From Pseudomonas putida (lineage in GTDB: Bacteria > Pseudomonadota > Gammaproteobacteria > Pseudomonadales > Pseudomonadaceae): a DNA stretch of 64,000 nucleotides. Shown here in pieces: positions 1 through 64,000 of this stretch. The DNA lies in the NCBI RefSeq assembly GCF_016406145.1, contig NZ_CP066306.1, positions 2,604,001 through 2,668,000 on the forward strand. The letters run 5' to 3'. The notes under the pieces are model-generated. The model was not told the origin of the DNA. It searched no databases and saw only the letters and a list, made by a program, of their open reading frames with translations. Position 1 is the first letter of the stretch. Every line of letters begins with the position of its first letter. A program made the position numbers and the translations under genes.

Positions 1-257
1 TGATGGCTATCGCATTCGTCGCATTGATTGCCAATACCAGTTGTCTGCTGCTCATATCCAAACATCGGGAAGGCGGGGCGCACATGAAGGCAAGCTGGAT
101 ATTCTCGGCCAACGACGTGGTGATCAACCTGGGGGTCATCACCGCCGGCGCCCTGGTCGCGTGGACCGGTTCCAATTATCCGGATCTGATTATCGGCACC
201 ATCGCGGGGGGCATTGTACTTAACGGTGCCAGACGCATTTTGGCGTTGAAGGGTTAA
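1..257 (+). CDS. Cation diffusion facilitator efflux protein, C-terminal part
   Basis: The last 84 or so residues of a membrane cation/proton antiporter of the CDF (CzcD/ZitB) family are present; the start lies before the window. The stretch HMKASW...SANDVVIN with its His and Asp is the metal-binding part of TM5 in this family, followed by TM6. The cytoplasmic C-terminal domain of long CDF proteins is absent, as in the short transporters carried by ISPpu12-type elements. It ends 3 bp before lspA, so the two are probably co-transcribed. The substrate, likely zinc, cadmium or cobalt, is inferred from the family only. Confidence 0.8.
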   Translation, partial: MAIAFVALIANTSCLLLISKHREGGAHMKASWIFSANDVVINLGVITAGALVAWTGSNYPDLIIGTIAGGIVLNGARRILALKG

Positions 258-260
258 ATA

Positions 261-773
261 ATGCTCATTATTGGCAAAAAGCTCTCGCCGTATGCCCTAT
301 TGTCCATATCGGGCCTGCTGGCAGCGTCTGATCAGGCTGTAAAGTGGCTGGTGCAGCAATCAATGGCCTATGGCGAGTATGTTTCGGTGACCCCGTTCTT
401 TAACTGGGTGCACCTATGGAACACCGGTGCCGCATTCAGTCTTTTTGCGAATGGTGGAGGCTGGCAGCGCTACTTTTTTATCGGAATCGCGGTAGTGGTC
501 TCGATTTTTCTGATCAAGCTGATCCTTGAAAATCGTCATAAAGGAGAAGCCATCGCTTACAGTCTTATCCTCGGTGGCGCCATGGGCAACCTGATTGACC
601 GGGTCTTTCGCGGCTATGTTGTGGATTCCTTTGATTTCTATTGGCGAGACTGGCATTGGCCGGCCTTCAACCTGGCTGATATTGCAATTGTCCTCGGTGC
701 CTTACTTTTCGTTTCCAGCAGCTTGTTGGGTAAAAAAGCAAACACCAATGCCGAGTCGGATGGATCTGACTGA
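261..773 (+). CDS. lspA: Lipoprotein signal peptidase (signal peptidase II)
   Basis: 170 residues, the normal length for LspA, the inner-membrane aspartyl protease that cleaves prolipoproteins after diacylglycerol addition. Four hydrophobic segments are visible. Family motifs include NTGAAFS (about 54-60), GNLIDRV with catalytic Asp113, VDSFDFY, and FNLAD with catalytic Asp140. The copy sits between the cation-efflux gene and the transposase of the ISL3 element, so it is cargo and not the housekeeping ileS-lspA locus. It looks intact. Overexpressed LspA can give globomycin resistance; that is family knowledge and is not shown here. Confidence 0.95.
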   Translation: MLIIGKKLSPYALLSISGLLAASDQAVKWLVQQSMAYGEYVSVTPFFNWVHLWNTGAAFSLFANGGGWQRYFFIGIAVVVSIFLIKLILENRHKGEAIAYSLILGGAMGNLIDRVFRGYVVDSFDFYWRDWHWPAFNLADIAIVLGALLFVSSSLLGKKANTNAESDGSD

Positions 774-794
774 CACCTACGCCTATACAACACC

Positions 795-2084
795 ATGACC
801 GAACTTCCCGACAACATCCTTCACCTGCCGCAATACCAAGTACTGGGCTGCAAATCAACCGACGACGAAATGCACTTCCAGGTGGACGTGCCCGATCCCA
901 TCGCCTGCGAGGAATGCGGCGTGCAGGGTGAGTTCGTACGGTTCGGCAAGCGTGACGTTCCCTATCGTGATCTGCCCATCCACGGCAAGCGGGTCACTCT
1001 CTGGGTGGTCCGCCGCCGATACACCTGCCGGGCCTGCAAGACAACATTCAGGCCCCAGCTACCGGAGATGGTGGACGGATTCCGTATGACACTGCGGCTG
1101 CATGAGTACGTGGAGAAGGAATCCTTCAACCACCCCTACACCTTTGTGGCGGCACAGACCGGCCTGGACGAGAAGACGGTGCGCGACATCTTCAACGCCC
1201 GCGCCGAGTTCCTGGGGCGCTGGCACCGCTTCGAGACGCCCCGCATCCTGGGCATTGACGAGCTATACCTGAACAAGCGCTACCGCTGCATTCTGACCAA
1301 CATTGAGGAGCGAACCCTGCTCGACCTGCTGGCCACCCGCCGCCAGGACGTGGTGACCAACTACCTGATGAAGCTGAAAGACCGGCAGAAGGTCGAGATC
1401 GTCAGCATGGACATGTGGAACCCCTACCGGGCAGCGGTCAAGGCTGTGCTGCCCCAGGCCCGTATCGTGGTCGATAAGTTCCATGTGGTGCGCATGGCCA
1501 ACGATGCCCTAGAGAGAGTGCGCAAGGGCCTCAGAAAGGAGCTGAAACCGTCCCAGAGCCGGACTCTCAAGGGAGACCGGAAAATCCTGCTGAAACGCGC
1601 TCACGAAGTCTCAGACCGGGAGCGCCTCATCATGGAGACCTGGACAGGCGCGTTCCCGCAACTGCTGGCCGCCTACGAGCACAAGGAGCGCTTCTACGGC
1701 ATCTGGGACGCCACCACACGGCTCCAGGCAGAAGCCGCCCTGGACGAGTGGATAGCCACCATCCCGAAGGGCCAAAAGGAAGTCTGGAGCGATCTGGTCA
1801 GGGCAGTGGGAAACTGGCGCGAAGAGACCATGACCTACTTCGAGACGGACATGCCCGTCACCAACGCTTACACGGAGTCCATCAACCGACTGGCCAAGGA
1901 CAAGAACCGTGAAGGGCGCGGTTACTCCTTCGAGGTGATGCGGGCACGAATGCTCTACACCACGAAGCACAAGAAGAAGGCACCGACTGCGAAGGTCTCT
2001 CCTTTCTACAAGAAAACCATCGGTTACGGACTGCCGGACTTCGCAGAGGAACTCAACTACGGAGTCGATCTATCAACCATCTGA
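795..2084 (+). CDS. tnpA: ISL3-family transposase
   Basis: 429 residues, full length. The N-terminus has a zinc-ribbon with CEECG (about 35-39) and CRAC (about 78-81), followed by a helix-turn-helix and the DDE catalytic domain (GIDELYLNK near 154, later VSMDMWNPY and VDKFHVVR). Upstream lspA ends 21 bp before the start. The stop is 34 bp from the right terminal repeat. No frameshift is visible, so the element may still be mobile if its left half is intact. Confidence 0.95.
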   Translation: MTELPDNILHLPQYQVLGCKSTDDEMHFQVDVPDPIACEECGVQGEFVRFGKRDVPYRDLPIHGKRVTLWVVRRRYTCRACKTTFRPQLPEMVDGFRMTLRLHEYVEKESFNHPYTFVAAQTGLDEKTVRDIFNARAEFLGRWHRFETPRILGIDELYLNKRYRCILTNIEERTLLDLLATRRQDVVTNYLMKLKDRQKVEIVSMDMWNPYRAAVKAVLPQARIVVDKFHVVRMANDALERVRKGLRKELKPSQSRTLKGDRKILLKRAHEVSDRERLIMETWTGAFPQLLAAYEHKERFYGIWDATTRLQAEAALDEWIATIPKGQKEVWSDLVRAVGNWREETMTYFETDMPVTNAYTESINRLAKDKNREGRGYSFEVMRARMLYTTKHKKKAPTAKVSPFYKKTIGYGLPDFAEELNYGVDLSTI

Positions 2085-2118
2085 GGGTGGTATCAGATTG
2101 ATGGGGTGAAGGTGCCCC

Positions 2119-2142
2119 ATCAACCATTAAATCCGTATACCC
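2119..2142. repeat. Right terminal inverted repeat of the ISL3 element
   Basis: 24 bp ending in GTATACCC; read inward it begins GGGTATACGGATTTAATGG, which fits ISPpu12-type ends. It marks the border between the IS and the efflux operon to the right. Confidence 0.75.
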
Positions 2143-2368
2143 ATTTAAGAATGACATTGCGAGCAATCATTTCGTCAAGACAGGTGTGACAGCCCACTGT
2201 CATTGAAATCCACCGCCATGCGGCCATGTCGGACGGAATGTAACCACTTGGTTTCGGCCACTGCCACCAGCCGCTCAAGTGGGCAACGTCCAGCGGCAGA
2301 CGCGCAATGGCAATTGGCAGCAGCCACCAAGAGATACAGAGAGTTCAAGCGTATGAGAGCAGCGTGCT

Positions 2369-2701
2369 TCATGCTGCTCCACCCGAAGCGATGTTCAAGA
2401 GCACGACCCCTGCGACAACCAAAGCAACACCGATTCCTTTGCTGATGCTCGCAGGCTCGCGCAGCGCCAATACGCCAAGAAGAGCGACGCCCGCGGTACC
2501 GGCGCCCGCCCAAACCGGATATGCGATGCTTACTGGGAGCGTTTTCATCGCAACACTCACGGTATAAAAGGCCATTCCAAAAGCTACGATGGCCAAAACG
2601 GTCGGAAAAACCTTGGTGAAGCCATCGCTAAAACGCAGGGCGATCGCAGCCGATATTTCACAGATGATCGCCACACCTAAAAGCAGCCACGCCGAATTCA
2701 T
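2369..2701 (-). CDS. Small multidrug resistance (SMR) efflux protein
   Basis: 110 residues with four membrane helices, the usual SMR size. The essential membrane glutamate of TM1 is Glu15 (AIICEISA). The TM3 signature AYPVWAGAGTAG contains Trp64. SMR proteins are inner-membrane proton antiporters for cationic or guanidinium-type compounds. It is the last gene of a three-gene operon with an ArsR-type regulator and a second SMR gene; the gap to the second SMR gene is 52 bp. Whether the two SMR proteins form a hetero-pair, as EbrAB does, or act separately cannot be told from sequence. Confidence 0.88.
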   Translation of the reverse strand: MNSAWLLLGVAIICEISAAIALRFSDGFTKVFPTVLAIVAFGMAFYTVSVAMKTLPVSIAYPVWAGAGTAGVALLGVLALREPASISKGIGVALVVAGVVLLNIASGGAA

Positions 2702-2753
2702 GGATTACCTCCATTGACGGTTGCTTCCCAGACCTTGGGCAACGATTTTGACA

Positions 2754-3206
2754 TTAGCAGCCGCTCCTTTTTTCAGATGCGATGTTGAGAATAACGACGC
2801 CAGCAACAACCAGTACGACGCCGAGACCCTTTAGCGCTCCGAGCGACTCGCCCAGTTCAAGCACGCCGATTAGTGTCACCCCAGCGGTCCCTACACCGGC
2901 CCAGACCGGATAGGCCACGCTAACCGGTAACGTGCGCATGACGCGGCTCACCAAGTAGAGCGCGAGTGCAAACGATGCGAGCGCCACGGCCGTGGGAAAG
3001 AGTTGGGTGAAGCCTTCGCTGAACCGAAGGCTGATCGCGCCAGAAATCTCGCCAAGGATCGCGACGCCCAAGAGCAACCACGTACCGCGCCCCGCCGGCG
3101 CGGCAATCCTGGCGTTTCCCGGCGACCCAGAAACACAATTGTCCACACGCCCGCAAGTGGGTGCGGCGATGGTCTCGACATCCGACGTCTTACTCATATT
3201 GGTCAT
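2754..3206 (-). CDS. SMR-family efflux protein with N-terminal extension
   Basis: 150 residues. The SMR core runs from about residue 43, with Glu53 in TM1 and Trp102 in AYPVWAG. A hydrophilic leader of about 42 residues containing two cysteines precedes TM1, longer than usual for the family. The ATG at 3206 lies inside the left copy of a 22-bp tandem repeat (3193-3236). An identical ATG in the right copy (3228) overlaps the stop of the regulator gene but is out of frame with the SMR core. The original coupled start therefore seems to have been displaced by the duplication. Confidence 0.8.
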   Translation of the reverse strand: MTNMSKTSDVETIAAPTCGRVDNCVSGSPGNARIAAPAGRGTWLLLGVAILGEISGAISLRFSEGFTQLFPTAVALASFALALYLVSRVMRTLPVSVAYPVWAGVGTAGVTLIGVLELGESLGALKGLGVVLVVAGVVILNIASEKRSGC

Positions 3207-3236
3207 ACCCCGTCCTCATATTGGTCATACCCCGTC
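3193..3236. repeat. 22-bp perfect tandem duplication at the regulator/efflux junction
   Basis: Units 3193-3214 and 3215-3236 are identical. Read on the minus strand, each unit carries GGGGTATGACC, so each copy has an ATGA. In the right copy this ATGA is the stop of the ArsR gene (TGA at 3225-3227) overlapping an ATG. In the left copy the same ATG opens the SMR frame. Because 22 is not a multiple of 3, the two starts are in different frames; the upstream one gives only a 12-codon peptide. Confidence 0.9.
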
Positions 3237-3626
3237 CTCGTGAGGCCCGATTTCCGTACAGCCAATCACGCCACGGGCCGTATCAGCCAGAAGTTCCTCG
3301 GAAAGGCGCAGAAGCATCTCGACACGCGGATCGCTCAGGCGATAGCGCACGAAACGTCCCTCCTGATCGCGGCGAACCAGACCGCAGTCGTATAGACCGC
3401 CCAAGTGGTTCGAGACATTGGACTGCGTCATGCCGGTCGCTTGGACGATTTCGCTGACGGTGAGCGTCCCCGAACGCAATGCCTCAAGGATTGACAGACG
3501 GGATGGGTCCGACAGTCCGCGGCAGAGCTTCGCCATGTGTTCAGCTTTGCGGCGAAGCGCGCTTGGGCTCACCGTTCGTGGGTGTAAAGCTCCCTCATTC
3601 AAAATATCAGTTCCAGCCTTCTTCAT
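3225..3626 (-). CDS. ArsR/SmtB-family transcriptional repressor
   Basis: 133 residues with a winged helix-turn-helix: LCRGLSDPSRLSILEAL (34-50), recognition helix TQSNVSNHLGGL (67-78), then the wing GRFVRYRLSD. Cys81 in LYDCGLV sits where CmtR-type cadmium/lead sensors have a metal ligand; Cys35 and Cys123 are other candidates. It is first in an operon with two SMR genes and probably represses it. A metal or other inducer is inferred only. The start at 3626 lies one base from an 8-bp dyad and has no Shine-Dalgarno; see the promoter entry. Confidence 0.85.
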   Translation of the reverse strand: MKKAGTDILNEGALHPRTVSPSALRRKAEHMAKLCRGLSDPSRLSILEALRSGTLTVSEIVQATGMTQSNVSNHLGGLYDCGLVRRDQEGRFVRYRLSDPRVEMLLRLSEELLADTARGVIGCTEIGPHEDGV

Positions 3627-3661
3627 ATCATCATATTATCCAATGATGATGTGTTTGTAAA
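3627..3661 (-). promoter_or_regulatory. Promoter and dyad operator of the ArsR-SMR operon
   Basis: On the minus strand, TTTACA (3661-3656) and TAATAT (3638-3633) are separated by 17 bp and fit a sigma-70 promoter. An inverted repeat ATCATCAT/ATGATGAT (3627-3634 and 3643-3650, 8-bp spacer) covers the -10 and is a likely ArsR operator. Transcription would begin at or within a base or two of the ATG at 3626, suggesting a leaderless message. Confidence 0.5.
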
Positions 3662-3690
3662 GACACCGCCCTGCCGGCGTTCCTGCTGCA

Positions 3691-4374
3691 GTGGATCGGG
3701 CAGCAGGCTACATGCGAGTATCGAAGTCGGACGGCGCGCTGAGCGTTAACTTGCAACGGGACGCGCTTATTGCCGCTGGCGTCAACCTGGCGCATGCCTA
3801 CGAGGACCACTCATCAGGGAAGAAGCTTGATGCTCGGCCTAGCCTGACGGCGATGCTCAAGGCGCTGCGCGAAGGCGACACCCTGGTAGGGTGGGAACTT
3901 GACAGGCTCGGCGGGAATTTACGCCATCTCATAAACACAGCGCATGACCTGACGCAACACGGCATCGGGTTCAAGGTGCTCACGGGTCATGGCGCTTCCA
4001 TCGACACCACGACGCCTGCCGGCAGGCTGGCGTTTGGAATTCTTGCCGCCCTTGCGGAATTCGAACGGGAACTGATCTCGGAGCACGCCAAGGCTGGGCT
4101 GGTAGCGGCCCGGGCACGGGGTCGCAAAGGCGGTGCGCCATTCAAGATGAAGGCGGCGAAAGTCCGCTTGGCGATGGCGGCCATGGGCCAGTCCGGGACG
4201 AAAGTCAGTGAGCTATGCCAGGAACTCGGCATGATTCGTCAGCCCCTTTATCAGCACGTCGGGTCTGACGGCTCATGGACCACTTCACTATCGTTCTCGT
4301 GCGAAGAAGCGGCGACGTGGGCGCGGCAGTCGCACATGCCCTGTATAGCGCGGTGTCAAGGTGATTGTGCGTGA
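3691..4374 (+). CDS. Serine recombinase (resolvase/invertase family), C-terminus replaced
   Basis: GTG start. The catalytic domain has Arg9 and Ser11 (YMRVSKSDG), the ELDRLGGNLRHL helix (69-80), LTGHGASIDTTTPAG, and LAEFERELISEHAKAG. The DNA-binding HTH ends at LYQHV (about 190). It resembles resolvases of Tn3/Tn402-type transposons, including TniR. From residue about 191 the sequence leaves the family, which normally ends SP-GELRPDGEKLL, and runs 36 foreign residues, so the 3' end has been cut at about 4261 by a rearrangement. Both core domains are complete, so some activity is possible. It may be a leftover of the Tn402-type element represented by the tniA fragment. Confidence 0.75.
   Translation: MDRAAGYMRVSKSDGALSVNLQRDALIAAGVNLAHAYEDHSSGKKLDARPSLTAMLKALREGDTLVGWELDRLGGNLRHLINTAHDLTQHGIGFKVLTGHGASIDTTTPAGRLAFGILAALAEFERELISEHAKAGLVAARARGRKGGAPFKMKAAKVRLAMAAMGQSGTKVSELCQELGMIRQPLYQHVGSDGSWTTSLSFSCEEAATWARQSHMPCIARCQGDCA
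4275..4364 (+). pseudogene. Fragment resembling a Rossmann-type accessory protein N-terminus
   Basis: In another frame than the recombinase, 29 residues start MDHFTIVLVRRSGDVG and continue AVAHALYSA; a one-base shift would continue GVKVIVRDGSPWA. The pattern (V/I)LVRGxGDVGxAVAxxLxxAG is typical of the N-terminus of YqeB/EF2563-type proteins of molybdenum-hydroxylase clusters. It appears to be the piece that replaced the recombinase 3' end. The assignment is weak because the fragment is short. Confidence 0.25.
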
Positions 4375-4476
4375 CGGGTCGCCGTGGGCGTAGACGTGGG
4401 CGAAAAGCAGTCGAACATCGCCCCCAGAATGGTTCTCATCCCTATACAGACGTGACTCATCCGCACCTATGCGGCT

Positions 4477-4513
4477 CCCTACGATCATATGGACTGATTA
4501 AATCAGTAGGGAG
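4477..4513 (+). promoter_or_regulatory. Nested palindrome upstream of the LysR fragment
   Basis: Outer arms TCCCTAC/GTAGGGA (4477-4483 and 4507-4513) enclose an inner near-palindrome ACTGATTAAATCAGT (4493-4507). It sits 5-40 bp upstream of the LysR start at 4519 and looks like the operator of that former gene. Confidence 0.35.
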
Positions 4514-4518
4514 CAAGC

Positions 4519-4778
4519 ATGAACATACGCCATCTTCGCTGCTTCATCGCCGTGGCAGAGGAACTGCACTTCGGCCGAGCCGCTCGACGGCTGCACATCG
4601 AACAGTCTCCACTGTCGCGCACGATCCACCAGATGGAGGCGGATCTAGGGGTGTCGCTGCTCGACCGCTCGCCACGCGGTGTTCGTCTCACATTGGCGGG
4701 ACAGGTCTTCCTAGAAGAAGCCCGGCGCGTACTGCTGGCCTTCGAGCAAGCTCGGACCAAGGCACGCGCCGCGGCAAA
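4519..4778 (+). pseudogene. LysR-family regulator, 5' fragment only
   Basis: About 86 residues of a LysR-type DNA-binding domain: LRCFIAVAEELHFGRAARRLHIEQ and SPLSRTIHQMEADLG are the classical winged HTH, then the linker helix up to AAAKG. At 4779 the frame runs into the end of the miniature element, and the effector-binding domain of roughly 200 residues is missing. An AGGGAGC Shine-Dalgarno precedes the ATG. The fragment is non-functional as an effector-responsive regulator. It lies directly upstream of the miniature element, whose other side is tniA, not the rest of this gene. Confidence 0.8.
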
Positions 4779-4816
4779 GGGGTTTGGGGAGCAACGGAAC
4801 AGAAAGTGCACTTAAG
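4779..4816 (+). repeat. Left 38-bp inverted repeat of the miniature element
   Basis: Starts GGGGTTTGGGGAGCAACGG and ends CACTTAAG; Tn3-family type end. Confidence 0.75.
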
Positions 4817-5002
4817 CCCAGCGCCTGCCCGCAAACCCTTGTGGCGTCTGGTTAGTTCGGGAAAACCATCCTTTTGTCGAACCCTGGCAGGCACTGACGC
4901 CAGGCCGTCCAAACGCATGAAAAGCAGTGCAGAAAAGTCGTTCAGTAAAACAAAGTCTGGATAACCGCCCCTATTTTCGGCAGCGGTGAACTCTAGCTAA
5001 GC

Positions 5003-5040
5003 CTTACGTTGGTTTTTGGTTCCACTGCTCCCCAAACCCC
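5003..5040 (-). repeat. Right 38-bp inverted repeat of the miniature element
   Basis: Read on the minus strand it starts GGGGTTTGGGGAGCAGTGG and ends AACGTAAG; 20 of the outer 22 bp match the left repeat. Confidence 0.75.
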
Positions 5041-5419
5041 TTTTGCACGCCTGCGCGACTTCGCGGTGGAACGCCGCCAGGCTGCGTTTCTGCTTGGTCA
5101 GGAAGCGCTTTTGCAGCAGCTCGCGGATGATGCGCTCGACCGGTTCCGGCAAGCGCCCCTTGCCTTTGCCGCCGCCGGATCGGCCGGGCGTCAGGTCTGT
5201 TACCAGGCCAGTACCCTGCCGGGCGCGACGGATCAGGACATATACCTGTCGCCGGGACAGGCCCAGCGCTTGGGCTGCCTCATCGGCGGCTTCATGCCCG
5301 ACCACCTCAAGCGCTGCCAGTGGCCCGATGATTTCCGTCCGGTGCCGGGCTTGCGCCCATGCCTCGTCGGGCAGGGTGGCCACGCCTTGCGCGGCAATCG
5401 GTGGAGTGTCTGATGTCAT
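5041..5419 (-). pseudogene. tniA: TniA transposase of a Tn402/Tn5053-type transposon, N-terminal fragment
   Basis: About 126 residues starting MTSDTPPIAAQGVATLPDEA at 5419. It matches the TniA N-terminal DNA-binding region, with HTH LGLSRRQVYVLIRRARQGTG and the segment KGRLPEPVERIIRELLQKR, up to EVAQACK. There the family normally continues with a second HTH and the DDE domain, but here the frame enters the end of the miniature element at 5040. More than three quarters of the protein is lost. The intact 5' end is still joined to the transposon terminus at 5562. Confidence 0.88.
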
Positions 5420-5562
5420 GCCCAAACCTCGCTTTGGTGCACACGAGTATTGAGCATAGTCGAGATTGGTGCAGACGACTCCTGATATTGGGCTGTCAGG
5501 AGCCGTATGCACACCAGGCGTTACATCCAGTCGGATGGTGCGGTCGTCTTCTGAAAACGACA
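5420..5562 (-). repeat. Terminal region (IRt) of the Tn402/Tn5053-type element with three 19-bp sites
   Basis: The outer end at 5562 reads inward TGTCGTTTTCAGAAGACGA, the Tn5053-family inverted repeat. Three related 19-bp repeats lie at 5536-5554, 5467-5485 and 5435-5453, all ending TGCACCA or CGCACCA on the minus strand. Such clustered sites are TniA binding sites in this family. The end abuts the res region of the neighbouring mercury transposon, a known preferred target of Tn5053-type elements. Confidence 0.85.
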
Positions 5563-5610
5563 GCGGCCCTGCCTGACATCCAGTTAGGGTATGCCTCAAT
5601 CTGACGGTAG
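5563..5610. promoter_or_regulatory. Partial res site of the Tn501-like transposon
   Basis: On the minus strand the segment after urf2 contains CGTCAGATTGAGGCATACC and CTAACTGGATGTCAGG, resembling res subsite I of Tn21/Tn501-type transposons. It is cut at 5562/5563 by the Tn402/Tn5053-type end. The assignment is from memory of the res sequence and from position between urf2 and the expected tnpR. Confidence 0.55.
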
Positions 5611-6585
5611 CGAGTCGCAGGCGTTCGGATCGGCATCGGTTTCGTTCCCTGTCTTGGCACGCGCTTCGAAGCGTTGATAACACTCCAACCCGCAGAAGTG
5701 CTCGACGTATTCCGCGCCTTCCGGGGTGAAGGCGGCATCGAGCGGGATTTCCTTGCAGCACACGCAGCAACTGGTGGTGGTCGAGTCACTTGCATTCATG
5801 GTGGCACCCCTCCATTGACTGACGAAGACGGCGAATGCCGCCGCCGGCATTGGCTTCGCGAACAGGAAGCCTTGTCCTGTGTCGCAGTCCGCTTGTCGCA
5901 ATAGATCAAGACTCGCCGATGTTTCCACGCCTTCAGCCACCACATCCATGCCCAGCCCGTGCGCAAGCTGAATCACGGTGTGCACGATGGTTTGGTCGCG
6001 GCGGTCGTTGGCGAGCCCGGCGACAAACGATTGGTCGATCTTGAGCGTGCTGATTGGGCAGCACTTCAGATGTTGCAGACAGGAATACCCCGTCCCGAAG
6101 TCATCGGCGGCGAAGCGCACACCGATCTGCCGCAAGGCGTCCAGGGCGGGGAAGATCGCCGGATCACCAAACGCGACCGATTCGGTCAGCTCGATTTCGA
6201 GATACTCGGCGGGCAACTCGGCATCAGCCAGCACGCCCTTTACCCACCCGTCGAAGTCCGGTCCCACTTGGCTCGCCGAAGCATTGACGGCCAGCCGGAA
6301 CGGTCGCCATGCCAGCATTCGCCAGTCACGCATCTGGCGGCAGGCTTCGCCCAGCACCCAAGCGCCGATTTCAGGCATCAGGCCGGACGATTCGACCACG
6401 GGCAGGAACTGGCCCGGTGGCAATAGTCCAAGCGTCGGATGACGCCAGCGCAACAGGGCTTCCGCGCCGACAATCCCACCACTGCGCAGATCGACGACGG
6501 GCTGGTAGTGCAGTTCAAGCTGCCCGCGCTCGACCGCTTGGGCCAGTTCCGGCGTCGTCCATCCATCCGGCCGGAAAGCGCTCAT
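5596..6585 (-). CDS. Urf2 of Tn501: EAL domain protein with C-terminal DUF3330 zinc-binding module
   Basis: 329 residues. An EAL-type fold follows [54 protein letters not shown] and GVETSASLD are c-di-GMP phosphodiesterase motifs. The last 65 or so residues form a Cys-rich module ([22 protein letters not shown]), often listed separately as DUF3330 but here in frame. The start ATG overlaps the merE stop (ATGA at 6582-6585), so it is translated with the mer operon. Its role in mercury resistance is not established. Whether it hydrolyses c-di-GMP is an inference from motifs. Confidence 0.88.
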
Positions 6586-6818
6586 TCTCTTTCCCTGAAT
6601 GCCCGCAACGCCCGCGACAGGGACAGAAGGAACAGGCCGGTCAAACCGAGCGCCGCGATGACCCAATGCTCGCCGAGGAAAGCACCGGCGGTTGTGCCGG
6701 CCAGCACGACAGCGAGGATGGGCAGGTGGCAGGGGCAAGTCAGCACAGCCAGTCCGCCCCACAGGTAGCCGGTGATCGGTTTGTGCGTCTCGGACGGCAA
6801 GCGCTCGGGGTTGTTCAT
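6582..6818 (-). CDS. merE: Mercury transport protein MerE
   Basis: 78 residues with two hydrophobic helices and the vicinal-type pair Cys28/Cys30 in LTCPCHLP, the mercury-binding motif of MerE. An inner-membrane protein thought to help import of inorganic and methyl mercury. Its ATG overlaps the merD stop (ATGA, 6815-6818) and its stop overlaps the urf2 start, so merD-merE-urf2 are translationally coupled. Confidence 0.93.
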
Positions 6819-7180
6819 GGCAGACTCTCCGCGTGCTGTGCCGGCTCGGTCGGCAGGGTGGCCAACTGCACTTCCAGATCGGCCAACGCTTCGCGCCGAC
6901 GCTCGACGAACTGACGCAGCAGGGCAAGCTGCGCGGCCGCTTCGTCGCCGTCCGCCGCATCCAGCGCCCGGCACAGCCGCGCCAGCGCGTCGAGGCCGAT
7001 GCCCGCCTCGAAGGCCGCCCGCACGAAGCACAGCCGTTGCAAGGCGGCGTCATCGAACAAGCCGTAGCCGCCTGGTGTGCACGCCACCGGGCGCAGCAAT
7101 CCGCGCAGCAGGTAGTCGCGCACGATATGCACGCTCACCCCGGCATCAAGAGCCAGCCGGGACACCGTGTAGGCGTTCAT
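6815..7180 (-). CDS. merD: Mercury operon co-regulator MerD
   Basis: 121 residues, MerR-like N-terminal HTH ([26 protein letters not shown]) without the mercury-binding cysteine set of MerR. MerD binds the mer operator and helps shut the operon off. The start MNAYTVS is chosen because it matches MerD proteins; a longer in-frame opening (MRKRRCS) would overlap the merA stop. It ends in an ATGA overlap with merE. Confidence 0.93.
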
Positions 7181-7197
7181 TGAACACCTCCTTTTTC

Positions 7198-8895
<1,698 letters not shown>

Positions 8896-8954
8896 TTATC
8901 GTTTGTGGCGCCAGACAATGACGTCCGTTGTGCTGCGGTGCCGTTTTCAGTGAC

Positions 8955-9230
8955 TCACTGCTTGACGCTGGACGGATAGCCCGCGTCTGCGGTTGCCTTG
9001 GTCAGCTTCTGCACGCTGGTCTTGGCATCGTCGAAGGTGACGACCGCTTGGCGTGTCTCGAAAGTCACGTCAACTTTGCTGACGCCTTCGACCTTGGAAA
9101 TCGCCTTCTTGACAGTGATCGGGCAGGCGGAGCAGGTCATGCCCGGTACGGACAGCGTGACGGTCTGGGTGGCGGCCCAGACGGGGGCAACAACGGCGGC
9201 GAGGGCGAGGGAGGCAAACAGTTTCTTCAT
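8955..9230 (-). CDS. merP: Periplasmic mercury-binding protein MerP
   Basis: 91 residues. Signal peptide MKKLFASLALAAVVAPVWA, then a single heavy-metal-associated domain with GMTCSAC (Cys33, Cys36). It binds Hg(II) in the periplasm and passes it to MerT. It lies 12 bp after merT and 71 bp before merA; there is no merC between, as in Tn501. Confidence 0.97.
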   Translation of the reverse strand: MKKLFASLALAAVVAPVWAATQTVTLSVPGMTCSACPITVKKAISKVEGVSKVDVTFETRQAVVTFDDAKTSVQKLTKATADAGYPSSVKQ

Positions 9231-9242
9231 GGTGAACTCCGA

Positions 9243-9593
9243 TCAGTAGAAAAATGGCATGACGTAGGGAAATCCGAGCGCGACCAGAACCAGCGCGGCC
9301 ACGATCCAGAAAATGAGCTTGTAAGTAGCTCGCACTTGGGGAATCGCGCAGACCTCACCCGGTTTGCAGGCCGCTGCCTGCCGGTAGATGCGCCGCCAGG
9401 CGAAGAACAACGCCACCAGCGCCACGCCGATAAAGATGGGGCGATAGGGTTCCAACACCGCCAAGTTGCCGATCCAAGCGCCGCTGAACCCCAAGGCGAT
9501 CAGAACCAACGGCCCGAGGCAGCAAGCCGAGGCGAGGATGGCGGCAAGCCCTCCAGTGAAGAGCGCGCCGCGCCCGGTTTTTGGTTCAGACAT
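9243..9593 (-). CDS. merT: Mercuric ion transport protein MerT
   Basis: 116 residues with three membrane helices. TM1 holds the vicinal cysteines 24-25 (ASACCLGP); the cytoplasmic loop holds Cys76 and Cys82 (CKPGEVC). It moves Hg(II) across the inner membrane to MerA. The start MSEPKTGRG at 9593 is chosen over an upstream in-frame ATG because it matches MerT and lies downstream of the mer promoter. It is the first gene of the structural operon. Confidence 0.97.
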
Positions 9594-9628
9594 GCGCTTG
9601 TCCTTTCGAATTGAAATTGGATAGCGTA

Positions 9629-9659
9629 ACCTTACTTCCGTACTCATGTACGGAGTCAA
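9629..9659 (-). promoter_or_regulatory. merT promoter and MerR operator
   Basis: On the minus strand TTGACT (9659-9654) and TAAGGT (9634-9629) are separated by 19 bp, the long spacer typical of MerR-controlled promoters. The spacer holds the dyad CCGTAC...GTACGG with centre near 9645. MerR bound here untwists the promoter when Hg(II) is present. merR reads the other way from the same region. Confidence 0.93.
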
Positions 9660-9664
9660 GCGAT

Positions 9665-10099
9665 ATGGAAAACAATTTGGAGAACCTGACCATTGGCGTT
9701 TTCGCCAAGGCGGCCGGGGTCAATGTGGAGACCATCCGTTTCTATCAGCGCAAGGGCTTGTTGCTGGAGCCTGACAAGCCCTATGGCAGCATCCGCCGCT
9801 ATGGCGAGGCGGATGTAACGCGGGTGCGCTTCGTGAAATCAGCCCAGCGGCTGGGCTTCAGCCTGGATGAGATCGCCGAGCTGCTGCGGCTGGAGGATGG
9901 CACCCATTGCGAGGAAGCCAGCAGTCTGGCCGAGCACAAGCTCAAGGACGTGCGCGAGAAAATGGCTGACCTGGCGCGCATGGAGGCCGTGCTGTCTGAG
10001 TTGGTGTGCGCCTGCCATGCGCGAAGGGGGAACGTTTCCTGCCCGCTGATCGCGTCACTACAGGGTGGAGCAAGCTTGGCAGGTTCGGCTATGCCTTAG
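9665..10099 (+). CDS. merR: Mercury-responsive regulator MerR
   Basis: 144 residues, standard length. N-terminal [27 protein letters not shown] and wing, then the dimerisation helix. Hg(II) ligands Cys82, Cys117 and Cys126 are present (GTHCEE, CACHA, VSCPL). The start MENNLENLT at 9665 is chosen from the family; an upstream in-frame start would run through the operator. The stop lies inside the internal Tn21-type repeat at 10095-10132. Confidence 0.98.
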
Positions 10100-10132
10100 C
10101 GTGCTTTATTTTCCGTTTTCTGAGACGACCCC
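10095..10132 (-). repeat. Internal Tn21-type 38-bp inverted repeat
   Basis: Read on the minus strand it begins GGGGTCGTCTCAGAAAACG and ends GCACGCTAAG, the terminal repeat type of Tn21. It lies 42 bp inside the outer Tn501-type end and overlaps the last bases of merR. This double end is a known feature of Tn501. Confidence 0.85.
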
Positions 10133-10174
10133 TTAGAAAGCCTAGTCAAAGAGCTGTCACGAGAACACCGTTAG

Positions 10175-10212
10175 CTTAGCGTACGATTTTTTCCGAATTC
10201 TGCGGTTCCCCC
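10175..10212 (-). repeat. Outer 38-bp terminal inverted repeat, Tn501 type
   Basis: Read on the minus strand it begins GGGGGAACCGCAGAATTCG and ends CGTACGCTAAG. It marks the right end of the mercury transposon; immediately beyond it a GGDEF-EAL reading frame resumes at 10213. Confidence 0.9.
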
Positions 10213-11420
10213 TTGTCGACGCAGAAGATTTCCACCTGCTGTACCTCGATCTGGACAATTTCAAGACCATCAATGATTCCCTCGGTCATGTGGCCGGAGA
10301 CCAGGTGCTGTGCGAACTGGCGCAGCGTCTTACAAGTCTGCAGGGCATCGATACTACTGCCCGCTTGGGGGGAGATGAGTATCTGATGTTGGTCAGAGCC
10401 ACGACCAGAAAACAGTTGGAGCAGTTGCTGCGCGACCTTGACAGTCGTCTGCGAGAGCCTTGGCTGGTACATAACTGCTTGTTGGAGGTGCGGACTTCCA
10501 TTGGTATTGCCTGTCATCCTGATCACGGGACGAGCTTTGACGACTTATTCAAGGCTGCAGACATTGCGCTGAATCAGGCAAAGAAATGCGGTCGGGCCCG
10601 GCATACCTTCTACACCCCAGCGATGGGAGAGCGAGCGCTGAAGTCACTACAACTGCAAGTTGAGTTGCGGGTTGCACTACACAACGATGAGTTCGAGCTG
10701 CACTACCAGCCGCAGGTGAATCTAGACAGCGGGGAGGTAGTCGGAGCAGAGGCATTATTGCGCTGGCGCCACCCTTCTCGAGGAATGATATACCCGGGGG
10801 AGTTCATTGCTGAAGCGGAGTCCAGTGGATTAATCGTGCCCATCGGGCGTTGGTTGCTTACCACTGCATGCGAACAGGCCGTGGCTTGGCAACGCATGGG
10901 CCTTGGAACACTCATAGTGGCGGTGAACTGCTCTGCTATTGAGTTCAAACAAGGCGATTATGTCGATAGTGTCGCCCTGGCATTAAGCACATCCGGTTTA
11001 GAGTCGTCTTTATTGGAGCTAGAACTCACCGAGTCGATTCTCATCGAGGACACCGAGAGGATGATCGCTTGTTTCCGGCGGTTGAAGGCTATGGGCGTAC
11101 GGTTGGCAATCGATGATTTCGGTACCGGCTATTCGAGCATGGCTTACCTCAAACATCTTACGATTGATCGGCTGAAGATCGATCGCTCATTCGTCCAGAA
11201 TCTGGCCGACAATGCCGATGACAGAGCTATCGTCGGCACAATGGTAACCTTGGCGCACAATCTCAATTTGCAGATCGTCGCGGAGGGTGTGGAAAGCGAC
11301 AATGTATTACCCATATTGAGTCGTATGGGGTGCGACGAAGCTCAGGGCTATTACTTCTCCCGACCAGTGCCGGTGAAGGAATTCGAGTTGTTCATGTCAT
11401 CTGCTTTGGGAGCAGTCTAA
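10213..11420 (+). pseudogene. Diguanylate cyclase/phosphodiesterase (GGDEF-EAL), 5' part lost to the transposon
   Basis: An open frame runs from the transposon end. It begins in the GGDEF domain (FHLLYLDLDNFKTINDSLG), with the active-site variant GGDEY, then a complete EAL domain: [56 protein letters not shown]. Sensor and N-terminal regions are missing and no start of its own is evident. The EAL half could still fold if translated from a transposon-borne promoter. The 3' end, at 11420, abuts a fragment of an unrelated multi-ubiquitin gene. Confidence 0.85.
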
Positions 11421-11422
11421 TC

Positions 11423-11743
11423 AACCATGGCCGCGACATCCTGGTCGGTGACAAGGACTACGTCGACCTGACCAAACCGGGCGTTGAGCACTTCGTGGTC
11501 ATGCCCTTCAAGGCGACTATCGTCATCAACGCCAAGCCTCGCGTGGTGCACACCCGCTACCTGACCTACCAACAATTGGTTGAGCTGGCATTCCCTGGTA
11601 GCCAGCATCCTCCGTAGACGGTTTACACGATTGATTATGACCACGGCCCTCACGACCAACCGGAGGGTTCGGTGGCAGACGGTCAACAAGTTCGTGTCAA
11701 AGAGGGGATGGAATTCTATGTCTCGGTCAGTGATAAGTCTTAA
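11423..11743 (+). pseudogene. Multi-ubiquitin domain protein, C-terminal remnant with internal stop
   Basis: The frame carries VDLTKPGVEHFVVMPFKAT, a ubiquitin-fold unit end, then the next unit IVINAKPRVVHTRYLTYQQL and VELAFPG. A TAG at 11615-11617 interrupts it. The same frame continues TVYTIDYDHGPHDQPEG and VKEGMEFYVSVSDKS before the true stop at 11741. These are motifs of bacterial multi-ubiquitin proteins. The N-terminal repeats are absent: upstream is the end of the GGDEF-EAL gene. The last 26 bp overlap the start of the E1-like gene, showing the original operon. Confidence 0.7.
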
Positions 11744-12293
11744 TCAAACGCTCCTCGACCTCCGCAATGAGGGGTTCGAACTGGAAGTGCGCGAGGGTCA
11801 TTTGGTCGTGCACTCCATTCCCTACCTCAACGCGCAAGGAGAGGTGAAGCGCGGTACGTTCTTCTGTCCGCTCGATCAGCCCAGCCCTGACGTGGTGGGG
11901 ACTCCGAGCACTCATGTCATGCACTTCATTGGTGAATCCCCCCACAAGCACAATGGCGGCAGGATTACCGCAATTGAGTACTCGGCTGGAACATTACCCT
12001 TGACGTCGAGCCTGGTCGCGAACTTTGCCTTTTCAAACAAGCCGCAAGGTACCAATGGGTTTGCAAGCTTTTACGACAAGGTCTGGCATTACACCCGCAT
12101 CCTCTGGAATGAGGCTCGGGCTGCGGACCCCGACGTCACACCCCTGACGTATAAAGTGGTGGAGGCGGAGTCACCGGATTCCGTGTTCCATTACGAAGAT
12201 ACGGCTTCGGCGCGTTACGGTACCACGGCGCTCAACGCCAGGTTTAGCTCACTGCGTATTGCCATTATTGGTCTGGGCGGTACAGGTGCTTAG
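11718..12293 (+). pseudogene. E1-like ThiF-family protein with DUF6791-type N-terminus, truncated at the nucleotide loop
   Basis: About 191 residues. The N-terminal part (MSRSVISLNQTLLDLRNEGF; HVMHFIGESPHKHNGG; FYDKVWHYTRILWNEA) is the domain that precedes ThiF/E1 adenylation domains in multi-ubiquitin operons; I recall it as DUF6791. The ThiF domain starts LRIAIIGLGGTGA, the ATP-binding glycine loop, and stops there. Everything after the loop, including the catalytic cysteine, is missing, so it cannot activate a ubiquitin-like protein. It overlaps the multi-ubiquitin frame by 26 bp upstream and the JetD-like frame downstream. Confidence 0.7.
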
Positions 12294-13269
12294 CCTTTTC
12301 GTCGATAAGCTCATCCTCCAGCCCGGCAAGCGCGTCGCGTTGACGACTCTGAGAACTCTTTGGTTGGACGCGTATCCGGAACAGGTCGCAACGCCTGATA
12401 GGGATCAGCAGCTACTTGCAGCTTTAGCTTTGGCGCAGACACAGGGAGTTCTGCGCCTGCCCGGGCCAGCAAGCTTCGAGAAGCTGGGCAATCCCCCCAT
12501 GCCAAAGGCGGTGACTCTGATTCGGGAGGAGAGGCGTCCTCAAGCAATTGATTACGGCGCTGTTTCCTGGCTTCCTGAAATGGGTTTCTGGCCGAACCTT
12601 TCGCCAGGCGAGCAAGCGACCGCCTTCATGATCAACGAATGGCTCATCCGGCGGCGGGGGCGCTTCATGCAGGTGCCGCTTCGGGAGCGTTCACTCGATA
12701 TCTTGGGTGATGAGAAATTCCTGGATTCGCGGGCGCGCAATGGCGCGCTGTTCAACGGGCGCATGCCATTAAGTGCTATCGGGGCAATGCGGGTTGAGCA
12801 TCCACTTGCATATCGGCCAGCCGATGCCATTGGGTTACCCGTGCTTGTGGTCGAAAACCACCACACTTTATGGAGCCTGGGGGAGTGGAATGAGCAGGCT
12901 AAGCGCTACAGCGCCATCGTTTACGGGAGTGGTAACACTATCTGTGCCTCAGGATTAGCACTGGTTGAGGTCATGCGCGAACGAGAGGCCCAGCGAGCAG
13001 AATATTTTGGAGACATTGACCCCGAAGGACTGAGCATTCCGCTGAAATTTAATCGACTGCACGAACTACAGTTGAGTCCGGGCGTCTTCTTCCAGATGCT
13101 GCTCGAGGTGGGGCGGCGGCGAGAGCTTGTGATGCTTCCTAGCGGCTATGAAAGTTTGGCGACGGCTTGGCTGCCAGACTTGGCTGAGGAAGTGAATACC
13201 CTGTGGGGCGAGGGCTTCTGGTTGCCCCAGGAGGGTTTGGGTCTAGAGCAGCTCATGAGGACTAGCTGA
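12286..13269 (+). CDS. JetD/DUF2220-like Toprim-fold protein (Wadjet-type), start lost or altered
   Basis: About 327 residues. The C-terminal half has a Toprim-like signature: VLVVENHHTLWSL with the conserved Glu, IVYGSGNT, and AEYFGDIDPEGLSIP with the DxD pair. This matches JetD of Wadjet systems, where it is the nuclease that cleaves plasmid DNA trapped by the JetABC SMC complex. JetA, JetB and JetC are absent here. The N-terminal winged-helix part (KRVALTTLRTLWLDAYP) seems nearly complete, but the frame starts within the cut E1 gene. The only candidate starts are a TTG at 12259 and a GTG at 12286. It is either an orphan or dead. Confidence 0.6.
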   Translation: MLSLFVDKLILQPGKRVALTTLRTLWLDAYPEQVATPDRDQQLLAALALAQTQGVLRLPGPASFEKLGNPPMPKAVTLIREERRPQAIDYGAVSWLPEMGFWPNLSPGEQATAFMINEWLIRRRGRFMQVPLRERSLDILGDEKFLDSRARNGALFNGRMPLSAIGAMRVEHPLAYRPADAIGLPVLVVENHHTLWSLGEWNEQAKRYSAIVYGSGNTICASGLALVEVMREREAQRAEYFGDIDPEGLSIPLKFNRLHELQLSPGVFFQMLLEVGRRRELVMLPSGYESLATAWLPDLAEEVNTLWGEGFWLPQEGLGLEQLMRTS

Positions 13270-13338
13270 AAGGCGAGGAACAAGGGCAGCAATATTGCCG
13301 CCCATGCTATCTAGATGACCAGACTACCGCTTAGGAGC

Positions 13339-13701
13339 TCAGTGGGAAGCCCAGGATTCAACGGTTTCTGCACCGTACTGGGATTTCCACTCTTTCAAGG
13401 TTTTGTGGTTGCCGCCCTTGGTCTCGACGCGCTCACCGGTGTGGGGGTTTTTGTAGATTTTGAGCTGGCGAGGCTTTCGGCTAGCCTTCTCTACCGTTGG
13501 GGCAGAGCGGCGTGAGGCTTCCGGATCCAGCAGGTCAATCACATTGCGCAGGCTGAAGCCGTACTCGCCCAGCAGGCCACGAAGTTTGGTCTCAAACTCG
13601 ATTTCCACCTTGAGACCGTCATCATTCTTGAGGCTTTCAAGCTCGGCGAGCTGCTGGGCCAATTGTTGTTCGAGTTTCCTAAATTCTGCGAGACGGGACA
13701 T
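13339..13701 (-). CDS. MvaT-family H-NS-like nucleoid protein
   Basis: 120 residues. An N-terminal coiled coil (AEFRKLEQQLAQQLAELESLK) for oligomerisation, a linker, and a C-terminal AT-hook-like DNA-binding module (RKPRQLKIYKNPHTGERVET; GGNHKTLKEWK) are the MvaT/MvaU/Pmr layout of Pseudomonas. These proteins silence AT-rich foreign DNA. Since it lies in a mobile region, it is more likely an island or plasmid paralogue (Pmr-type) than the core TurA/TurB. It could silence the AT-richer genes at 23-29 kb; this is inference. Confidence 0.88.
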   Translation of the reverse strand: MSRLAEFRKLEQQLAQQLAELESLKNDDGLKVEIEFETKLRGLLGEYGFSLRNVIDLLDPEASRRSAPTVEKASRKPRQLKIYKNPHTGERVETKGGNHKTLKEWKSQYGAETVESWASH

Positions 13702-14188
13702 TTTGCACCTCTACCATGGGAGTGAATCACTATACATGACGAGCGTCATCCAGCGTGATGCGGTGCTAGGTTCTATACCTGAACTATGGAGGGTCGTACT
13801 GAATTTGGTTATCCATGAGTCCAGCTTCGCCAAGGATACCAGAGCTCCGATGTGACAGGAGCTCCGCTGTTCGTTGTCCCTGTCAGTATCGGTATTGCCG
13901 TATTTACTCTTTTGTGTAATCGACTATTGCCTGAGCCACAGATACCCGCCGGACGTTTAACGCACGAGTCTGGTGAATGGTGGAATGAGCATGCCCGCTT
14001 TCAAATTGTCGAGAAGGGAGTAATGTGCAGAATTTGCACATTGCAAATCCATACGAACCCATCAGCCTCTAGGGCCAGGCGGACTATAGTGTGCTAAGGC
14101 TTCTCACACCAGCCTTACTCAAGGCAGCACTAAGTCAGCCTGATGTCGAAAAACGGGTGAATTGGCTTCAGGGTTATCCCTGAACTTA
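13702..14188. other. 487-bp stretch without a recognised gene
   Basis: It holds the MvaT-family upstream region. A short open frame on the plus strand (13852-14097) has one hydrophobic stretch (PLFVVPVSIGIAVFTLL), with no family recognised. A short inverted repeat TGTGCAGAATTTGCACA occurs at about 14024-14040. Nothing else is supported. Confidence 0.3.
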
Positions 14189-15135
14189 GGCTCTGTACGA
14201 AATCCCGAGAAACCCAATCGCCGCCCCTCGAACGCTGAGATTTTGTAGAGTCCCCCGTCATCAACGGAAAGGAATCCTGTGATGGCAAAGCGTTACGAAC
14301 TCTCGGACGAGGCCTGGGAGGTGGTGTCCGATCTCTTCATCGAAACCCATGGCCGAGGGCGCCCGCGCCTGAGCGACCGGCTGATGCTCGACGGCGTGCT
14401 CTGGGTACTCTGCTCGGGTGCTGCGTGGCGAGATATGCCGGAGCGCTTCGGCCCATGGTCAACGGTGTATCAACGGTTTCGGGGCTGGCGAAATCAGGGC
14501 ACGTTCGATCAGATGCTCAAACGTCTGCACCTGAGATTGAATGAACAGGGCTTGATCGATCTGCAAACCTGGATGATCGATTCAACCGCAGTGCGCGCAA
14601 CCCGAGCCTCATCTGGCGCCGGGAAAAAAGGGGGCCTGACGAGCCTGCCGATCACGCTCTAGGGCGCAGTCGCGGTGGTCTGACGACCAAAAACCACATG
14701 CTCTGCGACGCCAACGGGACACCGTTGCGCTTTCTCCTCTCTGGCGGTCAAGCCAGTGACATCAGCTATGCCCAGCCACTGCTGGACGAAGTCCGCATTC
14801 CGTCGAGCCAACGAGGCCGCCCGCGCAAGCGCTGTAAATGGCTGCTTGCTGACAAGGGATACGACGCCGAAGCGCTACGCCGCTACTGCGATCAGTATCG
14901 AATGCAGCCCGTCATCCCGCTGCGATCAATGAAGCGCAAAACCAAGCCTGGCTTACCCAGGCTGTTTGATCGGCCCAAGTACCGACAGCGCAACATCATC
15001 GAACGGATGTTTGGCTGGCTGAAAGAGAACCGCCGTATCGTGACACGCTTCGACAAGCTCGCGAAAAGCTATGCAGCTATGGTCTCGTTGGCTTGTTCCA
15101 TGCAGTGTTTGCGACATCTTTTTTCGTACAGAGCC
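14189..15135. mobile_element. IS5-family insertion sequence (frameshifted transposase type)
   Basis: The ends are 14-bp inverted repeats, GGCTCTGTACGAAA at 14189 and its complement ending at 15135. Each end is flanked by TA (14187-14188 and 15136-15137), a likely 2-bp duplication. Length is 947 bp. It holds one transposase in two frames. Layout and protein fit the IS427-like branch of IS5. Confidence 0.85.
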
Positions 15136-15138
15136 TAG
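14282..15138 (+). CDS. IS5-family transposase, two frames joined by a -1 shift
   Basis: First frame, 14282-14662: MAKRYELSDEAWEVVSDLF, GVLWVLCSGAAWRDMPERFG and MIDSTAVRA with the first catalytic Asp. Second frame, up to 15138: NHMLCDANGTPLRFLLSGGQ, WLLADKGYDAEAL with the second Asp, and RNIIERMFGWLKENRRI with the Glu. The frames differ by -1 and cross near an A6G5 run at 14624-14634. Translating with the shift gives the family-typical GGPDEPADHALGRSRGGL. Programmed frameshifting is usual in this branch, so the IS may be active. A random frameshift cannot be excluded. Confidence 0.85.
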
Positions 15139-15207
15139 TCCTTTGCACAGCTAGTTATAAAGGTTTAGAGCGTTTCAAAGCTTTCTCCTTGCCCGGGTAG
15201 TGGATGG

Positions 15208-15966
15208 TCATGTCAACGCCAGAGCAATCAGCTGTGGCAGTATTTTCTCAGCAGGGCCTATCAGCATGATCTCGTTCGGCCCATTCATGGATACATCTAC
15301 GTTATTGACGTGTATGACCACTGCACCAGACGCTAAGGCGATATCTGGTAAGTCAGCAGCAGGCCTGACCACACCGGAAGTCCCGATAGAAAGCAGGATG
15401 TCACACTGTCGTGCTGCTTGGCTGGCGGCTTTCCATACACCTGGCGGGAGGTACTCACCAAACCACACGATAGCTGGACGCAAGCGGCCGTTGCATCGGC
15501 GGCAGCGGGGCGGTTCTATCAAAGCGCCTTCCGCTGGAATAATCGGAAACACCAGCGGTTCCACGACGAATCGATGACAGGCGAAACACTTGGGGCGCAT
15601 CAGGCTGCCATGGAGATGAAGCACCTCCTGATTACCTGCCCGCTCGTGCAAATCATCAATATTCTGAGTGACCACGGTGACACTCCGGCCGCTGCCAGAT
15701 AACCGATGGATCGCCTGATGTGCCGCATTAGGCTTGGCTTGCATTACTTGCTGGCGCCGCCATAGGTACCAGCCCCAAACCAGCGCCGGATTTTCGCGGA
15801 ATGCCTGCGCCGTTTCTAAACGCTGCGGGTCTTGGCGCTCCCACAACCCGGTCAGCTCGTCGCGGAAAGTCGGAATCCCGCTGCCGGCAGAAACGCCAGC
15901 GCCGGTAAACACCATGATATGTTGCGCGGACCGCAGTGCCTCAGCGGCTTTTGCTAGGTTGTCCAT
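15208..15966 (-). CDS. Sir2-family NAD-dependent protein deacylase (sirtuin)
   Basis: 252 residues, complete single-domain sirtuin. NAD-binding TGAGVSAGSGIPTFRD (21-36), QNIDDLHERAG (101-111), catalytic His119 (HLHGS), zinc cysteines 127, 130, 155 and 158, and GTSGVVRPAAD. Tyr67 and Arg70 (WYLWRR) match the class III pair that favours acidic acyl groups such as succinyl, so it is CobB/SIRT5-like. It may be housekeeping-type deacylation, but some phage-defence systems also use Sir2 NADases. The single-domain form and conserved zinc site favour a deacylase. Confidence 0.92.
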   Translation of the reverse strand: MDNLAKAAEALRSAQHIMVFTGAGVSAGSGIPTFRDELTGLWERQDPQRLETAQAFRENPALVWGWYLWRRQQVMQAKPNAAHQAIHRLSGSGRSVTVVTQNIDDLHERAGNQEVLHLHGSLMRPKCFACHRFVVEPLVFPIIPAEGALIEPPRCRRCNGRLRPAIVWFGEYLPPGVWKAASQAARQCDILLSIGTSGVVRPAADLPDIALASGAVVIHVNNVDVSMNGPNEIMLIGPAEKILPQLIALALT

Positions 15967-15975
15967 GGGTATTCA

Positions 15976-16158
15976 TCAGCCTAACGCGGGGCAGAGAGAT
16001 CTGTCAGGATAACGGCCGCGAGCGGCATCGGAATTGACTTTATTAAGTGCACAGTTGTGACGGGCGCCTCGTGCCGAAATAGCCAGGCTCGCACTCGCAG
16101 AACCCAAACCGCATTCCAGTGGGGTTTTATCGGCCAATGACGGTGTGCGCTTCTGCAT
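15976..16158 (-). CDS. Possible 60-residue protein coupled to the upstream hypothetical gene
   Basis: The ATG at 16158 overlaps the TGA of the gene at 16158-16631 (ATGA), the usual sign of translational coupling. The product (MQKRTPSLADKTPLECG...) has no recognised domain, and its end lies 9 bp before the sirtuin start. No other support, so it may be a chance frame. Confidence 0.25.
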   Translation of the reverse strand: MQKRTPSLADKTPLECGLGSASASLAISARGARHNCALNKVNSDAARGRYPDRSLCPALG

Positions 16159-16631
16159 CAAAAGTGTGCGTACAACTGCGGTTCGTCAGCAGGTTTAGGT
16201 GGAAGGGCCACGCAGGTCGTTCGCGCTTTCAGGGTTCGCGCCGAGTACAACGCATGTGACCGTTTCCGCAGGCGTAAGTCGAGATCTCCTAATTTGTAGG
16301 TGGCCACCGCAGTCTCGTAAATCACCGCGCTTTGCGAGCACTCAAGCCCACGGTGAATCACAATCTTACGAAGCTCTTCCAGGCTCCAGTGCGGACGTCC
16401 GCTGATGGATGGAGGGCATAGCATTTGCACCTGCGCGATCTCGACGCCCGTTGCCTGGGTGAGGAAAACGTTGAGTTCGTAGGCATCTTCCACAACAGCT
16501 GCTCGCTCGCTCTCATCGTTGAAAAGCGACCGCAAGGTTACCCAAAAGCACATCCCCTCAATTTCACAATAAGAACCTGTACGGACAGTACGGGTGTGAG
16601 ATTCGGACAAATAGATCAAAACGGGCTCCAC
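16158..16631 (-). CDS. Hypothetical protein, 157 residues
   Basis: Not recognised. The sequence starts MEPVLIYLSESHTRTVRTGS; it has a mixed alpha/beta look, five cysteines, no signal peptide and no membrane segment. A basic stretch DLRLRKRSHALYSARTLKAR lies near the C-terminus. It diverges from the XRE regulator at 16762 across a 130-bp gap, so it is a candidate target of that regulator. The sirtuin lies downstream on the same strand. Confidence 0.5.
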   Translation of the reverse strand: MEPVLIYLSESHTRTVRTGSYCEIEGMCFWVTLRSLFNDESERAAVVEDAYELNVFLTQATGVEIAQVQMLCPPSISGRPHWSLEELRKIVIHRGLECSQSAVIYETAVATYKLGDLDLRLRKRSHALYSARTLKARTTCVALPPKPADEPQLYAHF

Positions 16632-16761
16632 TGAGCGCTGTATACCCCTTGGCGAACGGCCACCAGGGCTGGAAACCTCAAATTATCCCACAATGAACAC
16701 TATAGATTGTAGCCCTATCGTGTTCGATAGCGCTTCATCATTCCTTTTCAGAGGAATGATG

Positions 16762-17037
16762 ATGGAAATCCGTGAATCCCTGGGTGAGGCACTGCGGCGC
16801 ATGCGCATTCTTCACGACCTGACCCAGGAAGATTTCGCCGTAGTCAGTAGCCGAACCTACGTGAGCTCACTCGAACGCGGACTCAAGTCGCCGACGATTC
16901 AAAAAATTGAAGAGCTGGCCGGCCGCATGGGTATCCACCCACTCAGCCTCATCGTGTCTGCATACCTTATCCAAGATCCCGATGTGGGCTTCGACGGGCT
17001 GATCAAGCAGGTGAAAAAGGAAGCGCTCAAGCCTTGA
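16762..17037 (+). CDS. XRE-family helix-turn-helix regulator
   Basis: 91 residues. One HTH_3 domain: LGEALRRMRILHDLTQEDFA, then SSRTYVSSLERGLKSPTIQK and IEELAGRMGIHP. There are three ATGs in a row (16756, 16759, 16762); GAGGA at 16751-16755 is best spaced for the last. A Pseudomonas-type small XRE protein of unknown target; its divergence from the hypothetical gene at 16158-16631 suggests local control. Confidence 0.8.
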   Translation: MEIRESLGEALRRMRILHDLTQEDFAVVSSRTYVSSLERGLKSPTIQKIEELAGRMGIHPLSLIVSAYLIQDPDVGFDGLIKQVKKEALKP

Positions 17038-17391
17038 AAGTCGATCCAATGCCCAAAATGAGCGCTATAGTGTTCATGCCATCCTGAATCGACTACTATC
17101 GCGCTGCTCACTGAGAACCAGCTTCGGGGAGCAGCGTAGCCATGCGTAGATCATTCCATGGCTAAGGTGACCCCTTCTACATTCAAATGCCTATGGCCAC
17201 CGCCGCTGCTCTCCGTTTTTCAATTGGCTTGTACAGGCGACCGTATCGAGAATCGTGGAGGATTCCTGACTAGCACTGGCGAAAGGCTGCAGGCAGGGAG
17301 CCTGGATGGAGGAGGGCATAGCTAAATAATGCTGTTTTGTCTCTCGGGTATAGCGAGCGAGGCGCGAGGATGGGCCTAGCCACGAGCAGCG
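17038..17391. other. 354-bp stretch without a recognised gene
   Basis: No coding region, RNA gene or terminal repeat is recognised. It lies between the XRE gene and the 3' end of the ParS-like gene. Confidence 0.3.
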
Positions 17392-17832
17392 CTAGCCATG
17401 CGAGACCCCATCTATCTCCTCCTGTGCGGCTTGAACAACCGCGTCGGGCTCGGAGGATATGAAGTCCTTCGGCAGCTTACCCCCCAAATACGAATTGGAC
17501 GATTCGAACCATAAAGCCATGCCCCAGCCATTCACCCTGGTGGCCAGCACAGCGATGACGCGCTGCATTCCCTGGGCCGCAATGGCCAAGGTGCGTGCTT
17601 CGATGGCGAAACGTGGAAAGTACTCCACACCCTCGTAGTTGATAGAGAAGATCGCACCGTCTAAATACCGGTCAGGAGCGCCGTCGCTGCGTTGCTCAGC
17701 CACCGCCGGCAACAGGGCATTCAGCTCTGGCCAGGTAAGCCAGTCTCCGCTGGCTATGACCCTGGCTTGTGCCTTGGACTGGAAAATGGCCTCTCGGCGG
17801 GAAAGGTTCCTCACCTTTGGAGTTGCACGCAT
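17392..17832 (-). CDS. ParS/DUF2384-like protein without partner toxin
   Basis: 146 residues. The order DWLTWPELNALLP, then GAIFSINYEGVEYFPRFAIE, then GWGMALWFESSNSYLGGKLP and PDAVVQAAQEE follows the C-terminal pattern of Xre/MbcA/ParS-type antitoxin relatives (a WxxALWFxxxNxxLGGxxP core). The usual adjacent RES-domain toxin is absent on both sides. It may be an orphan antitoxin or one of the DNA-binding relatives that stand alone. The match is by pattern only. Confidence 0.45.
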   Translation of the reverse strand: MRATPKVRNLSRREAIFQSKAQARVIASGDWLTWPELNALLPAVAEQRSDGAPDRYLDGAIFSINYEGVEYFPRFAIEARTLAIAAQGMQRVIAVLATRVNGWGMALWFESSNSYLGGKLPKDFISSEPDAVVQAAQEEIDGVSHG

Positions 17833-18088
17833 TCTGCAAGACGCTCCTTAAGCATTAGGGTGAGGGGATGTCACCAGCCAGTTCTGGTCTGCCCGCCGAG
17901 AGACAGATCATCGCTAATTCGGATTTTCAACGCTGGTCGTGGTCGACGTATGCCCAAAGTGACAGGCACACCCGGAAGTCCGCTTATAAGAGCGGGGCCA
18001 GGCAGAGCCTGGGTAACAGGTCGCTCATTGTTGAGTCTGCTAACCGCATGCGCAGAAACCTCTCCGTTGGCTGATTGATGCCAATTTA

Positions 18089-18509
18089 TCAACGGCAGCC
18101 CGTGTCCTGGAAGTAATCGTCCTGGGCAACCAGGCCCAAATCACCGCTCTCAGCAGTCGGCTCATCACTGAACAGCTGTTGAACGCGTCGCTCTTGCTTC
18201 AGGTACGCCAAGGTCTGAAAAAAGCAGTGCTCACAGAGGTTTACCTCAAATCGCTGACCATCGTGCTCACTGCCATACCCCCAGTGGGCTTGTAGAGTTC
18301 CATACTGGTAACCACCCGCGGCCCTGCGCGTTGTCGGAAAACGCGCGCATGAATGCACGCACCGCCGCCTAGCCACGATCAGGTTCCAAAGCAGCTTCAC
18401 ACTCATCCAAAAAGGAAGCGACGCAGGCGAGCGATGAGCCCTGCAAACTGAAGTCTTGCTCGATAAAGTTATCGTAGGTTTCGAACAAGGGTGTGGGTGC
18501 GCGCGCCAT
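18089..18509 (-). pseudogene. Disrupted hypothetical gene
   Basis: Two protein-like stretches lie in different frames. 18509-18369 gives MARAPTPLFETYDNFIEQDF... ending EALPDRG-like at a TAG (46 residues). 18331-18089, in another frame, gives GGYQYGTLQAHWGYGSEHDG, then NLCEHCFFQTLAYLKQERR and ends QDDYFQDTGCR. The latter resembles small Pseudomonas proteins of unknown function with a CxxC-like NLCEHCFF motif. A frameshift between 18369 and 18331 would join them; otherwise two small genes are possible. Confidence 0.3.
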
Positions 18510-18622
18510 GAAATACCAGCCAGAGTTTTGAAGACAATAGACTTCCAGTTATGACAGTAATCGGAAGTTAGAGGCATTATATGCGCCAATTTTACTGCCG
18601 CGTACTGAGGCCTTAGGCCTTG

Positions 18623-18766
18623 ATGGATGAATCCAAATCACCTACAATCTCGTTACAAGCCACTTGGTTAGGAGTCAGCATAGGAGCTGGTTTCGCCTTG
18701 GGATATGCGAAAGCACAAAAACCACCTTTTAGGTGGTTTTTTTGTGCCTGCTGTTTTTGCTCCTGA
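18623..18766 (+). CDS. Possible 47-residue small protein reading through a terminator hairpin
   Basis: MDESKSPTISLQATWLGVSI continues with GAGFALGYAKAQK, giving one hydrophobic helix. It then passes through the hairpin at 18713-18747 as PPFRWFFCACCFCS. GAGG at 18607-18610 precedes the ATG. If the hairpin is a real terminator the message would end inside the frame, so the ORF may be a chance one or belong to a small regulated peptide. Confidence 0.25.
   Translation: MDESKSPTISLQATWLGVSIGAGFALGYAKAQKPPFRWFFCACCFCS
18713..18747 (+). terminator. Rho-independent terminator hairpin
   Basis: The stem GCACAAAAACCACC pairs with GGTGGTTTTTTTGTGC around a 5-nt loop, with a seven-T run in the right arm. 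Because both arms carry A or T runs it could act in both directions. No clear gene precedes it on the plus strand. Confidence 0.7.
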
Positions 18767-18872
18767 CGGACACGTCCAGCCTGGAGCAAAGTACACGCTC
18801 CATGAAAGCCACATTCAAAGCGCTTCGCTGGTCCCTAGTGCTGTGCTCTCGATCTTCTGGAGCCCGCACGCC

Positions 18873-18962
18873 ATGATGCGACCCGACGCCAAAGTCGAAA
18901 AAGTGTACCTCTACCCCAAACAGGTGGACTTTCGAAAATCCATAGATGGCCTGCTCCTTGCG
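18873..18962 (+). pseudogene. IS66-family TnpB (Orf2) 5' fragment
   Basis: The frame starts MMRPDAKVEKVYLYPK and VDFRKSIDGL, the N-terminus of IS66 Orf2/TnpB. It is cut after about 30 residues (GLLL), where the sequence passes into an alcohol dehydrogenase fragment on the other strand. Confidence 0.75.
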
Positions 18963-18965
18963 CGC

Positions 18966-19106
18966 TTAGTGGATGCCGGTGTGGCAAACGCGGCAATACA
19001 GGATTTCGATGGCCACGTCGTCAGCTCGTGAGCTGCGACCGTTGAAAGTCATGGGGCGAGGGGAGCTGTGGCCGACTGGGCCGGCATAACCGATAGCTGT
19101 GTACAT
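18966..19106 (-). pseudogene. Zinc-type alcohol dehydrogenase, N-terminal fragment
   Basis: 46 residues, starting MYTAIGYAGPVGHSSPRPM, with RADDVAIEILYCRVCHTGIH. This is the start of NAD(P)-dependent alcohol dehydrogenases of the YahK/AdhC type, where YCGVCHSD holds the catalytic zinc Cys. It is cut by the joint with the IS66 fragment near 18963. Confidence 0.75.
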
Positions 19107-19632
19107 GTGATGCCTCGCTAAGTGCTGAGTGTTGAGGCGGCGCATTGTGCGCACCAGGCCGGGGTGCGGGCATGTCCGTTCCCGCGTAAGTAATGCCTAA
19201 TCCTCCGGAGGTGTACGGCCGGGGAAACGCACAGGCACAGATCTGCGGTCATGTCATTGTCTAATCCTCTGTATGATCGCCCATGCTTCTGACTTCCCAC
19301 ACTACCGCCCACCGGCTCAACGGATGCTGTATGGGCGATCTGCACTTAGCATCTAGCGGTAGCGGCCTAAAGTGGGCGAAGCTGTTTACCATTACAAAGG
19401 TTAGGTCCCTTGGAATCTTCGCGTTCTTGTGCACATGCTCAGAGAATTCATTCTGCGTAGAGGCTGGTGTGCTCATCGTGAGCGGTGCCGGCACATCATG
19501 ACCGTGATGGTGCAAACTCTCTCCTCACCGTCGTGGATCTCCTATTCTCTATTTGTAAAGCCATAGTCGGCTGCTTCTCAACCGTTCATAAAACGGGGTT
19601 GCCCCGCCAATTTGTGCTCTCGGGAGAAATGT
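19107..19632. other. 526-bp stretch upstream of the muramidase gene without a recognised gene
   Basis: Contains a perfect 10-bp inverted repeat GATCGCCCAT/ATGGGCGATC at 19275-19284 and 19331-19340, about 300 bp before the muramidase. No family-like coding region is seen. It probably carries the promoter of the muramidase-CHAT operon. Confidence 0.3.
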
Positions 19633-20487
19633 ATGGAGAATCAACGCGAACACTTCGGTTTGAGCCGGCGTGAGATGCTGATTTTTCTAGGGGCTATGGC
19701 GTGGGCGACCACAAGACGAGCGCAAGCGGCGCCGACCCCTTTTGACACAGAGTTAGCCCAGGCCATTGCTTCAAACGACCTGTCTTTCACTGGTGCAGAC
19801 CGCGAAAAATTCATGGTCTACCCGGGCGATCAGCCCCGCTCTCAGGGAGGGTATCGTGGTCACCCGAGTGATCGGCAGATCTCGACATCAGCCAGGAGCC
19901 TAATTGTTGCTTGCGAGGTGACTAGCGAAGCCAACTACCGCTCCAAGCTCCAGAGCCCTATCTGGCCTGGTGGTGAGTCGGGCGTGACCATCGGCATTGG
20001 ATACGATCTTGGGTATACCACGGCAGCTAACTTCCGATCGGACTGGGCCCGGCTGCTGCCTGAGCCTACAGTCGTCAGGCTCGCAAGGTGTTGTGGAACC
20101 AAAGGAAGACCGGCATCACAGAAGACTAGAGAACTCCGCGACGACAAGGTTGGCTGGACAGAATCAAATACCCAGTTCGATGCGTACCTTCGGTATGTGG
20201 TTGGCCAGACGGAGGATACGTTTAAGAACTGCAGCCATCTCCATCTGGACTCTTTCGGTGCATTGGTCTCACTGATTTATAACCGTGGAGCCAGTCTTTC
20301 TCGCACGTCGGATCGTCGCCGCGAAATGCGCGAGATCTACGCACTTATGCGAGACCGCGATTTTGGCGCCATTCCAACCAAGTTTCGTGACATGAAACGA
20401 CTCTGGAAGGACGATCCTCAGGCACGAGGACTGCTGAAGCGGCGGGAACTTGAAGCGCTCCTTTTTGAGCAAGGCTTGAAGGCCTAA
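19633..20487 (+). CDS. Exported pesticin/T4-lysozyme-type muramidase
   Basis: 284 residues. The N-terminus LSRREMLIFLGAMAWATT ... AQAA looks like a Tat signal peptide (twin Arg at 12-13). The catalytic region is IVACEVTSEANY with Glu95, then WPGGESGVTIGIGYDLGY with Thr119 and Asp125. Glu, Thr and Asp in this order are the active site of pesticin/T4-type lysozymes. LDSFGALVSLIYNRGASL follows as a helical packing motif. The ATG at 19633 has GGGAG 8 bp upstream. The next gene, a CHAT protease, starts 15 bp after its stop, so the two form an operon. Expected role: cutting peptidoglycan in the periplasm or outside the cell. Confidence 0.75.
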   Translation: MENQREHFGLSRREMLIFLGAMAWATTRRAQAAPTPFDTELAQAIASNDLSFTGADREKFMVYPGDQPRSQGGYRGHPSDRQISTSARSLIVACEVTSEANYRSKLQSPIWPGGESGVTIGIGYDLGYTTAANFRSDWARLLPEPTVVRLARCCGTKGRPASQKTRELRDDKVGWTESNTQFDAYLRYVVGQTEDTFKNCSHLHLDSFGALVSLIYNRGASLSRTSDRRREMREIYALMRDRDFGAIPTKFRDMKRLWKDDPQARGLLKRRELEALLFEQGLKA

Positions 20488-20502
20488 CCTGGGAGCTCAA
20501 TC

Positions 20503-23136
20503 ATGTGGCACTATCGGCTCACAGCGGGGTTGCTTACTGTCTTCGTAGTGTTGCTGGCTGAATCCGCGATAGCGGCAAAATCTACAGACCAAGCGCGAAG
20601 TGTCGCCCAGCTAGTACACACGGGCGAATGGGAACTTGCGGCCGAGGGGGCGCGGATCGCACTCCAGTACCAGATGAGTCATCGCCGCGCTCCGGATGCG
20701 GTGCCCGCGGCAATCCTGTTGGCTCCCGCGCTCACTCTGCTAGATCGACATGCCGAGGCACTGCGCCTTCTGGCGCCATTGGGGAGCAGACCGGCAGTAG
20801 TAGCTGCACGGGGCACTATCCTATTGGATCAAGGCGACTATCAAGGAGCTACAGAGGCCTTTACGTTGGCACTACAAGATCCGGCGTCCCTGCCCAGAGT
20901 TACGCGGGCTCGGGTCATCTGCGAGCGGGCTTATGCTGACGAGCAGACCGGTGATACCAGTGCAGCTGCGGCGGGATATCTCGAGTCTTTGAAGTTGTAC
21001 GCCGCGGCTGGACACGAACAAACCTTCTTCATGGATCGGCCCCGTGTCAGTGGCACCTTATGGGACCCGGTTGCCCCGCAACCAATCAAAGTACCTGGGC
21101 CCGTAGGAGACGTGATTACTGAGCTTGATGCGCTGGGCGAACCTAATGCGCAGGCAGGTTATTACTCTGAAGCGTTCTCAGCGTATTTGGAGGAAGAGTA
21201 CCTAGACTCGTACCCGCGTGCTGGACCATTCGTGGACTGCCTTGTCCGGGTGGCCCAATATAAAGAAGCGACCGGCGAGAAGGAGCTGGCGCACGCGATC
21301 CTGCAGACCGCGATTGCGCAGGCCAGCGTATTGGAAGGGTTGGGGTACACGTATCGCCCAGCCCTTGTTTTCAGCGCGTACTTTGAATTTTTGGAACGGG
21401 CAAATTTCGAGCCCAAGCGGCTGGATCAGATGGCACAGTTTGCCCTGTTCGCAGCTGGGCAAATCAGTCCTGCATACAGTGAGGGCGACATCCGATCGCC
21501 AACGTCGCCGACATCCAGCCCGCGAATGAGGGCGTACCAGGCACTTGAAGCGGTACGACTGCGCTCGCTATTCAGGTCAGGTGAAATGTCTGACTCTGTC
21601 CGTGATGAAGCGTTTGTTGTAGCACAGGACTATCAATCGTCGATTGCGGCGCTTGCCGTTCACCGACACTCAGAAGGGAGAGTGCACCCGCGTGACCCTG
21701 CCGTTTTCACAAAGGCTGAGCACAAGGCGTTTTGGGAGCAGTTCGACCGGGACACGCCAAATAGCGCCCAACTGTCAGAGTTTCAGCTGAAACCTGGGCA
21801 GCTCTTTCTCATGATCAGCCCTGGTGCAGGTACAGGTGCCGGGCGCATTTGGGCGCAAGATACGCAGGGAACTGTGTGGGCCGCCCTCGGCACTGACCGC
21901 GAGACGTTACGTACAGACATCGAGACCCTTCGTTGCTCCCTGGACGTGAAGATGTGTTGCACGTTCCCTGCTAACTCACGAATGGGGGCTGCGTACCGCC
22001 GTCTCAAAGACGCATACATCGCCGAGTACAACCTTGATTCAGTCGAGGACTGCCCGTTACAAGAGGAGGACTTTGAGGCTTCAATAGCTTATCGAGTGTT
22101 CGACGAGATATTCGCCGATTCGACAATTCGAGGCATGGCTTCGAAGGCGGAAGAGTTGATCATTGTGCCTCAAGGGGAGTTAGCCTCGGTACCGTTCGGC
22201 GCGCTACCTTTTGAACGGCCGAGGGCAGGGCGCGGACCTGTCGCGGCGGCATCAACTAAGTGGTTGGGCTTAGAGAAGGCCATCCAGATCTATCCATCGG
22301 TCAACAGCTACTTAGAGGCGGATGTAAGTGAGCAGGCCCTCGACAAAATCCGCCTGTTTGGAGTGGGCGATCCGACCTTGGGTGACAATCTCGCTACAGG
22401 GCGTAAAGTCGATTGCACGCAGTTCACTCCCCGTAGCCGACGTGACCGCGGCGAGTCTTTTGGCGATCCGATGCGGGCGCTAGCGCCATTGCCAGGAACC
22501 CGGTGCGAGCTGCTGGCCATGTCCAAGCTCAAAGGCGTCGCGTCAAACAAAGCATCCCGTGTTCTCTTATGGGAGAGCGCCACAGAAACTGGGCTACGCG
22601 CCGCATCCAGAACCAAACGGTCCATGAACCAAGCGGAGGTTTTGGTATTCGCCACCCATGGGCTCATGCGAGGGGATTTTGGGCTCAAGAAGTCTGCCCT
22701 CGTGCTGTCCAGGCCAAGACTTAAAGGACCGACTCATTCAGACAGCTTCCTTACGTTGAGCGAAATCATGCAGCTGCAGCTGAAAGCGAGGCTTGCCATT
22801 CTTTCAGCGTGTAACACTGGCTCGAGTGGTGATGCTGCAGGTGATGCCTTGGCCGGCTTCGCCACTGCGTTCTTTCGAGCCGGCGCAGAGTCTGTATTAC
22901 TGTCTCAGTGGACAGTACGTGATGATGTGGCCGCTTTCGTTACGCCAAGGATAGTTGCGCTAATGATGGGAGATCCCACGATCAAAGAGTGTGAGCGGGG
23001 AGGCCAAGCAGACCGCAACGCTGCGGAGGCCATGAGGATGGCGCTTTGCGAGGCTCGGCGCAGCCAGGCGCTGGTTGCCGACTTACCAGGCGATTGGGCC
23101 CCTTTCGTGTTGGTCGGAGGGCGTTCCAAGCTATAG
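20503..23136 (+). CDS. Exported CHAT-domain (caspase-like) protease with TPR-like N-terminal region
   Basis: 877 residues. Signal peptide LTAGLLTVFVVLLAESAIAA. Residues 30-420 are helical repeats of TPR type (for example AALRGTI-like LLDQGDYQGATEAFTLALQD). From about 430 the CHAT domain begins: LIIVPQGELASVPFGALPFE, catalytic His719 in LVFATHGLM, catalytic Cys770 in LSACNTGSS, then DALAGFATAFFRAGAESVLL and a W near 915-style SQWTV motif. CHAT proteases are usually cytoplasmic (separase-like, gasdermin activators, Craspase); an exported one is unusual. It is paired with a muramidase and convergent with a trypsin-like protease. Confidence 0.85.
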   Translation: MWHYRLTAGLLTVFVVLLAESAIAAKSTDQARSVAQLVHTGEWELAAEGARIALQYQMSHRRAPDAVPAAILLAPALTLLDRHAEALRLLAPLGSRPAVVAARGTILLDQGDYQGATEAFTLALQDPASLPRVTRARVICERAYADEQTGDTSAAAAGYLESLKLYAAAGHEQTFFMDRPRVSGTLWDPVAPQPIKVPGPVGDVITELDALGEPNAQAGYYSEAFSAYLEEEYLDSYPRAGPFVDCLVRVAQYKEATGEKELAHAILQTAIAQASVLEGLGYTYRPALVFSAYFEFLERANFEPKRLDQMAQFALFAAGQISPAYSEGDIRSPTSPTSSPRMRAYQALEAVRLRSLFRSGEMSDSVRDEAFVVAQDYQSSIAALAVHRHSEGRVHPRDPAVFTKAEHKAFWEQFDRDTPNSAQLSEFQLKPGQLFLMISPGAGTGAGRIWAQDTQGTVWAALGTDRETLRTDIETLRCSLDVKMCCTFPANSRMGAAYRRLKDAYIAEYNLDSVEDCPLQEEDFEASIAYRVFDEIFADSTIRGMASKAEELIIVPQGELASVPFGALPFERPRAGRGPVAAASTKWLGLEKAIQIYPSVNSYLEADVSEQALDKIRLFGVGDPTLGDNLATGRKVDCTQFTPRSRRDRGESFGDPMRALAPLPGTRCELLAMSKLKGVASNKASRVLLWESATETGLRAASRTKRSMNQAEVLVFATHGLMRGDFGLKKSALVLSRPRLKGPTHSDSFLTLSEIMQLQLKARLAILSACNTGSSGDAAGDALAGFATAFFRAGAESVLLSQWTVRDDVAAFVTPRIVALMMGDPTIKECERGGQADRNAAEAMRMALCEARRSQALVADLPGDWAPFVLVGGRSKL

Positions 23137-23149
23137 AAAGACTCGGCCC

Positions 23150-23195
23150 GGGAATTAAGAGTTGTTCGGACTATCGCATCCAACTCTAAATTCCC
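23150..23195. terminator. Stem-loop between convergent operons
   Basis: Arms 23150-23164 and 23181-23195 (GGGAATTAAGAGTTG and CAACTCTAAATTCCC) pair at 14 of 15 positions around a 16-nt loop. It lies 14 bp after the CHAT gene stop. No T-run follows, so it may be a weak terminator or an mRNA-stabilising hairpin. 23196-23337 holds no recognised gene. Confidence 0.4.
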
Positions 23196-23337
23196 AGCTC
23201 TCCAGCTACCCCAACTCGGGGGAGGACGATCGCACTCTCTATTACACCATGCAGGAGGAGTTCATCGACCCCATTATCGAAGTAACGGAGCCGGAGACCT
23301 GACCTGCCGGCAGCACATCGATCGCCTCGAACCTCTG

Positions 23338-24702
23338 TTATGGTTTCGGTTCCAGCTTTGCAGTAATGAAAGCATCTATCCAGCCGCGCCATTGATCATA
23401 GATGGGCCCACTTTGGAGGCTGTAGCTTACTAGCAGGGCTTTTCCATCTGGGCTTATTTGAACATTGGCTCCTTTGCTAGGAGAGTGGTTGAGGCTTACG
23501 TAATCTATTTTCAGGAATTCCTTGAAGACAAACCCTTCCGGCGCAGGAATGGTGTCTTTGAAGTCCTTTGATGTAATCTCTATGTTATGCGTATCAAGGG
23601 TTTTTGAGTAAGGGAAGGTTTGTACTCGAAAGCTGGGGGCTGCGTTTTTTGGTGATGTCGGCTCCAGCAATACTTCGATATTTGCGTTTACTGATGTTGG
23701 CAATTTGGGTTCTTTGCTAGTCCCTTTCACAAATATTTTAGAGCCATCCTTTGGAACGAATATTTCTGTTTTAACCCCTGGTTGATCGACTTTAATCGAT
23801 TTGTAGGCCACGACCTTGTAACCTGTCGGTGGCGGTATTTCCTTCACAACTTTCGAGTAATCGATTGTTTCAGTGGTTATCACCTCAGCTGCTACTGGGC
23901 GTGGCTCCCGGCCCACCTTGATCGGTGATTCAATGAGGGCTGTGAACTGTGGCTTCAACTGTTTACCACAGTCAGGGTCGTAACTAACCCCCGCGAGTGG
24001 TTTTGAGGCATCACCAAGCGTCTGCATAACTTTTGACATTGGAACAGCTATGGAGGTTGATTGCATGCGCTCTGAGCCAACAGTTTTTTCACCAATTGCA
24101 ATACCAAATACCATTCCTAGCTCGTTGAAGATTGGACCACCACTATTTCCTTTGTTTAACGGTATTTGCACCAGAATACTCGATGTCGCCCCAGCGCCAG
24201 CCATAACTGGTCCGTAATTACTCGTTAGTATTCGGTCTCCACCCTGGTAGCCCAATACCACGAAGTCGAAATTTCCGGCTCGTTTGTAGTTATCGCATAA
24301 ACGCAAAAAGGGTCTCACTGTGTCTGAGTTCTTGATGCGTAGTAATGACACATCGTAGGGTGATTGAGTGGCAGTGATCACCTCCAACTCAACCGGCGGA
24401 TCGACTGCGCTCAGTGCATCCTGATCCTTAGCGGGAAAATACCCTTCAATGAAGAAGCCATCTTCATCGAACAGAGATTTATCTGGGATATTGTGGCCGG
24501 CTGAGAGCACCAACCCATCCGGAGAAGCAACGAAGCCGGTACCGCGCTCATGGAAGTCCACTGATTGTTCGTTGGGAAGAGGCCGCTTGAGTGTGCCGTA
24601 GACATGGAGCTGTATAACGGCAGGCCCAGCTTCAAAGTATGGCTCGCCTAGCGCCGGCATTGCTGTGAGCGCTGCAGCGAAGGAAATTAGCCCCCTAAAC
24701 AT
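23338..24702 (-). CDS. Exported trypsin-like (S1-fold) serine protease with C-terminal beta repeats
   Basis: 454 residues. Signal peptide FRGLISFAAALTAMPALG. Catalytic triad His70 (VLSAGHNIP), Asp117 (SPYDVSLLRI) and Ser187 (NKGNSGGPIF), as in DegP/S1C proteases, but no PDZ domain. After about residue 245 there are two related Ig-like stretches beginning PPTGYKVVAYKSIKV and APEGFVFKEFLKIDYVSL. The start overlaps the last 8 bp of the amidase gene, so both are one operon. Target unknown; it could mature or destroy exported proteins from the same cluster. Confidence 0.82.
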   Translation of the reverse strand: MFRGLISFAAALTAMPALGEPYFEAGPAVIQLHVYGTLKRPLPNEQSVDFHERGTGFVASPDGLVLSAGHNIPDKSLFDEDGFFIEGYFPAKDQDALSAVDPPVELEVITATQSPYDVSLLRIKNSDTVRPFLRLCDNYKRAGNFDFVVLGYQGGDRILTSNYGPVMAGAGATSSILVQIPLNKGNSGGPIFNELGMVFGIAIGEKTVGSERMQSTSIAVPMSKVMQTLGDASKPLAGVSYDPDCGKQLKPQFTALIESPIKVGREPRPVAAEVITTETIDYSKVVKEIPPPTGYKVVAYKSIKVDQPGVKTEIFVPKDGSKIFVKGTSKEPKLPTSVNANIEVLLEPTSPKNAAPSFRVQTFPYSKTLDTHNIEITSKDFKDTIPAPEGFVFKEFLKIDYVSLNHSPSKGANVQISPDGKALLVSYSLQSGPIYDQWRGWIDAFITAKLEPKP

Positions 24703-25477
24703 GCAATTGAGGCTCTGTTCGATAGGAGTGGAGCTTTAGCACTGGACCATCCTTGAGGAGCGACTTCCGGTTTATCGTATGCCTGGTTGGCGTCCCCTCA
24801 AACTGATTACCGCCAAGCACTAACACCTTGTCACCTTGATCAGCCAGAAAAAAACCGACGTGCCCCTTACCTTGTGACCTCATGTTTTTGAAAACAACAA
24901 TGTCACCCGGGTTAGGTGATTTTGTCTCCTTTCCCCAGTCTCTGAATGAAAGCGCAGCAGCACTCTTGGTCCGGGGGCTTGCATCTGGCGGAAGCGTTTT
25001 GCCAGTCGAGGCCATCATGAGGCAGTAGTTCATGAACGCCGCGCACCATGCTGTCGTGTCTCCACTGGGCTGAAGCCTTGTGGCCTTGAAAAACTCGACG
25101 ATCACTGGGTTCCATCGTACCGGCCAAGCAGTGATGTAGGGTTTGCGGTCCTCTCCGTACTTGCCTTGACCCACGTCGTGGAAGTACAGAGCGATCTCAA
25201 TTGGAGTACAATTCATGGGCACCGCCTTAAGCACCTCACGGGCAAGTCTCTCTTCCGCGCTCGTTGCCGCCTGGGTGCCCATCGGTGTGTAGTCTGTGAG
25301 CACGCCTTGGTTGAGGGACGGCTGATCCTTGAAGGCTTCCAAACTTGATGGAATGAGTGGTGCTTCATCGTCTTCCTGCGCGAGGGCACTCCAGTTCGGC
25401 CCGTCTGCCAATACGAATCGTGGTACGACTGCAGCGAGGCAGGTAGCTACCAAGATGTCGCGTCGTGATAGAGACAT
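24695..25477 (-). CDS. Exported Cys-His (CHAP/NlpC-like) peptidoglycan amidase
   Basis: 260 residues. Tat-type leader MSLSRRDILVATCLAAVVP. Catalytic region TTAWCAAFMNYCL with Cys145, then SFRDWGKETKSPNPGDIVVF and GKGHVGFFLADQG with His206, and VLGGNQ. This order is typical of the TIGR02594-type CHAP amidases that cut stem peptides. MSLSRRD at 25477 is chosen because it gives the Tat leader; an upstream in-frame ATG (25519) would bury it. It is followed by the trypsin-like gene with an 8-bp overlap. Confidence 0.78.
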   Translation of the reverse strand: MSLSRRDILVATCLAAVVPRFVLADGPNWSALAQEDDEAPLIPSSLEAFKDQPSLNQGVLTDYTPMGTQAATSAEERLAREVLKAVPMNCTPIEIALYFHDVGQGKYGEDRKPYITAWPVRWNPVIVEFFKATRLQPSGDTTAWCAAFMNYCLMMASTGKTLPPDASPRTKSAAALSFRDWGKETKSPNPGDIVVFKNMRSQGKGHVGFFLADQGDKVLVLGGNQFEGTPTRHTINRKSLLKDGPVLKLHSYRTEPQLHV

Positions 25478-26236
25478 GGGAGTGCCCTCAAGTATGTTGC
25501 TGTGTACGCCCTGTCCCAAGTGGGGCGGGCTCTAGTGTCGGCAAAGTCAGCACAATTACTTCAAGTTGAAATAACACCCAAGAACGGAACAACCCTAGCT
25601 AAGCATTCTCGATGGGGGAGTACGGATCAAACTGGTCACAGTTAGTAATAGTAGCTCGCTAACCTATTCTCGCTACTTGTGGCACTCAGTGAGTATCCCG
25701 GCAGGGGACATACTGTCGCCTTCAGCTTCGGTCCGCCATACGTGCGGCTCACGCGGTTCCACAAGAATTGGTGGCTCGTAAAGATCAGCTGCTTGGCTTG
25801 GGAAGCCGGCGGATGCTCTACCCGATAGGACACAGAGTAGCCCTGGGAGCTCAGATTGTGAGATTTGGCGAAGGGTGTTGATGATCACGATGCAATTCTT
25901 CGGAAATACTGTATTAATAAACAGCCTTGGCTTACCCGTCAAATCCTGGTAGAAGGAGTTGTTCATCATTTTGCTGCTGCGCAAGGCAATGTGCCGGCAC
26001 CGGCTCCTTGCATGCTCCGGGTCAATGCTGCCTTCAGCGGTGAAACTGCGCATCGCTGTACAGCCTAAAAGTCAATGCTCTCGAGTCCGTGCGAAGTCGG
26101 GGGATGGTGTCGGCGAATATATGCCTCCAGCCGCAGAATATCCTTTAGTAGGCGTTTGAAAGCCGTGAGGCAGCTCGGCCACCACTCGACCGCGTGCGCC
26201 CGTCAGGTCCGGTAGTAGAGAGCGCCGGCGCCTGAT
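25478..26236. other. 759-bp stretch with no confident gene
   Basis: A 126-residue frame on the minus strand (25673-26053) contains FYQDLTGKPRLFINTVF but has no recognised domain, no clear Shine-Dalgarno and no leader. I would not call it a gene without homologues. The part next to 25478 probably holds the promoter of the amidase-protease operon. Confidence 0.3.
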
Positions 26237-27154
26237 CTACTTCGGTTGGTGTTTCAGCAGAAACTGGTACGGTTTGTTCTCGGTCCCGGATCCGTCAAAA
26301 GATGTTGATGACCAGTAGGAATACCCTATCACACGTGGATCATTGGCCATTATTTCCTCGGTAGCAGATAGGGCTTTCCCCATCGCCTCGTCCCAAGTGT
26401 ATCTACTCCATTGCTGTCCGTAGGCTGCAAGACCGAGCAAAATGGGGCCTCTGATACCCTTCATTATTCCTGCTATGTAATGCTGCCTGTTACCCGGGCC
26501 TGTCCTGCTGTCATCGAAAGGTTTGCAGTCTTCTTGGCACTTGCTGTAGGCCTGCATAGAGACAAAGTCGGCCGCCGACAGCGGAATCTCTTTAGCTCCA
26601 ATGTGGCCCCCATGGGTTGTAATGCCCACTGATACACCTGGCTTCAGAGCCTTCACCCTATCCTTCAGGTCTTGAAATGCCTCGGCATGGGTTTTGTAGC
26701 CGCAAACTGCGTTACGCCTCCACTTGCCCTCAAGATCAAGCTCAACTGCATCGATGCCACCGGTAACCAAGGCGGGCACTAGGTCTGAGCTTGAATCGAG
26801 AAGGTCATCAATGGCGACCTTCGTTGGTGGCAAGTACACAGTCGCTATGACATGCATCTGCTTAGCTCGAAGAGCTTTCACCAGCTTCTCTACTTGGTCC
26901 AACGTGGCAAGAGGTATTGGTCTCTCGGCTTTGGAGGCAGGGATATGGGGCGGACATTTAGTTGCTTCTGCAGGGTCCTTCGTCAGCATGATGTGGACAC
27001 GGCGGACACCAATGTCTTCGAGCTTTTGGATCAACGCGTCTGAGTAATTTGCAGGGCTTTTCCACCACACGCCACGCCCCTTGAGCACATCCTCGATATC
27101 AGCTGCTGACACACCCATTGAGAGCATTATCAGCAGGAACAGCGCTTTATTCAT
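26237..27154 (-). CDS. Exported TIM-barrel protein with GH18-like acidic motif
   Basis: 305 residues. Signal peptide NKALFLLIMLSMGVSA. Beta/alpha pattern: GVRRVHIMLTKD, MHVIATVYLPP, GGIDAVELDLEG (134-143; Asp140 and Glu142), VSVGITTHGG, FVSMQAYS, ILLGLAAYGQQW and VIGYSYWSS. The DxE on strand 4 followed by MQAYS is like GH18 chitinases and related glycosidases, but I do not see the full DxxDxDxE. Function as a glycan hydrolase is inferred. It stands alone between the amidase operon and the divergent GH75-like gene. Confidence 0.6.
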   Translation of the reverse strand: MNKALFLLIMLSMGVSAADIEDVLKGRGVWWKSPANYSDALIQKLEDIGVRRVHIMLTKDPAEATKCPPHIPASKAERPIPLATLDQVEKLVKALRAKQMHVIATVYLPPTKVAIDDLLDSSSDLVPALVTGGIDAVELDLEGKWRRNAVCGYKTHAEAFQDLKDRVKALKPGVSVGITTHGGHIGAKEIPLSAADFVSMQAYSKCQEDCKPFDDSRTGPGNRQHYIAGIMKGIRGPILLGLAAYGQQWSRYTWDEAMGKALSATEEIMANDPRVIGYSYWSSTSFDGSGTENKPYQFLLKHQPK

Positions 27155-27350
27155 GTTGGGTCCACCGGGCTGATTGGTTGGATCAGCTTAGATTAGCCTC
27201 TGTGCGCCGTCCAATGAGCTCGGAGGCAAATTCGCGATATGCCTTATTATGGAATTAAATTTGATCCTCCTTGACGCGGGGCCGGAATGCGTCTGCACTG
27301 AGAGCTATAGCGTTCCCTCGAATTAATCATTGTTCAAGCGTCCTAGGTGA

Positions 27351-28403
27351 ATGTACATGAGAGTCCACTCGAAGATAGCTAGTGTGTTGTTACTATTAGG
27401 TGCTTCAATGTCAATCTTTGCAGACGACTGTGGAGTGCCGGGGGCGATAGTAGGAAAATTAGATAAGAAGAAAATCGATTTAAAGGCTCGTTTCTTTCAA
27501 GACGGATCAATAGCTGTGAGAGCACGGTTATCTGTAAACCCAGATGGTGGTCCTGGTTCGTACACAGTTGGTGATCACGGATTCACCTATATTGCGAATG
27601 GTCTATCTGCCTGGCGGAATGGTAAGCGCCATGAGTGCGACATACCGTGCTCAAAAGAGTTTAGAAAAGCTGAATCGAAAGGCTTCGAAACTGGCACCAC
27701 CGAGTTCTGCGTCTTCGCGATGGAGGTCGAGCCGTTGGAACCAGGCCGTGGACTTGTGTCATGCGGTGACGGACGACTTGTAATTGGGAACGGTAAGGGG
27801 AAACCAAAATTGGGCGGTATGCTAGATACTGTTACCGGCAAGCAAGTCAGATCTTATGTTTCTACAACATCTAGTAGGCATACTATTGAGGGGGTTGTTC
27901 AGCATTTGGATTCTGAAACACTCCCGATCGCCGTTACGCCAAGGACTGATCTGCTTGGAAAGGTTGTTTGGATAGGTGGTACGGGTTACAGAAGCACGTA
28001 CGCCATAATCGGGGACAAAGGTCCTGCATTCGGTGAGGGTTCTATAGCGCTCCACCAGCTGTTGCGTACTGGAGTAATTTCAGAGCAGAAGTCAGGACCT
28101 ATCGCTTTAGAAGATCGTTGTGGGGCTGGCGAACTAGGATTGCGGCCACCGTTTCAATCAAGACCGGACCGTCCTAGTGACAAATGCAGACCTGGTTATA
28201 CGGCTAAGTCACCAAGCGATATTCGAGCCTACACAGGTATAATAGAAGAGTTGGATTTCGTGGTTCTTGGCGATGCCAAATTTCAAATGGATGGTAGAAT
28301 AATAACAGAGGCAGTTTCTGCTGAGTCGATAAAGTCGACGGCGGACAAAGCTGGCTACACAAAAGAGGCAATTGATAAAATGCTCGCATGCCTTCCAAGG
28401 TGA
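27351..28403 (+). CDS. Exported GH75 chitosanase-like protein
   Basis: 350 residues. Signal peptide ending MSIFADDC. Residues 215-240, STYAIIGDKGPAFGEGSIAL, match the GH75 chitosanase pattern (an Asp in GDxGP and a Glu in GExS; here Asp222 and Glu229). LDFVVLGDAKFQ resembles an earlier strand of that fold. The N-terminal 180 residues are not recognised. ATG 27351 and ATG 27357 are both possible; the latter is better spaced from AGGTG. Base composition is clearly AT-richer than the core genes. The wall sugar target is unknown. Confidence 0.5.
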   Translation: MYMRVHSKIASVLLLLGASMSIFADDCGVPGAIVGKLDKKKIDLKARFFQDGSIAVRARLSVNPDGGPGSYTVGDHGFTYIANGLSAWRNGKRHECDIPCSKEFRKAESKGFETGTTEFCVFAMEVEPLEPGRGLVSCGDGRLVIGNGKGKPKLGGMLDTVTGKQVRSYVSTTSSRHTIEGVVQHLDSETLPIAVTPRTDLLGKVVWIGGTGYRSTYAIIGDKGPAFGEGSIALHQLLRTGVISEQKSGPIALEDRCGAGELGLRPPFQSRPDRPSDKCRPGYTAKSPSDIRAYTGIIEELDFVVLGDAKFQMDGRIITEAVSAESIKSTADKAGYTKEAIDKMLACLPR

Positions 28404-28408
28404 ATTTA

Positions 28409-28450
28409 AGTGCTTGTGATTAAATCCGTTCAAAAGTGATCACAAGCACT
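28409..28450. terminator. Bidirectional terminator-like hairpin
   Basis: A perfect 12-bp stem AGTGCTTGTGAT/ATCACAAGCACT (28409-28420 and 28439-28450) with an 18-nt loop, between the convergent chitosanase-like and lipoprotein genes. Confidence 0.55.
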
Positions 28451-28461
28451 GCTTAGTTGAA

Positions 28462-29250
28462 TTAGAACTGCTTGGTGCACGAATCGAGCCGAGCAAGAAC
28501 CAAGGTTTCTTCTTCTTGCGCAAGGTTCGCGCTTGCAGCTTTTGCAGCAGCTCCATTTTTTATATATATATCGAATTTTGTATTGGCATCCATCTCAGCT
28601 CTCAGAGCTTCTTTTAATTGTTTCAAGTCTGGGTCCTTCAGAACCACAGTAGACTGAGCCTGATACAGCTTTCGGCGAACTTCTTCGATATTTTCAGACG
28701 CTGTTGTTATGCCCGGATTGGAGAGAGGGGTTACATCTGGGAGGGGAGCGACAACACCCAGCATGCAGTCCATGGCGATACTGGCTTTACGGTAGTTCAA
28801 TGCCTGAATCGTAAAATCATAGCGCTGGCCGTAGATGGAAGAGCCGGCCGCAATGGCACTCCCGGTGTAAACGGTCGAGGCTGATTTAGTTAAACCTCCG
28901 ATAACACCGATGATCCCACCAGCCACGGCCGTGTCCTTGGCAGCGTTATTCGCGGTGACAAGGTCGTTATGGACCTTGAAATAATGATCGCGGTAGATCA
29001 TCAGGTTGAGCTTCAAGTCGTGTTGAGTCTCTGGTTTCTTTAAGGCCGCGGCGAGTGCACCTAGTCGTTCTGGGTTTGCTTCTCGCTGTGTACGTGCAGG
29101 CCTAGTCTTTCCACCGCCCCCCACGCCGGTTTGAGGCTGGAGAACGGAGTCATTCTCTGTTGGTTCATTGACGGGGAGGGGGTAGGGGTTAACACAACCT
29201 GTGAGCAAGCTAATCGATAGCACAGTTGCAGGGCCTAAACCTAAGCGCAT
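28462..29250 (-). CDS. Hypothetical lipoprotein
   Basis: 262 residues. The lipobox LLTGC gives Cys19 as the lipid anchor, and there is no Asp at +2, so outer-membrane sorting is likely. Then a low-complexity linker (QTGVGGGGKTRPAR). A glycine-rich hydrophobic stretch (GGIIGVIGGLTKSAS...SAIAAGSS, about 112-140) could insert in or lie along a membrane. Helical C-terminus. Family not recognised. Position suggests it belongs to the exported hydrolase block, perhaps as an anchor or immunity protein; that is a guess. Confidence 0.6.
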   Translation of the reverse strand: MRLGLGPATVLSISLLTGCVNPYPLPVNEPTENDSVLQPQTGVGGGGKTRPARTQREANPERLGALAAALKKPETQHDLKLNLMIYRDHYFKVHNDLVTANNAAKDTAVAGGIIGVIGGLTKSASTVYTGSAIAAGSSIYGQRYDFTIQALNYRKASIAMDCMLGVVAPLPDVTPLSNPGITTASENIEEVRRKLYQAQSTVVLKDPDLKQLKEALRAEMDANTKFDIYIKNGAAAKAASANLAQEEETLVLARLDSCTKQF

Positions 29251-29851
29251 ACACGTCCCCTAATAATCGGTGATGAGGATACTCAATACCTGGATGATAG
29301 CTTAGGGCCACGATAAGTCATTCCTAGCGTAACTAGGAGCGATCGATATCGGCGGAGCCGTTATTTTGGCGTAGGTCATCAAACGATCAATGGCGTCTAT
29401 AGCATGGCACTCCGGCCATCTAGACACCGCCTGAGCATTCCGCTCTCATACGTCACGCATACCAATGCGTTGGCATAATAATAAGAGTTCTGGGCTGTCC
29501 TTGGGTTGCTGTGACGCATGTCTTCTGCACTTCTTTGGGGCCGGAGTTTTAAGCTCGGCCGAGATGTGACAGACTGAAAAGGAACAGTTTTTGCTGATGG
29601 TCAGTCGTTAGCCATTCGCTTGTAGTGCATGGTAACTCAGCTAGGGCTGCTCCTGTTTAAACCTAAAGAACACCTTTTTCGTAAATAATAATTGACGAAA
29701 AATTACCCGCTTGAGTGCGGTTGAATGCAGGCTCATCATTCGTGTCAAGTCATCCTGACATCGTGTCAATGTTTCGTGACAAGTGGGGCCTGGCTTTGCC
29801 ATCGCACGCCGATCAGCGTAATCTTGGCGACAAGATTGGTCGGAGATTTAT
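29251..29851. other. 601-bp intergenic stretch at the border between accessory and core DNA
   Basis: No gene, tRNA or clear attachment site is recognised. The composition turns from AT-rich to core-like across it. It contains the tandem dyads at 29743-29781 and the promoter of the Rrf2 gene. Confidence 0.35.
29743..29781. promoter_or_regulatory. Two tandem TGTCA-N8-TGACA palindromes
   Basis: TGTCA/TGACA arms at 29743-29747 and 29756-29760, and again at 29764-29768 and 29777-29781. Both have an 8-bp spacer; their starts are 21 bp apart, two helical turns. They lie 71-109 bp before the Rrf2 start and look like paired operator sites. Confidence 0.5.
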
Positions 29852-30391
29852 ATGTCGCTCTACAGTGCTGGCGTTGAATACGGCATCCATTGCCTGCTGT
29901 ACCTGGTTGACGAGCGCGGTGATACCCGCGAGTCCAGCGTTCGCGACCTGGCGCAGTTACAGGGGGTGCCGCAGGAATACCTGGCCAAGGTATTCACCAA
30001 ACTGGCCCGGGCCAAACTGGTGGCAGCGACCGAAGGCGTGCGAGGGGGCTTTCGACTGGCACGGCCGTCGGACGAGATCACCGTGCTGGACATCGTCAAT
30101 GCTATTGACGGGCCGAAGAAGATCTTCGACTGCCGCGAGATCCGCGAGCGTTGCACGCTGTTCGAAGGCTCACCGCCGGGTTGGGCCACCGAGGGCACCT
30201 GTGCGATTCATGCAGTGATGCTGGGGGCGCAGAAGCGGATGGAAGAGGCCCTGGCGCAGCAGACTATCCTCGACCTGGCACGGCGCTTTGGGCGCAAGGC
30301 ACCGGCGGAGTTCGGCCAGCAGGTCAGTGACTGGATAGGGGAGCGGCGCGAGGGCAAAGGTGGGGGAGATATTCCGGTGAGTCAGGTCTAG
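29852..30391 (+). CDS. Rrf2-family transcriptional regulator
   Basis: 179 residues. N-terminal winged HTH (YSAGVEYGIHCLLYLVDERG; VPQEYLAKVFTKLARAKLV; GVRGGFRLARPSDEITVLDI). Three cysteines, Cys94, Cys101 and Cys117, in FDCREIRERC...GTCAIH, correspond to the iron-sulfur or redox-sensing cysteines of IscR/NsrR relatives, though the spacing differs from IscR. Shine-Dalgarno GGAG precedes the ATG. The targets are not visible; the tandem dyads upstream are candidates for autoregulation. Confidence 0.88.
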   Translation: MSLYSAGVEYGIHCLLYLVDERGDTRESSVRDLAQLQGVPQEYLAKVFTKLARAKLVAATEGVRGGFRLARPSDEITVLDIVNAIDGPKKIFDCREIRERCTLFEGSPPGWATEGTCAIHAVMLGAQKRMEEALAQQTILDLARRFGRKAPAEFGQQVSDWIGERREGKGGGDIPVSQV

Positions 30392-30440
30392 CTCAAGTGC
30401 TTGTTCAGGCCTGATCGCGGGGGGCGATGAGGCCCTGAGC

Positions 30441-31127
30441 TCAATGCACCGTCTTGCGTTGCCTCACACATGCGCGGGCCTGCGCCGTCAGCTCATCCAG
30501 CCACTCATCGCGCTGCTGCTCGGCTTCGATCATCGCATCTTCACCCTGCTGATTGAGCAGGTAGGTGTGAATCTGGTGCACTTCAGTGGCCTGGTAGATT
30601 GGCGCGATATCCAGTCGTCCGATGAGTGCGCCGCTGGCCTGGCCGGTGCTGCTCATCAGCACTTGCGGCCCACTGCCGGCCACCACTTGCATGCCCCTCG
30701 CTTCGAACCATGGCACCTGGTTGGCAAAGGCGTTCAGTTCGACGCTGGCAAAGCGCGCCTGCACATCGGCCAGCAATGCGCGGCCGATACCTTGACGGCG
30801 ATGCCCAGGCGTCACGGCGAGAAAGGCCAGAGCACAGGCTTGGGCATTGTCCTGGGCCGGTAACGTCAGGGCGAAACCGAGCATCTGGTCTGGCGCTTCG
30901 GCGTCCAGTGCCAGGGTCAGCTCCACGGCCAGGCCGCGCGTACCGTCCATGGCCTGCAGGTACTGATGCACTTCCATACCGACGCCGTACTGGTACAGCG
31001 GGTACAACGGATTGTCGGCACGAATGGCGACGCTGCTCAGTTCGCCGACATGGTGGATCACCAGCTCACGGATCTGGTTCTGGAAAGATTCGGGCGGCAC
31101 GCTGTCGAGGCGGCTCAGAATGAACAT
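30441..31127 (-). CDS. GNAT-family N-acetyltransferase
   Basis: 228 residues from MFILSRLDS. The acetyl-CoA loop VTPGHRRQGIGRALLADVQ (motif A, RxxGxG/A) is clear, preceded by ACALAFLAV. The C-terminal 60 residues are extra to the fold. A start upstream (31166) is possible but adds an unlikely Pro/Ala stretch. Substrate unknown. It ends 80 bp before argC on the same strand, so it may be read with argC upstream. Confidence 0.8.
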   Translation of the reverse strand: MFILSRLDSVPPESFQNQIRELVIHHVGELSSVAIRADNPLYPLYQYGVGMEVHQYLQAMDGTRGLAVELTLALDAEAPDQMLGFALTLPAQDNAQACALAFLAVTPGHRRQGIGRALLADVQARFASVELNAFANQVPWFEARGMQVVAGSGPQVLMSSTGQASGALIGRLDIAPIYQATEVHQIHTYLLNQQGEDAMIEAEQQRDEWLDELTAQARACVRQRKTVH

Positions 31128-31206
31128 CGGTGGACGGGCTCCGGCGGCTGTTGGATCGCCCCGCACCGGTTGATGCGGGACACACAGTCTACCCCTTTTT
31201 TGCCTG

Positions 31207-32148
31207 TCAGCCTTGGGCCTGCAGTGCTGCGACCATCAGCTCGAGGTTTTGCACCGCCGCACCCGAGGCGCCCTTGCCCAGGTTGTCGAATACTGCCGTG
31301 AGCAGTACCTGGCCGTGTTCGGGGTTGGCGTACAGGGCCAGGCGCAGGTCGTTGCTGTCGTTCAATGCCTCAGGATCCAGCGGCGAGGCCGCCCCCTGCT
31401 GGTGCAGTGGGGAGACCATCACGTGGCGTGCGCCCTGGTAGTGCCGTTCAAGGCATGCCTGCAATTGCTCGGCGCGGATCTGGCCTGGCAGCAGGCGCAA
31501 TTGCAGCGGGATGCTCAGGACGATGCCCTGACGATAGGCCGCATAACCAGGCATGAACATCGGCCGGGCTGCCAGGCCGGCATGCAGCTGGATTTCCGGT
31601 ACATGCTTGTGCGCCAGCTCCAGGCCGTACATCTGCAACGTGGGCGCCTGCTGTGCCCCGGGCTGCTCATGGCGTTCGACCGCCGCACGGCCACCGCCGG
31701 AATAGCCGGAGATGGCATGGATGCTCAGCGGGTAGTCGGCGGGTAACAGGCCAGCTTGCACCAGCGGGCGCAGCAGGGCGATGGCGCCAGTGGGGTAGCA
31801 ACCGGGGTTGCTGACCCGCTTGGCCAAGGCAATGTGCTCGGCCTGCCGCGGGGCCAGTTCAGGCAGGCCGTAGACCCAGCCGGGGGTGGTGCGATGCGCG
31901 GAGCTCGCATCGATCACCCGCACCTTTGGGTTGCGGATGGCCGACACGGCCTCGCGCGCCGCGTCGTCGGGCAGGCAGAGCAGGGCGATGTCAGCGCTGT
32001 TGATGGCGTCGCTGCGCCGTTGCGGGTCCTTGCGTTCGGCGTCGGGCAGGGTCAGCAGTTGCAAATCAGTGCGTCCTTGCAGGCGGGCATGGATCTGTAG
32101 GCCGGTGGTGCCTTGGTCGCCGTCGATGAAGACAATGGGGTGGCGCAT
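31207..32148 (-). CDS. argC: N-acetyl-gamma-glutamyl-phosphate reductase, type 2
   Basis: 313 residues, the shorter type 2 form. It makes N-acetylglutamate semialdehyde in arginine synthesis. Motifs: [13 protein letters not shown] (NADP loop), IDASSAHR, and [13 protein letters not shown] with catalytic Cys117; then [11 protein letters not shown]. It is read divergently from a LysR gene 124 bp away, which could control it. Confidence 0.93.
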
Positions 32149-32272
32149 GGTCGGGTCCGTTCAAAAGAAAGATGGCCTATGCTCGCTTGTCATCGTGGTA
32201 AACAAAATTTGAATATCATGATGCAGACGTTCATATTTCCTGAACGAAAGTCACCCTGAGCCGGCCCACCCC

Positions 32273-33154
32273 ATGCGCGAAATCAGCCTCGATCGCCTCC
32301 GCACCCTTGTGGTCATTACCGATCTGGGGTCATTCGCCGAGGCCGCGCGCCAGCTCAACCTGGCACCGCCGACCATCAGCCTGCACGTGGCCGAGCTCGA
32401 AGCGAAGGTCGGTGCGCCGCTGTTGACCCGTAACCGTAACCAGGTGCGCCCCACCGCTATAGGCGAAACCCTGCTCTTACGTGCCCGCCGGCTGTTGGCC
32501 GATGCCGACCTTGCCTTGGATGAAGTGCGGCGCCAGGTCGAAGGCTTGACCGGTCGGGTACGCCTGGGCGCCTCGACCGGCGCCATCGCCCACCTGTTGC
32601 CCCAGGCATTGGAGCACCTGCGGGTTGCACATCCAGGCATCGATGTACAGGTGCAGGTGCTGACCTCCCAGGCTTCTCTGGTGCGGCTGCGCGAAGGCGC
32701 CCTGGATATCGGCCTGGTGGCTTTGCCGCAGGTGGCGGGCAAGGGCATCAAGGTCACCGCCTGGCGGCGCGACCCGATCCTGGCCTACGTGCCGGCCGAC
32801 TGGCAGCCACCGGCCAGGGTCTCCCCGGCCTGGCTTGGGCAGCGAGCGCTGATTCTCAATGACAGCAGCACCCAGCTGTCGCGGGTGACCGCAGAGTGGT
32901 TCGCTGCCGCCGGGTTGTATCCTGAGCCGCGGATCGAGTTGAACTACAACGACGCGATCAAGAGCCTGGTGGGTGCCGGTTATGGCGCTACCTTGCTGCC
33001 CCAGGAAGGCGAGATGGCCGAACTGGACCGGCGCATTGCGCGCCGGCCGCTGCGCCCTGGGTTGTGGCGGCAACTGGGGATTGCCTGCCGGGAAGGCGAG
33101 ACCGAGCGGGCGACGAGGTTCGTGCTGGAGGCATTGGAGCGGTTGCGGCAGTGA
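32273..33154 (+). CDS. LysR-family regulator
   Basis: 293 residues, full length. HTH LDRLRTLVVITDLGSFAEAA, RQLNLAPPTISLHVAELEAK; effector domain from about residue 90 (GRVRLGASTGAIAHLLPQAL). It is divergent from argC. The effector is unknown. Confidence 0.9.
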   Translation: MREISLDRLRTLVVITDLGSFAEAARQLNLAPPTISLHVAELEAKVGAPLLTRNRNQVRPTAIGETLLLRARRLLADADLALDEVRRQVEGLTGRVRLGASTGAIAHLLPQALEHLRVAHPGIDVQVQVLTSQASLVRLREGALDIGLVALPQVAGKGIKVTAWRRDPILAYVPADWQPPARVSPAWLGQRALILNDSSTQLSRVTAEWFAAAGLYPEPRIELNYNDAIKSLVGAGYGATLLPQEGEMAELDRRIARRPLRPGLWRQLGIACREGETERATRFVLEALERLRQ

Positions 33155-33194
33155 GTGGCTGTGGTGAATGAGCCACACAGCCCGCCCCAGGGGG

Positions 33195-33401
33195 TCACCT
33201 GTGTGCTTGTCGTCTCACCGCCGTCACGGTCTCCCCGCCCACGCCCCAATTATCCGTCGGCACTTCTTCGATCACGACGAATGTACTGGCTGGCGGCTTG
33301 CCCAGGACTTGCTCCAGCAAACGGGTGGTGCCCTCAATCAACTGACGTTTGTGCTCCGCGCTGACCCCTTCGTCGGTTACGCGAATATGGATATAAGGCA
33401 T
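33195..33401 (-). CDS. 4-oxalocrotonate tautomerase-family protein
   Basis: 68 residues starting MPYIHIRVTDEGVS; after Met removal Pro1 is the catalytic base of this family. VVIEEVPTDNWGVGGE is the conserved C-terminal part. It follows the SDR gene by 18 bp in the same operon, so it probably acts in the same small catabolic step. Substrate unknown. Confidence 0.88.
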   Translation of the reverse strand: MPYIHIRVTDEGVSAEHKRQLIEGTTRLLEQVLGKPPASTFVVIEEVPTDNWGVGGETVTAVRRQAHR

Positions 33402-33419
33402 GGCTGGTCGCTCCTTTGC

Positions 33420-34154
33420 TCAGTGCCAGGTACCGGCGGTGCTGCCGCCGTCCACCGGAAGAATGACGCCGCTGACGAAGCGTGAGTCGGTCAGGTATAA
33501 AACGGCGTCCACCACGTCTTGAGGCGAGCCGGTCCGGCCGCTCGGCGACAGCGCACCCAGGCCCTCAACATTGCCGCTGTGCAGTGGCGTATCAATGATT
33601 CCCGGTGCCACCGCGTTAACCTGCACCCCACTGGCTGCCAGCTCGAGAGCCAGGCCTTTGACAGCTTGGTTGAGCCCGCCCTTGACCAGCACCGGTAGCA
33701 GCGCCGGCACCCGGGTATCTGGCTGTAGGGCGATGGATGCGGTAATGGCGATGATATGCCCATGGCCTTGCTCGGCCATAACCCGCGCCGCCGCCTGGGC
33801 TGGGTAGAAGAAGCCCTTGAGATTGGTGCCGACCAGAGTGTCGACATCGGCCTCGGTGTAATCGGTAAACGGTTTGGGGATAAATATACCGGCGTTGTTG
33901 ATCAGTATGTCGACGCCGCCGAAGGTGTCTACGGCTGCGGCAATCAGCCGCCGGGCGGTATCAGCCTGTGCAATGTCACCTGCCACGCCGAGCAAGTGTC
34001 GGGGGTGGCCGAGGCGGGCGGCGGCCTGGTCCAGGCGTGCCTGGCTGCGGGCGTTGCCGATCACATTGTCACCCCGTTCCAGGAAAGCCTTGGTGAGGGC
34101 GAAGCCCAGACCGCTGGAGGCCCCTGTGACAATGACGGTTCTTGGCTGAGTCAT
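33420..34154 (-). CDS. Short-chain dehydrogenase/reductase (SDR) lacking the usual Tyr
   Basis: 244 residues. NAD(P) loop TGASSGLG (10-17), NNAGIF, ITASIAL. The usual YxxxK is replaced: PALLPVLVKGGLNQ keeps the Lys but has no Tyr before it. Substrate-binding APGIIDTPLH and a C-terminal GGSTAG tail are normal. It may use another residue, or belong to a divergent subfamily. It forms an operon with the tautomerase and is divergent from a LysR gene at 34279. Confidence 0.82.
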   Translation of the reverse strand: MTQPRTVIVTGASSGLGFALTKAFLERGDNVIGNARSQARLDQAAARLGHPRHLLGVAGDIAQADTARRLIAAAVDTFGGVDILINNAGIFIPKPFTDYTEADVDTLVGTNLKGFFYPAQAAARVMAEQGHGHIIAITASIALQPDTRVPALLPVLVKGGLNQAVKGLALELAASGVQVNAVAPGIIDTPLHSGNVEGLGALSPSGRTGSPQDVVDAVLYLTDSRFVSGVILPVDGGSTAGTWH

Positions 34155-34278
34155 GCTTGCGTTCTCCAGAAAGTGAGCCTGTGGCTCGTTGTGGAGGTCA
34201 CCTTAGGCTGTAACGCGTGCTTGAAAAATACGCTGCAAGGCATTTCAATTCATACACTGTGTAATTAATCGAGCCGTC

Positions 34279-35199
34279 ATGACCCGCCATTTCGATGATC
34301 TGCAACTGGGCAGCCTGGAGCTGTTCTGTCTGGCGGCCGAACGTAGCAGCTTCACCGCCGCCGCCACCGAGGCGGGGGTCACACCGGCTGCGGTAAGCCG
34401 CAGCGTGGCGCGCCTGGAAGAGCGTCTGGGGGTGCGCCTGTTCGTGCGTACCACCCGGCTGATGCGTCTTTCCGAGGCGGGGCAGGCGTATTACCTGCAG
34501 TGTCGCCAAGCCCTCGGACAACTGGTCGAGGCTGAGCGCCAGGTCAGTGGTGGGCAGGCCATGCCCAGTGGCCGCTTGCGCATCAGTGCGCCCACGCCCT
34601 ATGCCCACTACCGCCTGTTGCCGCTGCTGCCGCATTTTCGGCAACGCTACCCGCAGGTGCAGGTTGACGTGCACGTCAGCAACCGCAACGTCGACTTTGC
34701 CGAGGAGCACTTTGATCTCGCCATCCGCGGCCGTGAGCCTGCTGACTCGCGGCTGGTGGTACGGCGGCTGGAGAACGCCGAACTAGTGGTGGTGGCAACT
34801 CCCGCCTATTTGGCGCGGATGGGTACGCCGCATGTGCCGGAGGACTTGGCCGGGCATGAATGCATTCAGTTCGAGCTGGCCAGTACCGGCCGCCGGCCGC
34901 CTTGGCGTTTTCGTCGTGAGGGCCGTGAGCTGGAACTCGAGACGCAAGGGGGCTTCACTTGTCTGGGCGACTTCCTCGCCACCGCGACCTTGGTGCGCCA
35001 TGGTGGCGGGCTGATGCAGGCCTACCGTTTTACCGTGCAGGACGCGCTGGACAGCGGCGAGTTGGTGGAGGTCCTGACGGCATACGGCGGTACCTCGCAG
35101 CCCTTCATGCTGATCTATCCTCAGGCTCGGCACATGCCGTTGAGGGTGCGGCTATTCATCGATTTCCTGTTTGCCGAGGGAGTGCGACCGCAAGGCTGA
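34279..35199 (+). CDS. LysR-family regulator
   Basis: 306 residues. HTH LELFCLAAERSSFTAAATEA and VTPAAVSRSVARLEERLGVR, followed by RLFVRTTRLMRLSEAGQAYY, typical of CrgA/DmlR-type LysR proteins. It is divergent from the SDR-tautomerase operon. The gap between them has ACACTGTGT at about 34255-34263 as a possible binding half. Confidence 0.9.
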   Translation: MTRHFDDLQLGSLELFCLAAERSSFTAAATEAGVTPAAVSRSVARLEERLGVRLFVRTTRLMRLSEAGQAYYLQCRQALGQLVEAERQVSGGQAMPSGRLRISAPTPYAHYRLLPLLPHFRQRYPQVQVDVHVSNRNVDFAEEHFDLAIRGREPADSRLVVRRLENAELVVVATPAYLARMGTPHVPEDLAGHECIQFELASTGRRPPWRFRREGRELELETQGGFTCLGDFLATATLVRHGGGLMQAYRFTVQDALDSGELVEVLTAYGGTSQPFMLIYPQARHMPLRVRLFIDFLFAEGVRPQG

Positions 35200-35292
35200 G
35201 CCCAAGCGTCAGCGCGCTTGGCCGACTATGCTATTTGCTGCGTCGAGCCAATGCCTCTCGATGACCTTTCCGATTTCCGAGGAGACCGCTCC

Positions 35293-35556
35293 ATGAAATC
35301 CATGACACTGCTGGTAATTGCTTCTGTGCTGAGTTTTGCCGCCCATGCCGACCCCGCCAGCAATTGCGATGCGAAGATCAAGGAACTGGAAGACATGCAC
35401 AAGGCCAGTGGTCAGGCAATGCACGGTGGCATGGCCCATGACTTCAAGGTGCATATGCAAAATGCCAAAGATGCTCGGGAGGCGGGTGACATGACCAAAT
35501 GCCAGTCCTCCGCCGACCAGGCCAAGACCATCTACAACAAGGCCCGCAACAAATAG
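35293..35556 (+). CDS. Small exported protein
   Basis: 87 residues. Signal peptide MKSMTLLVIASVLSFAAHA, then a short helical protein with two cysteines (NCDAKIKELEDMHKASGQ; DMTKCQSSADQ), probably a disulfide-bonded periplasmic protein. GAGGAGA precedes the ATG. Family not recognised with certainty; resembles small conserved Pseudomonas exported proteins. Confidence 0.7.
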   Translation: MKSMTLLVIASVLSFAAHADPASNCDAKIKELEDMHKASGQAMHGGMAHDFKVHMQNAKDAREAGDMTKCQSSADQAKTIYNKARNK

Positions 35557-35629
35557 CGGCCATCCAGTTCTGCCCTGATCGCCGCCGAGCCCGCCCACAG
35601 GATCCTTGCTGAAACATTGACCGATGAGG

Positions 35630-35670
35630 TATCTGTGGGAGCCTGCTCGCCGGCGATCAGGTTGGTACTG
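35630..35670. repeat. REP-like palindromic repeat
   Basis: Contains TGTGGGAGCCTGCTCGCCGG, the core pattern of P. putida-type REP elements; a related copy is at 55926-55970. Confidence 0.5.
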
Positions 35671-35683
35671 GGCCGGATAAGCC

Positions 35684-36334
35684 TCAGAACCAGCGGTCGT
35701 TCTTCTTGCGACCGCGGGTCAGCGCCGGCAGGATCAGCCCCGCCAGCAGGCCCGCGCCGGCAATGCTGCCGCCGTAGACCATGTAGCGCATCATTACCTG
35801 TTTGTTCTCATCGCCCAGGCGCGCCTGAGCATCGCGCAGGTTCGACTGGGCCTGATCAAGCTGTTCGTTCAATGCCTGGTTGCGTGCTTGCAGTTCGTCG
35901 ACCAGCTTTTTGCGCGAGTCGAGGGTTTCCTGCATGCCCTGTACGCGGTTCTTCCAGCTGTCATCGATGGTTTTCAGCTGCCCGGACAACTGCGCCACTT
36001 GCGCGTCAAGTTCAGGCAAGCGCTCCCCTTGGCCGGGGACCGATTGCAGGTCGCTGGAGAGGATCCACACCAGGTCACCGTTCTGCCCGCGCACCTGGCT
36101 GTAATTACCCTGGCTGCCGATCAGGGTCAGCTTCTGTCCGGATTTGAGTGTGCCGACGATGCGGTGGCCGTCGGTAGGGCCGCTGCGTACATAGGTGCTC
36201 AGGCTGTCGCTGACCCAGCGCGCATCGCTGGCCGGCTCTTGGGCATGCACGGGGGCGGCGAGAGCCACCAGGGCGGCGATCAGGCTGCCGCGCAGGGCAG
36301 GGAGGGCGAGGGAGGCTGGGCGGGATTCAGGCAT
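35684..36334 (-). CDS. TIGR04211-type SH3-domain membrane-anchored protein
   Basis: 216 residues. Signal sequence (LIAALVALAAPVHAQ). Bacterial SH3 domain (DSLSTYVRSGPTDGHRIVGT, LKSGQKLTLIG). A long coiled coil (120-185). C-terminal membrane anchor GGSIAGAGLLAGLILPAL followed by basic RGRKKNDRWF. This order is the TIGR04211 layout (E. coli YgiM-like). Role unknown, envelope-related. Confidence 0.88.
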   Translation of the reverse strand: MPESRPASLALPALRGSLIAALVALAAPVHAQEPASDARWVSDSLSTYVRSGPTDGHRIVGTLKSGQKLTLIGSQGNYSQVRGQNGDLVWILSSDLQSVPGQGERLPELDAQVAQLSGQLKTIDDSWKNRVQGMQETLDSRKKLVDELQARNQALNEQLDQAQSNLRDAQARLGDENKQVMMRYMVYGGSIAGAGLLAGLILPALTRGRKKNDRWF

Positions 36335-36591
36335 GTTGGGTCTTCGCTGCATCAGGAAAAATAGGCCCGTTGACGTTTGAACGTTAGCTGGCCGGCGAAC
36401 CGGTCGGTGAATTGACCGTCAGCGAAAGACCTCATTTTTGTATGCAGGTTCACTGCTGGGTGCGGGAATTGTCTGCAGGATGTTGCAAAAGGTGGGCTAG
36501 AGCGCTCCGGCGTACAGGCCGCTTTGCGTGTTGGAAGCGGCCCGTACGCGGGATCGTCAAGCGCCTGGAGAGAACCTCGCAGTTACTGCCT

Positions 36592-37947
36592 TTATGCGCC
36601 ACGACAGGGAAGCTGCTCGATGTATTCGGCAATCCTGCGCCGCAGGCCGTGATCCTCCTGTTTGAGCAGTACATCGAATAGCGCGTGGCTGTAGCGGCTG
36701 CGCGCTGCGTCGCTTGCGTAGCTGCACGGGCTGAACTGCCACTGCTCGCTCACGGCCCGTTCAGCTGCCGCCAGCATGTTGGCGGGAATGGTGCTGCTGG
36801 CATGAAGCGGCGTGACATGGCTGCGTGCTATGTAGGCAAGCGCACCGTGCACCGCGCCGTCGACAAGCGACAAGGCAGACGCTACTGGCAGCCTGCCGAG
36901 CAGGTGCGCGGCAACCCGCGCGGCCTTTTCCCTGGCTTCGAAGGGCAGGCCATGCGCTGCGCAGCGCGAAGCGATGCAGGCACACACCTCTTCAATCGCC
37001 AGGGTTGTGATTGCCTCTCTGAGCTGTTCGCGCCACTCGGGCCGGGGGCCTGCGCCCAGCAGTTCAAGCAGCGCGCGATGCAGTAGCATCAGGCTTGCAC
37101 GTTGGTGGCCGTGCAGGCTTACATTGACTACCCAGTACACTTTGTCACGCCATGCCCTGGGCGTTAGGTCATTGCTGAAACATGCCGGCGGAGAATCAGG
37201 GTCGACCAGCAGGATCAGGTCCTCTTGCAAAGCCTGCAGCAGACTTGCATCCATGGCCTTGGAAGGGCTGACCCATTGACCACCAGTGGGATGCTCCGCC
37301 GGCAGCAGCCGGTCGTGTTGTTTGTCCATCCGCACCTCCAGCAGGGCCAACAGTTGCAGCTTGCGGGTTATCGAAAGGCTGCGCAGGGGGATCGGCTGGC
37401 GTCTGGCCAGTGACCAGTGTTCCCTTATGCGTTGGCGCTGTAGCGCTTGCAGCTCCAGCCTGGCCTGCTGACGCGCCGCCAGGCACGGTTGACACGCGCA
37501 AACACGGTGCCACTGCCGACGCCCGGGGAAGTAATGGCGATGCTCGCAGGTTTTACAGAACGCCATGTTTTCGTGGCAGCTGGCAGCCGTGCGGCTTTTG
37601 CGCCGCTCGTACAGGCTGGTTTTGCAGTAGGGGCACCGAAGGGCGGCGCAGGGCAGGGGGGGAAAGGCCTTGATCAGACTGCTGGGTGCCACGTCGATGG
37701 CGTAGCGCTTGAGCAGGTGTGCAATCTTTTCACCGCTGATGTATTCGCTGTACAGCGCCTCGACCTGTTCAGCGGTAAGGTGCTGCAGCTTTGCTTGGAA
37801 GTCCGACAAACCTGAATCTCCCTGAAAAGTCCGTAATAGCCCGCTGTGGAGATGATCGTGCTTGCCGGATGGATAAGTGAAGCGTGCAAAGGCTAGATAA
37901 TTCTCCATTGCGTGTAGGGCTTTTCTGATTTGGCCAGGCATCGGCAA
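36592..37947 (-). CDS. Zinc-finger-containing protein of unknown function
   Basis: 451 residues (or 438 from MENYLAFARF at 37908). A Cys-rich block at about 100-160: LRCPYCKTSLYERR, FCKTCEHRHYFPGR, CACQPCLAARQQ, likely two zinc sites. The start is helical and the C-terminal half is helical with many Ala and Leu. It resembles the TniQ/TnsD style of zinc-finger organisation, but I see no clear family match. It stands alone; the neighbours give no clue. Confidence 0.6.
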   Translation of the reverse strand: MPMPGQIRKALHAMENYLAFARFTYPSGKHDHLHSGLLRTFQGDSGLSDFQAKLQHLTAEQVEALYSEYISGEKIAHLLKRYAIDVAPSSLIKAFPPLPCAALRCPYCKTSLYERRKSRTAASCHENMAFCKTCEHRHYFPGRRQWHRVCACQPCLAARQQARLELQALQRQRIREHWSLARRQPIPLRSLSITRKLQLLALLEVRMDKQHDRLLPAEHPTGGQWVSPSKAMDASLLQALQEDLILLVDPDSPPACFSNDLTPRAWRDKVYWVVNVSLHGHQRASLMLLHRALLELLGAGPRPEWREQLREAITTLAIEEVCACIASRCAAHGLPFEAREKAARVAAHLLGRLPVASALSLVDGAVHGALAYIARSHVTPLHASSTIPANMLAAAERAVSEQWQFSPCSYASDAARSRYSHALFDVLLKQEDHGLRRRIAEYIEQLPCRGA

Positions 37948-38050
37948 TCACTGCGCTTGACGCACTGCGATCAAGCGTGCGCCCTGCCGATCCTCGTGCA
38001 GTGCCCAGGGGCTAGACTGAATGTTCCCGGCCTGTCCCTGGAGCTATGCC

Positions 38051-38530
38051 ATGACTGCCAAGAACACGATTTGCCTGTGGTTCGATCACGACGCGCAAGA
38101 CGCTGCGAACTTCTACGCCAGCACTTTTCCCGACAGCGAGGTGATCGCGGTACACCAGGCACCGAGTGATTACCCCTCGGGCAAGGCGGGTGATGTGATC
38201 ACGGTCGAATTCACCGTAATGGGCATCCCTTGCGTGGGGCTCAATGGCGGCAAGGCGTTCAGCCACTCAGAGGCATTTTCGTTTCAGGTCAGCACTGAGG
38301 ACCAGGCCGAGACCGACCGACTGTGGCACGCCATCGTCAGCAATGGTGGACAGGAAAGCGTCTGCGGCTGGTGCAAGGACAAGTGGGGAATATCCTGGCA
38401 GATCTGCCCAAGGATCCTGATCGAAGCCATCGGCAACCCGGACCGGGCGGCGGCAAAGCGGGCGTTCGAGGCGATGCTGGACATGGGCAAGATCGATGTG
38501 GCCGCAATCGAGGCGGCGTTGCGCGGCTGA
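38051..38530 (+). CDS. VOC/PhnB-family protein
   Basis: 159 residues from MTAKNTICLWFDHDAQDAAN. Vicinal-oxygen-chelate fold of the PhnB/3-demethylubiquinone methyltransferase-like type: FYASTFPDSEV, FTVMGIPCVGLNGGKAFSHS, WGISWQICPRIL and AFEAMLDMGKIDVA. Metal-binding residues are poorly conserved in this group. Function unknown. Confidence 0.88.
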   Translation: MTAKNTICLWFDHDAQDAANFYASTFPDSEVIAVHQAPSDYPSGKAGDVITVEFTVMGIPCVGLNGGKAFSHSEAFSFQVSTEDQAETDRLWHAIVSNGGQESVCGWCKDKWGISWQICPRILIEAIGNPDRAAAKRAFEAMLDMGKIDVAAIEAALRG

Positions 38531-38559
38531 CCGTCAGCGCAGGGCGCGCATGAGGCAGG

Positions 38560-39624
38560 TCATGCCTGTGTCAACCGAATGATCTGCCGTGCACAGAAGG
38601 CGCCGGTAATAATCACGCCAAACAGGCGCAAGGTCTGCATCGCCAGCACCAGCCCGACATCGGCGTGGGTTTCGACTGCGATAATCGCCATGGCATCCAG
38701 CCCGCCGGGGCTGGTGGCCAGGTACATCGACAAAAAGTCGGTGTCCATGGCGATTGCCAGTACCCAGGCACAGGCGGCACACAGGATGATCAAGGCCATG
38801 GCGCCGGCGATCATCGTCGGCAAGCGCTTCCAGACATAGCGCACGGTCTGCCGGTCAAAGCGCAGGCCTATGTAGCAACCGATGGCGCCGTAGGCGAAGG
38901 CCAGCAGTGGTTCGGGCAGGGTGATCGTCAGCACGCCGCTCAGTTGCAGCGCACCGCCGAGCAAAAGCGGCATCAGCAGGGCGCCGGCCGGCATGCGGCT
39001 ACCCACCAGCACACCGATCAGCACCACGCCAACGCTGAGCACCGCGTCGAACAGGTGCGGGCTTTGCAGCACCGCCGGTGAACTGGCCGCGGCGCCGTTG
39101 CCCTGCGTAGCGCCCAGCAGGTGGCTGACCAGTGCACCGATCATCACCACGCACACCACCCGCACATACTGCATGGTCGCCACCACCCGGGCGTCAGCGC
39201 CGTTTTCCTCGGCCATCGATACCATGGCCGAGGCCGCGCCCGGCGCGGTACCCCACGCAGCCGTGCTGCCAGGTATGCCACCGAAGCGCACGGTACCGAG
39301 CCCGACCAGGGCGCTCAGGGCAACGGTAATGAAGGTGGCCAGCAGCATCAGGTGCCAGGACTGCGCCATTGAGACCATTACAGCCCAGGTCACCGAGTGC
39401 GCAACCAGCAGGCCAACACAGCCTTGGCCGAACCGGAATACCTGGCGGTGCATGCTCAAGCGTGCTCCGGATACGCCAAACGCAATGGCTACCAGCATGG
39501 GGCCGAGGAACAAGCCGGCCGGTACAGCCATGGCATGCAGCAGCTGGCCGGAGGCTCCGGCGCAGGTCAGCAGGGCTAGCCACAGGATGGGGGTTCTGGA
39601 AGAGCCTGAGAGGGCAGTCTGCAC
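38560..39624 (-). CDS. AbrB-family membrane transporter/regulator
   Basis: 354 residues with about ten membrane helices. It matches the AbrB (formerly ammonia monooxygenase) family: LGTVRFGGIPGSTAAWGTAPGAAS and its repeat MYLATSPGGLDAMAIIAVETH, with glycine-rich half-helices. Function is poorly known. Divergent from a LysR gene at 39747. Confidence 0.88.
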   Translation of the reverse strand: MQTALSGSSRTPILWLALLTCAGASGQLLHAMAVPAGLFLGPMLVAIAFGVSGARLSMHRQVFRFGQGCVGLLVAHSVTWAVMVSMAQSWHLMLLATFITVALSALVGLGTVRFGGIPGSTAAWGTAPGAASAMVSMAEENGADARVVATMQYVRVVCVVMIGALVSHLLGATQGNGAAASSPAVLQSPHLFDAVLSVGVVLIGVLVGSRMPAGALLMPLLLGGALQLSGVLTITLPEPLLAFAYGAIGCYIGLRFDRQTVRYVWKRLPTMIAGAMALIILCAACAWVLAIAMDTDFLSMYLATSPGGLDAMAIIAVETHADVGLVLAMQTLRLFGVIITGAFCARQIIRLTQA

Positions 39625-39746
39625 CGGGATACTCCTTGCGTAGCGACAACGCGGGCTGGCAGCGCCAGCGCAGAAAATTATCGACTGCGTAATCGATCAA
39701 GTCTATTTTCTACTTTTGATGAATCCATAACTGAAATTCATGAATC

Positions 39747-40649
39747 ATGGACCTGCGCGATCTCACCTACTTCGAAACCATCGCCGAACTCGGCCATCTG
39801 GGCCGAGCCGCAGAAAAGCTCAACCGCAGCCAGCCGGCCCTGACCAAGAGCATTCAACGGCTTGAAGAGTCGCTGGGCGCCCGGTTATTTCAGCGCGACG
39901 GCCGCCGCATCAAACTCACTGATGTCGGCCAGCTATTGGTAGCGCGTGGCAGGCAGCTGCAACTGAACATCGCCGAAACCGAGCGAGAGGTGCGTGATTT
40001 TGCCAATGGGCTGGTGGGTAACATTCGCCTGGGCTGCGCGGCGAGCATGGCCGACCACTTGCTGCCTCACCTGACTGCCGCCTTGCTCGAACGGGCGCCT
40101 GAGGTAACCCTGAAGCTGTCCATCGCGCAGGACGATGTACTCAAGGAATCGCTGCGGGCGGGGCGCCTGGATGTGATCATTTCGCCGCAGCTTGCCGATG
40201 ACCCGCAATTCACCACGCATGCCATCCTTGAGGATGAGGCGATCGTGGTGGCCAGCGCCGAGCATCCGGTGTTCTGCGGGCCCATCGAGCTGAAGGATCT
40301 CTGCCAGTACCGGTGGGTGCTGGCAGGGCCGACCGTTACAGCGCGGCGCTGGATCGATAATCTATTCATCAGCCACCAGTTGCCGGCGCCGCAAGTGCAA
40401 GTCGAAACCAACGCGATTTCACTGTTGCCACGGCTGATCGCCCGCACGCAACTGCTCAGCTTTGTCGCACGGGAAACGCTGGAGCACGGGTTAGGGATGT
40501 CGTGGTTGCGCGAGGTGCCGCTGCAGCAAACCACCATGCGCCGGACAGTCGCGGTGTCGGTGCGCACCGACGCCTACCTGTCGCCGGCAGCCGGAGTGAT
40601 GGTGGCGCTGCTGAAGGAAAAGGGCCCAAGCTTCTTCGAGCGGGATTGA
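39747..40649 (+). CDS. LysR-family regulator
   Basis: 300 residues. HTH LTYFETIAELGHLGRAAEKL and RSQPALTKSIQRLEESLGAR, then RDGRRIKLTDVG. Complete effector domain. It is 122 bp from, and divergent to, the AbrB-family gene, its probable target. Confidence 0.9.
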   Translation: MDLRDLTYFETIAELGHLGRAAEKLNRSQPALTKSIQRLEESLGARLFQRDGRRIKLTDVGQLLVARGRQLQLNIAETEREVRDFANGLVGNIRLGCAASMADHLLPHLTAALLERAPEVTLKLSIAQDDVLKESLRAGRLDVIISPQLADDPQFTTHAILEDEAIVVASAEHPVFCGPIELKDLCQYRWVLAGPTVTARRWIDNLFISHQLPAPQVQVETNAISLLPRLIARTQLLSFVARETLEHGLGMSWLREVPLQQTTMRRTVAVSVRTDAYLSPAAGVMVALLKEKGPSFFERD

Positions 40650-40706
40650 GTCGCTTGCACGGCACCGGCTTTGCCGGGCTATCAAACGTGGGCCCTGTGT
40701 GCGGGG

Positions 40707-41912
40707 TCAGGCCACTGGAATGGTCGGGTCCGCCGCCGCCAGTGCGGCCTGGCGGTCCTCGGCTGCCGGCGGATAGATCCAGATCGAGTTGATCTGCGAC
40801 TTCAGCACCTTGGCTTCGGCCTTGTCAGTGGGCGGCGAGACCGTGCGCTCCCAGCCTTCTGTGTACACCGCGCCCCAGGCACCCAGGTCGAGGCAGGTTA
40901 CGTACTTGGGCTGGCTGTAGGGCATTGGCGCCACCCCAATCAGTTCGGCCACAGCGTTGTTGCCTGCGTAACGCCCGAGCGGGATGGCATGCTGGCAGGA
41001 CATCACCGCGTAGTTGCCCGCGTCATCGCAGGCTGCGTAGGCCACGTCACCGGCCGCATACACAGCATCGTTGCCCTTGACCTTGAGGTTGCCATCCACA
41101 TGCAGGCGGCCTTGACGGTCGCGGTCGCCGCTGATCTGTTCGGTCAACGGGTTGGCCTTGAAACCCACGGTCCAGATCACTGTACTGGCCTCGATGCGCT
41201 GGCCGTTGTCCAGCAGTACGCCTTCGGGGTCGACCGCAGCCACGGTGGCCGCGCAGATCCATTCGATACCCAGTGACGCGCAGGCCTGTTCGATAGAGGG
41301 GCGAATGCCCTCGCCCAGGGCTGCACCGATTTTCACGCCGCGGTCGACCACCACCACGCGCAGCCGTGCCTGCTCGCCGAGGATCTTGCGCAAGCGCGAT
41401 GGCAATTCGGTCGCGGTCTCGATGCCGGTGAAGCCGCCGCCCGCCACCACCACTGTATTGCGGGCAGGGGTGTCGGGCAGGTTGGCCAAGGACTTGAGGT
41501 GGGCCTCAAGGCGTGCGGCACTGTCGATCTTGTCGACATCGAAGACATGTTCGATACCGACCATGTCCGGGCGGTTGAGAACGCTGCCACAGGCCATGAT
41601 CAGTCGGTCGTAGGGCAGGCTGCACTCGGTGCCGCTTTGGGTGCGGTAGCTCACACGCTTGCCGGCTTCGTCGATGTGGAACGCCGTGCCCTGCACGAAA
41701 CGCACACTCACCGCCTCGAACAACGCCTGCAACGGTGCAGCCATGGTGTGTACGTCGGGCTCGTAGAACCGTGGGCGCACATGCAATTCGGGCTGAGGCG
41801 CGAGCAGCGTCACCTCGATATCCGTACGGCCATGCAGGTCCAGTTGGCGGACAGCGCTCAGGGCGCTCCACAGGCCGGCGAAACCTGCGCCAATGATCAG
41901 GATGTTTTTCAT
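40707..41912 (-). CDS. NAD(P)/FAD-dependent oxidoreductase, type II NADH dehydrogenase-like
   Basis: 401 residues from MKNILIIGAGFAGLWSALSA. FAD loop GAGFAG near the start, second nucleotide loop VVVAGGGFTGIETATEL, and DAVYAAGDVAY for FAD. It resembles NDH-2/ferredoxin-reductase-like proteins, without a C-terminal membrane helix. A longer frame exists upstream, but MKN fits the family. It lies next to and on the same strand as the GlxA-type regulator. Confidence 0.88.
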   Translation of the reverse strand: MKNILIIGAGFAGLWSALSAVRQLDLHGRTDIEVTLLAPQPELHVRPRFYEPDVHTMAAPLQALFEAVSVRFVQGTAFHIDEAGKRVSYRTQSGTECSLPYDRLIMACGSVLNRPDMVGIEHVFDVDKIDSAARLEAHLKSLANLPDTPARNTVVVAGGGFTGIETATELPSRLRKILGEQARLRVVVVDRGVKIGAALGEGIRPSIEQACASLGIEWICAATVAAVDPEGVLLDNGQRIEASTVIWTVGFKANPLTEQISGDRDRQGRLHVDGNLKVKGNDAVYAAGDVAYAACDDAGNYAVMSCQHAIPLGRYAGNNAVAELIGVAPMPYSQPKYVTCLDLGAWGAVYTEGWERTVSPPTDKAEAKVLKSQINSIWIYPPAAEDRQAALAAADPTIPVA

Positions 41913-41994
41913 CGTTGTGCTCCTGGAAGGTCCGGATAGAACAAGGTAGCCCTTGTATGCGATCAACGATGCTACGGGCGACGAAGCGCGGGCC

Positions 41995-43050
41995 CTAGGC
42001 CAAAGAACCCTGAATTTCGGCCAGCGGCACGCTGCGGGCGAAGCGTGCACGGTAGTCGCGCGGGGTGACAGCCAGGTGGCGTTGGAAGGCCAGGCGCATG
42101 CGTTCTTCGCTACCGAAGCCGCACAGGCGGGCGACCTGCTCGATGTGGCTATCGGTGTTTTCCAGCTGGCGCCGGGCCGCTTCCAGGCGGAACACCTCGA
42201 TCGCCTTGGCCGGTGTGCGGCCGGTCTTCAGTTTGTACACCCGGGTGAAATTGCGCAGGCTCATATGCGCCTGTTCGGCCAGGCGCTCGACGCTCAGGCG
42301 TGGGTCGCCCAAGTGCTCATTGAGCCACAGGTGCAGGGCTTCGAACTCCGCGCTCTGCTGGCCTTGCAGCTTGAGCAATTCGCTGAACTGCGCCTGGCCG
42401 CCCGGGCGCTTGAGAAACACCACCAGTTCGCGCGCCACCTGCATCGCGACGTCGCGGCCGCAGTCCATTTCGACCAGCGCCAGGGCCAGGTCGATCCCTG
42501 CACTCACACCCGCCGAGGTCCACACGGTGCCTTGCTGAACGAAGATCGATTCGTGGTCCACCTGCACGGCCGGGAAGTCACGGCGCAACGCCTCGCACAT
42601 GGCCCAGTGGGTGGCAGCGCGCCGGCCGTCGAGCAGGCCGGCGCTGGCCAGCAGGAAAGTGCCGCTGCAGACAGACGCCGTACGCCTGGCGTGCAGGCTG
42701 GCGCGGCGCAGCCAGGCCACCAGTGGGCCGTGCTGGGGAAGGCTACGGATGATGTCCGGCGCGCCGGGTACGATCAGTGTGTCGACGGCCTGGGCCATGG
42801 CGTCATCCAGGCGCTCGGTGGCCACCACCAGGCCTTCGGCGGTTGGCTGGAGGCCACCGTCGAGGCTGGCGGTATGTAGGCGGTAGCCGGGCAGACCGCG
42901 CTCGGCCATGGCCTTGGTGGCTGCCCAGAACACGGTTTGCGCGCCGCTGAGGTCGAGCAGGCCCATGGCGGGGTAGGCAACGAAAACCACTACCCGAGGC
43001 TGGTCGACGGGTAACAGGGGAGGGTCAAGTTGCCCTGCGATATCGGTCAT
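41995..43050 (-). CDS. GlxA-family AraC regulator (DJ-1/PfpI + HTH)
   Basis: 351 residues. N-terminal DJ-1/PfpI-type domain (VVFVAYPAMGLLDLSGAQTV; VCSGTFLLASAGLLDGRRAT-like with Cys), then an AraC HTH (LSVERLAEQAHMSLRNFTRV, and IEQVARLCGFGSEERMRLAF). It may control the adjacent oxidoreductase (82 bp downstream). Confidence 0.9.
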   Translation of the reverse strand: MTDIAGQLDPPLLPVDQPRVVVFVAYPAMGLLDLSGAQTVFWAATKAMAERGLPGYRLHTASLDGGLQPTAEGLVVATERLDDAMAQAVDTLIVPGAPDIIRSLPQHGPLVAWLRRASLHARRTASVCSGTFLLASAGLLDGRRAATHWAMCEALRRDFPAVQVDHESIFVQQGTVWTSAGVSAGIDLALALVEMDCGRDVAMQVARELVVFLKRPGGQAQFSELLKLQGQQSAEFEALHLWLNEHLGDPRLSVERLAEQAHMSLRNFTRVYKLKTGRTPAKAIEVFRLEAARRQLENTDSHIEQVARLCGFGSEERMRLAFQRHLAVTPRDYRARFARSVPLAEIQGSLA

Positions 43051-43293
43051 GGTGTGGCCTGATTGAAACGAAAGTGGCGCTTGACCGCTGGGTCACCGAA
43101 ACGGCCCACAGGGCATGCACTGGTCGCGCTGTGCAACGTTACAGGGAGTTTGAGTCTGGGTGAATGCCCAGGCGCGATCCAGATTATCTGTACTGTTGCG
43201 CAAGGCCGAAGCCTAACTGTGCCGGTCCAGCATGCGCAAATGGCTTTATGCTGTAACGAAATATGTCTAGAACGCCTGAAGAAGGAAGCTGCA

Positions 43294-44181
43294 ATGCCGC
43301 TCAAGGACCTGCTGATTGCTCTGGTGGTGATCGTCGCCTGGGGAGTCAATTTCGTGGTCATCAAGGTAGGCCTTGATGGCCTGCCTCCGATGTTGTTGGG
43401 GGCATTGCGCTTTCTGCTGGTTGCGTTCCCGGCTATCTTGCTGGTCAAGCGGCCGAAACTGCCGTGGCGCTGGCTGATCGCCTATGGCGCCACGATTTCC
43501 CTGGGGCAGTTCGCCTTCCTCTTCCAGGCCATGTACAGCGGCATGCCGCCAGGCCTGGCGTCACTGGTGTTGCAATCACAGGCTTTCTTCACCCTCGGGT
43601 TTGCCGCGCTTTTTCTCGGGGAGCGCTTGCGCCTGGCGAGCCTGCTGGGTTTGCTGGTGGCAGCCAGCGGGCTGGCGCTGATCGGCAGCGAGGACAGTGG
43701 CCACGTGCCGATGGTGGCCCTGCTGCTAACTTTGTGCGCAGGTGCGATGTGGGGCATGGGCAACATCATCACGCGGCGGTTTGGCTCGGTCGACCTGGTT
43801 GCGCTGGTGATATGGGGCGGGCTGATCCCGCCGCTGCCATTTTTGGCCCTGTCTTGGTGGCTGGAAGGGCCCGAGCGTATCGGCCATGCGTTGGCCAATA
43901 TCAGCTGGAGCTCGGTGCTGGCGCTGATCTACCTGGCGTTCGTAGCCACCATGCTCGGCTACAGCTTGTGGAGCACGCTGCTGTCGCGGCACCCGGCGGG
44001 TAAGGTCGCGCCGTTCTCGTTGCTGGTGCCGGTGATTGGCTTGAGTTCTTCCGCCTGGTTGCTGGGGGAGCGGCTTACGGCGGTGCAGGGGTGGGGGGCG
44101 CTGTTGGTGATGCTAGGGTTGCTGGTCAATGTGTTCGGACCCAAGCTTGGGCAGCGGTTACGGGCTGCGAGCGCTCAATAA
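43294..44181 (+). CDS. EamA-family (DMT) inner-membrane exporter
   Basis: 295 residues with ten predicted helices in two EamA repeats (IVAWGVNFVVIKVGLDGLPP; LCAGAMWGMGNIITRR). The ATG at 43294 follows GAAGGAAG. Substrate unknown; many relatives export amino acids or metabolites. Confidence 0.9.
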   Translation: MPLKDLLIALVVIVAWGVNFVVIKVGLDGLPPMLLGALRFLLVAFPAILLVKRPKLPWRWLIAYGATISLGQFAFLFQAMYSGMPPGLASLVLQSQAFFTLGFAALFLGERLRLASLLGLLVAASGLALIGSEDSGHVPMVALLLTLCAGAMWGMGNIITRRFGSVDLVALVIWGGLIPPLPFLALSWWLEGPERIGHALANISWSSVLALIYLAFVATMLGYSLWSTLLSRHPAGKVAPFSLLVPVIGLSSSAWLLGERLTAVQGWGALLVMLGLLVNVFGPKLGQRLRAASAQ

Positions 44182-44197
44182 CGATTGTGTAGAGCCG

Positions 44198-44231
44198 TTC
44201 GGCCCTCTCCCGGGTAAACCCGAAGGGCCGA
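44198..44231 (+). terminator. Terminator hairpin after the EamA gene
   Basis: TCGGCCCT pairs with AGGGCCGA, with an inner CCCGGGTAAACCCG hairpin; TTTGTT follows soon after. Confidence 0.5.
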
Positions 44232-44276
44232 TGCTTTGTTAGACTCGGGCTCTTTTGTCACGCCACCGGAGCCCCC

Positions 44277-44597
44277 ATGATCATATCCACCACCAGCCAA
44301 CTCGAAGGCCGGCCGATTGCTGAGTACCTTGGCGTAGTCAGCTCCGAATCGGTGCAAGGCATCAACTTCGTGCGCGATTTCTTTGCACGATTTCGCGACT
44401 TCTTCGGCGGCCGTTCCCAGACGCTGGAAGGCGCACTACGCCTCGCCCGCGAGCAGGCGACCGAAGAATTGAAAGCACGGGCACGGCAGTTGCAAGCCGA
44501 TGCAGTAGTGGGTGTGGATTTCGAAATCAGCATGCCCTCGGTGCAAGGCGGCATGGTTGTAGTGTTCGCCACGGGCACCGCTGTGCGCCTTAAATAA
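44277..44597 (+). CDS. YbjQ-family protein
   Basis: 106 residues, full length. MIISTTSQLEGRPIAEYLGV, ARFRDFFGGRSQTLEGALR and AVVGVDFEI are the YbjQ (DUF74) signature. The family forms pentamers; function is unclear, sometimes labelled heavy-metal binding. Confidence 0.92.
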   Translation: MIISTTSQLEGRPIAEYLGVVSSESVQGINFVRDFFARFRDFFGGRSQTLEGALRLAREQATEELKARARQLQADAVVGVDFEISMPSVQGGMVVVFATGTAVRLK

Positions 44598-44739
44598 AGG
44601 CATTGTGCCATTGGTCGGCTCCGGGTGTTTTGCCCGAGCGGTCCGTAAATGACCGGCTAGTCTCACTTTCACAGGCTGCGTTTTTCCAGGCAAAACCCTT
44701 TACTTGCCGGCGCGGTCGCCACTGAAATGGAGACGGGGC

Positions 44740-44928
44740 ATGAGTGAGTCCTTTTTCGAAGACATGAATGATGCGTTCCCCATCAACAGCCAGGTGCGCT
44801 GCGGTCAGGCAGCGTTTCGCCTGGGCTTTGCCCACATGACGCTGGATGATTCGGAGCAGCTGCAACCGGCACATCTGCAACGCAGCAAAAAGGGCCGCTT
44901 CACGCCGAGGGTTGCGCCGAGAAAGTGA
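44740..44928 (+). CDS. Small conserved hypothetical protein
   Basis: 62 residues, MSESFFEDMNDAFPINSQVR to RVAPRK, hydrophilic with a basic end. Shine-Dalgarno AGACGGGG is near the ATG. A strong terminator follows 12 bp after the stop. Family unknown. Confidence 0.55.
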   Translation: MSESFFEDMNDAFPINSQVRCGQAAFRLGFAHMTLDDSEQLQPAHLQRSKKGRFTPRVAPRK

Positions 44929-44940
44929 CCCCGTTCACAT

Positions 44941-44967
44941 AACCCCGCACCAGTTGCGGGGTTTTTT
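44941..44967 (+). terminator. Rho-independent terminator
   Basis: Stem AACCCCGCA/TGCGGGGTT around a 5-nt loop, followed by a T run. Confidence 0.85.
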
Positions 44968-45070
44968 AGTTCCTTGTTTGATCTTGCTCATGGTAACGCT
45001 GGGTTGTGCTCGCCGAATCGATGCAACTGTGGTCTTCTGCCCGGGATCTCAGGAAAGGAGTGATGTTTGC

Positions 45071-45370
45071 ATGCGGGTCAGGGAAGAGACTTACTGGCAG
45101 TGGGCCGATGCGCAATTGCACTGCCGCAGCCACGATGAAGCACTGAGCGATGGCACCACCATCGATGTCCAGGTGCGCCTGTCACGGCTGGGCGCCACGC
45201 AACTGTTCCTCGGGCTATACGGCCTGGACGGCAAAGCGTTGCTTGAAGAGTACTACCCGGCACGGCCTGGTGAGACCATGACACGAGCCATGGTATGGGG
45301 CGTTGAGCGGGCCAGGGCGCTGGCGACCGGCGCATTGGCATTGCCGCAGCGACAGCGTCGCCAGGCATGA
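45071..45370 (+). CDS. Hypothetical protein, 99 residues
   Basis: Starts MRVREETYWQWADAQLHCRS after GGAAAGGAG. Beta-rich centre (TTIDVQVRLSRLGATQLFLG), helical end with RQRRQA. Not recognised; similar short proteins occur in Pseudomonas. A terminator lies 4 bp after the stop. Confidence 0.55.
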   Translation: MRVREETYWQWADAQLHCRSHDEALSDGTTIDVQVRLSRLGATQLFLGLYGLDGKALLEEYYPARPGETMTRAMVWGVERARALATGALALPQRQRRQA

Positions 45371-45373
45371 AAA

Positions 45374-45397
45374 AGCCCGGCCTGTTCGGGCCGGGCT
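45374..45397. terminator. Bidirectional terminator
   Basis: Stem AGCCCGGCC/GGCCGGGCT with a 6-nt loop between convergent genes; an A run on its left serves as a T run for the minus-strand gene. Confidence 0.75.
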
Positions 45398-45427
45398 CAG
45401 GAAGTGGTGTGGCAGCCCAATGAAGGG

Positions 45428-45760
45428 TCAGTTGAGCGGCTCGATCACCTTGACTGCCTGCCGCTCACGGGCGGCGGGCCATTCTTGTTGCAGGGTCTGC
45501 AGCACGCGGCCAACGAACTCGGTGTCGGCGGCGGCCTTCTTGCCGACGTAGCCTTGGCCTCGGCGGTAGACCTTGAAGCGGGCACGCATGCTGGGCAGGT
45601 GCTCTTCAAATTCATCTTCGATGGTGTTCGGCGGAAGGCGGTCGAGGCGCACTTCGCCGGTTTGGCTGACCCACAGCAGATGGTCGTCGAGGCTGTCCTT
45701 GCGCATGGCAAACAGCTGGGCCAGTTGGTCAATTGTGGGATTGTTGTTCAAGTTCATCAT
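45428..45760 (-). CDS. Conserved hypothetical protein, 110 residues
   Basis: MMNLNNNPTIDQLAQLFAMR, then LDDHLLWVSQTGEVRLDRLP and FEEHLPSMRARFKVYRRGQG. A soluble alpha/beta protein without recognised domain. It is alone, in a short convergent arrangement with the gene at 45071. Confidence 0.65.
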   Translation of the reverse strand: MMNLNNNPTIDQLAQLFAMRKDSLDDHLLWVSQTGEVRLDRLPPNTIEDEFEEHLPSMRARFKVYRRGQGYVGKKAAADTEFVGRVLQTLQQEWPAARERQAVKVIEPLN

Positions 45761-46058
45761 AAAGCCCCCATTACCCGTTTTTGTTGGTGATTTTCACAGT
45801 TGGCGCTACAGCATGTAGCGCACTACCAAGGCTGCTACAGCAGCATCGCAACAGGGGCTTTCTCACGCTGCCTTTTGGACAGTTCCCTCTCCACGGACGG
45901 CCTGCGTTACCGCGCAGACCATCTGGAACACCCTTGCCACCGCTCCCGATCGGGGAGACAGCTTCATCATGCCCAAGCGCGATGAATGGCGTCAACCGTT
46001 TTGTAGTGAATATTTTTTGCCACTACATCTTGTCGGACAATCCTGCTCGGAGTGCCTT

Positions 46059-47198
46059 TCAGCGGTCGATACTGGAGAGGATCCGGTAGGCTGCACGCAC
46101 GCGCTCTTCGTTGGGATAATTGCGGTTTGCGAGAAGAACGATGGCCTTGCCTTCAGCAGGAATGAACGCGGCATAGGCACCAAAGCCGCTTGTGGCGCCG
46201 GTCTTGTTGTACCAGGCCTGGGGCAGGGCGGGGCGTGTCGGGTTCAGACGCTGGGTGGCTTGAGGTTCGCGAACGATCCGCGAGCTGTTGCCATCGACCA
46301 GCGTATCGAGCGCTGCGGGGTAGGGGTAGCGCTCCCATCCCAGACCTTGGATCATTGCGCCGACCTGGAAATAGCCCGCCTGGGTGATGGCGGCCGCCTT
46401 TCTCAACGCAGGCGATAGCTCGGCTGGCTGCATGTGCAGGCGCACGTAGCGCAGCAGGTCGCTGGCGCTGGTCTTGATTCCGTAGGCCTCATCGGCATAC
46501 GGGCCCGGGCTGACGTGCACCGGCCGGTTCTGCGCGTCATACCCTTGGGCATAGAGGCCCTGCGCGCTGGCAGGTACTTGCAGGTAGGTGTGTTTCAGGC
46601 CCATTTGCGGCAACAGGCTTTTGGTCATCAGTTCAGCGAATGGCTGCTGCTGCGCGCGTGCCGCCAAGTCGCCGAACAGTCCCAGGCTGGGATTGGAATA
46701 GCAGCGCTGGGTGCCGTGTTCGGCACGGGGCTTCCAGGTTCTGAAAAATTCCAGGGCTTGCTCGTCCGTCTGGACAGAGTCAGGGAACTGCAGTGGCAGG
46801 CAGTCGGCGCTGTACGCCCCCAGTTCGAGCACACTGGTCTTACCCAACGATGTGCCGGCAAGGGCTGGCTGGTAGCGTTGGGCCGGTGCGTCGAGATCGA
46901 GCTTGCCTTCGGCGCTGGCCAGTGCGGCAAGGGTAGCGGTGTAGGTCTTGCTCAATGAGCCGATCTCGAACAGCGTATCGGCGGTGACAGGGCTGTTGTC
47001 GGTCTTGCTGGCCACGCCGTAGCTGAAGTAGTGCGCCTTGCCGTTTACGTACAGGCCCACGGCCATGCCGGCGATGTCCTGGTCATGCATCAGTGGGCGG
47101 ATGATGTCGTCCACCTGCGCCTGCAGTGGATCGGCTGCGTTTGCACTGGTGGCGATCAAGGCCAGTGCGGTAGCGGCAGTGAGGGAAGCGAAGTGCAT
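46059..47198 (-). CDS. ampC: Class C beta-lactamase (AmpC)
   Basis: 379 residues. Signal peptide ending LIATSANA. Active-site Ser in SLSK (IGSLSKTYTA), Tyr motif YSN (CYSNPSLG) and KTG (WYNKTGATSGFG) are all present, so it is predicted active. The start at 47198 is chosen for the signal peptide. Periplasmic, hydrolyses cephalosporins. No divergent ampR is present, so expression is probably not AmpR-inducible from this locus. Confidence 0.95.
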   Translation of the reverse strand: MHFASLTAATALALIATSANAADPLQAQVDDIIRPLMHDQDIAGMAVGLYVNGKAHYFSYGVASKTDNSPVTADTLFEIGSLSKTYTATLAALASAEGKLDLDAPAQRYQPALAGTSLGKTSVLELGAYSADCLPLQFPDSVQTDEQALEFFRTWKPRAEHGTQRCYSNPSLGLFGDLAARAQQQPFAELMTKSLLPQMGLKHTYLQVPASAQGLYAQGYDAQNRPVHVSPGPYADEAYGIKTSASDLLRYVRLHMQPAELSPALRKAAAITQAGYFQVGAMIQGLGWERYPYPAALDTLVDGNSSRIVREPQATQRLNPTRPALPQAWYNKTGATSGFGAYAAFIPAEGKAIVLLANRNYPNEERVRAAYRILSSIDR

Positions 47199-47316
47199 AC
47201 AAAGATCCTTTTCAGTTTGTGTCCGTTGAGCGATACCGGTGGGGGTTCCGGCGTTAGCGGGAAAAAGCCCAGAACCATATCGTCTGTTCTTGCACAACGA
47301 CAAGACGGAAACTGTT

Positions 47317-48309
47317 ATGAAGTATTTGCGCATGCTGTTCGACAACTTCACCTTGGCCCTGCTCGGGGTGGTGCTGATCGCCACTGTGCTGCCCTGCTCG
47401 GGCGATGGCGCGGTGTATTTCGGTTGGTTGACCAACCTGGCCATCGGTCTGCTGTTCTTCCTTCACGGTGCCAAACTGTCGCGCGAGGCGATAATCGCCG
47501 GTGCCGGGCACTGGCGTCTGCACTTGCTGGTGTTCTCCTGCACCTTCGTGCTGTTCCCGTTGCTCGGCCTGGCTTTCAAGCCACTGTTCGTGCCGCTGGT
47601 GGGCAACGAGTTGTATCTGGGCGTCCTCTACCTCTGCGCTTTGCCGGCCACCGTGCAGTCGGCCATTGCCTTCACGTCGCTGGCCCGCGGCAACGTGCCG
47701 GCAGCCATCTGCAGTGCAGCGGCCTCCAGCCTGATCGGGATTTTCCTGACGCCGCTGCTGGTGATGTTGCTGTTGGGGGCTGGGGGGGATACCGGTTCGG
47801 GGCTGGATGCAGTGTTGAAAATTACCCTGCAGCTGTTGGTGCCCTTCGTCGCCGGGCAGATCGCTCGCCGCTGGATCGGCGCATGGGTCAAGCGCAATGC
47901 GCGCTGGCTCAAACTGGTTGATCAGAGTTCGATCCTGCTGGTGGTCTACACCGCGTTCAGCGAGGCGGTAGTGACGGGCTTGTGGCACACGGTATCGGCG
48001 CAGCATCTGGCGGGGTTGTTCGCGGTGTGTGGGATTTTGCTGGCGGTGGTGCTGCTCGGTACGCGTCTGCTGGGCAAGGCATTGGGGTTCAGCCTTGAAG
48101 ACCGCATCACCATCCTGTTTGCAGGCTCCAAGAAGAGCCTGGCTACGGGCGTGCCAATGGCGCAAGTGCTGTTCGTGGGCAGTGGCATCGGGGCCATGAT
48201 CTTGCCGCTGATGCTGTTCCATCAGATCCAGTTGATGGTGTGTGCGGTGCTGGCGCAGCGGTATGCCAGCCGGATGGAGGAGGGTGAGGGGGCTACTGCT
48301 TCCTCCTGA
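47317..48309 (+). CDS. Bile acid:sodium symporter-family transporter
   Basis: 330 residues, about ten helices, of the SBF-like type (PF13593): FFLHGAKLSREAI, YLCALPATVQSAIAFTSLAR, LFAGSKKSLATGVPMAQVLF. Substrate unknown; likely an anion or steroid-like carrier. Divergent from ampC by 118 bp. Confidence 0.9.
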   Translation: MKYLRMLFDNFTLALLGVVLIATVLPCSGDGAVYFGWLTNLAIGLLFFLHGAKLSREAIIAGAGHWRLHLLVFSCTFVLFPLLGLAFKPLFVPLVGNELYLGVLYLCALPATVQSAIAFTSLARGNVPAAICSAAASSLIGIFLTPLLVMLLLGAGGDTGSGLDAVLKITLQLLVPFVAGQIARRWIGAWVKRNARWLKLVDQSSILLVVYTAFSEAVVTGLWHTVSAQHLAGLFAVCGILLAVVLLGTRLLGKALGFSLEDRITILFAGSKKSLATGVPMAQVLFVGSGIGAMILPLMLFHQIQLMVCAVLAQRYASRMEEGEGATASS

Positions 48310-48319
48310 TGGACATCAC

Positions 48320-48363
48320 TTTACCGGCCTGCGCGCGGGTCTGGCCGCGAGCAGGCCGGTAAA
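48320..48363. terminator. Hairpin between convergent genes
   Basis: A perfect 13-bp stem TTTACCGGCCTGC/GCAGGCCGGTAAA with an 18-nt loop. Confidence 0.7.
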
Positions 48364-48365
48364 CA

Positions 48366-48959
48366 CTAACGAGCCTGCCCCGAACTGCGCTGGCGCAAGG
48401 CTTTGCCCACCTCGGCCTCGACCTCGTAGGCGGGCTCTTCCAGCGCCTCGTAATTGCGCGTATAGCGACGGGCGAATTCCTCTACCCCCAGTTCCTGGTA
48501 CTGCTGCACATGCTTGAGCTCATGCGCCCACAGTGCCACGTTGTCCTCTGCATCACTGGCATGGCGGAAGATGATCGTGTCGATCAGCGTCACCGCATTC
48601 ACATCCGGATTCTGCAGCAGGGCATTGGCGGCGCTGATCTGCTGCTCGTCGCCAACCCGAAAGCGCGCTGCATCGAGCACGGCAAAGTCATACCAGCCCT
48701 CGAGCTGGGCCCGTATGTGCAAGGGGATCGGTTCACTGCCGTTGGCGGTAGCTTCATCGCGGGCTTGGCGCAAGGCGAAGGCCAGGCTGCTGGAGGCCAT
48801 GACCTCGACGTCCTTTAGCACCTGGCCGGCCTGGCCAAGGTCGATCGGCGCGCAGAAGCAACCCATCAGGCAGACCTGATACTGCCCCGGTGGGCAGGCC
48901 TGCTCGGCAGAGGCCGCAGTGCTCAGCAACATTGCACACAGCAGGCTAGCAGCTCTCAT
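48366..48959 (-). CDS. Exported DUF4157-type protein with HExxH-like motif
   Basis: 197 residues. Signal peptide MRAASLLCAMLLSTAASA. WAHELKHVQQY carries HELKH, a metalloprotease-like zinc motif, in the DUF4157 context. Two cysteine clusters follow the leader (CPPGQYQVCLMGCFC). Its start overlaps the end of the TetR gene by 14 bp, so both are co-transcribed. Confidence 0.82.
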   Translation of the reverse strand: MRAASLLCAMLLSTAASAEQACPPGQYQVCLMGCFCAPIDLGQAGQVLKDVEVMASSSLAFALRQARDEATANGSEPIPLHIRAQLEGWYDFAVLDAARFRVGDEQQISAANALLQNPDVNAVTLIDTIIFRHASDAEDNVALWAHELKHVQQYQELGVEEFARRYTRNYEALEEPAYEVEAEVGKALRQRSSGQAR

Positions 48960-49509
48960 TCAGAGCCCTTTCGACGCTACTTCGATTGGCCTGCAGAAGT
49001 TGGGTTTGAACCGACTCGCTGGCCAGCATGCGCCCGACCACCAGCGCCCCGACACACTGGCTGATCAGCACCCAGGCCAAGGCTTCATCCTCCAGCGTCT
49101 GGCTCCACGCAGCGTGCAGTTTCACCAGCCAGTGTTCGGCTTCTTCACGCACCGGCGGTTCGGCGCGGGCGATTTCCACCCCCAGTGGCGGCAACGGGCA
49201 GCCGCCCTCGGCATTGTGCAGATGCGCCAGGCTCAGGTACTGCTGCAGGCAGCGCGCCAGGCGTTCGCGGCTGGCGCCCTGATTGGCCAGGCGTGCCAGC
49301 GGGCTGTTGCAAAGCTCCTGACGGACCACTTCGGTAAACAGGTCGTCCTTGGACGGGAAGTGGTTGTAGAAGGCGCCACCGGTCAGGCCGATGGCTTTCA
49401 TCAGCCCGGCCACGCCGGTGCTGGCAAAACCGCCGCGCTTGGCCAGTGCGCCGCTGCTGGCTAGCAGTTTGTCACGGGTTTGTTGCTTGTGTTCAGTTGA
49501 GTAGCGCAC
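48946..49509 (-). CDS. TetR-family repressor
   Basis: 187 residues. HTH LLASSGALAKRGGFASTGVA and IGLTGGAFYNHFPSKDDLFT are typical of AcrR-type TetR proteins. Divergent from the SDR gene at 49598 with a palindrome between them; it likely represses itself and that operon. Confidence 0.92.
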   Translation of the reverse strand: MRYSTEHKQQTRDKLLASSGALAKRGGFASTGVAGLMKAIGLTGGAFYNHFPSKDDLFTEVVRQELCNSPLARLANQGASRERLARCLQQYLSLAHLHNAEGGCPLPPLGVEIARAEPPVREEAEHWLVKLHAAWSQTLEDEALAWVLISQCVGALVVGRMLASESVQTQLLQANRSSVERALNESC

Positions 49510-49555
49510 CTGAAAACCTCACGGGCGGGCTTGACGTTGCCGGGGATCGTAACAT

Positions 49556-49582
49556 AGCGTTCGTTTACTAAACGATCGTTCA
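49556..49582. promoter_or_regulatory. TetR operator between repressor and SDR gene
   Basis: Core palindrome CGTTTACTAAACG at 49562-49574, flanked by GTTCG on the left and ATCGTTC on the right. It sits in the 88-bp gap between the divergent TetR and SDR genes. Confidence 0.6.
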
Positions 49583-49597
49583 TCAATTGAGGCGCGC

Positions 49598-50329
49598 ATG
49601 ATAGAACAAAAAAAAGTGGTGCTGGTGATCGGTGCGGGAGATGCCACTGGCGGTGAAATCGCCAAGCGCTTTTCCCGCGAGGGGTACATCGCCTGCGTCA
49701 CACGGCGTCAGGTCGACAAACTGCAACCCTTGGTGGAAGAGATCCGTGCTGCCGGCGGCCAGGCACACGGTTTCGCCTCCGATGCACGCAAGGAAGATGA
49801 AGTCGCCGAGCTTGTCGAAACCATCGAGCGCGATATCGGGCCGATCGAAGCCTTCGTTTTCAATATTGGCGCCAATGTCCCCTGTAGCATCCTTGAGGAA
49901 ACTCCGCGCAAGTACTTCAAGATCTGGGAAATGGCCTGTTTCGCAGGCTTTCTCACCGCCCAGGCGGTGGCGCGGCGCATGGTCGTGCGTGAGCGCGGCA
50001 CAATCCTGTTTACCGGTGCCACCGCGGGCACCCGTGGCGCAGCCGGGTTTGCGGCCTTCGCCGGAGCCAAACATGGCCTGCGGGCTTTGGCGCAAAGCAT
50101 GGCGCGTGAGTTGGGGCCGCGTAATATCCACGTTGCCCATGTGGTGGTGGATGGCGCCATCGACACCGCATTCATCCGTGACAGTTTCCCCGAACGCTAC
50201 GCCCTCAAGGATCAGGACGGCATTCTGGATCCGGCGCACATTGCCGACAGCTACTGGTTCCTGCACGCACAACCACGCGACGCCTGGACCTTCGAACTCG
50301 ACCTGCGCCCGTGGATGGAGCGCTGGTAA
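49598..50329 (+). CDS. SDR-family protein, Tyr replaced by Phe
   Basis: 243 residues. NAD(P) loop VIGAGDATGGEIAKRF, the NIGAN motif, then TGATAGTRGAAGFAAFAGAK. The usual Tyr of YxxxK is Phe here (FAGAK), a form seen in one SDR subfamily. AHVVVDGAIDT follows. It is the likely target of the divergent TetR regulator and is followed 27 bp later by a DsbA-like isomerase gene. Confidence 0.85.
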   Translation: MIEQKKVVLVIGAGDATGGEIAKRFSREGYIACVTRRQVDKLQPLVEEIRAAGGQAHGFASDARKEDEVAELVETIERDIGPIEAFVFNIGANVPCSILEETPRKYFKIWEMACFAGFLTAQAVARRMVVRERGTILFTGATAGTRGAAGFAAFAGAKHGLRALAQSMARELGPRNIHVAHVVVDGAIDTAFIRDSFPERYALKDQDGILDPAHIADSYWFLHAQPRDAWTFELDLRPWMERW

Positions 50330-50356
50330 GCCCTGCCCCCTCAAGGAGTGCGTTGC

Positions 50357-50950
50357 ATGAGCAAGACTGTGGAGTTCTTTTTCGACCTGGGTAGCCCCGC
50401 CAGTTATCTGGCCTGGACCCAGCTGCCGGCACTGTGCGTCCGCCATGGCGCAACGTTGCGTTATCGGCCGATGTTGCTTGGCGGTGTGTTTCAGGCCACA
50501 GGCAATGCGTCGCCAGTGATGATCCCCGCCAAGGGGCGCTACATGTTCACAGACCTGGGGCGGTTTGCCGCGCGCTATGGCGTGCCGTTCGGGCTGCCGC
50601 CTGGCTTTCCCATCAACACCTTGGCCTTGATGCGTGGCCTGGTAGGCACGCAGTTGCGCACGCCGGAACGCTTCGAAGCCTTGTTGGCGGCGCTGTTCAA
50701 CGGGTTATGGGCACAACGGCGCAATCTTGGTGATGCCGCCGTATTGGAGCAGGTGCTCGCTGAAAACGGTTTTACCGCCGCTGAATTTCAGTTGCTGACT
50801 GGCGACGCAGAGGTGAAGGTGGCATTGAAACAGGCGACAGAAGAGGCTGTGGAACGCGGGGTGTTTGGTGCGCCGACCTGTTTTGTCGATGGGCAGATGT
50901 ACTTTGGTCAGGATCGTCTGGATTTCGTGGCGGATGCACTGAAGCTTTGA
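50357..50950 (+). CDS. 2-hydroxychromene-2-carboxylate isomerase-like (DsbA-fold) protein
   Basis: 197 residues. MSKTVEFFFDLGSPASYLAW, then VFGAPTCFVDGQMYFGQDRL are the signature of the kappa-class GST/HCCA isomerase family, with Ser in GSPAS in place of the DsbA Cys. Glutathione-dependent isomerase is likely. It is in the TetR-controlled SDR operon. Confidence 0.92.
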   Translation: MSKTVEFFFDLGSPASYLAWTQLPALCVRHGATLRYRPMLLGGVFQATGNASPVMIPAKGRYMFTDLGRFAARYGVPFGLPPGFPINTLALMRGLVGTQLRTPERFEALLAALFNGLWAQRRNLGDAAVLEQVLAENGFTAAEFQLLTGDAEVKVALKQATEEAVERGVFGAPTCFVDGQMYFGQDRLDFVADALKL

Positions 50951-50958
50951 GCGCAGCG

Positions 50959-50988
50959 GGCTGTTCGCGGTGTTGCCCGCGAACAGCC
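50959..50988. terminator. Terminator hairpin
   Basis: A perfect 12-bp stem GGCTGTTCGCGG/CCGCGAACAGCC with a 6-nt loop, between convergent genes. Confidence 0.7.
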
Positions 50989-51007
50989 AGGCCCATTGGG
51001 CCTTGGA

Positions 51008-51553
51008 TCAGAAGTTGGCCGGCGTGTTGGCGCTGATGATCTCCGCCTCGTCCTGACCAATGTTCTTGAAGCTGTGCGGCAGGGTGGTGGGGATGTAATA
51101 ACCGTCGCCGGAGTTGAGAACGCTGACCTGGCCATCGACCCACAGTTCCACGGTGCCCCGTGTGACCAGCCCGCATTCCTCGCCCTCGGCGTGCACGATC
51201 GGTTCACCCGAATCGGCACCCGGTGCATACAGTTCACGCAGCATGCGCATCTGCCGTGCCTCTACGCTGGCACCGACCAGCAACATGCGCAGGCCATTGC
51301 GGCCCAGGTCGGGCTGCTCGGAGGCGCGGAACACGAAGCGCTCTTCCCGTACCGGCTCGTCGAAGCTGAAGAACTCTGCCAGGGTCATCGGGATGCCTTC
51401 GAGCAGTTTTTTCAGGGAGCTTACCGATGGGCTGACGCGGTTTTGCTCGATTTGCGAAATGGTCGAGTTGGTCAGCCCGCTGCGGCGGGCCAGTTCGCGT
51501 TGGGAAAGGTTGTTGCGTTCACGCACCAGTTTGAGTCGTGTCCCCGTGTCCAT
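51008..51553 (-). CDS. XRE-cupin transcriptional regulator (PuuR-like)
   Basis: 181 residues from MDTGTRLKLVRERNNLSQRE. HTH then cupin domain (GEECGLVTRGTVELWVDGQV; GDGYYIPTTLPHSFKN). This architecture is that of PuuR-type repressors of amine catabolism. Targets are not visible; the MFS gene upstream on the same strand is read toward it. Confidence 0.9.
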   Translation of the reverse strand: MDTGTRLKLVRERNNLSQRELARRSGLTNSTISQIEQNRVSPSVSSLKKLLEGIPMTLAEFFSFDEPVREERFVFRASEQPDLGRNGLRMLLVGASVEARQMRMLRELYAPGADSGEPIVHAEGEECGLVTRGTVELWVDGQVSVLNSGDGYYIPTTLPHSFKNIGQDEAEIISANTPANF

Positions 51554-51629
51554 AGCCGCCTTGTAATCAGAGGTGTTTAAAATAATGGGCGCATTAAAAC
51601 ACACTATGCACGCTCGCGCGCTGTGCTTG

Positions 51630-52832
51630 TCAGGCCCGCGAGCGCGGCATCGGCCATAGCCCGACCAGCAACAACAGCACAGCCACTACCAGAAATGGCA
51701 GGCGTGGGTCGAGGGCGTAGATCAGCGTCCCGGCCAGCGGGCCGATCACCGCGCCCATACCTTGAGCGGCGCCGATGGAGCCGGCAGTGGCGCCCTGTTC
51801 TGAAGCGTGCATGGCATTGGCGGCGAGTGCCGAGAACGCTGGGAAGACAAAGCCCATGCCGGCGGCGGCGACAAAATAGCACCCCCACAGCCACGGCGCG
51901 CTGGTAGCCAGCGAACCGGCGGCAAAGCCCAGTCCCGAAACGCTGGCGCCAACGCGGATCATTTTCAGCGGTGGCCACTCGAGCTGGCGCAGGATGATTT
52001 GTGACAGGATGAGTGCCACCCCGACGGTGGTCAGGGCGATGCCGGCAGCCTGGGCGGCCTCTGCCGGCCCCAACTGCAGGCGGTCGAGGGCGAAGAAGCC
52101 GACGATGATCTGCGACACCGTCACACTGAGCATCGCGCTGAAGGCCACCAGCAGAGGCCGGCGCAGGCGCGGGTCGCTCAAGTGCACCGGGCTGGGCGCA
52201 TGGCGATGGGCCAGTGGCTGTGGCTTGAGTTTGAACAGCAGGACCAGAAACGCACTGGCAGGCAGCAGCGACATCACATGGAAGGGTAGGCTCAGGCTGT
52301 GCCGTGCCAGCAATGCCGCAAACGCTGGCCCGAGTACCAGGCCCACAGCATTCGCTGCACCCAGCGATGCCATGGCCCGGGCGCGCTGTTGTGGCCCTAT
52401 ATGGTCGGCGATCAGCGCATTGCAGCCCACCGGGATGGCCGCGTAGAAGGCGCCGATGCAGCCGCGCGCGAGCATCAGGCCGACGAACGCCAAGCTAGCC
52501 CCCGGTATCCAGCGCAATGCGCCTTCGACGAACAGGCACAGCAGCCAATACGCCACCGTGAAGCCGGCACTGCCCAGCAGCAGGATGCGCCGGCGGCCCA
52601 GGCGGTCGGCTGCGCGCCCCCAGGGGCGGGCCAGCAGCACCCAGACCACACCTGACACAGTCACCGCAGCGCCGGCTTGCCAGGTGGCCATGCCGAGCAG
52701 GCGGGCGATTGGCCCGATCAAGGCGACGAACGCCATCATCGACATGGTGCAGGCCATGTTGGCCAGCAGCAACGGGCGCGTGTCCAGTGTACTGGCGGTG
52801 GTCAGTGTGGCAGGGTCCTTGGCGACATTCAT
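51630..52832 (-). CDS. MFS-family transporter
   Basis: 400 residues, twelve helices. The loop 2-3 signature is VLLARPWGRAADRLGRRRIL; GPLAGTLIYA lies near the end. The start MNVAKDPATL fits the family; a longer frame is less likely. Probable drug or metabolite exporter (TetA/Bcr type). Confidence 0.88.
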   Translation of the reverse strand: MNVAKDPATLTTASTLDTRPLLLANMACTMSMMAFVALIGPIARLLGMATWQAGAAVTVSGVVWVLLARPWGRAADRLGRRRILLLGSAGFTVAYWLLCLFVEGALRWIPGASLAFVGLMLARGCIGAFYAAIPVGCNALIADHIGPQQRARAMASLGAANAVGLVLGPAFAALLARHSLSLPFHVMSLLPASAFLVLLFKLKPQPLAHRHAPSPVHLSDPRLRRPLLVAFSAMLSVTVSQIIVGFFALDRLQLGPAEAAQAAGIALTTVGVALILSQIILRQLEWPPLKMIRVGASVSGLGFAAGSLATSAPWLWGCYFVAAAGMGFVFPAFSALAANAMHASEQGATAGSIGAAQGMGAVIGPLAGTLIYALDPRLPFLVVAVLLLLVGLWPMPRSRA

Positions 52833-52919
52833 TGGGCAGTCCAGGGCAATTGAACAGACGGCGTGCATAACGATGAGAACATTCAGCGTTTGTCGGGCCA
52901 GCCCACGCACCGCATGCCG

Positions 52920-53453
52920 TCAGTCACTGCGGCGCAGCGGCCCTGGCCACATGCTACGCAATACCCCGTCCCGGCGCACCAGTGCATGCATCAGCGCAGC
53001 GCCCAGGTGCACCAGCACCGTAGCGAACAACAGGTAGCCGGCCCAGCCGTGCGCCTGGCGCAACATTGCGTACAGTTGCAGGTCGTGCGGGGCGATCGCG
53101 GGCAGTTGCAGCGGGCGAGGATAGCCGCCTGCCGACAGCATGGCCCAGCCCAAGAGCGGCATTGCCAGCATCAAAGCGTAGAGCAACAGGTGCGATGCGC
53201 CTGCGGCGAGCCGCTGCAGCGCGGGCAGGTCCTTAGGTAGAGGAGGGTGAGGAAGGCTCAGGCGCAGGCCGATACGCACGATCACCAGAAGCAGCAGCCC
53301 AAGGCCCGTAGCCTTGTGCAACTCTACCAGCACCGGGTGGCGCAGCGACAGGTCGCCAACCATGCTCACGCCAATGAACAGCATGGCGATGATCAGAATC
53401 GCCATCAGCCAATGCACCAAGCGGGCAAGGGGGTGGAAGGCTTCGGGTTTCAT
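52920..53453 (-). CDS. Cytochrome b561
   Basis: 177 residues, four helices. Haem-ligand histidines in LARLVHWLMAILI, VELHKATGLGLL and VLVHLGAALMHALV. It transfers electrons in the inner membrane. Its ATG overlaps the catalase-family stop (ATGA, 53450-53453), so it is probably the electron source for the peroxidase or linked with it. Confidence 0.9.
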   Translation of the reverse strand: MKPEAFHPLARLVHWLMAILIIAMLFIGVSMVGDLSLRHPVLVELHKATGLGLLLLVIVRIGLRLSLPHPPLPKDLPALQRLAAGASHLLLYALMLAMPLLGWAMLSAGGYPRPLQLPAIAPHDLQLYAMLRQAHGWAGYLLFATVLVHLGAALMHALVRRDGVLRSMWPGPLRRSD

Positions 53454-54496
53454 GGGCGGGCTCCTGCGCCGAGGGCTTCGCGGCTGCGGCGGTTGAAGGA
53501 CTCCGAGTAGGCCGCCGAACGGGCAGCGAGAATCGGGTCATTGGAGGGCTGAATGCCGGTGGGCAGGATCAACGGGTCGAAATTCAGGTCACGGCAAGCG
53601 CCTTGCTCCGGGGCATCCACCTGTTCGATGACCAGGGTGCCGGCATCGACGCTGCGCCGCTCGGCGGGCCAGGGCTGCGCCGGGTCGTCCTGCGCATCGC
53701 CGGGGTTGGCCAACACAAGCCGCAGGGTCCAGCGCAACGGGCCCTGGGTCAGGCGTTGCTGCAGGTCATGCTGCAGGAACTGCTTGTCGTCGACCTTGCC
53801 GGGCAGGGCAGCAAAAGGCGTTTGCGGCTCGAGTTGCCAACGCACTGGGTGCGCAGCGCCACTGGCATCGATCAGACGGAAGGCATTGATGCTGTGGTAC
53901 TGGGTGTTGGCGAAACTGTCGCTGGGTTTATAGCTTGCGGCCCATTGGCGGAAGGCCGCGCTTTCCGGGTGGGCGGCAAAGAAGGCCTGCTGCTTTGCCG
54001 GGTCCGGCTTGCCGGTAGCAGGGTCTGGCGCGTTGGCCAGCACCTGGTCGTAAAACCCTTGTGGTGTGCTGATCGCCAGCACGGGCGGATTGTTCATCCC
54101 GGTGCGCCAGACCTGGCCGTCGTCGGTGCTCAGCTCAATTGCCAGGCTGCGCACCGGTACGCCCGTATCGGGGGCGAACGGGTTGGCGCCACCGATGGCG
54201 AAACGGCCGATTACCGGTACGCGATCCTGAGTGAACGCACGTGCTGTGGACAGCGTGGCGGCCTGGCCGCTGGGCTGGAAGTAGCCGCTGACGCACAGGC
54301 CTTTTGCGTGGTTCTTGCGATAGCCCGGGTAGTGGCCGGCCTGGGCTTCGAAGGTGTCGATGATGCGTTGCGGCGTCAGCTGCGGCCCGCCGATCCAGCC
54401 TGCGGCGTAGGCAAAGCCCGCGCCCAAAGCCAGCATCACGGCGCCAATGCCGGCCAGGCGCAGGGCCTTGTCCGGGCCGTGCAAGGGTGAGTTCAT
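53450..54496 (-). CDS. Catalase-family peroxidase (SrpA-like), membrane-exported
   Basis: 348 residues. N-terminal membrane or signal segment (AGIGAVMLALGAGFAYAAGW). The catalase core is short, with GYRKNHAKGLCVSGYFQPSG (distal His region), RFAIGGANPFAPD, and ANTQYHSINAFRLID. It is shorter than true catalases and typical of SrpA-type peroxidases. First gene of an operon with cytochrome b561; promoter entry 54529-54587. Confidence 0.9.
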   Translation of the reverse strand: MNSPLHGPDKALRLAGIGAVMLALGAGFAYAAGWIGGPQLTPQRIIDTFEAQAGHYPGYRKNHAKGLCVSGYFQPSGQAATLSTARAFTQDRVPVIGRFAIGGANPFAPDTGVPVRSLAIELSTDDGQVWRTGMNNPPVLAISTPQGFYDQVLANAPDPATGKPDPAKQQAFFAAHPESAAFRQWAASYKPSDSFANTQYHSINAFRLIDASGAAHPVRWQLEPQTPFAALPGKVDDKQFLQHDLQQRLTQGPLRWTLRLVLANPGDAQDDPAQPWPAERRSVDAGTLVIEQVDAPEQGACRDLNFDPLILPTGIQPSNDPILAARSAAYSESFNRRSREALGAGARP

Positions 54497-54528
54497 GGTG
54501 TGCATCCGGTTCAGTGAAGATGCCGGTA

Positions 54529-54587
54529 AGACGGGGCAGGGAAATATTTATTCCCTCGGTGGGAATAAATTTTGTGGCGGCGCGTCT
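54529..54587. promoter_or_regulatory. Two divergent ECF-sigma promoters of identical layout
   Basis: Plus strand: GGGAATAAAT (54561-54570), 12 bp, CGTCT (54583-54587). Minus strand: GGGAATAAAT (54555-54546), 12 bp, CGTCT (54533-54529). The two -35 boxes form a perfect 10-bp inverted repeat with a 5-bp spacer. One promoter drives the sigma/anti-sigma pair, the other the peroxidase/b561 pair; AAC-like -35 and CGTC -10 are usual for ECF sigma factors. Confidence 0.75.
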
Positions 54588-54625
54588 GCCCCCTACACTG
54601 ACAACCCCCGAGCCGGTACCTTGCC

Positions 54626-55147
54626 ATGCACGACCTGGACGAACAGCAGTGGCGCGAGTTGCTGCAGCGCCTGCGCCGCTTTGCCTTGTGGCTGAGCCGC
54701 GACCCGGGCAGCGCCGACGACCTGGTGCAGGGCACTGTAGAGCGTGCCCTCAGCCGCAGCAGCCAGCAACGTGATGGTGATGCGCTGCGTGCCTGGTTGT
54801 TCACCATTCTTTACCGGCTGTTTCTCGACGGTAAACGCCGTGAGCGCCTGCACAACCGGTGGCTATCGTGGTTCGGCCGCGCCGAGCAGGAGAGCGAAGT
54901 ACTCGGCGGCAACATCGAAAACATCGTTCTGGCCCAGGCCGACCTGCAAGCCTTTGCCCGGCTATCGACCGAACAGCGTGCCTTGTTGCTGTTGGTGAGT
55001 GTCGAAGGGCTGAGCTACAAGGAGGCGGCCCAAGCACTGGGCATTCCGATTGGCACGGTGATGTCGCGCCTGTCACGTGCCCGTGCCGCCTTGCGTGAAC
55101 TGACTGAGGGCAACCCCCAGCCCCCAGCCTTGCGGAGACTGAAATGA
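54626..55147 (+). CDS. ECF RNA polymerase sigma factor
   Basis: 173 residues with region 2 (LWLSRDPGSADDLVQGTVER) and region 4 (LSTEQRALLLLVSVEGLSYK, EAAQALGIPIGTVMSRLSRAR). Predicted to recognise the promoters at 54529-54587 and so to activate itself and the peroxidase operon. Its stop overlaps the anti-sigma start (ATGA, 55144-55147). Confidence 0.93.
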   Translation: MHDLDEQQWRELLQRLRRFALWLSRDPGSADDLVQGTVERALSRSSQQRDGDALRAWLFTILYRLFLDGKRRERLHNRWLSWFGRAEQESEVLGGNIENIVLAQADLQAFARLSTEQRALLLLVSVEGLSYKEAAQALGIPIGTVMSRLSRARAALRELTEGNPQPPALRRLK

Positions 55148-55896
55148 CGCGCCTGATACCCAGCGAAGACGAACTGCATGCCTATGTTGACGATCGACTC
55201 GAGCCGACGCGACGTGCCGAGGTGCAGGCCTGGCTGACGGCCAACCCTCAGCAAGCTGCGCGTATCGAGGCCTGGCGCAACGATGCTCGACGCTTGCGCA
55301 CGGCCCTGGCCGGGTTTGGCGATCAACCCAGGGCGGCCCAGTTGGATCTGGGCCAGTTACAGCGTCGTGTGCGTCAACGGCGCCAGCGTCGGCTGGCTTC
55401 GGCTGCTGTGCTGCTGCTGGCCCTGGGCGTGGGCGGGGTTGGCGGTTGGCAGGCGCGGCAGGTCACGCTGGCAGGGAGCGAGTTGCCCATGGCCGATGCG
55501 CTCCAGGCGCATCGCTTGTTCGCCGGCAGTGAGGCGCTGGATATCCAGGCAAGTGACCCGACGCAGCTGCGTCACTGGCTGGGCAGGCATTTCAGCAGGG
55601 TGGGGCAATTGCCTGATTTGACCGGTTACGGGTTCCAGCCTGTGGGCGCACGATTGTTGAGCAATGAGCAAGGGCCGGCGGCGTTGCTGGTGTTCCAGGA
55701 CCGTCAAGGGCAGCGCATCAGCCTGTTCCTGCGCTCACCTGGCGAGCGTTTCGAGCGTATGCCGCAAGGGCAGCGTGTCGATGGCCAGCTGGAGGCGAGG
55801 TACTGGTCGCATGGAGCCTACAACTTTGCCCTGGTCAGTGCGGCGGATGATGTGCGCGGGGCGGGTGTGGGGGAGGCCTTGCGTTTAGGCCTTTAG
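55144..55896 (+). CDS. Anti-sigma factor, inner membrane
   Basis: 250 residues. N-terminal cytoplasmic zinc-less anti-sigma part (DELHAYVDDRLEPTRRAEVQ), one membrane helix (RLASAAVLLLALGVGGVGGW) and a periplasmic domain (GYGFQPVGARLLSNEQGPAA). Coupled to the sigma gene. A redox signal sensed by the periplasmic domain is likely, from the neighbours. Confidence 0.9.
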   Translation: MTRLIPSEDELHAYVDDRLEPTRRAEVQAWLTANPQQAARIEAWRNDARRLRTALAGFGDQPRAAQLDLGQLQRRVRQRRQRRLASAAVLLLALGVGGVGGWQARQVTLAGSELPMADALQAHRLFAGSEALDIQASDPTQLRHWLGRHFSRVGQLPDLTGYGFQPVGARLLSNEQGPAALLVFQDRQGQRISLFLRSPGERFERMPQGQRVDGQLEARYWSHGAYNFALVSAADDVRGAGVGEALRLGL

Positions 55897-55925
55897 CGCC
55901 AGTCAGGCCCTGTCGCAACGTGTCC

Positions 55926-55970
55926 GCTGTGGGAGCCAGCTTGCCGGCGATCACCGGCAAAGCCGGTGCC
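55926..55970. repeat. REP-type palindromic repeat
   Basis: Contains TGTGGGAGCCAGCTTGCCGG and the complementary CCGGCAAAGCCGG; a Pseudomonas putida REP pattern, after the anti-sigma gene. Confidence 0.6.
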
Positions 55971-56053
55971 ATGCACCGCAGCGCCTGCATCGCTGCAAGC
56001 AGGTTCACACTACAGGCGTTGGGCTGCCTCACTCGCGAAGGCGCCGGAGCCCG

Positions 56054-56866
56054 TCAGCTCAGTTCCAGCCAGATCGGTGCATGGTCCGAGGGTTTTTCCA
56101 TCGCGCGCAGTTCATAGTCCACACCCGCCGCCTTGATCCGCGGCACCAGGTGCTGCGAAGCCATGATCAAGTCGATGCGCAGGCCACGCTTGGGTTCGTC
56201 CTCGAAGCCGCGGCTGCGGTAATCGAACCAACTGAAACGGTCGGTTACTTCAGGGTGCAGGTGGCGGAAACTGTCCACCAGCCCCCAGCCCTTGAGGCGC
56301 TCCATCCACTCGCGCTCCTCGGGGAGGAAGCTGCATTTGCCTGTTTTCAACCAGCGTTTGGCGTTGTCAGGACCGATACCGATGTCGCAGTCCTGGGGCG
56401 AGATGTTCATGTCGCCCATCACCAGCACGGGCTGGTCCTGCTTGAACTGCCCCTCCAGCAACGCCTGCAGGTCGCTGTAGAAACGCTGCTTGGCCGGAAA
56501 CTTGGTGGGATGGTCGCGGCTTTCGCCCTGCGGGAAATAACCGTTCATGATGGTGATCGGCGTGCCATTGGCATCAGCGAACGTGCCCCAGATGAAACGG
56601 CGCTGCGCGTCTTCTTCGTCTGTGGCAAAGCCTTTGAACAGGCTCAGCGGCGCCTGGCGCGAGAGCAGGGCGACGCCGTAGTGGCCTTTCTGGCCGTGGT
56701 AGTGCACGTGGTAGCCCAGGGCCTGTACGTCGGCCAAGGGGAACTGATCGTCGCTGACCTTGGTTTCCTGCAGGCCGATCACGTCAGGCTGATGCTTTTC
56801 GATCAGCGCCGCCAGCTGGTGCGGGCGGGCACGCAGGCCGTTGATGTTGAAACAGACGATCTTCAT
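56054..56866 (-). CDS. xthA: Exodeoxyribonuclease III
   Basis: 270 residues, standard length. [30 protein letters not shown] with the catalytic Glu, [26 protein letters not shown] and [12 protein letters not shown] with the catalytic His. AP-endonuclease/3'-repair exonuclease. Confidence 0.96.
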
Positions 56867-57028
56867 GGAAAGACAATCCCGGTAAAAGGCCGGATCCTAG
56901 CCGACATCGTCCCTGATCACCAGCGTGGCGGCTTTGCGAAGGCGCTGCTAACGTGCACTCAAGGGGGAACGATGCGCCGTGGGGCTCATCCAAGGCACTG
57001 TATGCCCATTCCAGGAGGACTGCCCGCA

Positions 57029-57679
57029 ATGCCCGAAGCCACTGCCGCCCAGGCTCGCATCTGCACACTCGATGATGGCTATAGCCGTGAGGCACGCTCA
57101 CTGCTGTACAACGCCTACCTGAATGAGCCCACCTTTGCCTATATTTTTGAGGCCCAGCGCCCTGGCTATGAACGACGCTTGCGGGTAATGGTGCGCGAGT
57201 GGGTACGACAGCATTTCTACCTGCAGTTACCGGCCATTGGCCTGTTGCTGGATGACCGCCTGATAGCATTGGCGCTGATCGTACCTCCGCAGCGCAGGTT
57301 AGGGGTGGCCGACAGCTGGGCCTGGCGCCTGCGCATGCTGCTGGGTACCGGGCAACGCTGCACGCGACGCTACATGGATTACCAGGCGGCGCTTGTCGGT
57401 TGCCTGCCAACAGAGCAGGTCCACATGTTGCCGCTTCTTGGCGTGCACCCGGCGTTTCGCGGTCAGCACTATGGCGAACAATTGTTACAGGCCGTGCACG
57501 ACTGGTGCGCAGAAGACCCCAATACCCAAGGCGTGGTGCTGGATTCGGGCAATGAGCATTACCTCCCATTCTATGAGCGGCAGGGGTATGAGGAGATTGG
57601 CGAGGTGGCTGTAGGGCCAATCCGGGAAAGGGTGTTTTTTCACCCCTGTCCGGTATCTTCAATTTCCCCGACTGCATGA
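57029..57679 (+). CDS. GNAT-family N-acetyltransferase
   Basis: 216 residues from MPEATAAQARICTLDDGY with AGGAGG 10 bp upstream. LLGVHPAFRGQHYGEQLLQ is the acetyl-CoA loop; NEHYLPFYERQGYEEIGE is the end of the fold. Substrate unknown. Confidence 0.88.
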   Translation: MPEATAAQARICTLDDGYSREARSLLYNAYLNEPTFAYIFEAQRPGYERRLRVMVREWVRQHFYLQLPAIGLLLDDRLIALALIVPPQRRLGVADSWAWRLRMLLGTGQRCTRRYMDYQAALVGCLPTEQVHMLPLLGVHPAFRGQHYGEQLLQAVHDWCAEDPNTQGVVLDSGNEHYLPFYERQGYEEIGEVAVGPIRERVFFHPCPVSSISPTA

Positions 57680-57721
57680 AAGCCCGCCAGGCGGCTCCCT
57701 TGAGCGCCTGGCTCTGGTAGC

Positions 57722-59473
57722 ATGCGCCGCATGACGTATTCAGGAAGACTGACTTGGGGCCTGGTTTTCTGGGCCGCCAGTTTCACAGCATGGGGGCAGA
57801 GCGAATTGCTGGTGCAGGTGAAACCTGCCAACAAAGCGCTCAAAGCCAATGTCGAAGGCTATATAGGTACCCTTGGGGACCGCGATGAAGAGGCGCTTTT
57901 GCGCTTCAGTCGCGGGGCGCAGGAGCAGGCGCGAAAAGCGGCGCAAGCGCTTGGCTACTATCAGGCGCAGATCGATAGCGAGGTCAGGCCTCCTGCCAAG
58001 GCCGACCAACCTGCGAAGCTGATCCTTCATATCGACCCGGGCGAGCCTGTGCGCCTGCGCAACGTAACCGTGCGCATCGAAGGGCCTGCCAGCGAGATGA
58101 AGGCGTTTCGCGTACCTGACAGCAAAGCCCTGCGCGCCGGTGAGCAACTCAACCATGGGCTGTACGAGGACGCCAAACGGTTGATCCAGAACCAGGCCTC
58201 GCGCTACGGCTTTTTCAGCGGGCATTTCAGCCGCCAGCGCCTTGCCGTCGACCCGCAGGCCGGGGTCGCCGATATCGAACTGGTGTATCAGAGCGGCCCA
58301 CGCTATCGCTTGGGGGCGGTAAGGTTCAGTGGCGATACACCGCTGGACGAAGATCTGCTGCAGCGTATGGTCTCGTTCGAACCGGGCACGCCCTACGACT
58401 CGGAACTTATCGCTGAGCTGAACAATGACCTGCAGTCCAGCGGTTATTTCGAGGGTGTACGGGTCGATGCCGCGCCCACCGCCGCAGTGGCTGAGCAAAT
58501 CCCTGTGGACGTACGCCTCGATACCCGCAAGCCGCGGACGATGGGGCTTGGCCTAGGGTTTTCTACGGATGTCGGTCCGCGCGGCAAAGCCAACTGGACG
58601 CGCCACTGGGTCAACCCCCAAGGCCATAGCTACGGGTGGGAGACAGAACTTTCAGCTCCCCGGCAAAACGTGGGGCTGTGGTACGACGTGCCACTTGACC
58701 CACCCCTGACCGACAAGTTGCGTTTCGCTGGCGGCTATCAGAATGAAGAGATAGCCGGTACAGACACACTCAGCAAGCTACTGACCGTGGGGCCCGAATG
58801 GCACAGCAAGCTGCCCAGTGGCTGGCAACGCGTGATCTCGCTCAAGTACCAGCGTGAAGAGTATCGTCTTGGCGACGATTCGGGCCTGAGCAACCTGCTT
58901 ATGCCGGGCGTAAGCTTCTCCTACTTGCGCAGCGACAACCGAATTGACCCGCACAACGGCTACCGCCTGCAGTTCGATACCCAGGTGGCCAAGGAAGGGC
59001 TGGTGTCCGACACCAACCTGTTGCATGGCAACGTGCTGCTCAAGGGCCTGACCACGCTCGGGCACAACCACCGCTTGCTTGGCAGGGTACAGTTCGGTGG
59101 CAGCGCCACCAACGGTTACAAGAACAACATCCCGCCATCCCTGCGTTTCTTCGCCGGTGGCGACCAGAGCGTGCGCGGCTACGACTATCAGACGCTGTCG
59201 CCAAAGAACAGCGACGGCGACCGTATTGGTGGCCGCTATCTGGTGGCAGGCAGCGTCGAATACCAGTATTCGGTGACCGAGAAGTGGCGTGTGGCGACGT
59301 TCGTCGACCAGGGCAATTCGTTCAACACGCTGGAGCTGCCGAGCCTCAAGACCGGGGTCGGTTTCGGCGTGCGCTGGGTTTCGCCGGTCGGGCCATTGCG
59401 CCTTGACTTGGCCAAGGCCCTTGATGACGACGGTGGTATCCGCCTGCATTTCTCCATGGGGCCAGAGCTTTGA
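57722..59473 (+). CDS. tamA: Translocation and assembly module outer-membrane protein TamA
   Basis: 583 residues. Signal sequence, three POTRA domains (for example YRLGAVRFSGDTPLDEDLLQ), then a BamA-type 16-strand barrel with the family motifs GGDQSVRGYDYQTLSPKN and VGFGVRWVSPVGPLRLDLA and a C-terminal strand HFSMGPEL. It works with TamB to insert autotransporters and move lipids. The stop TGA overlaps the tamB ATG (59471-59475). Confidence 0.93.
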   Translation: MRRMTYSGRLTWGLVFWAASFTAWGQSELLVQVKPANKALKANVEGYIGTLGDRDEEALLRFSRGAQEQARKAAQALGYYQAQIDSEVRPPAKADQPAKLILHIDPGEPVRLRNVTVRIEGPASEMKAFRVPDSKALRAGEQLNHGLYEDAKRLIQNQASRYGFFSGHFSRQRLAVDPQAGVADIELVYQSGPRYRLGAVRFSGDTPLDEDLLQRMVSFEPGTPYDSELIAELNNDLQSSGYFEGVRVDAAPTAAVAEQIPVDVRLDTRKPRTMGLGLGFSTDVGPRGKANWTRHWVNPQGHSYGWETELSAPRQNVGLWYDVPLDPPLTDKLRFAGGYQNEEIAGTDTLSKLLTVGPEWHSKLPSGWQRVISLKYQREEYRLGDDSGLSNLLMPGVSFSYLRSDNRIDPHNGYRLQFDTQVAKEGLVSDTNLLHGNVLLKGLTTLGHNHRLLGRVQFGGSATNGYKNNIPPSLRFFAGGDQSVRGYDYQTLSPKNSDGDRIGGRYLVAGSVEYQYSVTEKWRVATFVDQGNSFNTLELPSLKTGVGFGVRWVSPVGPLRLDLAKALDDDGGIRLHFSMGPEL

Positions 59474-62400
59474 TGCGTGTGTTCAAATTCATTCTGCTGG
59501 GCCTGCTTGGCAGCGTGCTGCTGGTTGTTCTGGCGCTAGGAGCGTTACTTGGTACCGAAGGCGGCAGCCATTGGGTGCTTGGGCGCGTGCCCGGCCTGCA
59601 GATCCATGACTTCCAAGGGCGCCTTGCGGGCAGGTGGCAGGCGAGCCAATTGACGTGGGCTGACGGCGGCAACCGCGTCGAAGTGCAGGCTCCGCTGCTG
59701 AACTGGACACCTGGATGTTTATTGCGGGCAACCCTGTGCATCGATCAACTGCATGCCCAGCGTATCGACATGGTGTTCGCGCCGAGCGATCAACCTGCCG
59801 ATAGCGGGCCGCTGCAGTTACCGGTTTTGCGGCTGCCGGTGGCCATCGAGCTGGGTGACGTCAAGGTTGGTCAGGTGCGCCTCGATGGCAGTGACCTGCT
59901 TGGCGATCTTCACCTGGCGGCGCACTGGACTGCCACAGGTCTGCAGATCGACAGCCTGCAACTGCAGCGTGATGACCTGCACTTGAATGTGCAGGGTGAT
60001 CTGCAACCCGAGGGTGACTGGCCGGTGCAACTGCAGGGGCAGGTGCAACTGCCTGCGGTGCAAGGGCAGGCCTGGCAACTGGCACTGACCGCCAAGGGCG
60101 AGTTGCAGAAAACCCTCGAACTGGATGCGACCAGCAGCGGTTACCTCAACGCGCGTCTGACCGGTGAGTTGCAGGCACTGGCCGAGCACCTGCCGGCCAG
60201 GTTGCAACTGCGCTCCGATGCCTTCAAACCCGCGCAGACGTTACCGGACACGCTGCAGCTCAATCAGCTCAAGCTCGACGCCGAGGGCGATTTGCTCAGG
60301 GGTTATCAGGTGGCTGGTAGCGCCAGCCTGCCGGCAGAACAGGCACCGATCGCCTTGCTGCTCATGGGCAAGGTAGATGCAAACGGGGCGAACGTTCAGG
60401 CGTTGGACCTTTCTGCCAGCGACGCTCAGCACGTGAAGCTGAAGGCCAGTGCCGACTGGCAGCAAGGCTTGCTGGCCGATGCCCAGCTCGACTGGCAGGA
60501 TTTCCCGTGGCTACGTCTGTACCCGTTGGACGCGCCGCCAGATGTCACGCTCAAGCGCTTCAACGCGCAGGTGCAATACCGCGATGGCAGTTACCAGGGT
60601 ACTTTCAATGGCGACCTCGACGGCCCGGCCGGAGCCTTTACGTTGGCCAGCCCTTTCGAGGGTGACCTTAGCCAGGTGCGCCTGCCGCAGTTGGCCCTGA
60701 CCGCCGGGCAAGGCAAGGCCGCCGGCAGCGTCGCGGTGCGCTTTGCCGATACCCTGGCCTGGGACGTTGACCTGCAGCTGTCGGCACTCGATCCGGCCTA
60801 CTGGCTCGCCGAACTGCCCGGTACTCTGGCCGGTCCGTTGCGCAGCAAAGGTGAAATGAAGGGTGAGCAGCTCACCCTCGATGCCCAGCTTGATCTAAAG
60901 GGCCGCCTGCGCGGCCAGCCGGCGATGCTCAAGGTACAGGCCGAAGGCGCCGGGCAGAACTGGACCCTCGGTGCGCTGGCCGTGCAGTTGGGCGACAACC
61001 GCATCAACGGCAGTGGCAGCCTGCAGCAGCGCTTGGCCGGGCGTGTCGACCTCGACCTGCCCCGGCTCGGGCAACTGTGGCCCGGGCTGCGAGGCCAGGC
61101 CAAAGGGCGGCTGGATGTCAGCGGCACGCTGAGCGCTCCCCAGGGTACCCTGACCCTGCAAGGCCAGAAGCTGGCGCAGGAGCAGAACCGTATCCAGCGT
61201 CTTGACCTCAATGCACGCCTGGACAACGCCCAGCGTGGTGTGATCAACCTCAAGGCCAATGGTATCCGCCTCGGCGATACGGCGCTGGGCACCTTGCAGG
61301 CCAATGGCAAGGGCGACATCCGCCAGCAAGCCTTGACCTTGGGGCTCGATGGCCCACAGCTGAAGCTGGACCTGAGCCTTGACGGCCAGTTGAACAAGGG
61401 GGACTGGCGTGGTCGCCTGGCCAGCGGCAGAGTCCAGGCAGGTGGCCAGGACTGGCAGTTGCAGGCCCCGGCTCGCCTGCAGCGCCTGGCCAGCGGCCAA
61501 CTGGACTTCGGTGCCCACTGCTGGCGCTCCGGTCAGGCCAGCCTGTGTGGCGAGGATCAACGTCTGGCGCCGGAGCCGCGCCTGCGTTATCACCTCAAGC
61601 AGTTTCCGCTGGACAGCCTGGCCCAATGGTTGCCGAAGGATTTCGCCTGGCAGGGGCTGCTCAACGCTGACGTGAATCTGGACATTCCGGCCAGCGGCCC
61701 CAAGGGTGCCGTGCGTATCGATGCCAGTGGCGGCACGCTGAGGGTGCGGGACGATGGGCGCTGGGTCGATTTCCCTTACCAGGCGCTGCGCCTGGACAGT
61801 ACCCTGGCGCCTCGCCGCATCGATACACGGCTGAATTTCCGAGGCGAGCGCCTCGGCGAGTTGAGCGTGAACATCCATCTCGACCCGCTGGGGAAGGACA
61901 AGCCATTGTCGGGTGACTTCCGCCTCGCCGGTCTGGACCTGTCGGTTGCCCGGCCTTTCGTACCGATGGTCGAGCGCCTGGCAGGCCAATTGAATGGCAG
62001 TGGCCGATTGTCCGGCACCTTGCTGGCGCCAAAGGTCAACGGCAACCTGATGCTCAGTGGTGGCGAGGTCAGTGGCGCTGAGCTGCCCGTCAGTTTGCAG
62101 GACCTGTCGCTGCAGGCCTTGATCGCTGGCGAGCAGGTTCAGCTCAACGGTGGCTGGCGCAGTGGCGAGGCGGGCCGTGGCCGGCTGAGCGGAGACCTGA
62201 CCTGGGGCCAGGCCCTGGGCATGAACCTGCGCCTGCAGGGCCAGCAGTTGCCGGTTACCGTCGAACCCTACGCAACCCTTGAGGTAGCGCCGGACCTGAA
62301 CTTGCGCCTGATCGACGACAAACTGGCGGTGACCGGCAAGGTGCTGGTGCCCAAAGGCAATATCACGGTGCGTGAACTGCCGCCATCGACCGTGAAGGTA

Positions 62401-63144
62401 TCAGACGACACCGTCATCGTTGGCCACCAGACCGAGGAAGGTAAAACGCCTATGGCGGTGGCCATGGACATTGATGTAGAAGTGGGGCGAGACAAACTGT
62501 CGTTCAGCGGTTTTGGGCTTACCGCCAACTTGCTCGGCCATGTACATATCGGCGACAACATGGACACCCGTGGTGAGTTGAGCCTGGCTGACGGACGCTA
62601 CCGCGCTTACGGTCAGCGCCTGACCATTCGCCGTGCGCGCTTGCTGTTCGCCGGGCCCATCGACCAGCCCTACCTGGACATCGAAGCCATTCGGCAAGTT
62701 GATGACGTTATTGCCGGTATTCGCCTGAGCGGCAGCGCCGAGCAGCCTACTACCAAGGTGTTCTCGGAGCCGGCGATGAGCCAGGAGCAGGCGCTGTCCT
62801 ACCTGGTACTGGGCCGACCGCTGGGCACTTCGGGCGAGGACAACAACATGTTGGCCGAGGCGGCCCTGGGCCTGGGCCTTGCTGGCAGCGCAGGGGTTAC
62901 CGGCAGCATCGCGTCCAGCCTCGGGATTGACGACTTCCAGCTGGACACCGAGGGCTCTGGCAACACCACAAGCGTAGTGGCCAGCGGTAATTTGACCGAG
63001 AAGCTTAGCCTGCGGTACGGGGTGGGGGTGTTCGAGCCCGCCAATACCATTGCCTTGCGGTACAAGCTGAGCAAGAAAGTCTACCTCGAGGCAGCCAGTG
63101 GTCTGGCCAGTTCGCTGGATATTTTTTACAAGCGAGATTTCTGA
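59473..63144 (+). CDS. tamB: Translocation and assembly module inner-membrane protein TamB
   Basis: 1223 residues. N-terminal anchor (FKFILLGLLGSVLLVVLALG), a long repeated beta-helical groove, and a C-terminal DUF490/TamB domain (EQALSYLVLGRPLGTSGED; DIEAIRQVDDVIAGIRLSG). It spans the periplasm and carries lipid or barrel substrates to TamA. ATG at 59473, one base into the tamA stop. Confidence 0.95.
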   Translation: MRVFKFILLGLLGSVLLVVLALGALLGTEGGSHWVLGRVPGLQIHDFQGRLAGRWQASQLTWADGGNRVEVQAPLLNWTPGCLLRATLCIDQLHAQRIDMVFAPSDQPADSGPLQLPVLRLPVAIELGDVKVGQVRLDGSDLLGDLHLAAHWTATGLQIDSLQLQRDDLHLNVQGDLQPEGDWPVQLQGQVQLPAVQGQAWQLALTAKGELQKTLELDATSSGYLNARLTGELQALAEHLPARLQLRSDAFKPAQTLPDTLQLNQLKLDAEGDLLRGYQVAGSASLPAEQAPIALLLMGKVDANGANVQALDLSASDAQHVKLKASADWQQGLLADAQLDWQDFPWLRLYPLDAPPDVTLKRFNAQVQYRDGSYQGTFNGDLDGPAGAFTLASPFEGDLSQVRLPQLALTAGQGKAAGSVAVRFADTLAWDVDLQLSALDPAYWLAELPGTLAGPLRSKGEMKGEQLTLDAQLDLKGRLRGQPAMLKVQAEGAGQNWTLGALAVQLGDNRINGSGSLQQRLAGRVDLDLPRLGQLWPGLRGQAKGRLDVSGTLSAPQGTLTLQGQKLAQEQNRIQRLDLNARLDNAQRGVINLKANGIRLGDTALGTLQANGKGDIRQQALTLGLDGPQLKLDLSLDGQLNKGDWRGRLASGRVQAGGQDWQLQAPARLQRLASGQLDFGAHCWRSGQASLCGEDQRLAPEPRLRYHLKQFPLDSLAQWLPKDFAWQGLLNADVNLDIPASGPKGAVRIDASGGTLRVRDDGRWVDFPYQALRLDSTLAPRRIDTRLNFRGERLGELSVNIHLDPLGKDKPLSGDFRLAGLDLSVARPFVPMVERLAGQLNGSGRLSGTLLAPKVNGNLMLSGGEVSGAELPVSLQDLSLQALIAGEQVQLNGGWRSGEAGRGRLSGDLTWGQALGMNLRLQGQQLPVTVEPYATLEVAPDLNLRLIDDKLAVTGKVLVPKGNITVRELPPSTVKVSDDTVIVGHQTEEGKTPMAVAMDIDVEVGRDKLSFSGFGLTANLLGHVHIGDNMDTRGELSLADGRYRAYGQRLTIRRARLLFAGPIDQPYLDIEAIRQVDDVIAGIRLSGSAEQPTTKVFSEPAMSQEQALSYLVLGRPLGTSGEDNNMLAEAALGLGLAGSAGVTGSIASSLGIDDFQLDTEGSGNTTSVVASGNLTEKLSLRYGVGVFEPANTIALRYKLSKKVYLEAASGLASSLDIFYKRDF

Positions 63145-63154
63145 ATGGATGCCG

Positions 63155-63712
63155 TCATCGTACGGTGGCGGCATCGATGAACTCGTTGGTATCAGGTGTG
63201 GGCTCGGTGGCCGGTTTGCGTGTGGGGTTGATCAGCTTGGTGTATTCCTCGATCAGGCGGTTGAGCGCTTCGGGTGGCTCGCTGGCTTGAAACTGCATGC
63301 GGATCTGTACCTCGTCCGGGTCTCGAGTTTCGCCTTGGCGGCCCTGGCTCCCGATGGTGACCTTGAAGGCTGCTGCGCCGCCGGCCTCATCATTCGTCTG
63401 CATCGCACGCAGAGCCTCCGTGCCATTGACCCGCACCGAGAGGTCGACTTGCATGCGCTCCAAGGCAAGCCCCTTGGGTGATACCAGGGCGAACAATGGC
63501 ACGCGTATCACATGCTTGTCGTCCATGGCGACCTCGACCATCTTGGCTTTCATCGGCGCGCCGAGGGCCTGCGCGTCTACGTCGAAAAAATGGTCGAACA
63601 AGTTGATGTACTGCTGGGCAATCAGGCTGTTGGTTGCCGCTGCGGCTTCCTGCAGGCCACGGGTGATATCCCGCAGATCAATCGATGTCATGGGGGCAGG
63701 GTGGTTGTCCAC
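63155..63712 (-). CDS. DUF2589-type protein
   Basis: 185 residues from a GTG start at 63712 with AGGAG 8 bp upstream. ITRGLQEAAAATNSLIAQQY, VRVPLFALVSPKGLALERMQ and VTIGSQGRQGETRDPDEVQI are the DUF2589 layout. Function unknown; relatives sit beside phage-tail or contractile-like genes in some genomes. It is co-oriented with a similar gene that leaves the window. Confidence 0.75.
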   Translation of the reverse strand: MDNHPAPMTSIDLRDITRGLQEAAAATNSLIAQQYINLFDHFFDVDAQALGAPMKAKMVEVAMDDKHVIRVPLFALVSPKGLALERMQVDLSVRVNGTEALRAMQTNDEAGGAAAFKVTIGSQGRQGETRDPDEVQIRMQFQASEPPEALNRLIEEYTKLINPTRKPATEPTPDTNEFIDAATVR

Positions 63713-63784
63713 TCACGTGTCTCCTTGGTGCACAGGGTGCCCCGCTGCATCAGCGAGGCGGACATTTTGAGACAGGGCGAAGTA

Positions 63785-64000
63785 TCAGGAAGGAGTGCCA
63801 CCTGCAGCGGAGGTGCTCGCTGTATCGTCCTTCAGTACGTCTGCATCGGAAATCGAATCCGTGCTTATCAGGGTCGAGTTGGGTACCACCGTCGGTTTGG
63901 TGGCGGCATCGGTGAGGAAATCGATGACTCTCATTACCGCCTCTGGTGGATCCTGTCGGCGCAAAGTGGTGTTGAACGCATAGCGGGCACGGGTATCGGA
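63785..64000 (-). CDS. DUF2589-like protein, C-terminal part
   Basis: 72 codons including the stop at the window edge. DPPEAVMRVIDFLTDAATKP corresponds to the helix near the end of the DUF2589 neighbour (EPPEALNRLIEEYTKLINP). The 5' part lies outside. Its stop is 72 bp upstream of the next gene start, so they are one operon. Confidence 0.6.
   Translation of the reverse strand, partial: SDTRARYAFNTTLRRQDPPEAVMRVIDFLTDAATKPTVVPNSTLISTDSISDADVLKDDTASTSAAGGTPS

Follow-up and report, generated by a model that had tools for sequence, protein, structure and literature searches.

Recurring pairs of a Tat-leader peptidoglycan hydrolase and an exported protease, present twice in a probably acquired region of Pseudomonas putida: a candidate self-destruct or defence module

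Introduction

Activation of an effector by a protease has recently been shown to recur in bacterial immunity, and the effectors known to be switched on in this way attack DNA in the cytosol. According to the portion of Tuck et al. 2025 (PMC12799240) considered here, a nuclease encoded beside a trypsin or a caspase is a proenzyme that is opened by that protease; such nuclease-protease pairs occur in Hachiman, AVAST, Lamassu, DRT and canu caspase-nuclease loci, and further enzyme classes are expected to be activated in this way. System 3 of Kaur et al. 2020 (PMC7159879), in the sections of that paper at hand, combines a trypsin with NucA, an EAD1-linked lysozyme and a papain-like peptidoglycan peptidase, while the searched text on the LypABC and CARD-NLR systems (PMC13236601) reports trypsin-like peptidases as being required for cell lysis.

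The locus compared with these systems lies in a 64,000-nucleotide stretch of Pseudomonas putida (assembly GCF_016406145.1, contig NZ_CP066306.1, positions 2,604,001 to 2,668,000), referred to as the window. It holds two gene pairs of the same kind, lys-chat and chap-tryp, in each of which a Tat-leader peptidoglycan hydrolase is coupled to a Sec-leader protease. No description of exported wall-hydrolase/protease pairs was found in the open-licence PMC literature, a scope that leaves aside most subscription papers and preprints, and within that scope the sequence-only reading, according to which the mixture of enzymes matches no described system, was borne out.

Results

The block spans positions 19,633 to 29,250, and all seven of the open reading frames from which the sequence-only reading had composed it are present. 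The first pair consists of lys (19633-20487, plus strand; Pfam Phage_lysozyme, 23.2 bits against a cut-off of 22.3) and chat (20503-23136, plus strand; Pfam CHAT, 132.9 bits, cut-off 24), and the second of chap (24695-25519, likely start 25477, minus strand; Pfam CHAP, 32.3 bits, cut-off 26) and tryp (23338-24702, minus strand; Pfam Trypsin_2, 50 bits, cut-off 27.6), so that the domain search proposed earlier backs all four enzyme types, and every active-site residue named for these four proteins is in place. A third module comprises gh6 (26237-27154, minus strand), p7 (27351-28403, plus strand) and lipo (28462-29250, minus strand), for which the Pfam scan returned no match above cut-off. The open reading frame at 25673-26053, which had no Pfam match, was taken as a non-gene.

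Export leaders were judged by eye and by a simple hydrophobic-stretch rule, a heuristic as distinct from a trained predictor. By eye, lys and chap carry twin-arginine (Tat) leaders with the motifs SRREML and SRRDIL, respectively; Sec-type leaders are seen, by eye and by the rule, on chat, tryp, gh6 and p7, and lipo has the lipobox LLTG-C. The rule assigns a leader to 7/7 block genes, in line with the earlier claim that every gene product is exported, as compared to 10 of 51 other picked window ORFs with a length of 130 aa or more (p 6.5e-5, hypergeometric).

The lys product is predicted to be a Tat-leader muramidase of the phage-lysozyme/pesticin type, its E95, T119 and D125 being invariant among 25 aligned lysozyme relatives, and chat, which begins 15 bp past the end of lys on the same strand, reads as a Sec-leader CHAT (caspase-like) protease with a helical N-terminal half and with H719 and C770 present. 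Three exported lysozymes have 82-90 residues ahead of the catalytic domain and 22 other relatives have 1-69, sizes that are based on the longest ORF starts. The P. putida plasmid pNY5709-IMP (L003) carries lys and chat at approximately 96% and four upstream genes at 84-90%, and in the 42.6 kb examined of this plasmid tryp, chap, gh6, p7 and lipo were unmatched. The chat copy of pNY5709-IMP (L003 20001-22627) is split over two reading frames. In a family-level sample, a chat relative was found in 1 of 198 genomes, that one being its own.

In the second pair chap comes first, both genes lie on the minus strand and they overlap by 8 bp. The chap product is predicted to be a Tat-leader CHAP-type peptidoglycan amidase or endopeptidase, with C145 and H206 (numbered from the ATG at 25477) invariant among 11 CHAP relatives, and tryp appears to encode a Sec-leader trypsin-like protease with C-terminal repeats that we read as beta-rich, its H70, D117 and S187 being invariant among 17 trypsin relatives. 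The motif SGPxYDQWRGW ends both tryp and the protease of locus L206. The prophage contig L112 from IMG/VR, which stops within its tryp gene, holds a chap relative at 76% and a tryp relative at 53%, preceded by ORFs that were read as tail, endolysin and spanin genes. A tryp relative was present in 1/398 genomes of a genus-level sample, again its own, and a CHAP profile matched 12/398 genomes of a phylum-level sample, apart from the window mostly as core-domain matches. The PADLOC hits to tryp, which seem to reflect similarity common to trypsins in general, were set aside.

What recurs is the pairing of a hydrolase with a protease, an arrangement that the block contains twice. Outside the window, and with L003 as a 96% copy of lys-chat also excluded, 13 of 16 Tat-leader hydrolase genes (15 loci in all) lie next to an exported gene of the trypsin or caspase family; under a strict count, in which the protease has to exceed its Pfam cut-off or be clearly homologous to tryp, the figure is 8/16 (L112, L034 twice, L206, L207, L204, L209 and L029). 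The protease calls at L208, L027 and L035 are weaker, being below the Pfam cut-off, and a local profile is the basis for those at L026 (no Pfam hit) and L241. L034, a locus also represented by L178 and L240, supplies two of the 16 genes, in the order lys, trypsin, two more ORFs, chap, trypsin. Near copies (H61, H65, H66, H68, H81 and H82) were left out of the counts, and the examined loci are part of the similarity matches, namely 9 of the 20 listed in a set with 12 more records, 6 of 28, 4 of 8 and 2 of 8.

The Tat-leader CHAP relatives, whose leaders were judged by eye, have an exported protease gene on the same strand in 9/12 cases, overlapping or within 22 bp, gaps that depend on the chosen start codons. 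The partner is trypsin-like in L112, L034, L206, L207, L208, L026 and L241 and a C14 caspase in L204 and L209; the three CHAP genes with no protease neighbour are those of L205, L192 and L261, the last of which has what reads as an IS21-like element downstream. All four Tat-leader lysozyme relatives have a protease, on the same strand in L029 (4-bp overlap) and L034 (14 bp) and divergently in L027 (gap of 531 bp) and L035 (approximately 215 bp). The class of the protease thus varies (S1, C14, CHAT) against a constant hydrolase family.

Relatives that lack a Tat leader served as the control, and an S1, C14 or CHAT gene was found at 5/107 of these loci and a protease of any kind at 8/107. The scripted part of this control comprised 77 lysozyme loci (L036-L111 and L030; 32 clusters at 80% identity, 14 loci having less than 1.2 kb on one side), of which none had an S1, C14 or CHAT gene within 1.2 kb, and 18 CHAP-core loci from a Hyphomicrobiales sample, of which 3 did; Tat leaders were sought in this part by rule and by eye, with Sec leaders outside that screen. 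Twelve loci were added by hand (L024, L025, L028, L032, L033, L260 and L262-L267), L033 being treated as equal to L032, and in L024, L025, L028 and L264-L267 a protease was absent by annotation or profile. A first local trypsin profile recovers 13/13 left-out members and misses two Pfam trypsins of L032, and a wider profile that includes the latter left the values of 0/77 and 3/18 unchanged. The non-Tat loci near a protease are L032, L033, L242, L245, L256, L260, L262 and L263: Sec-type leaders are seen on both the CHAP and the trypsin-like neighbour of L256, leaderless lysozyme-LysM-CHAP fusions adjoin trypsin-like and NTPase-like genes in L242 and L245, a C1 peptidase lies within 200 bp in L260 and L263 with a caspase farther on, and an S8 peptidase is nearby in L262. 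Fisher's test gave p 3e-11 for 13/16 against 5/107 and p 8e-10 against 8/107, p 4e-9 with L034 counted once, p 4e-7 against clustered control lysozymes (8/62) and p 1e-4 with the strict 8/16, values that hold for this sample only, since similarity, in part followed in a chain, led to the loci.

The glycosidase-like character claimed earlier for two genes of the third module was substantiated by fold and profile comparison. The predicted model of gh6 (mean pLDDT 85.2) matched TIM-barrel glycoside hydrolases of the GH5/GH2/GH18 type in the PDB by Foldseek (best E 2.1e-8, TM approximately 0.5-0.59), and on the strength of this model gh6 is regarded as a TIM-barrel glycoside-hydrolase-like protein, with family level left aside; it bears a Sec leader, its E138, D140 and E142 are invariant in 16 aligned rows, at least 18 relatives were listed, and a relative occurred in 2/298 genomes sampled, its own among them. 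The p7 family profile matched the solved chitosanase V-Csn (E 1.1e-9), and by manual count D222 and E229 align with the D148 and E157 named in PDB titles, so that p7 is predicted to be a GH75 chitosanase-like enzyme, also with a Sec leader, that has both catalytic acids in its catalytic region. There were 156 p7 relatives at E 1e-3 or better, one of them named a GH75 chitosanase by its source, and a search of the species-genome collection, whose reach was set by the two peptide patterns serving as query, gave 11 loci. The lipoprotein lipo had no match in Pfam, NCBIfam, PADLOC or PHROGs.

In Pseudomonas laurylsulfativorans gh6-p7-lipo stands alone at 80, 70 and 76%, the 76% lipo relative being convergent with p7 in L012, and gh6 and p7 relatives occur on equal-sized contigs (171718, 198407, 746964 and 3711), in two cases with neighbouring locus tags; the three genes probably form a separate, independent secreted glycosidase module. 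On P. aeruginosa plasmids a lipoprotein gene is convergent with a leaderless CHAP gene (L024 10812-11690), a similar layout with no significant similarity to lipo, and homology between the two lipoproteins is unproven (BLASTP E 0.28). Around p7 relatives, Pararhizobium gei (L007 33-12395) encodes a trypsin-PLD fusion and a protein matching a Hedgehog signalling domain at 170 bits, and Rhizobium phaseoli (L017 12855-14762) a GDSL-caspase protein approximately 2 kb away; the same GDSL-caspase protein follows a leaderless CHAP gene and a C1 papain peptidase gene in series in Rhizobium/Sinorhizobium (L260 4917-9578 and L263 4758-9481).

The proposal that the seven genes act as one functional unit was not upheld, because lys-chat, chap-tryp and gh6-p7-lipo were each found without the other two, in the case of chap-tryp on a contig that stops inside tryp, and among the loci examined two of the three modules occur together in the window only, for which reason a single conserved seven-gene system was rejected. 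Pseudomonas sp. PDM27, where a tryp relative and a gh6 relative are on contigs of equal size (252272), counts against a clean separation of the modules. The block is probably a stack of acquired modules. GC content is 0.48-0.58 over 19-30 kb, 0.54-0.57 over approximately 10-19 kb and 0.60-0.66 to the right of 30 kb, and the low-GC island (approximately 10-30 kb) further carries mer genes, a two-ORF transposase, a JetD-like ORF and a sirtuin. The earlier suggestion of acquisition accords with this low GC, with the mobile elements and with the rarity of the genes in our samples, which mark the block as rare and probably acquired. Within the island, the JetD-like ORF (Wadjet family; PADLOC 259 bits) overlaps a ThiF-like ORF that is shortened at its end (11580-13269), no other Wadjet genes being recognised in the part of the window that was read, and the transposase, read as IS5-like, adjoins the sirtuin-type deacylase (14279-15966).

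Two alternative readings bear on this arrangement. The block might be a random set of acquired exported enzymes that are adjacent by chance or through shared insertion sites, as the dispersal of the seven genes elsewhere and the low-GC, element-rich island would allow; however, chance would have to account for the excess of 13/16 over 8/107 in relatives without a Tat leader and for overlapping or nearly overlapping pairs across several bacterial families with differing protease classes, and we hold this to be the least likely of the readings considered. The exported enzymes might alternatively form a lytic cocktail that digests the walls of competing bacteria or fungi, for antagonism or feeding. 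Export of all seven proteins, the stacking of three modules in the window and the GH75-like p7 and glycosidase-like gh6, with activities useful on fungal walls, agree with such a role; the separate occurrence of the modules, the lack of any secretion or immunity gene seen in the block and the strict pairing of a wall hydrolase with a protease, which a cocktail leaves unexplained, make it unlikely.

The pair loci sit on plasmids, in prophage-like contigs or next to recombinases, and in several bacterial families. Five of ten neighbour genes from seven loci match PADLOC models (in L208, L026, L207, L204 and L027), a count that is merely suggestive because these neighbours were chosen by hand, and a PifA match of 792 bits lies approximately 1.3 kb from the pair of L027. 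This setting raises the possibility that the pairs aid plasmids or prophages, for instance by opening the wall for transfer, through superinfection exclusion or by assisting release, and the catalytic domains are indeed those of phage endolysins and tail lysozymes. Against this, none of 50,697 phage records had a match covering 80% of the L034 lys or chap protein, and transfer genes adjoined no pair in the annotated tables examined, so that we consider a role in mobile-element biology improbable. An ordinary phage lysis cassette was rejected on the same phage-record search and on the absence of a holin or spanin match among the seven block proteins. Viral contigs scanned with chat, p7 or a single chap protein gave nothing useful.

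Discussion

The genes, their leaders as judged heuristically, the active sites, the tight coupling and the recurrence with exchange of the protease class were obtained by computation, and suggest that the recurring pair is a small undescribed self-destruct or defence module, a function that is predicted. The reading that we prefer, to which we assign a probability of roughly 45%, is that of a protease-unlocked lysin which would kill its producer under envelope attack. In the scheme that we infer, which includes a proenzyme state, a direction of activation, a trigger and defence as the benefit, the wall hydrolase would leave the cytosol via Tat and the protease via Sec, both to act in the cell envelope, where the hydrolase would be held inactive, probably by the extra segment behind its leader. 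An insult such as phage entry or envelope damage would then switch the protease on, which would cut the hydrolase free, resulting in a breach of the wall and cell death, and the death of the producer may benefit its kin or the resident mobile element. The idea of a proenzyme draws on the precedent of paired nucleases and proteases (PMC12799240) together with the longer N-terminal segments of the exported lysozymes, and no trigger or sensor gene was seen for the pairs. Killing of the producer, one of several options raised in the sequence-only reading, is retained among the likeliest roles.

A broader version of this proposal, which we regard as rather doubtful, would have the pairs stand for a widespread and unnamed class of immune or suicide modules located in the envelope, each with an exported protease of the caspase, CHAT or trypsin type that unlocks a Tat-exported lysin. 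Such modules would be the periplasmic equivalent of apoptosis-like activation by proteolysis and could respond to phage or damage at the envelope with no cytosolic sensor. Were the protease-unlocked lysin correct, caspase- and trypsin-type death switches would operate in the periplasm, at the site of a phage's first encounter with the cell. The pair is a two-gene system and is open to direct testing.

When the window pairs are set beside the described systems, phage endolysins and tail lysozymes share their catalytic domains with the window hydrolases, which differ in having a Tat leader, an extra segment and a paired protease and in lying outside a lysis cassette. The LypABC and CARD-NLR systems differ in being NLR- and nuclease-based and without a wall hydrolase, peptidoglycan and periplasm being unmentioned in the text searched. 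As far as the consulted sections of PMC7159879 describe it, System 3 is similar in joining proteases of the trypsin kind to wall hydrolases of the lysozyme and papain-like types, and is mostly alphaproteobacterial; its trypsin-like peptidase has a counterpart in tryp (Trypsin_2, 50 bits) and both of its wall-hydrolase types are present in the block, but here they are EAD1-free and carry Tat leaders, all seven proteins have leaders, CHAT replaces the second trypsin, and NucA, EAD1 and STAND had no match among the seven block proteins. Locus L032 (5233-14817) combines two trypsins, one of them an EAD1-trypsin whose EAD1 match is below cut-off, with a lysozyme-like protein and an nSTAND1 NTPase; it is probably a cytosolic relative of the pairs and links the System 3 kind to the lys family.

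The nuclease-protease pairs of Tuck et al. 2025, so far as the portion of PMC12799240 considered here goes, are alike in that the gene of a destructive hydrolase adjoins that of a trypsin- or caspase-family protease, in that the protease class is exchangeable and in their mobile or defence-rich setting, and such an adjacent protease is supplied in the window by chat and tryp and elsewhere beside 13/16 genes. They differ in that their effector is a cytosolic nuclease of the MBL fold, whereas the window effectors match Phage_lysozyme and CHAP, with a Tat-leader wall hydrolase in place of the cytosolic nuclease and with an exported protease, and neither an NTPase nor any other core sensor gene was seen. 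Activation by proteolysis has been proven for those pairs and is proposed here for the window pairs. By analogy, the window pairs resemble a stand-alone, exported relative of this nuclease-protease logic.
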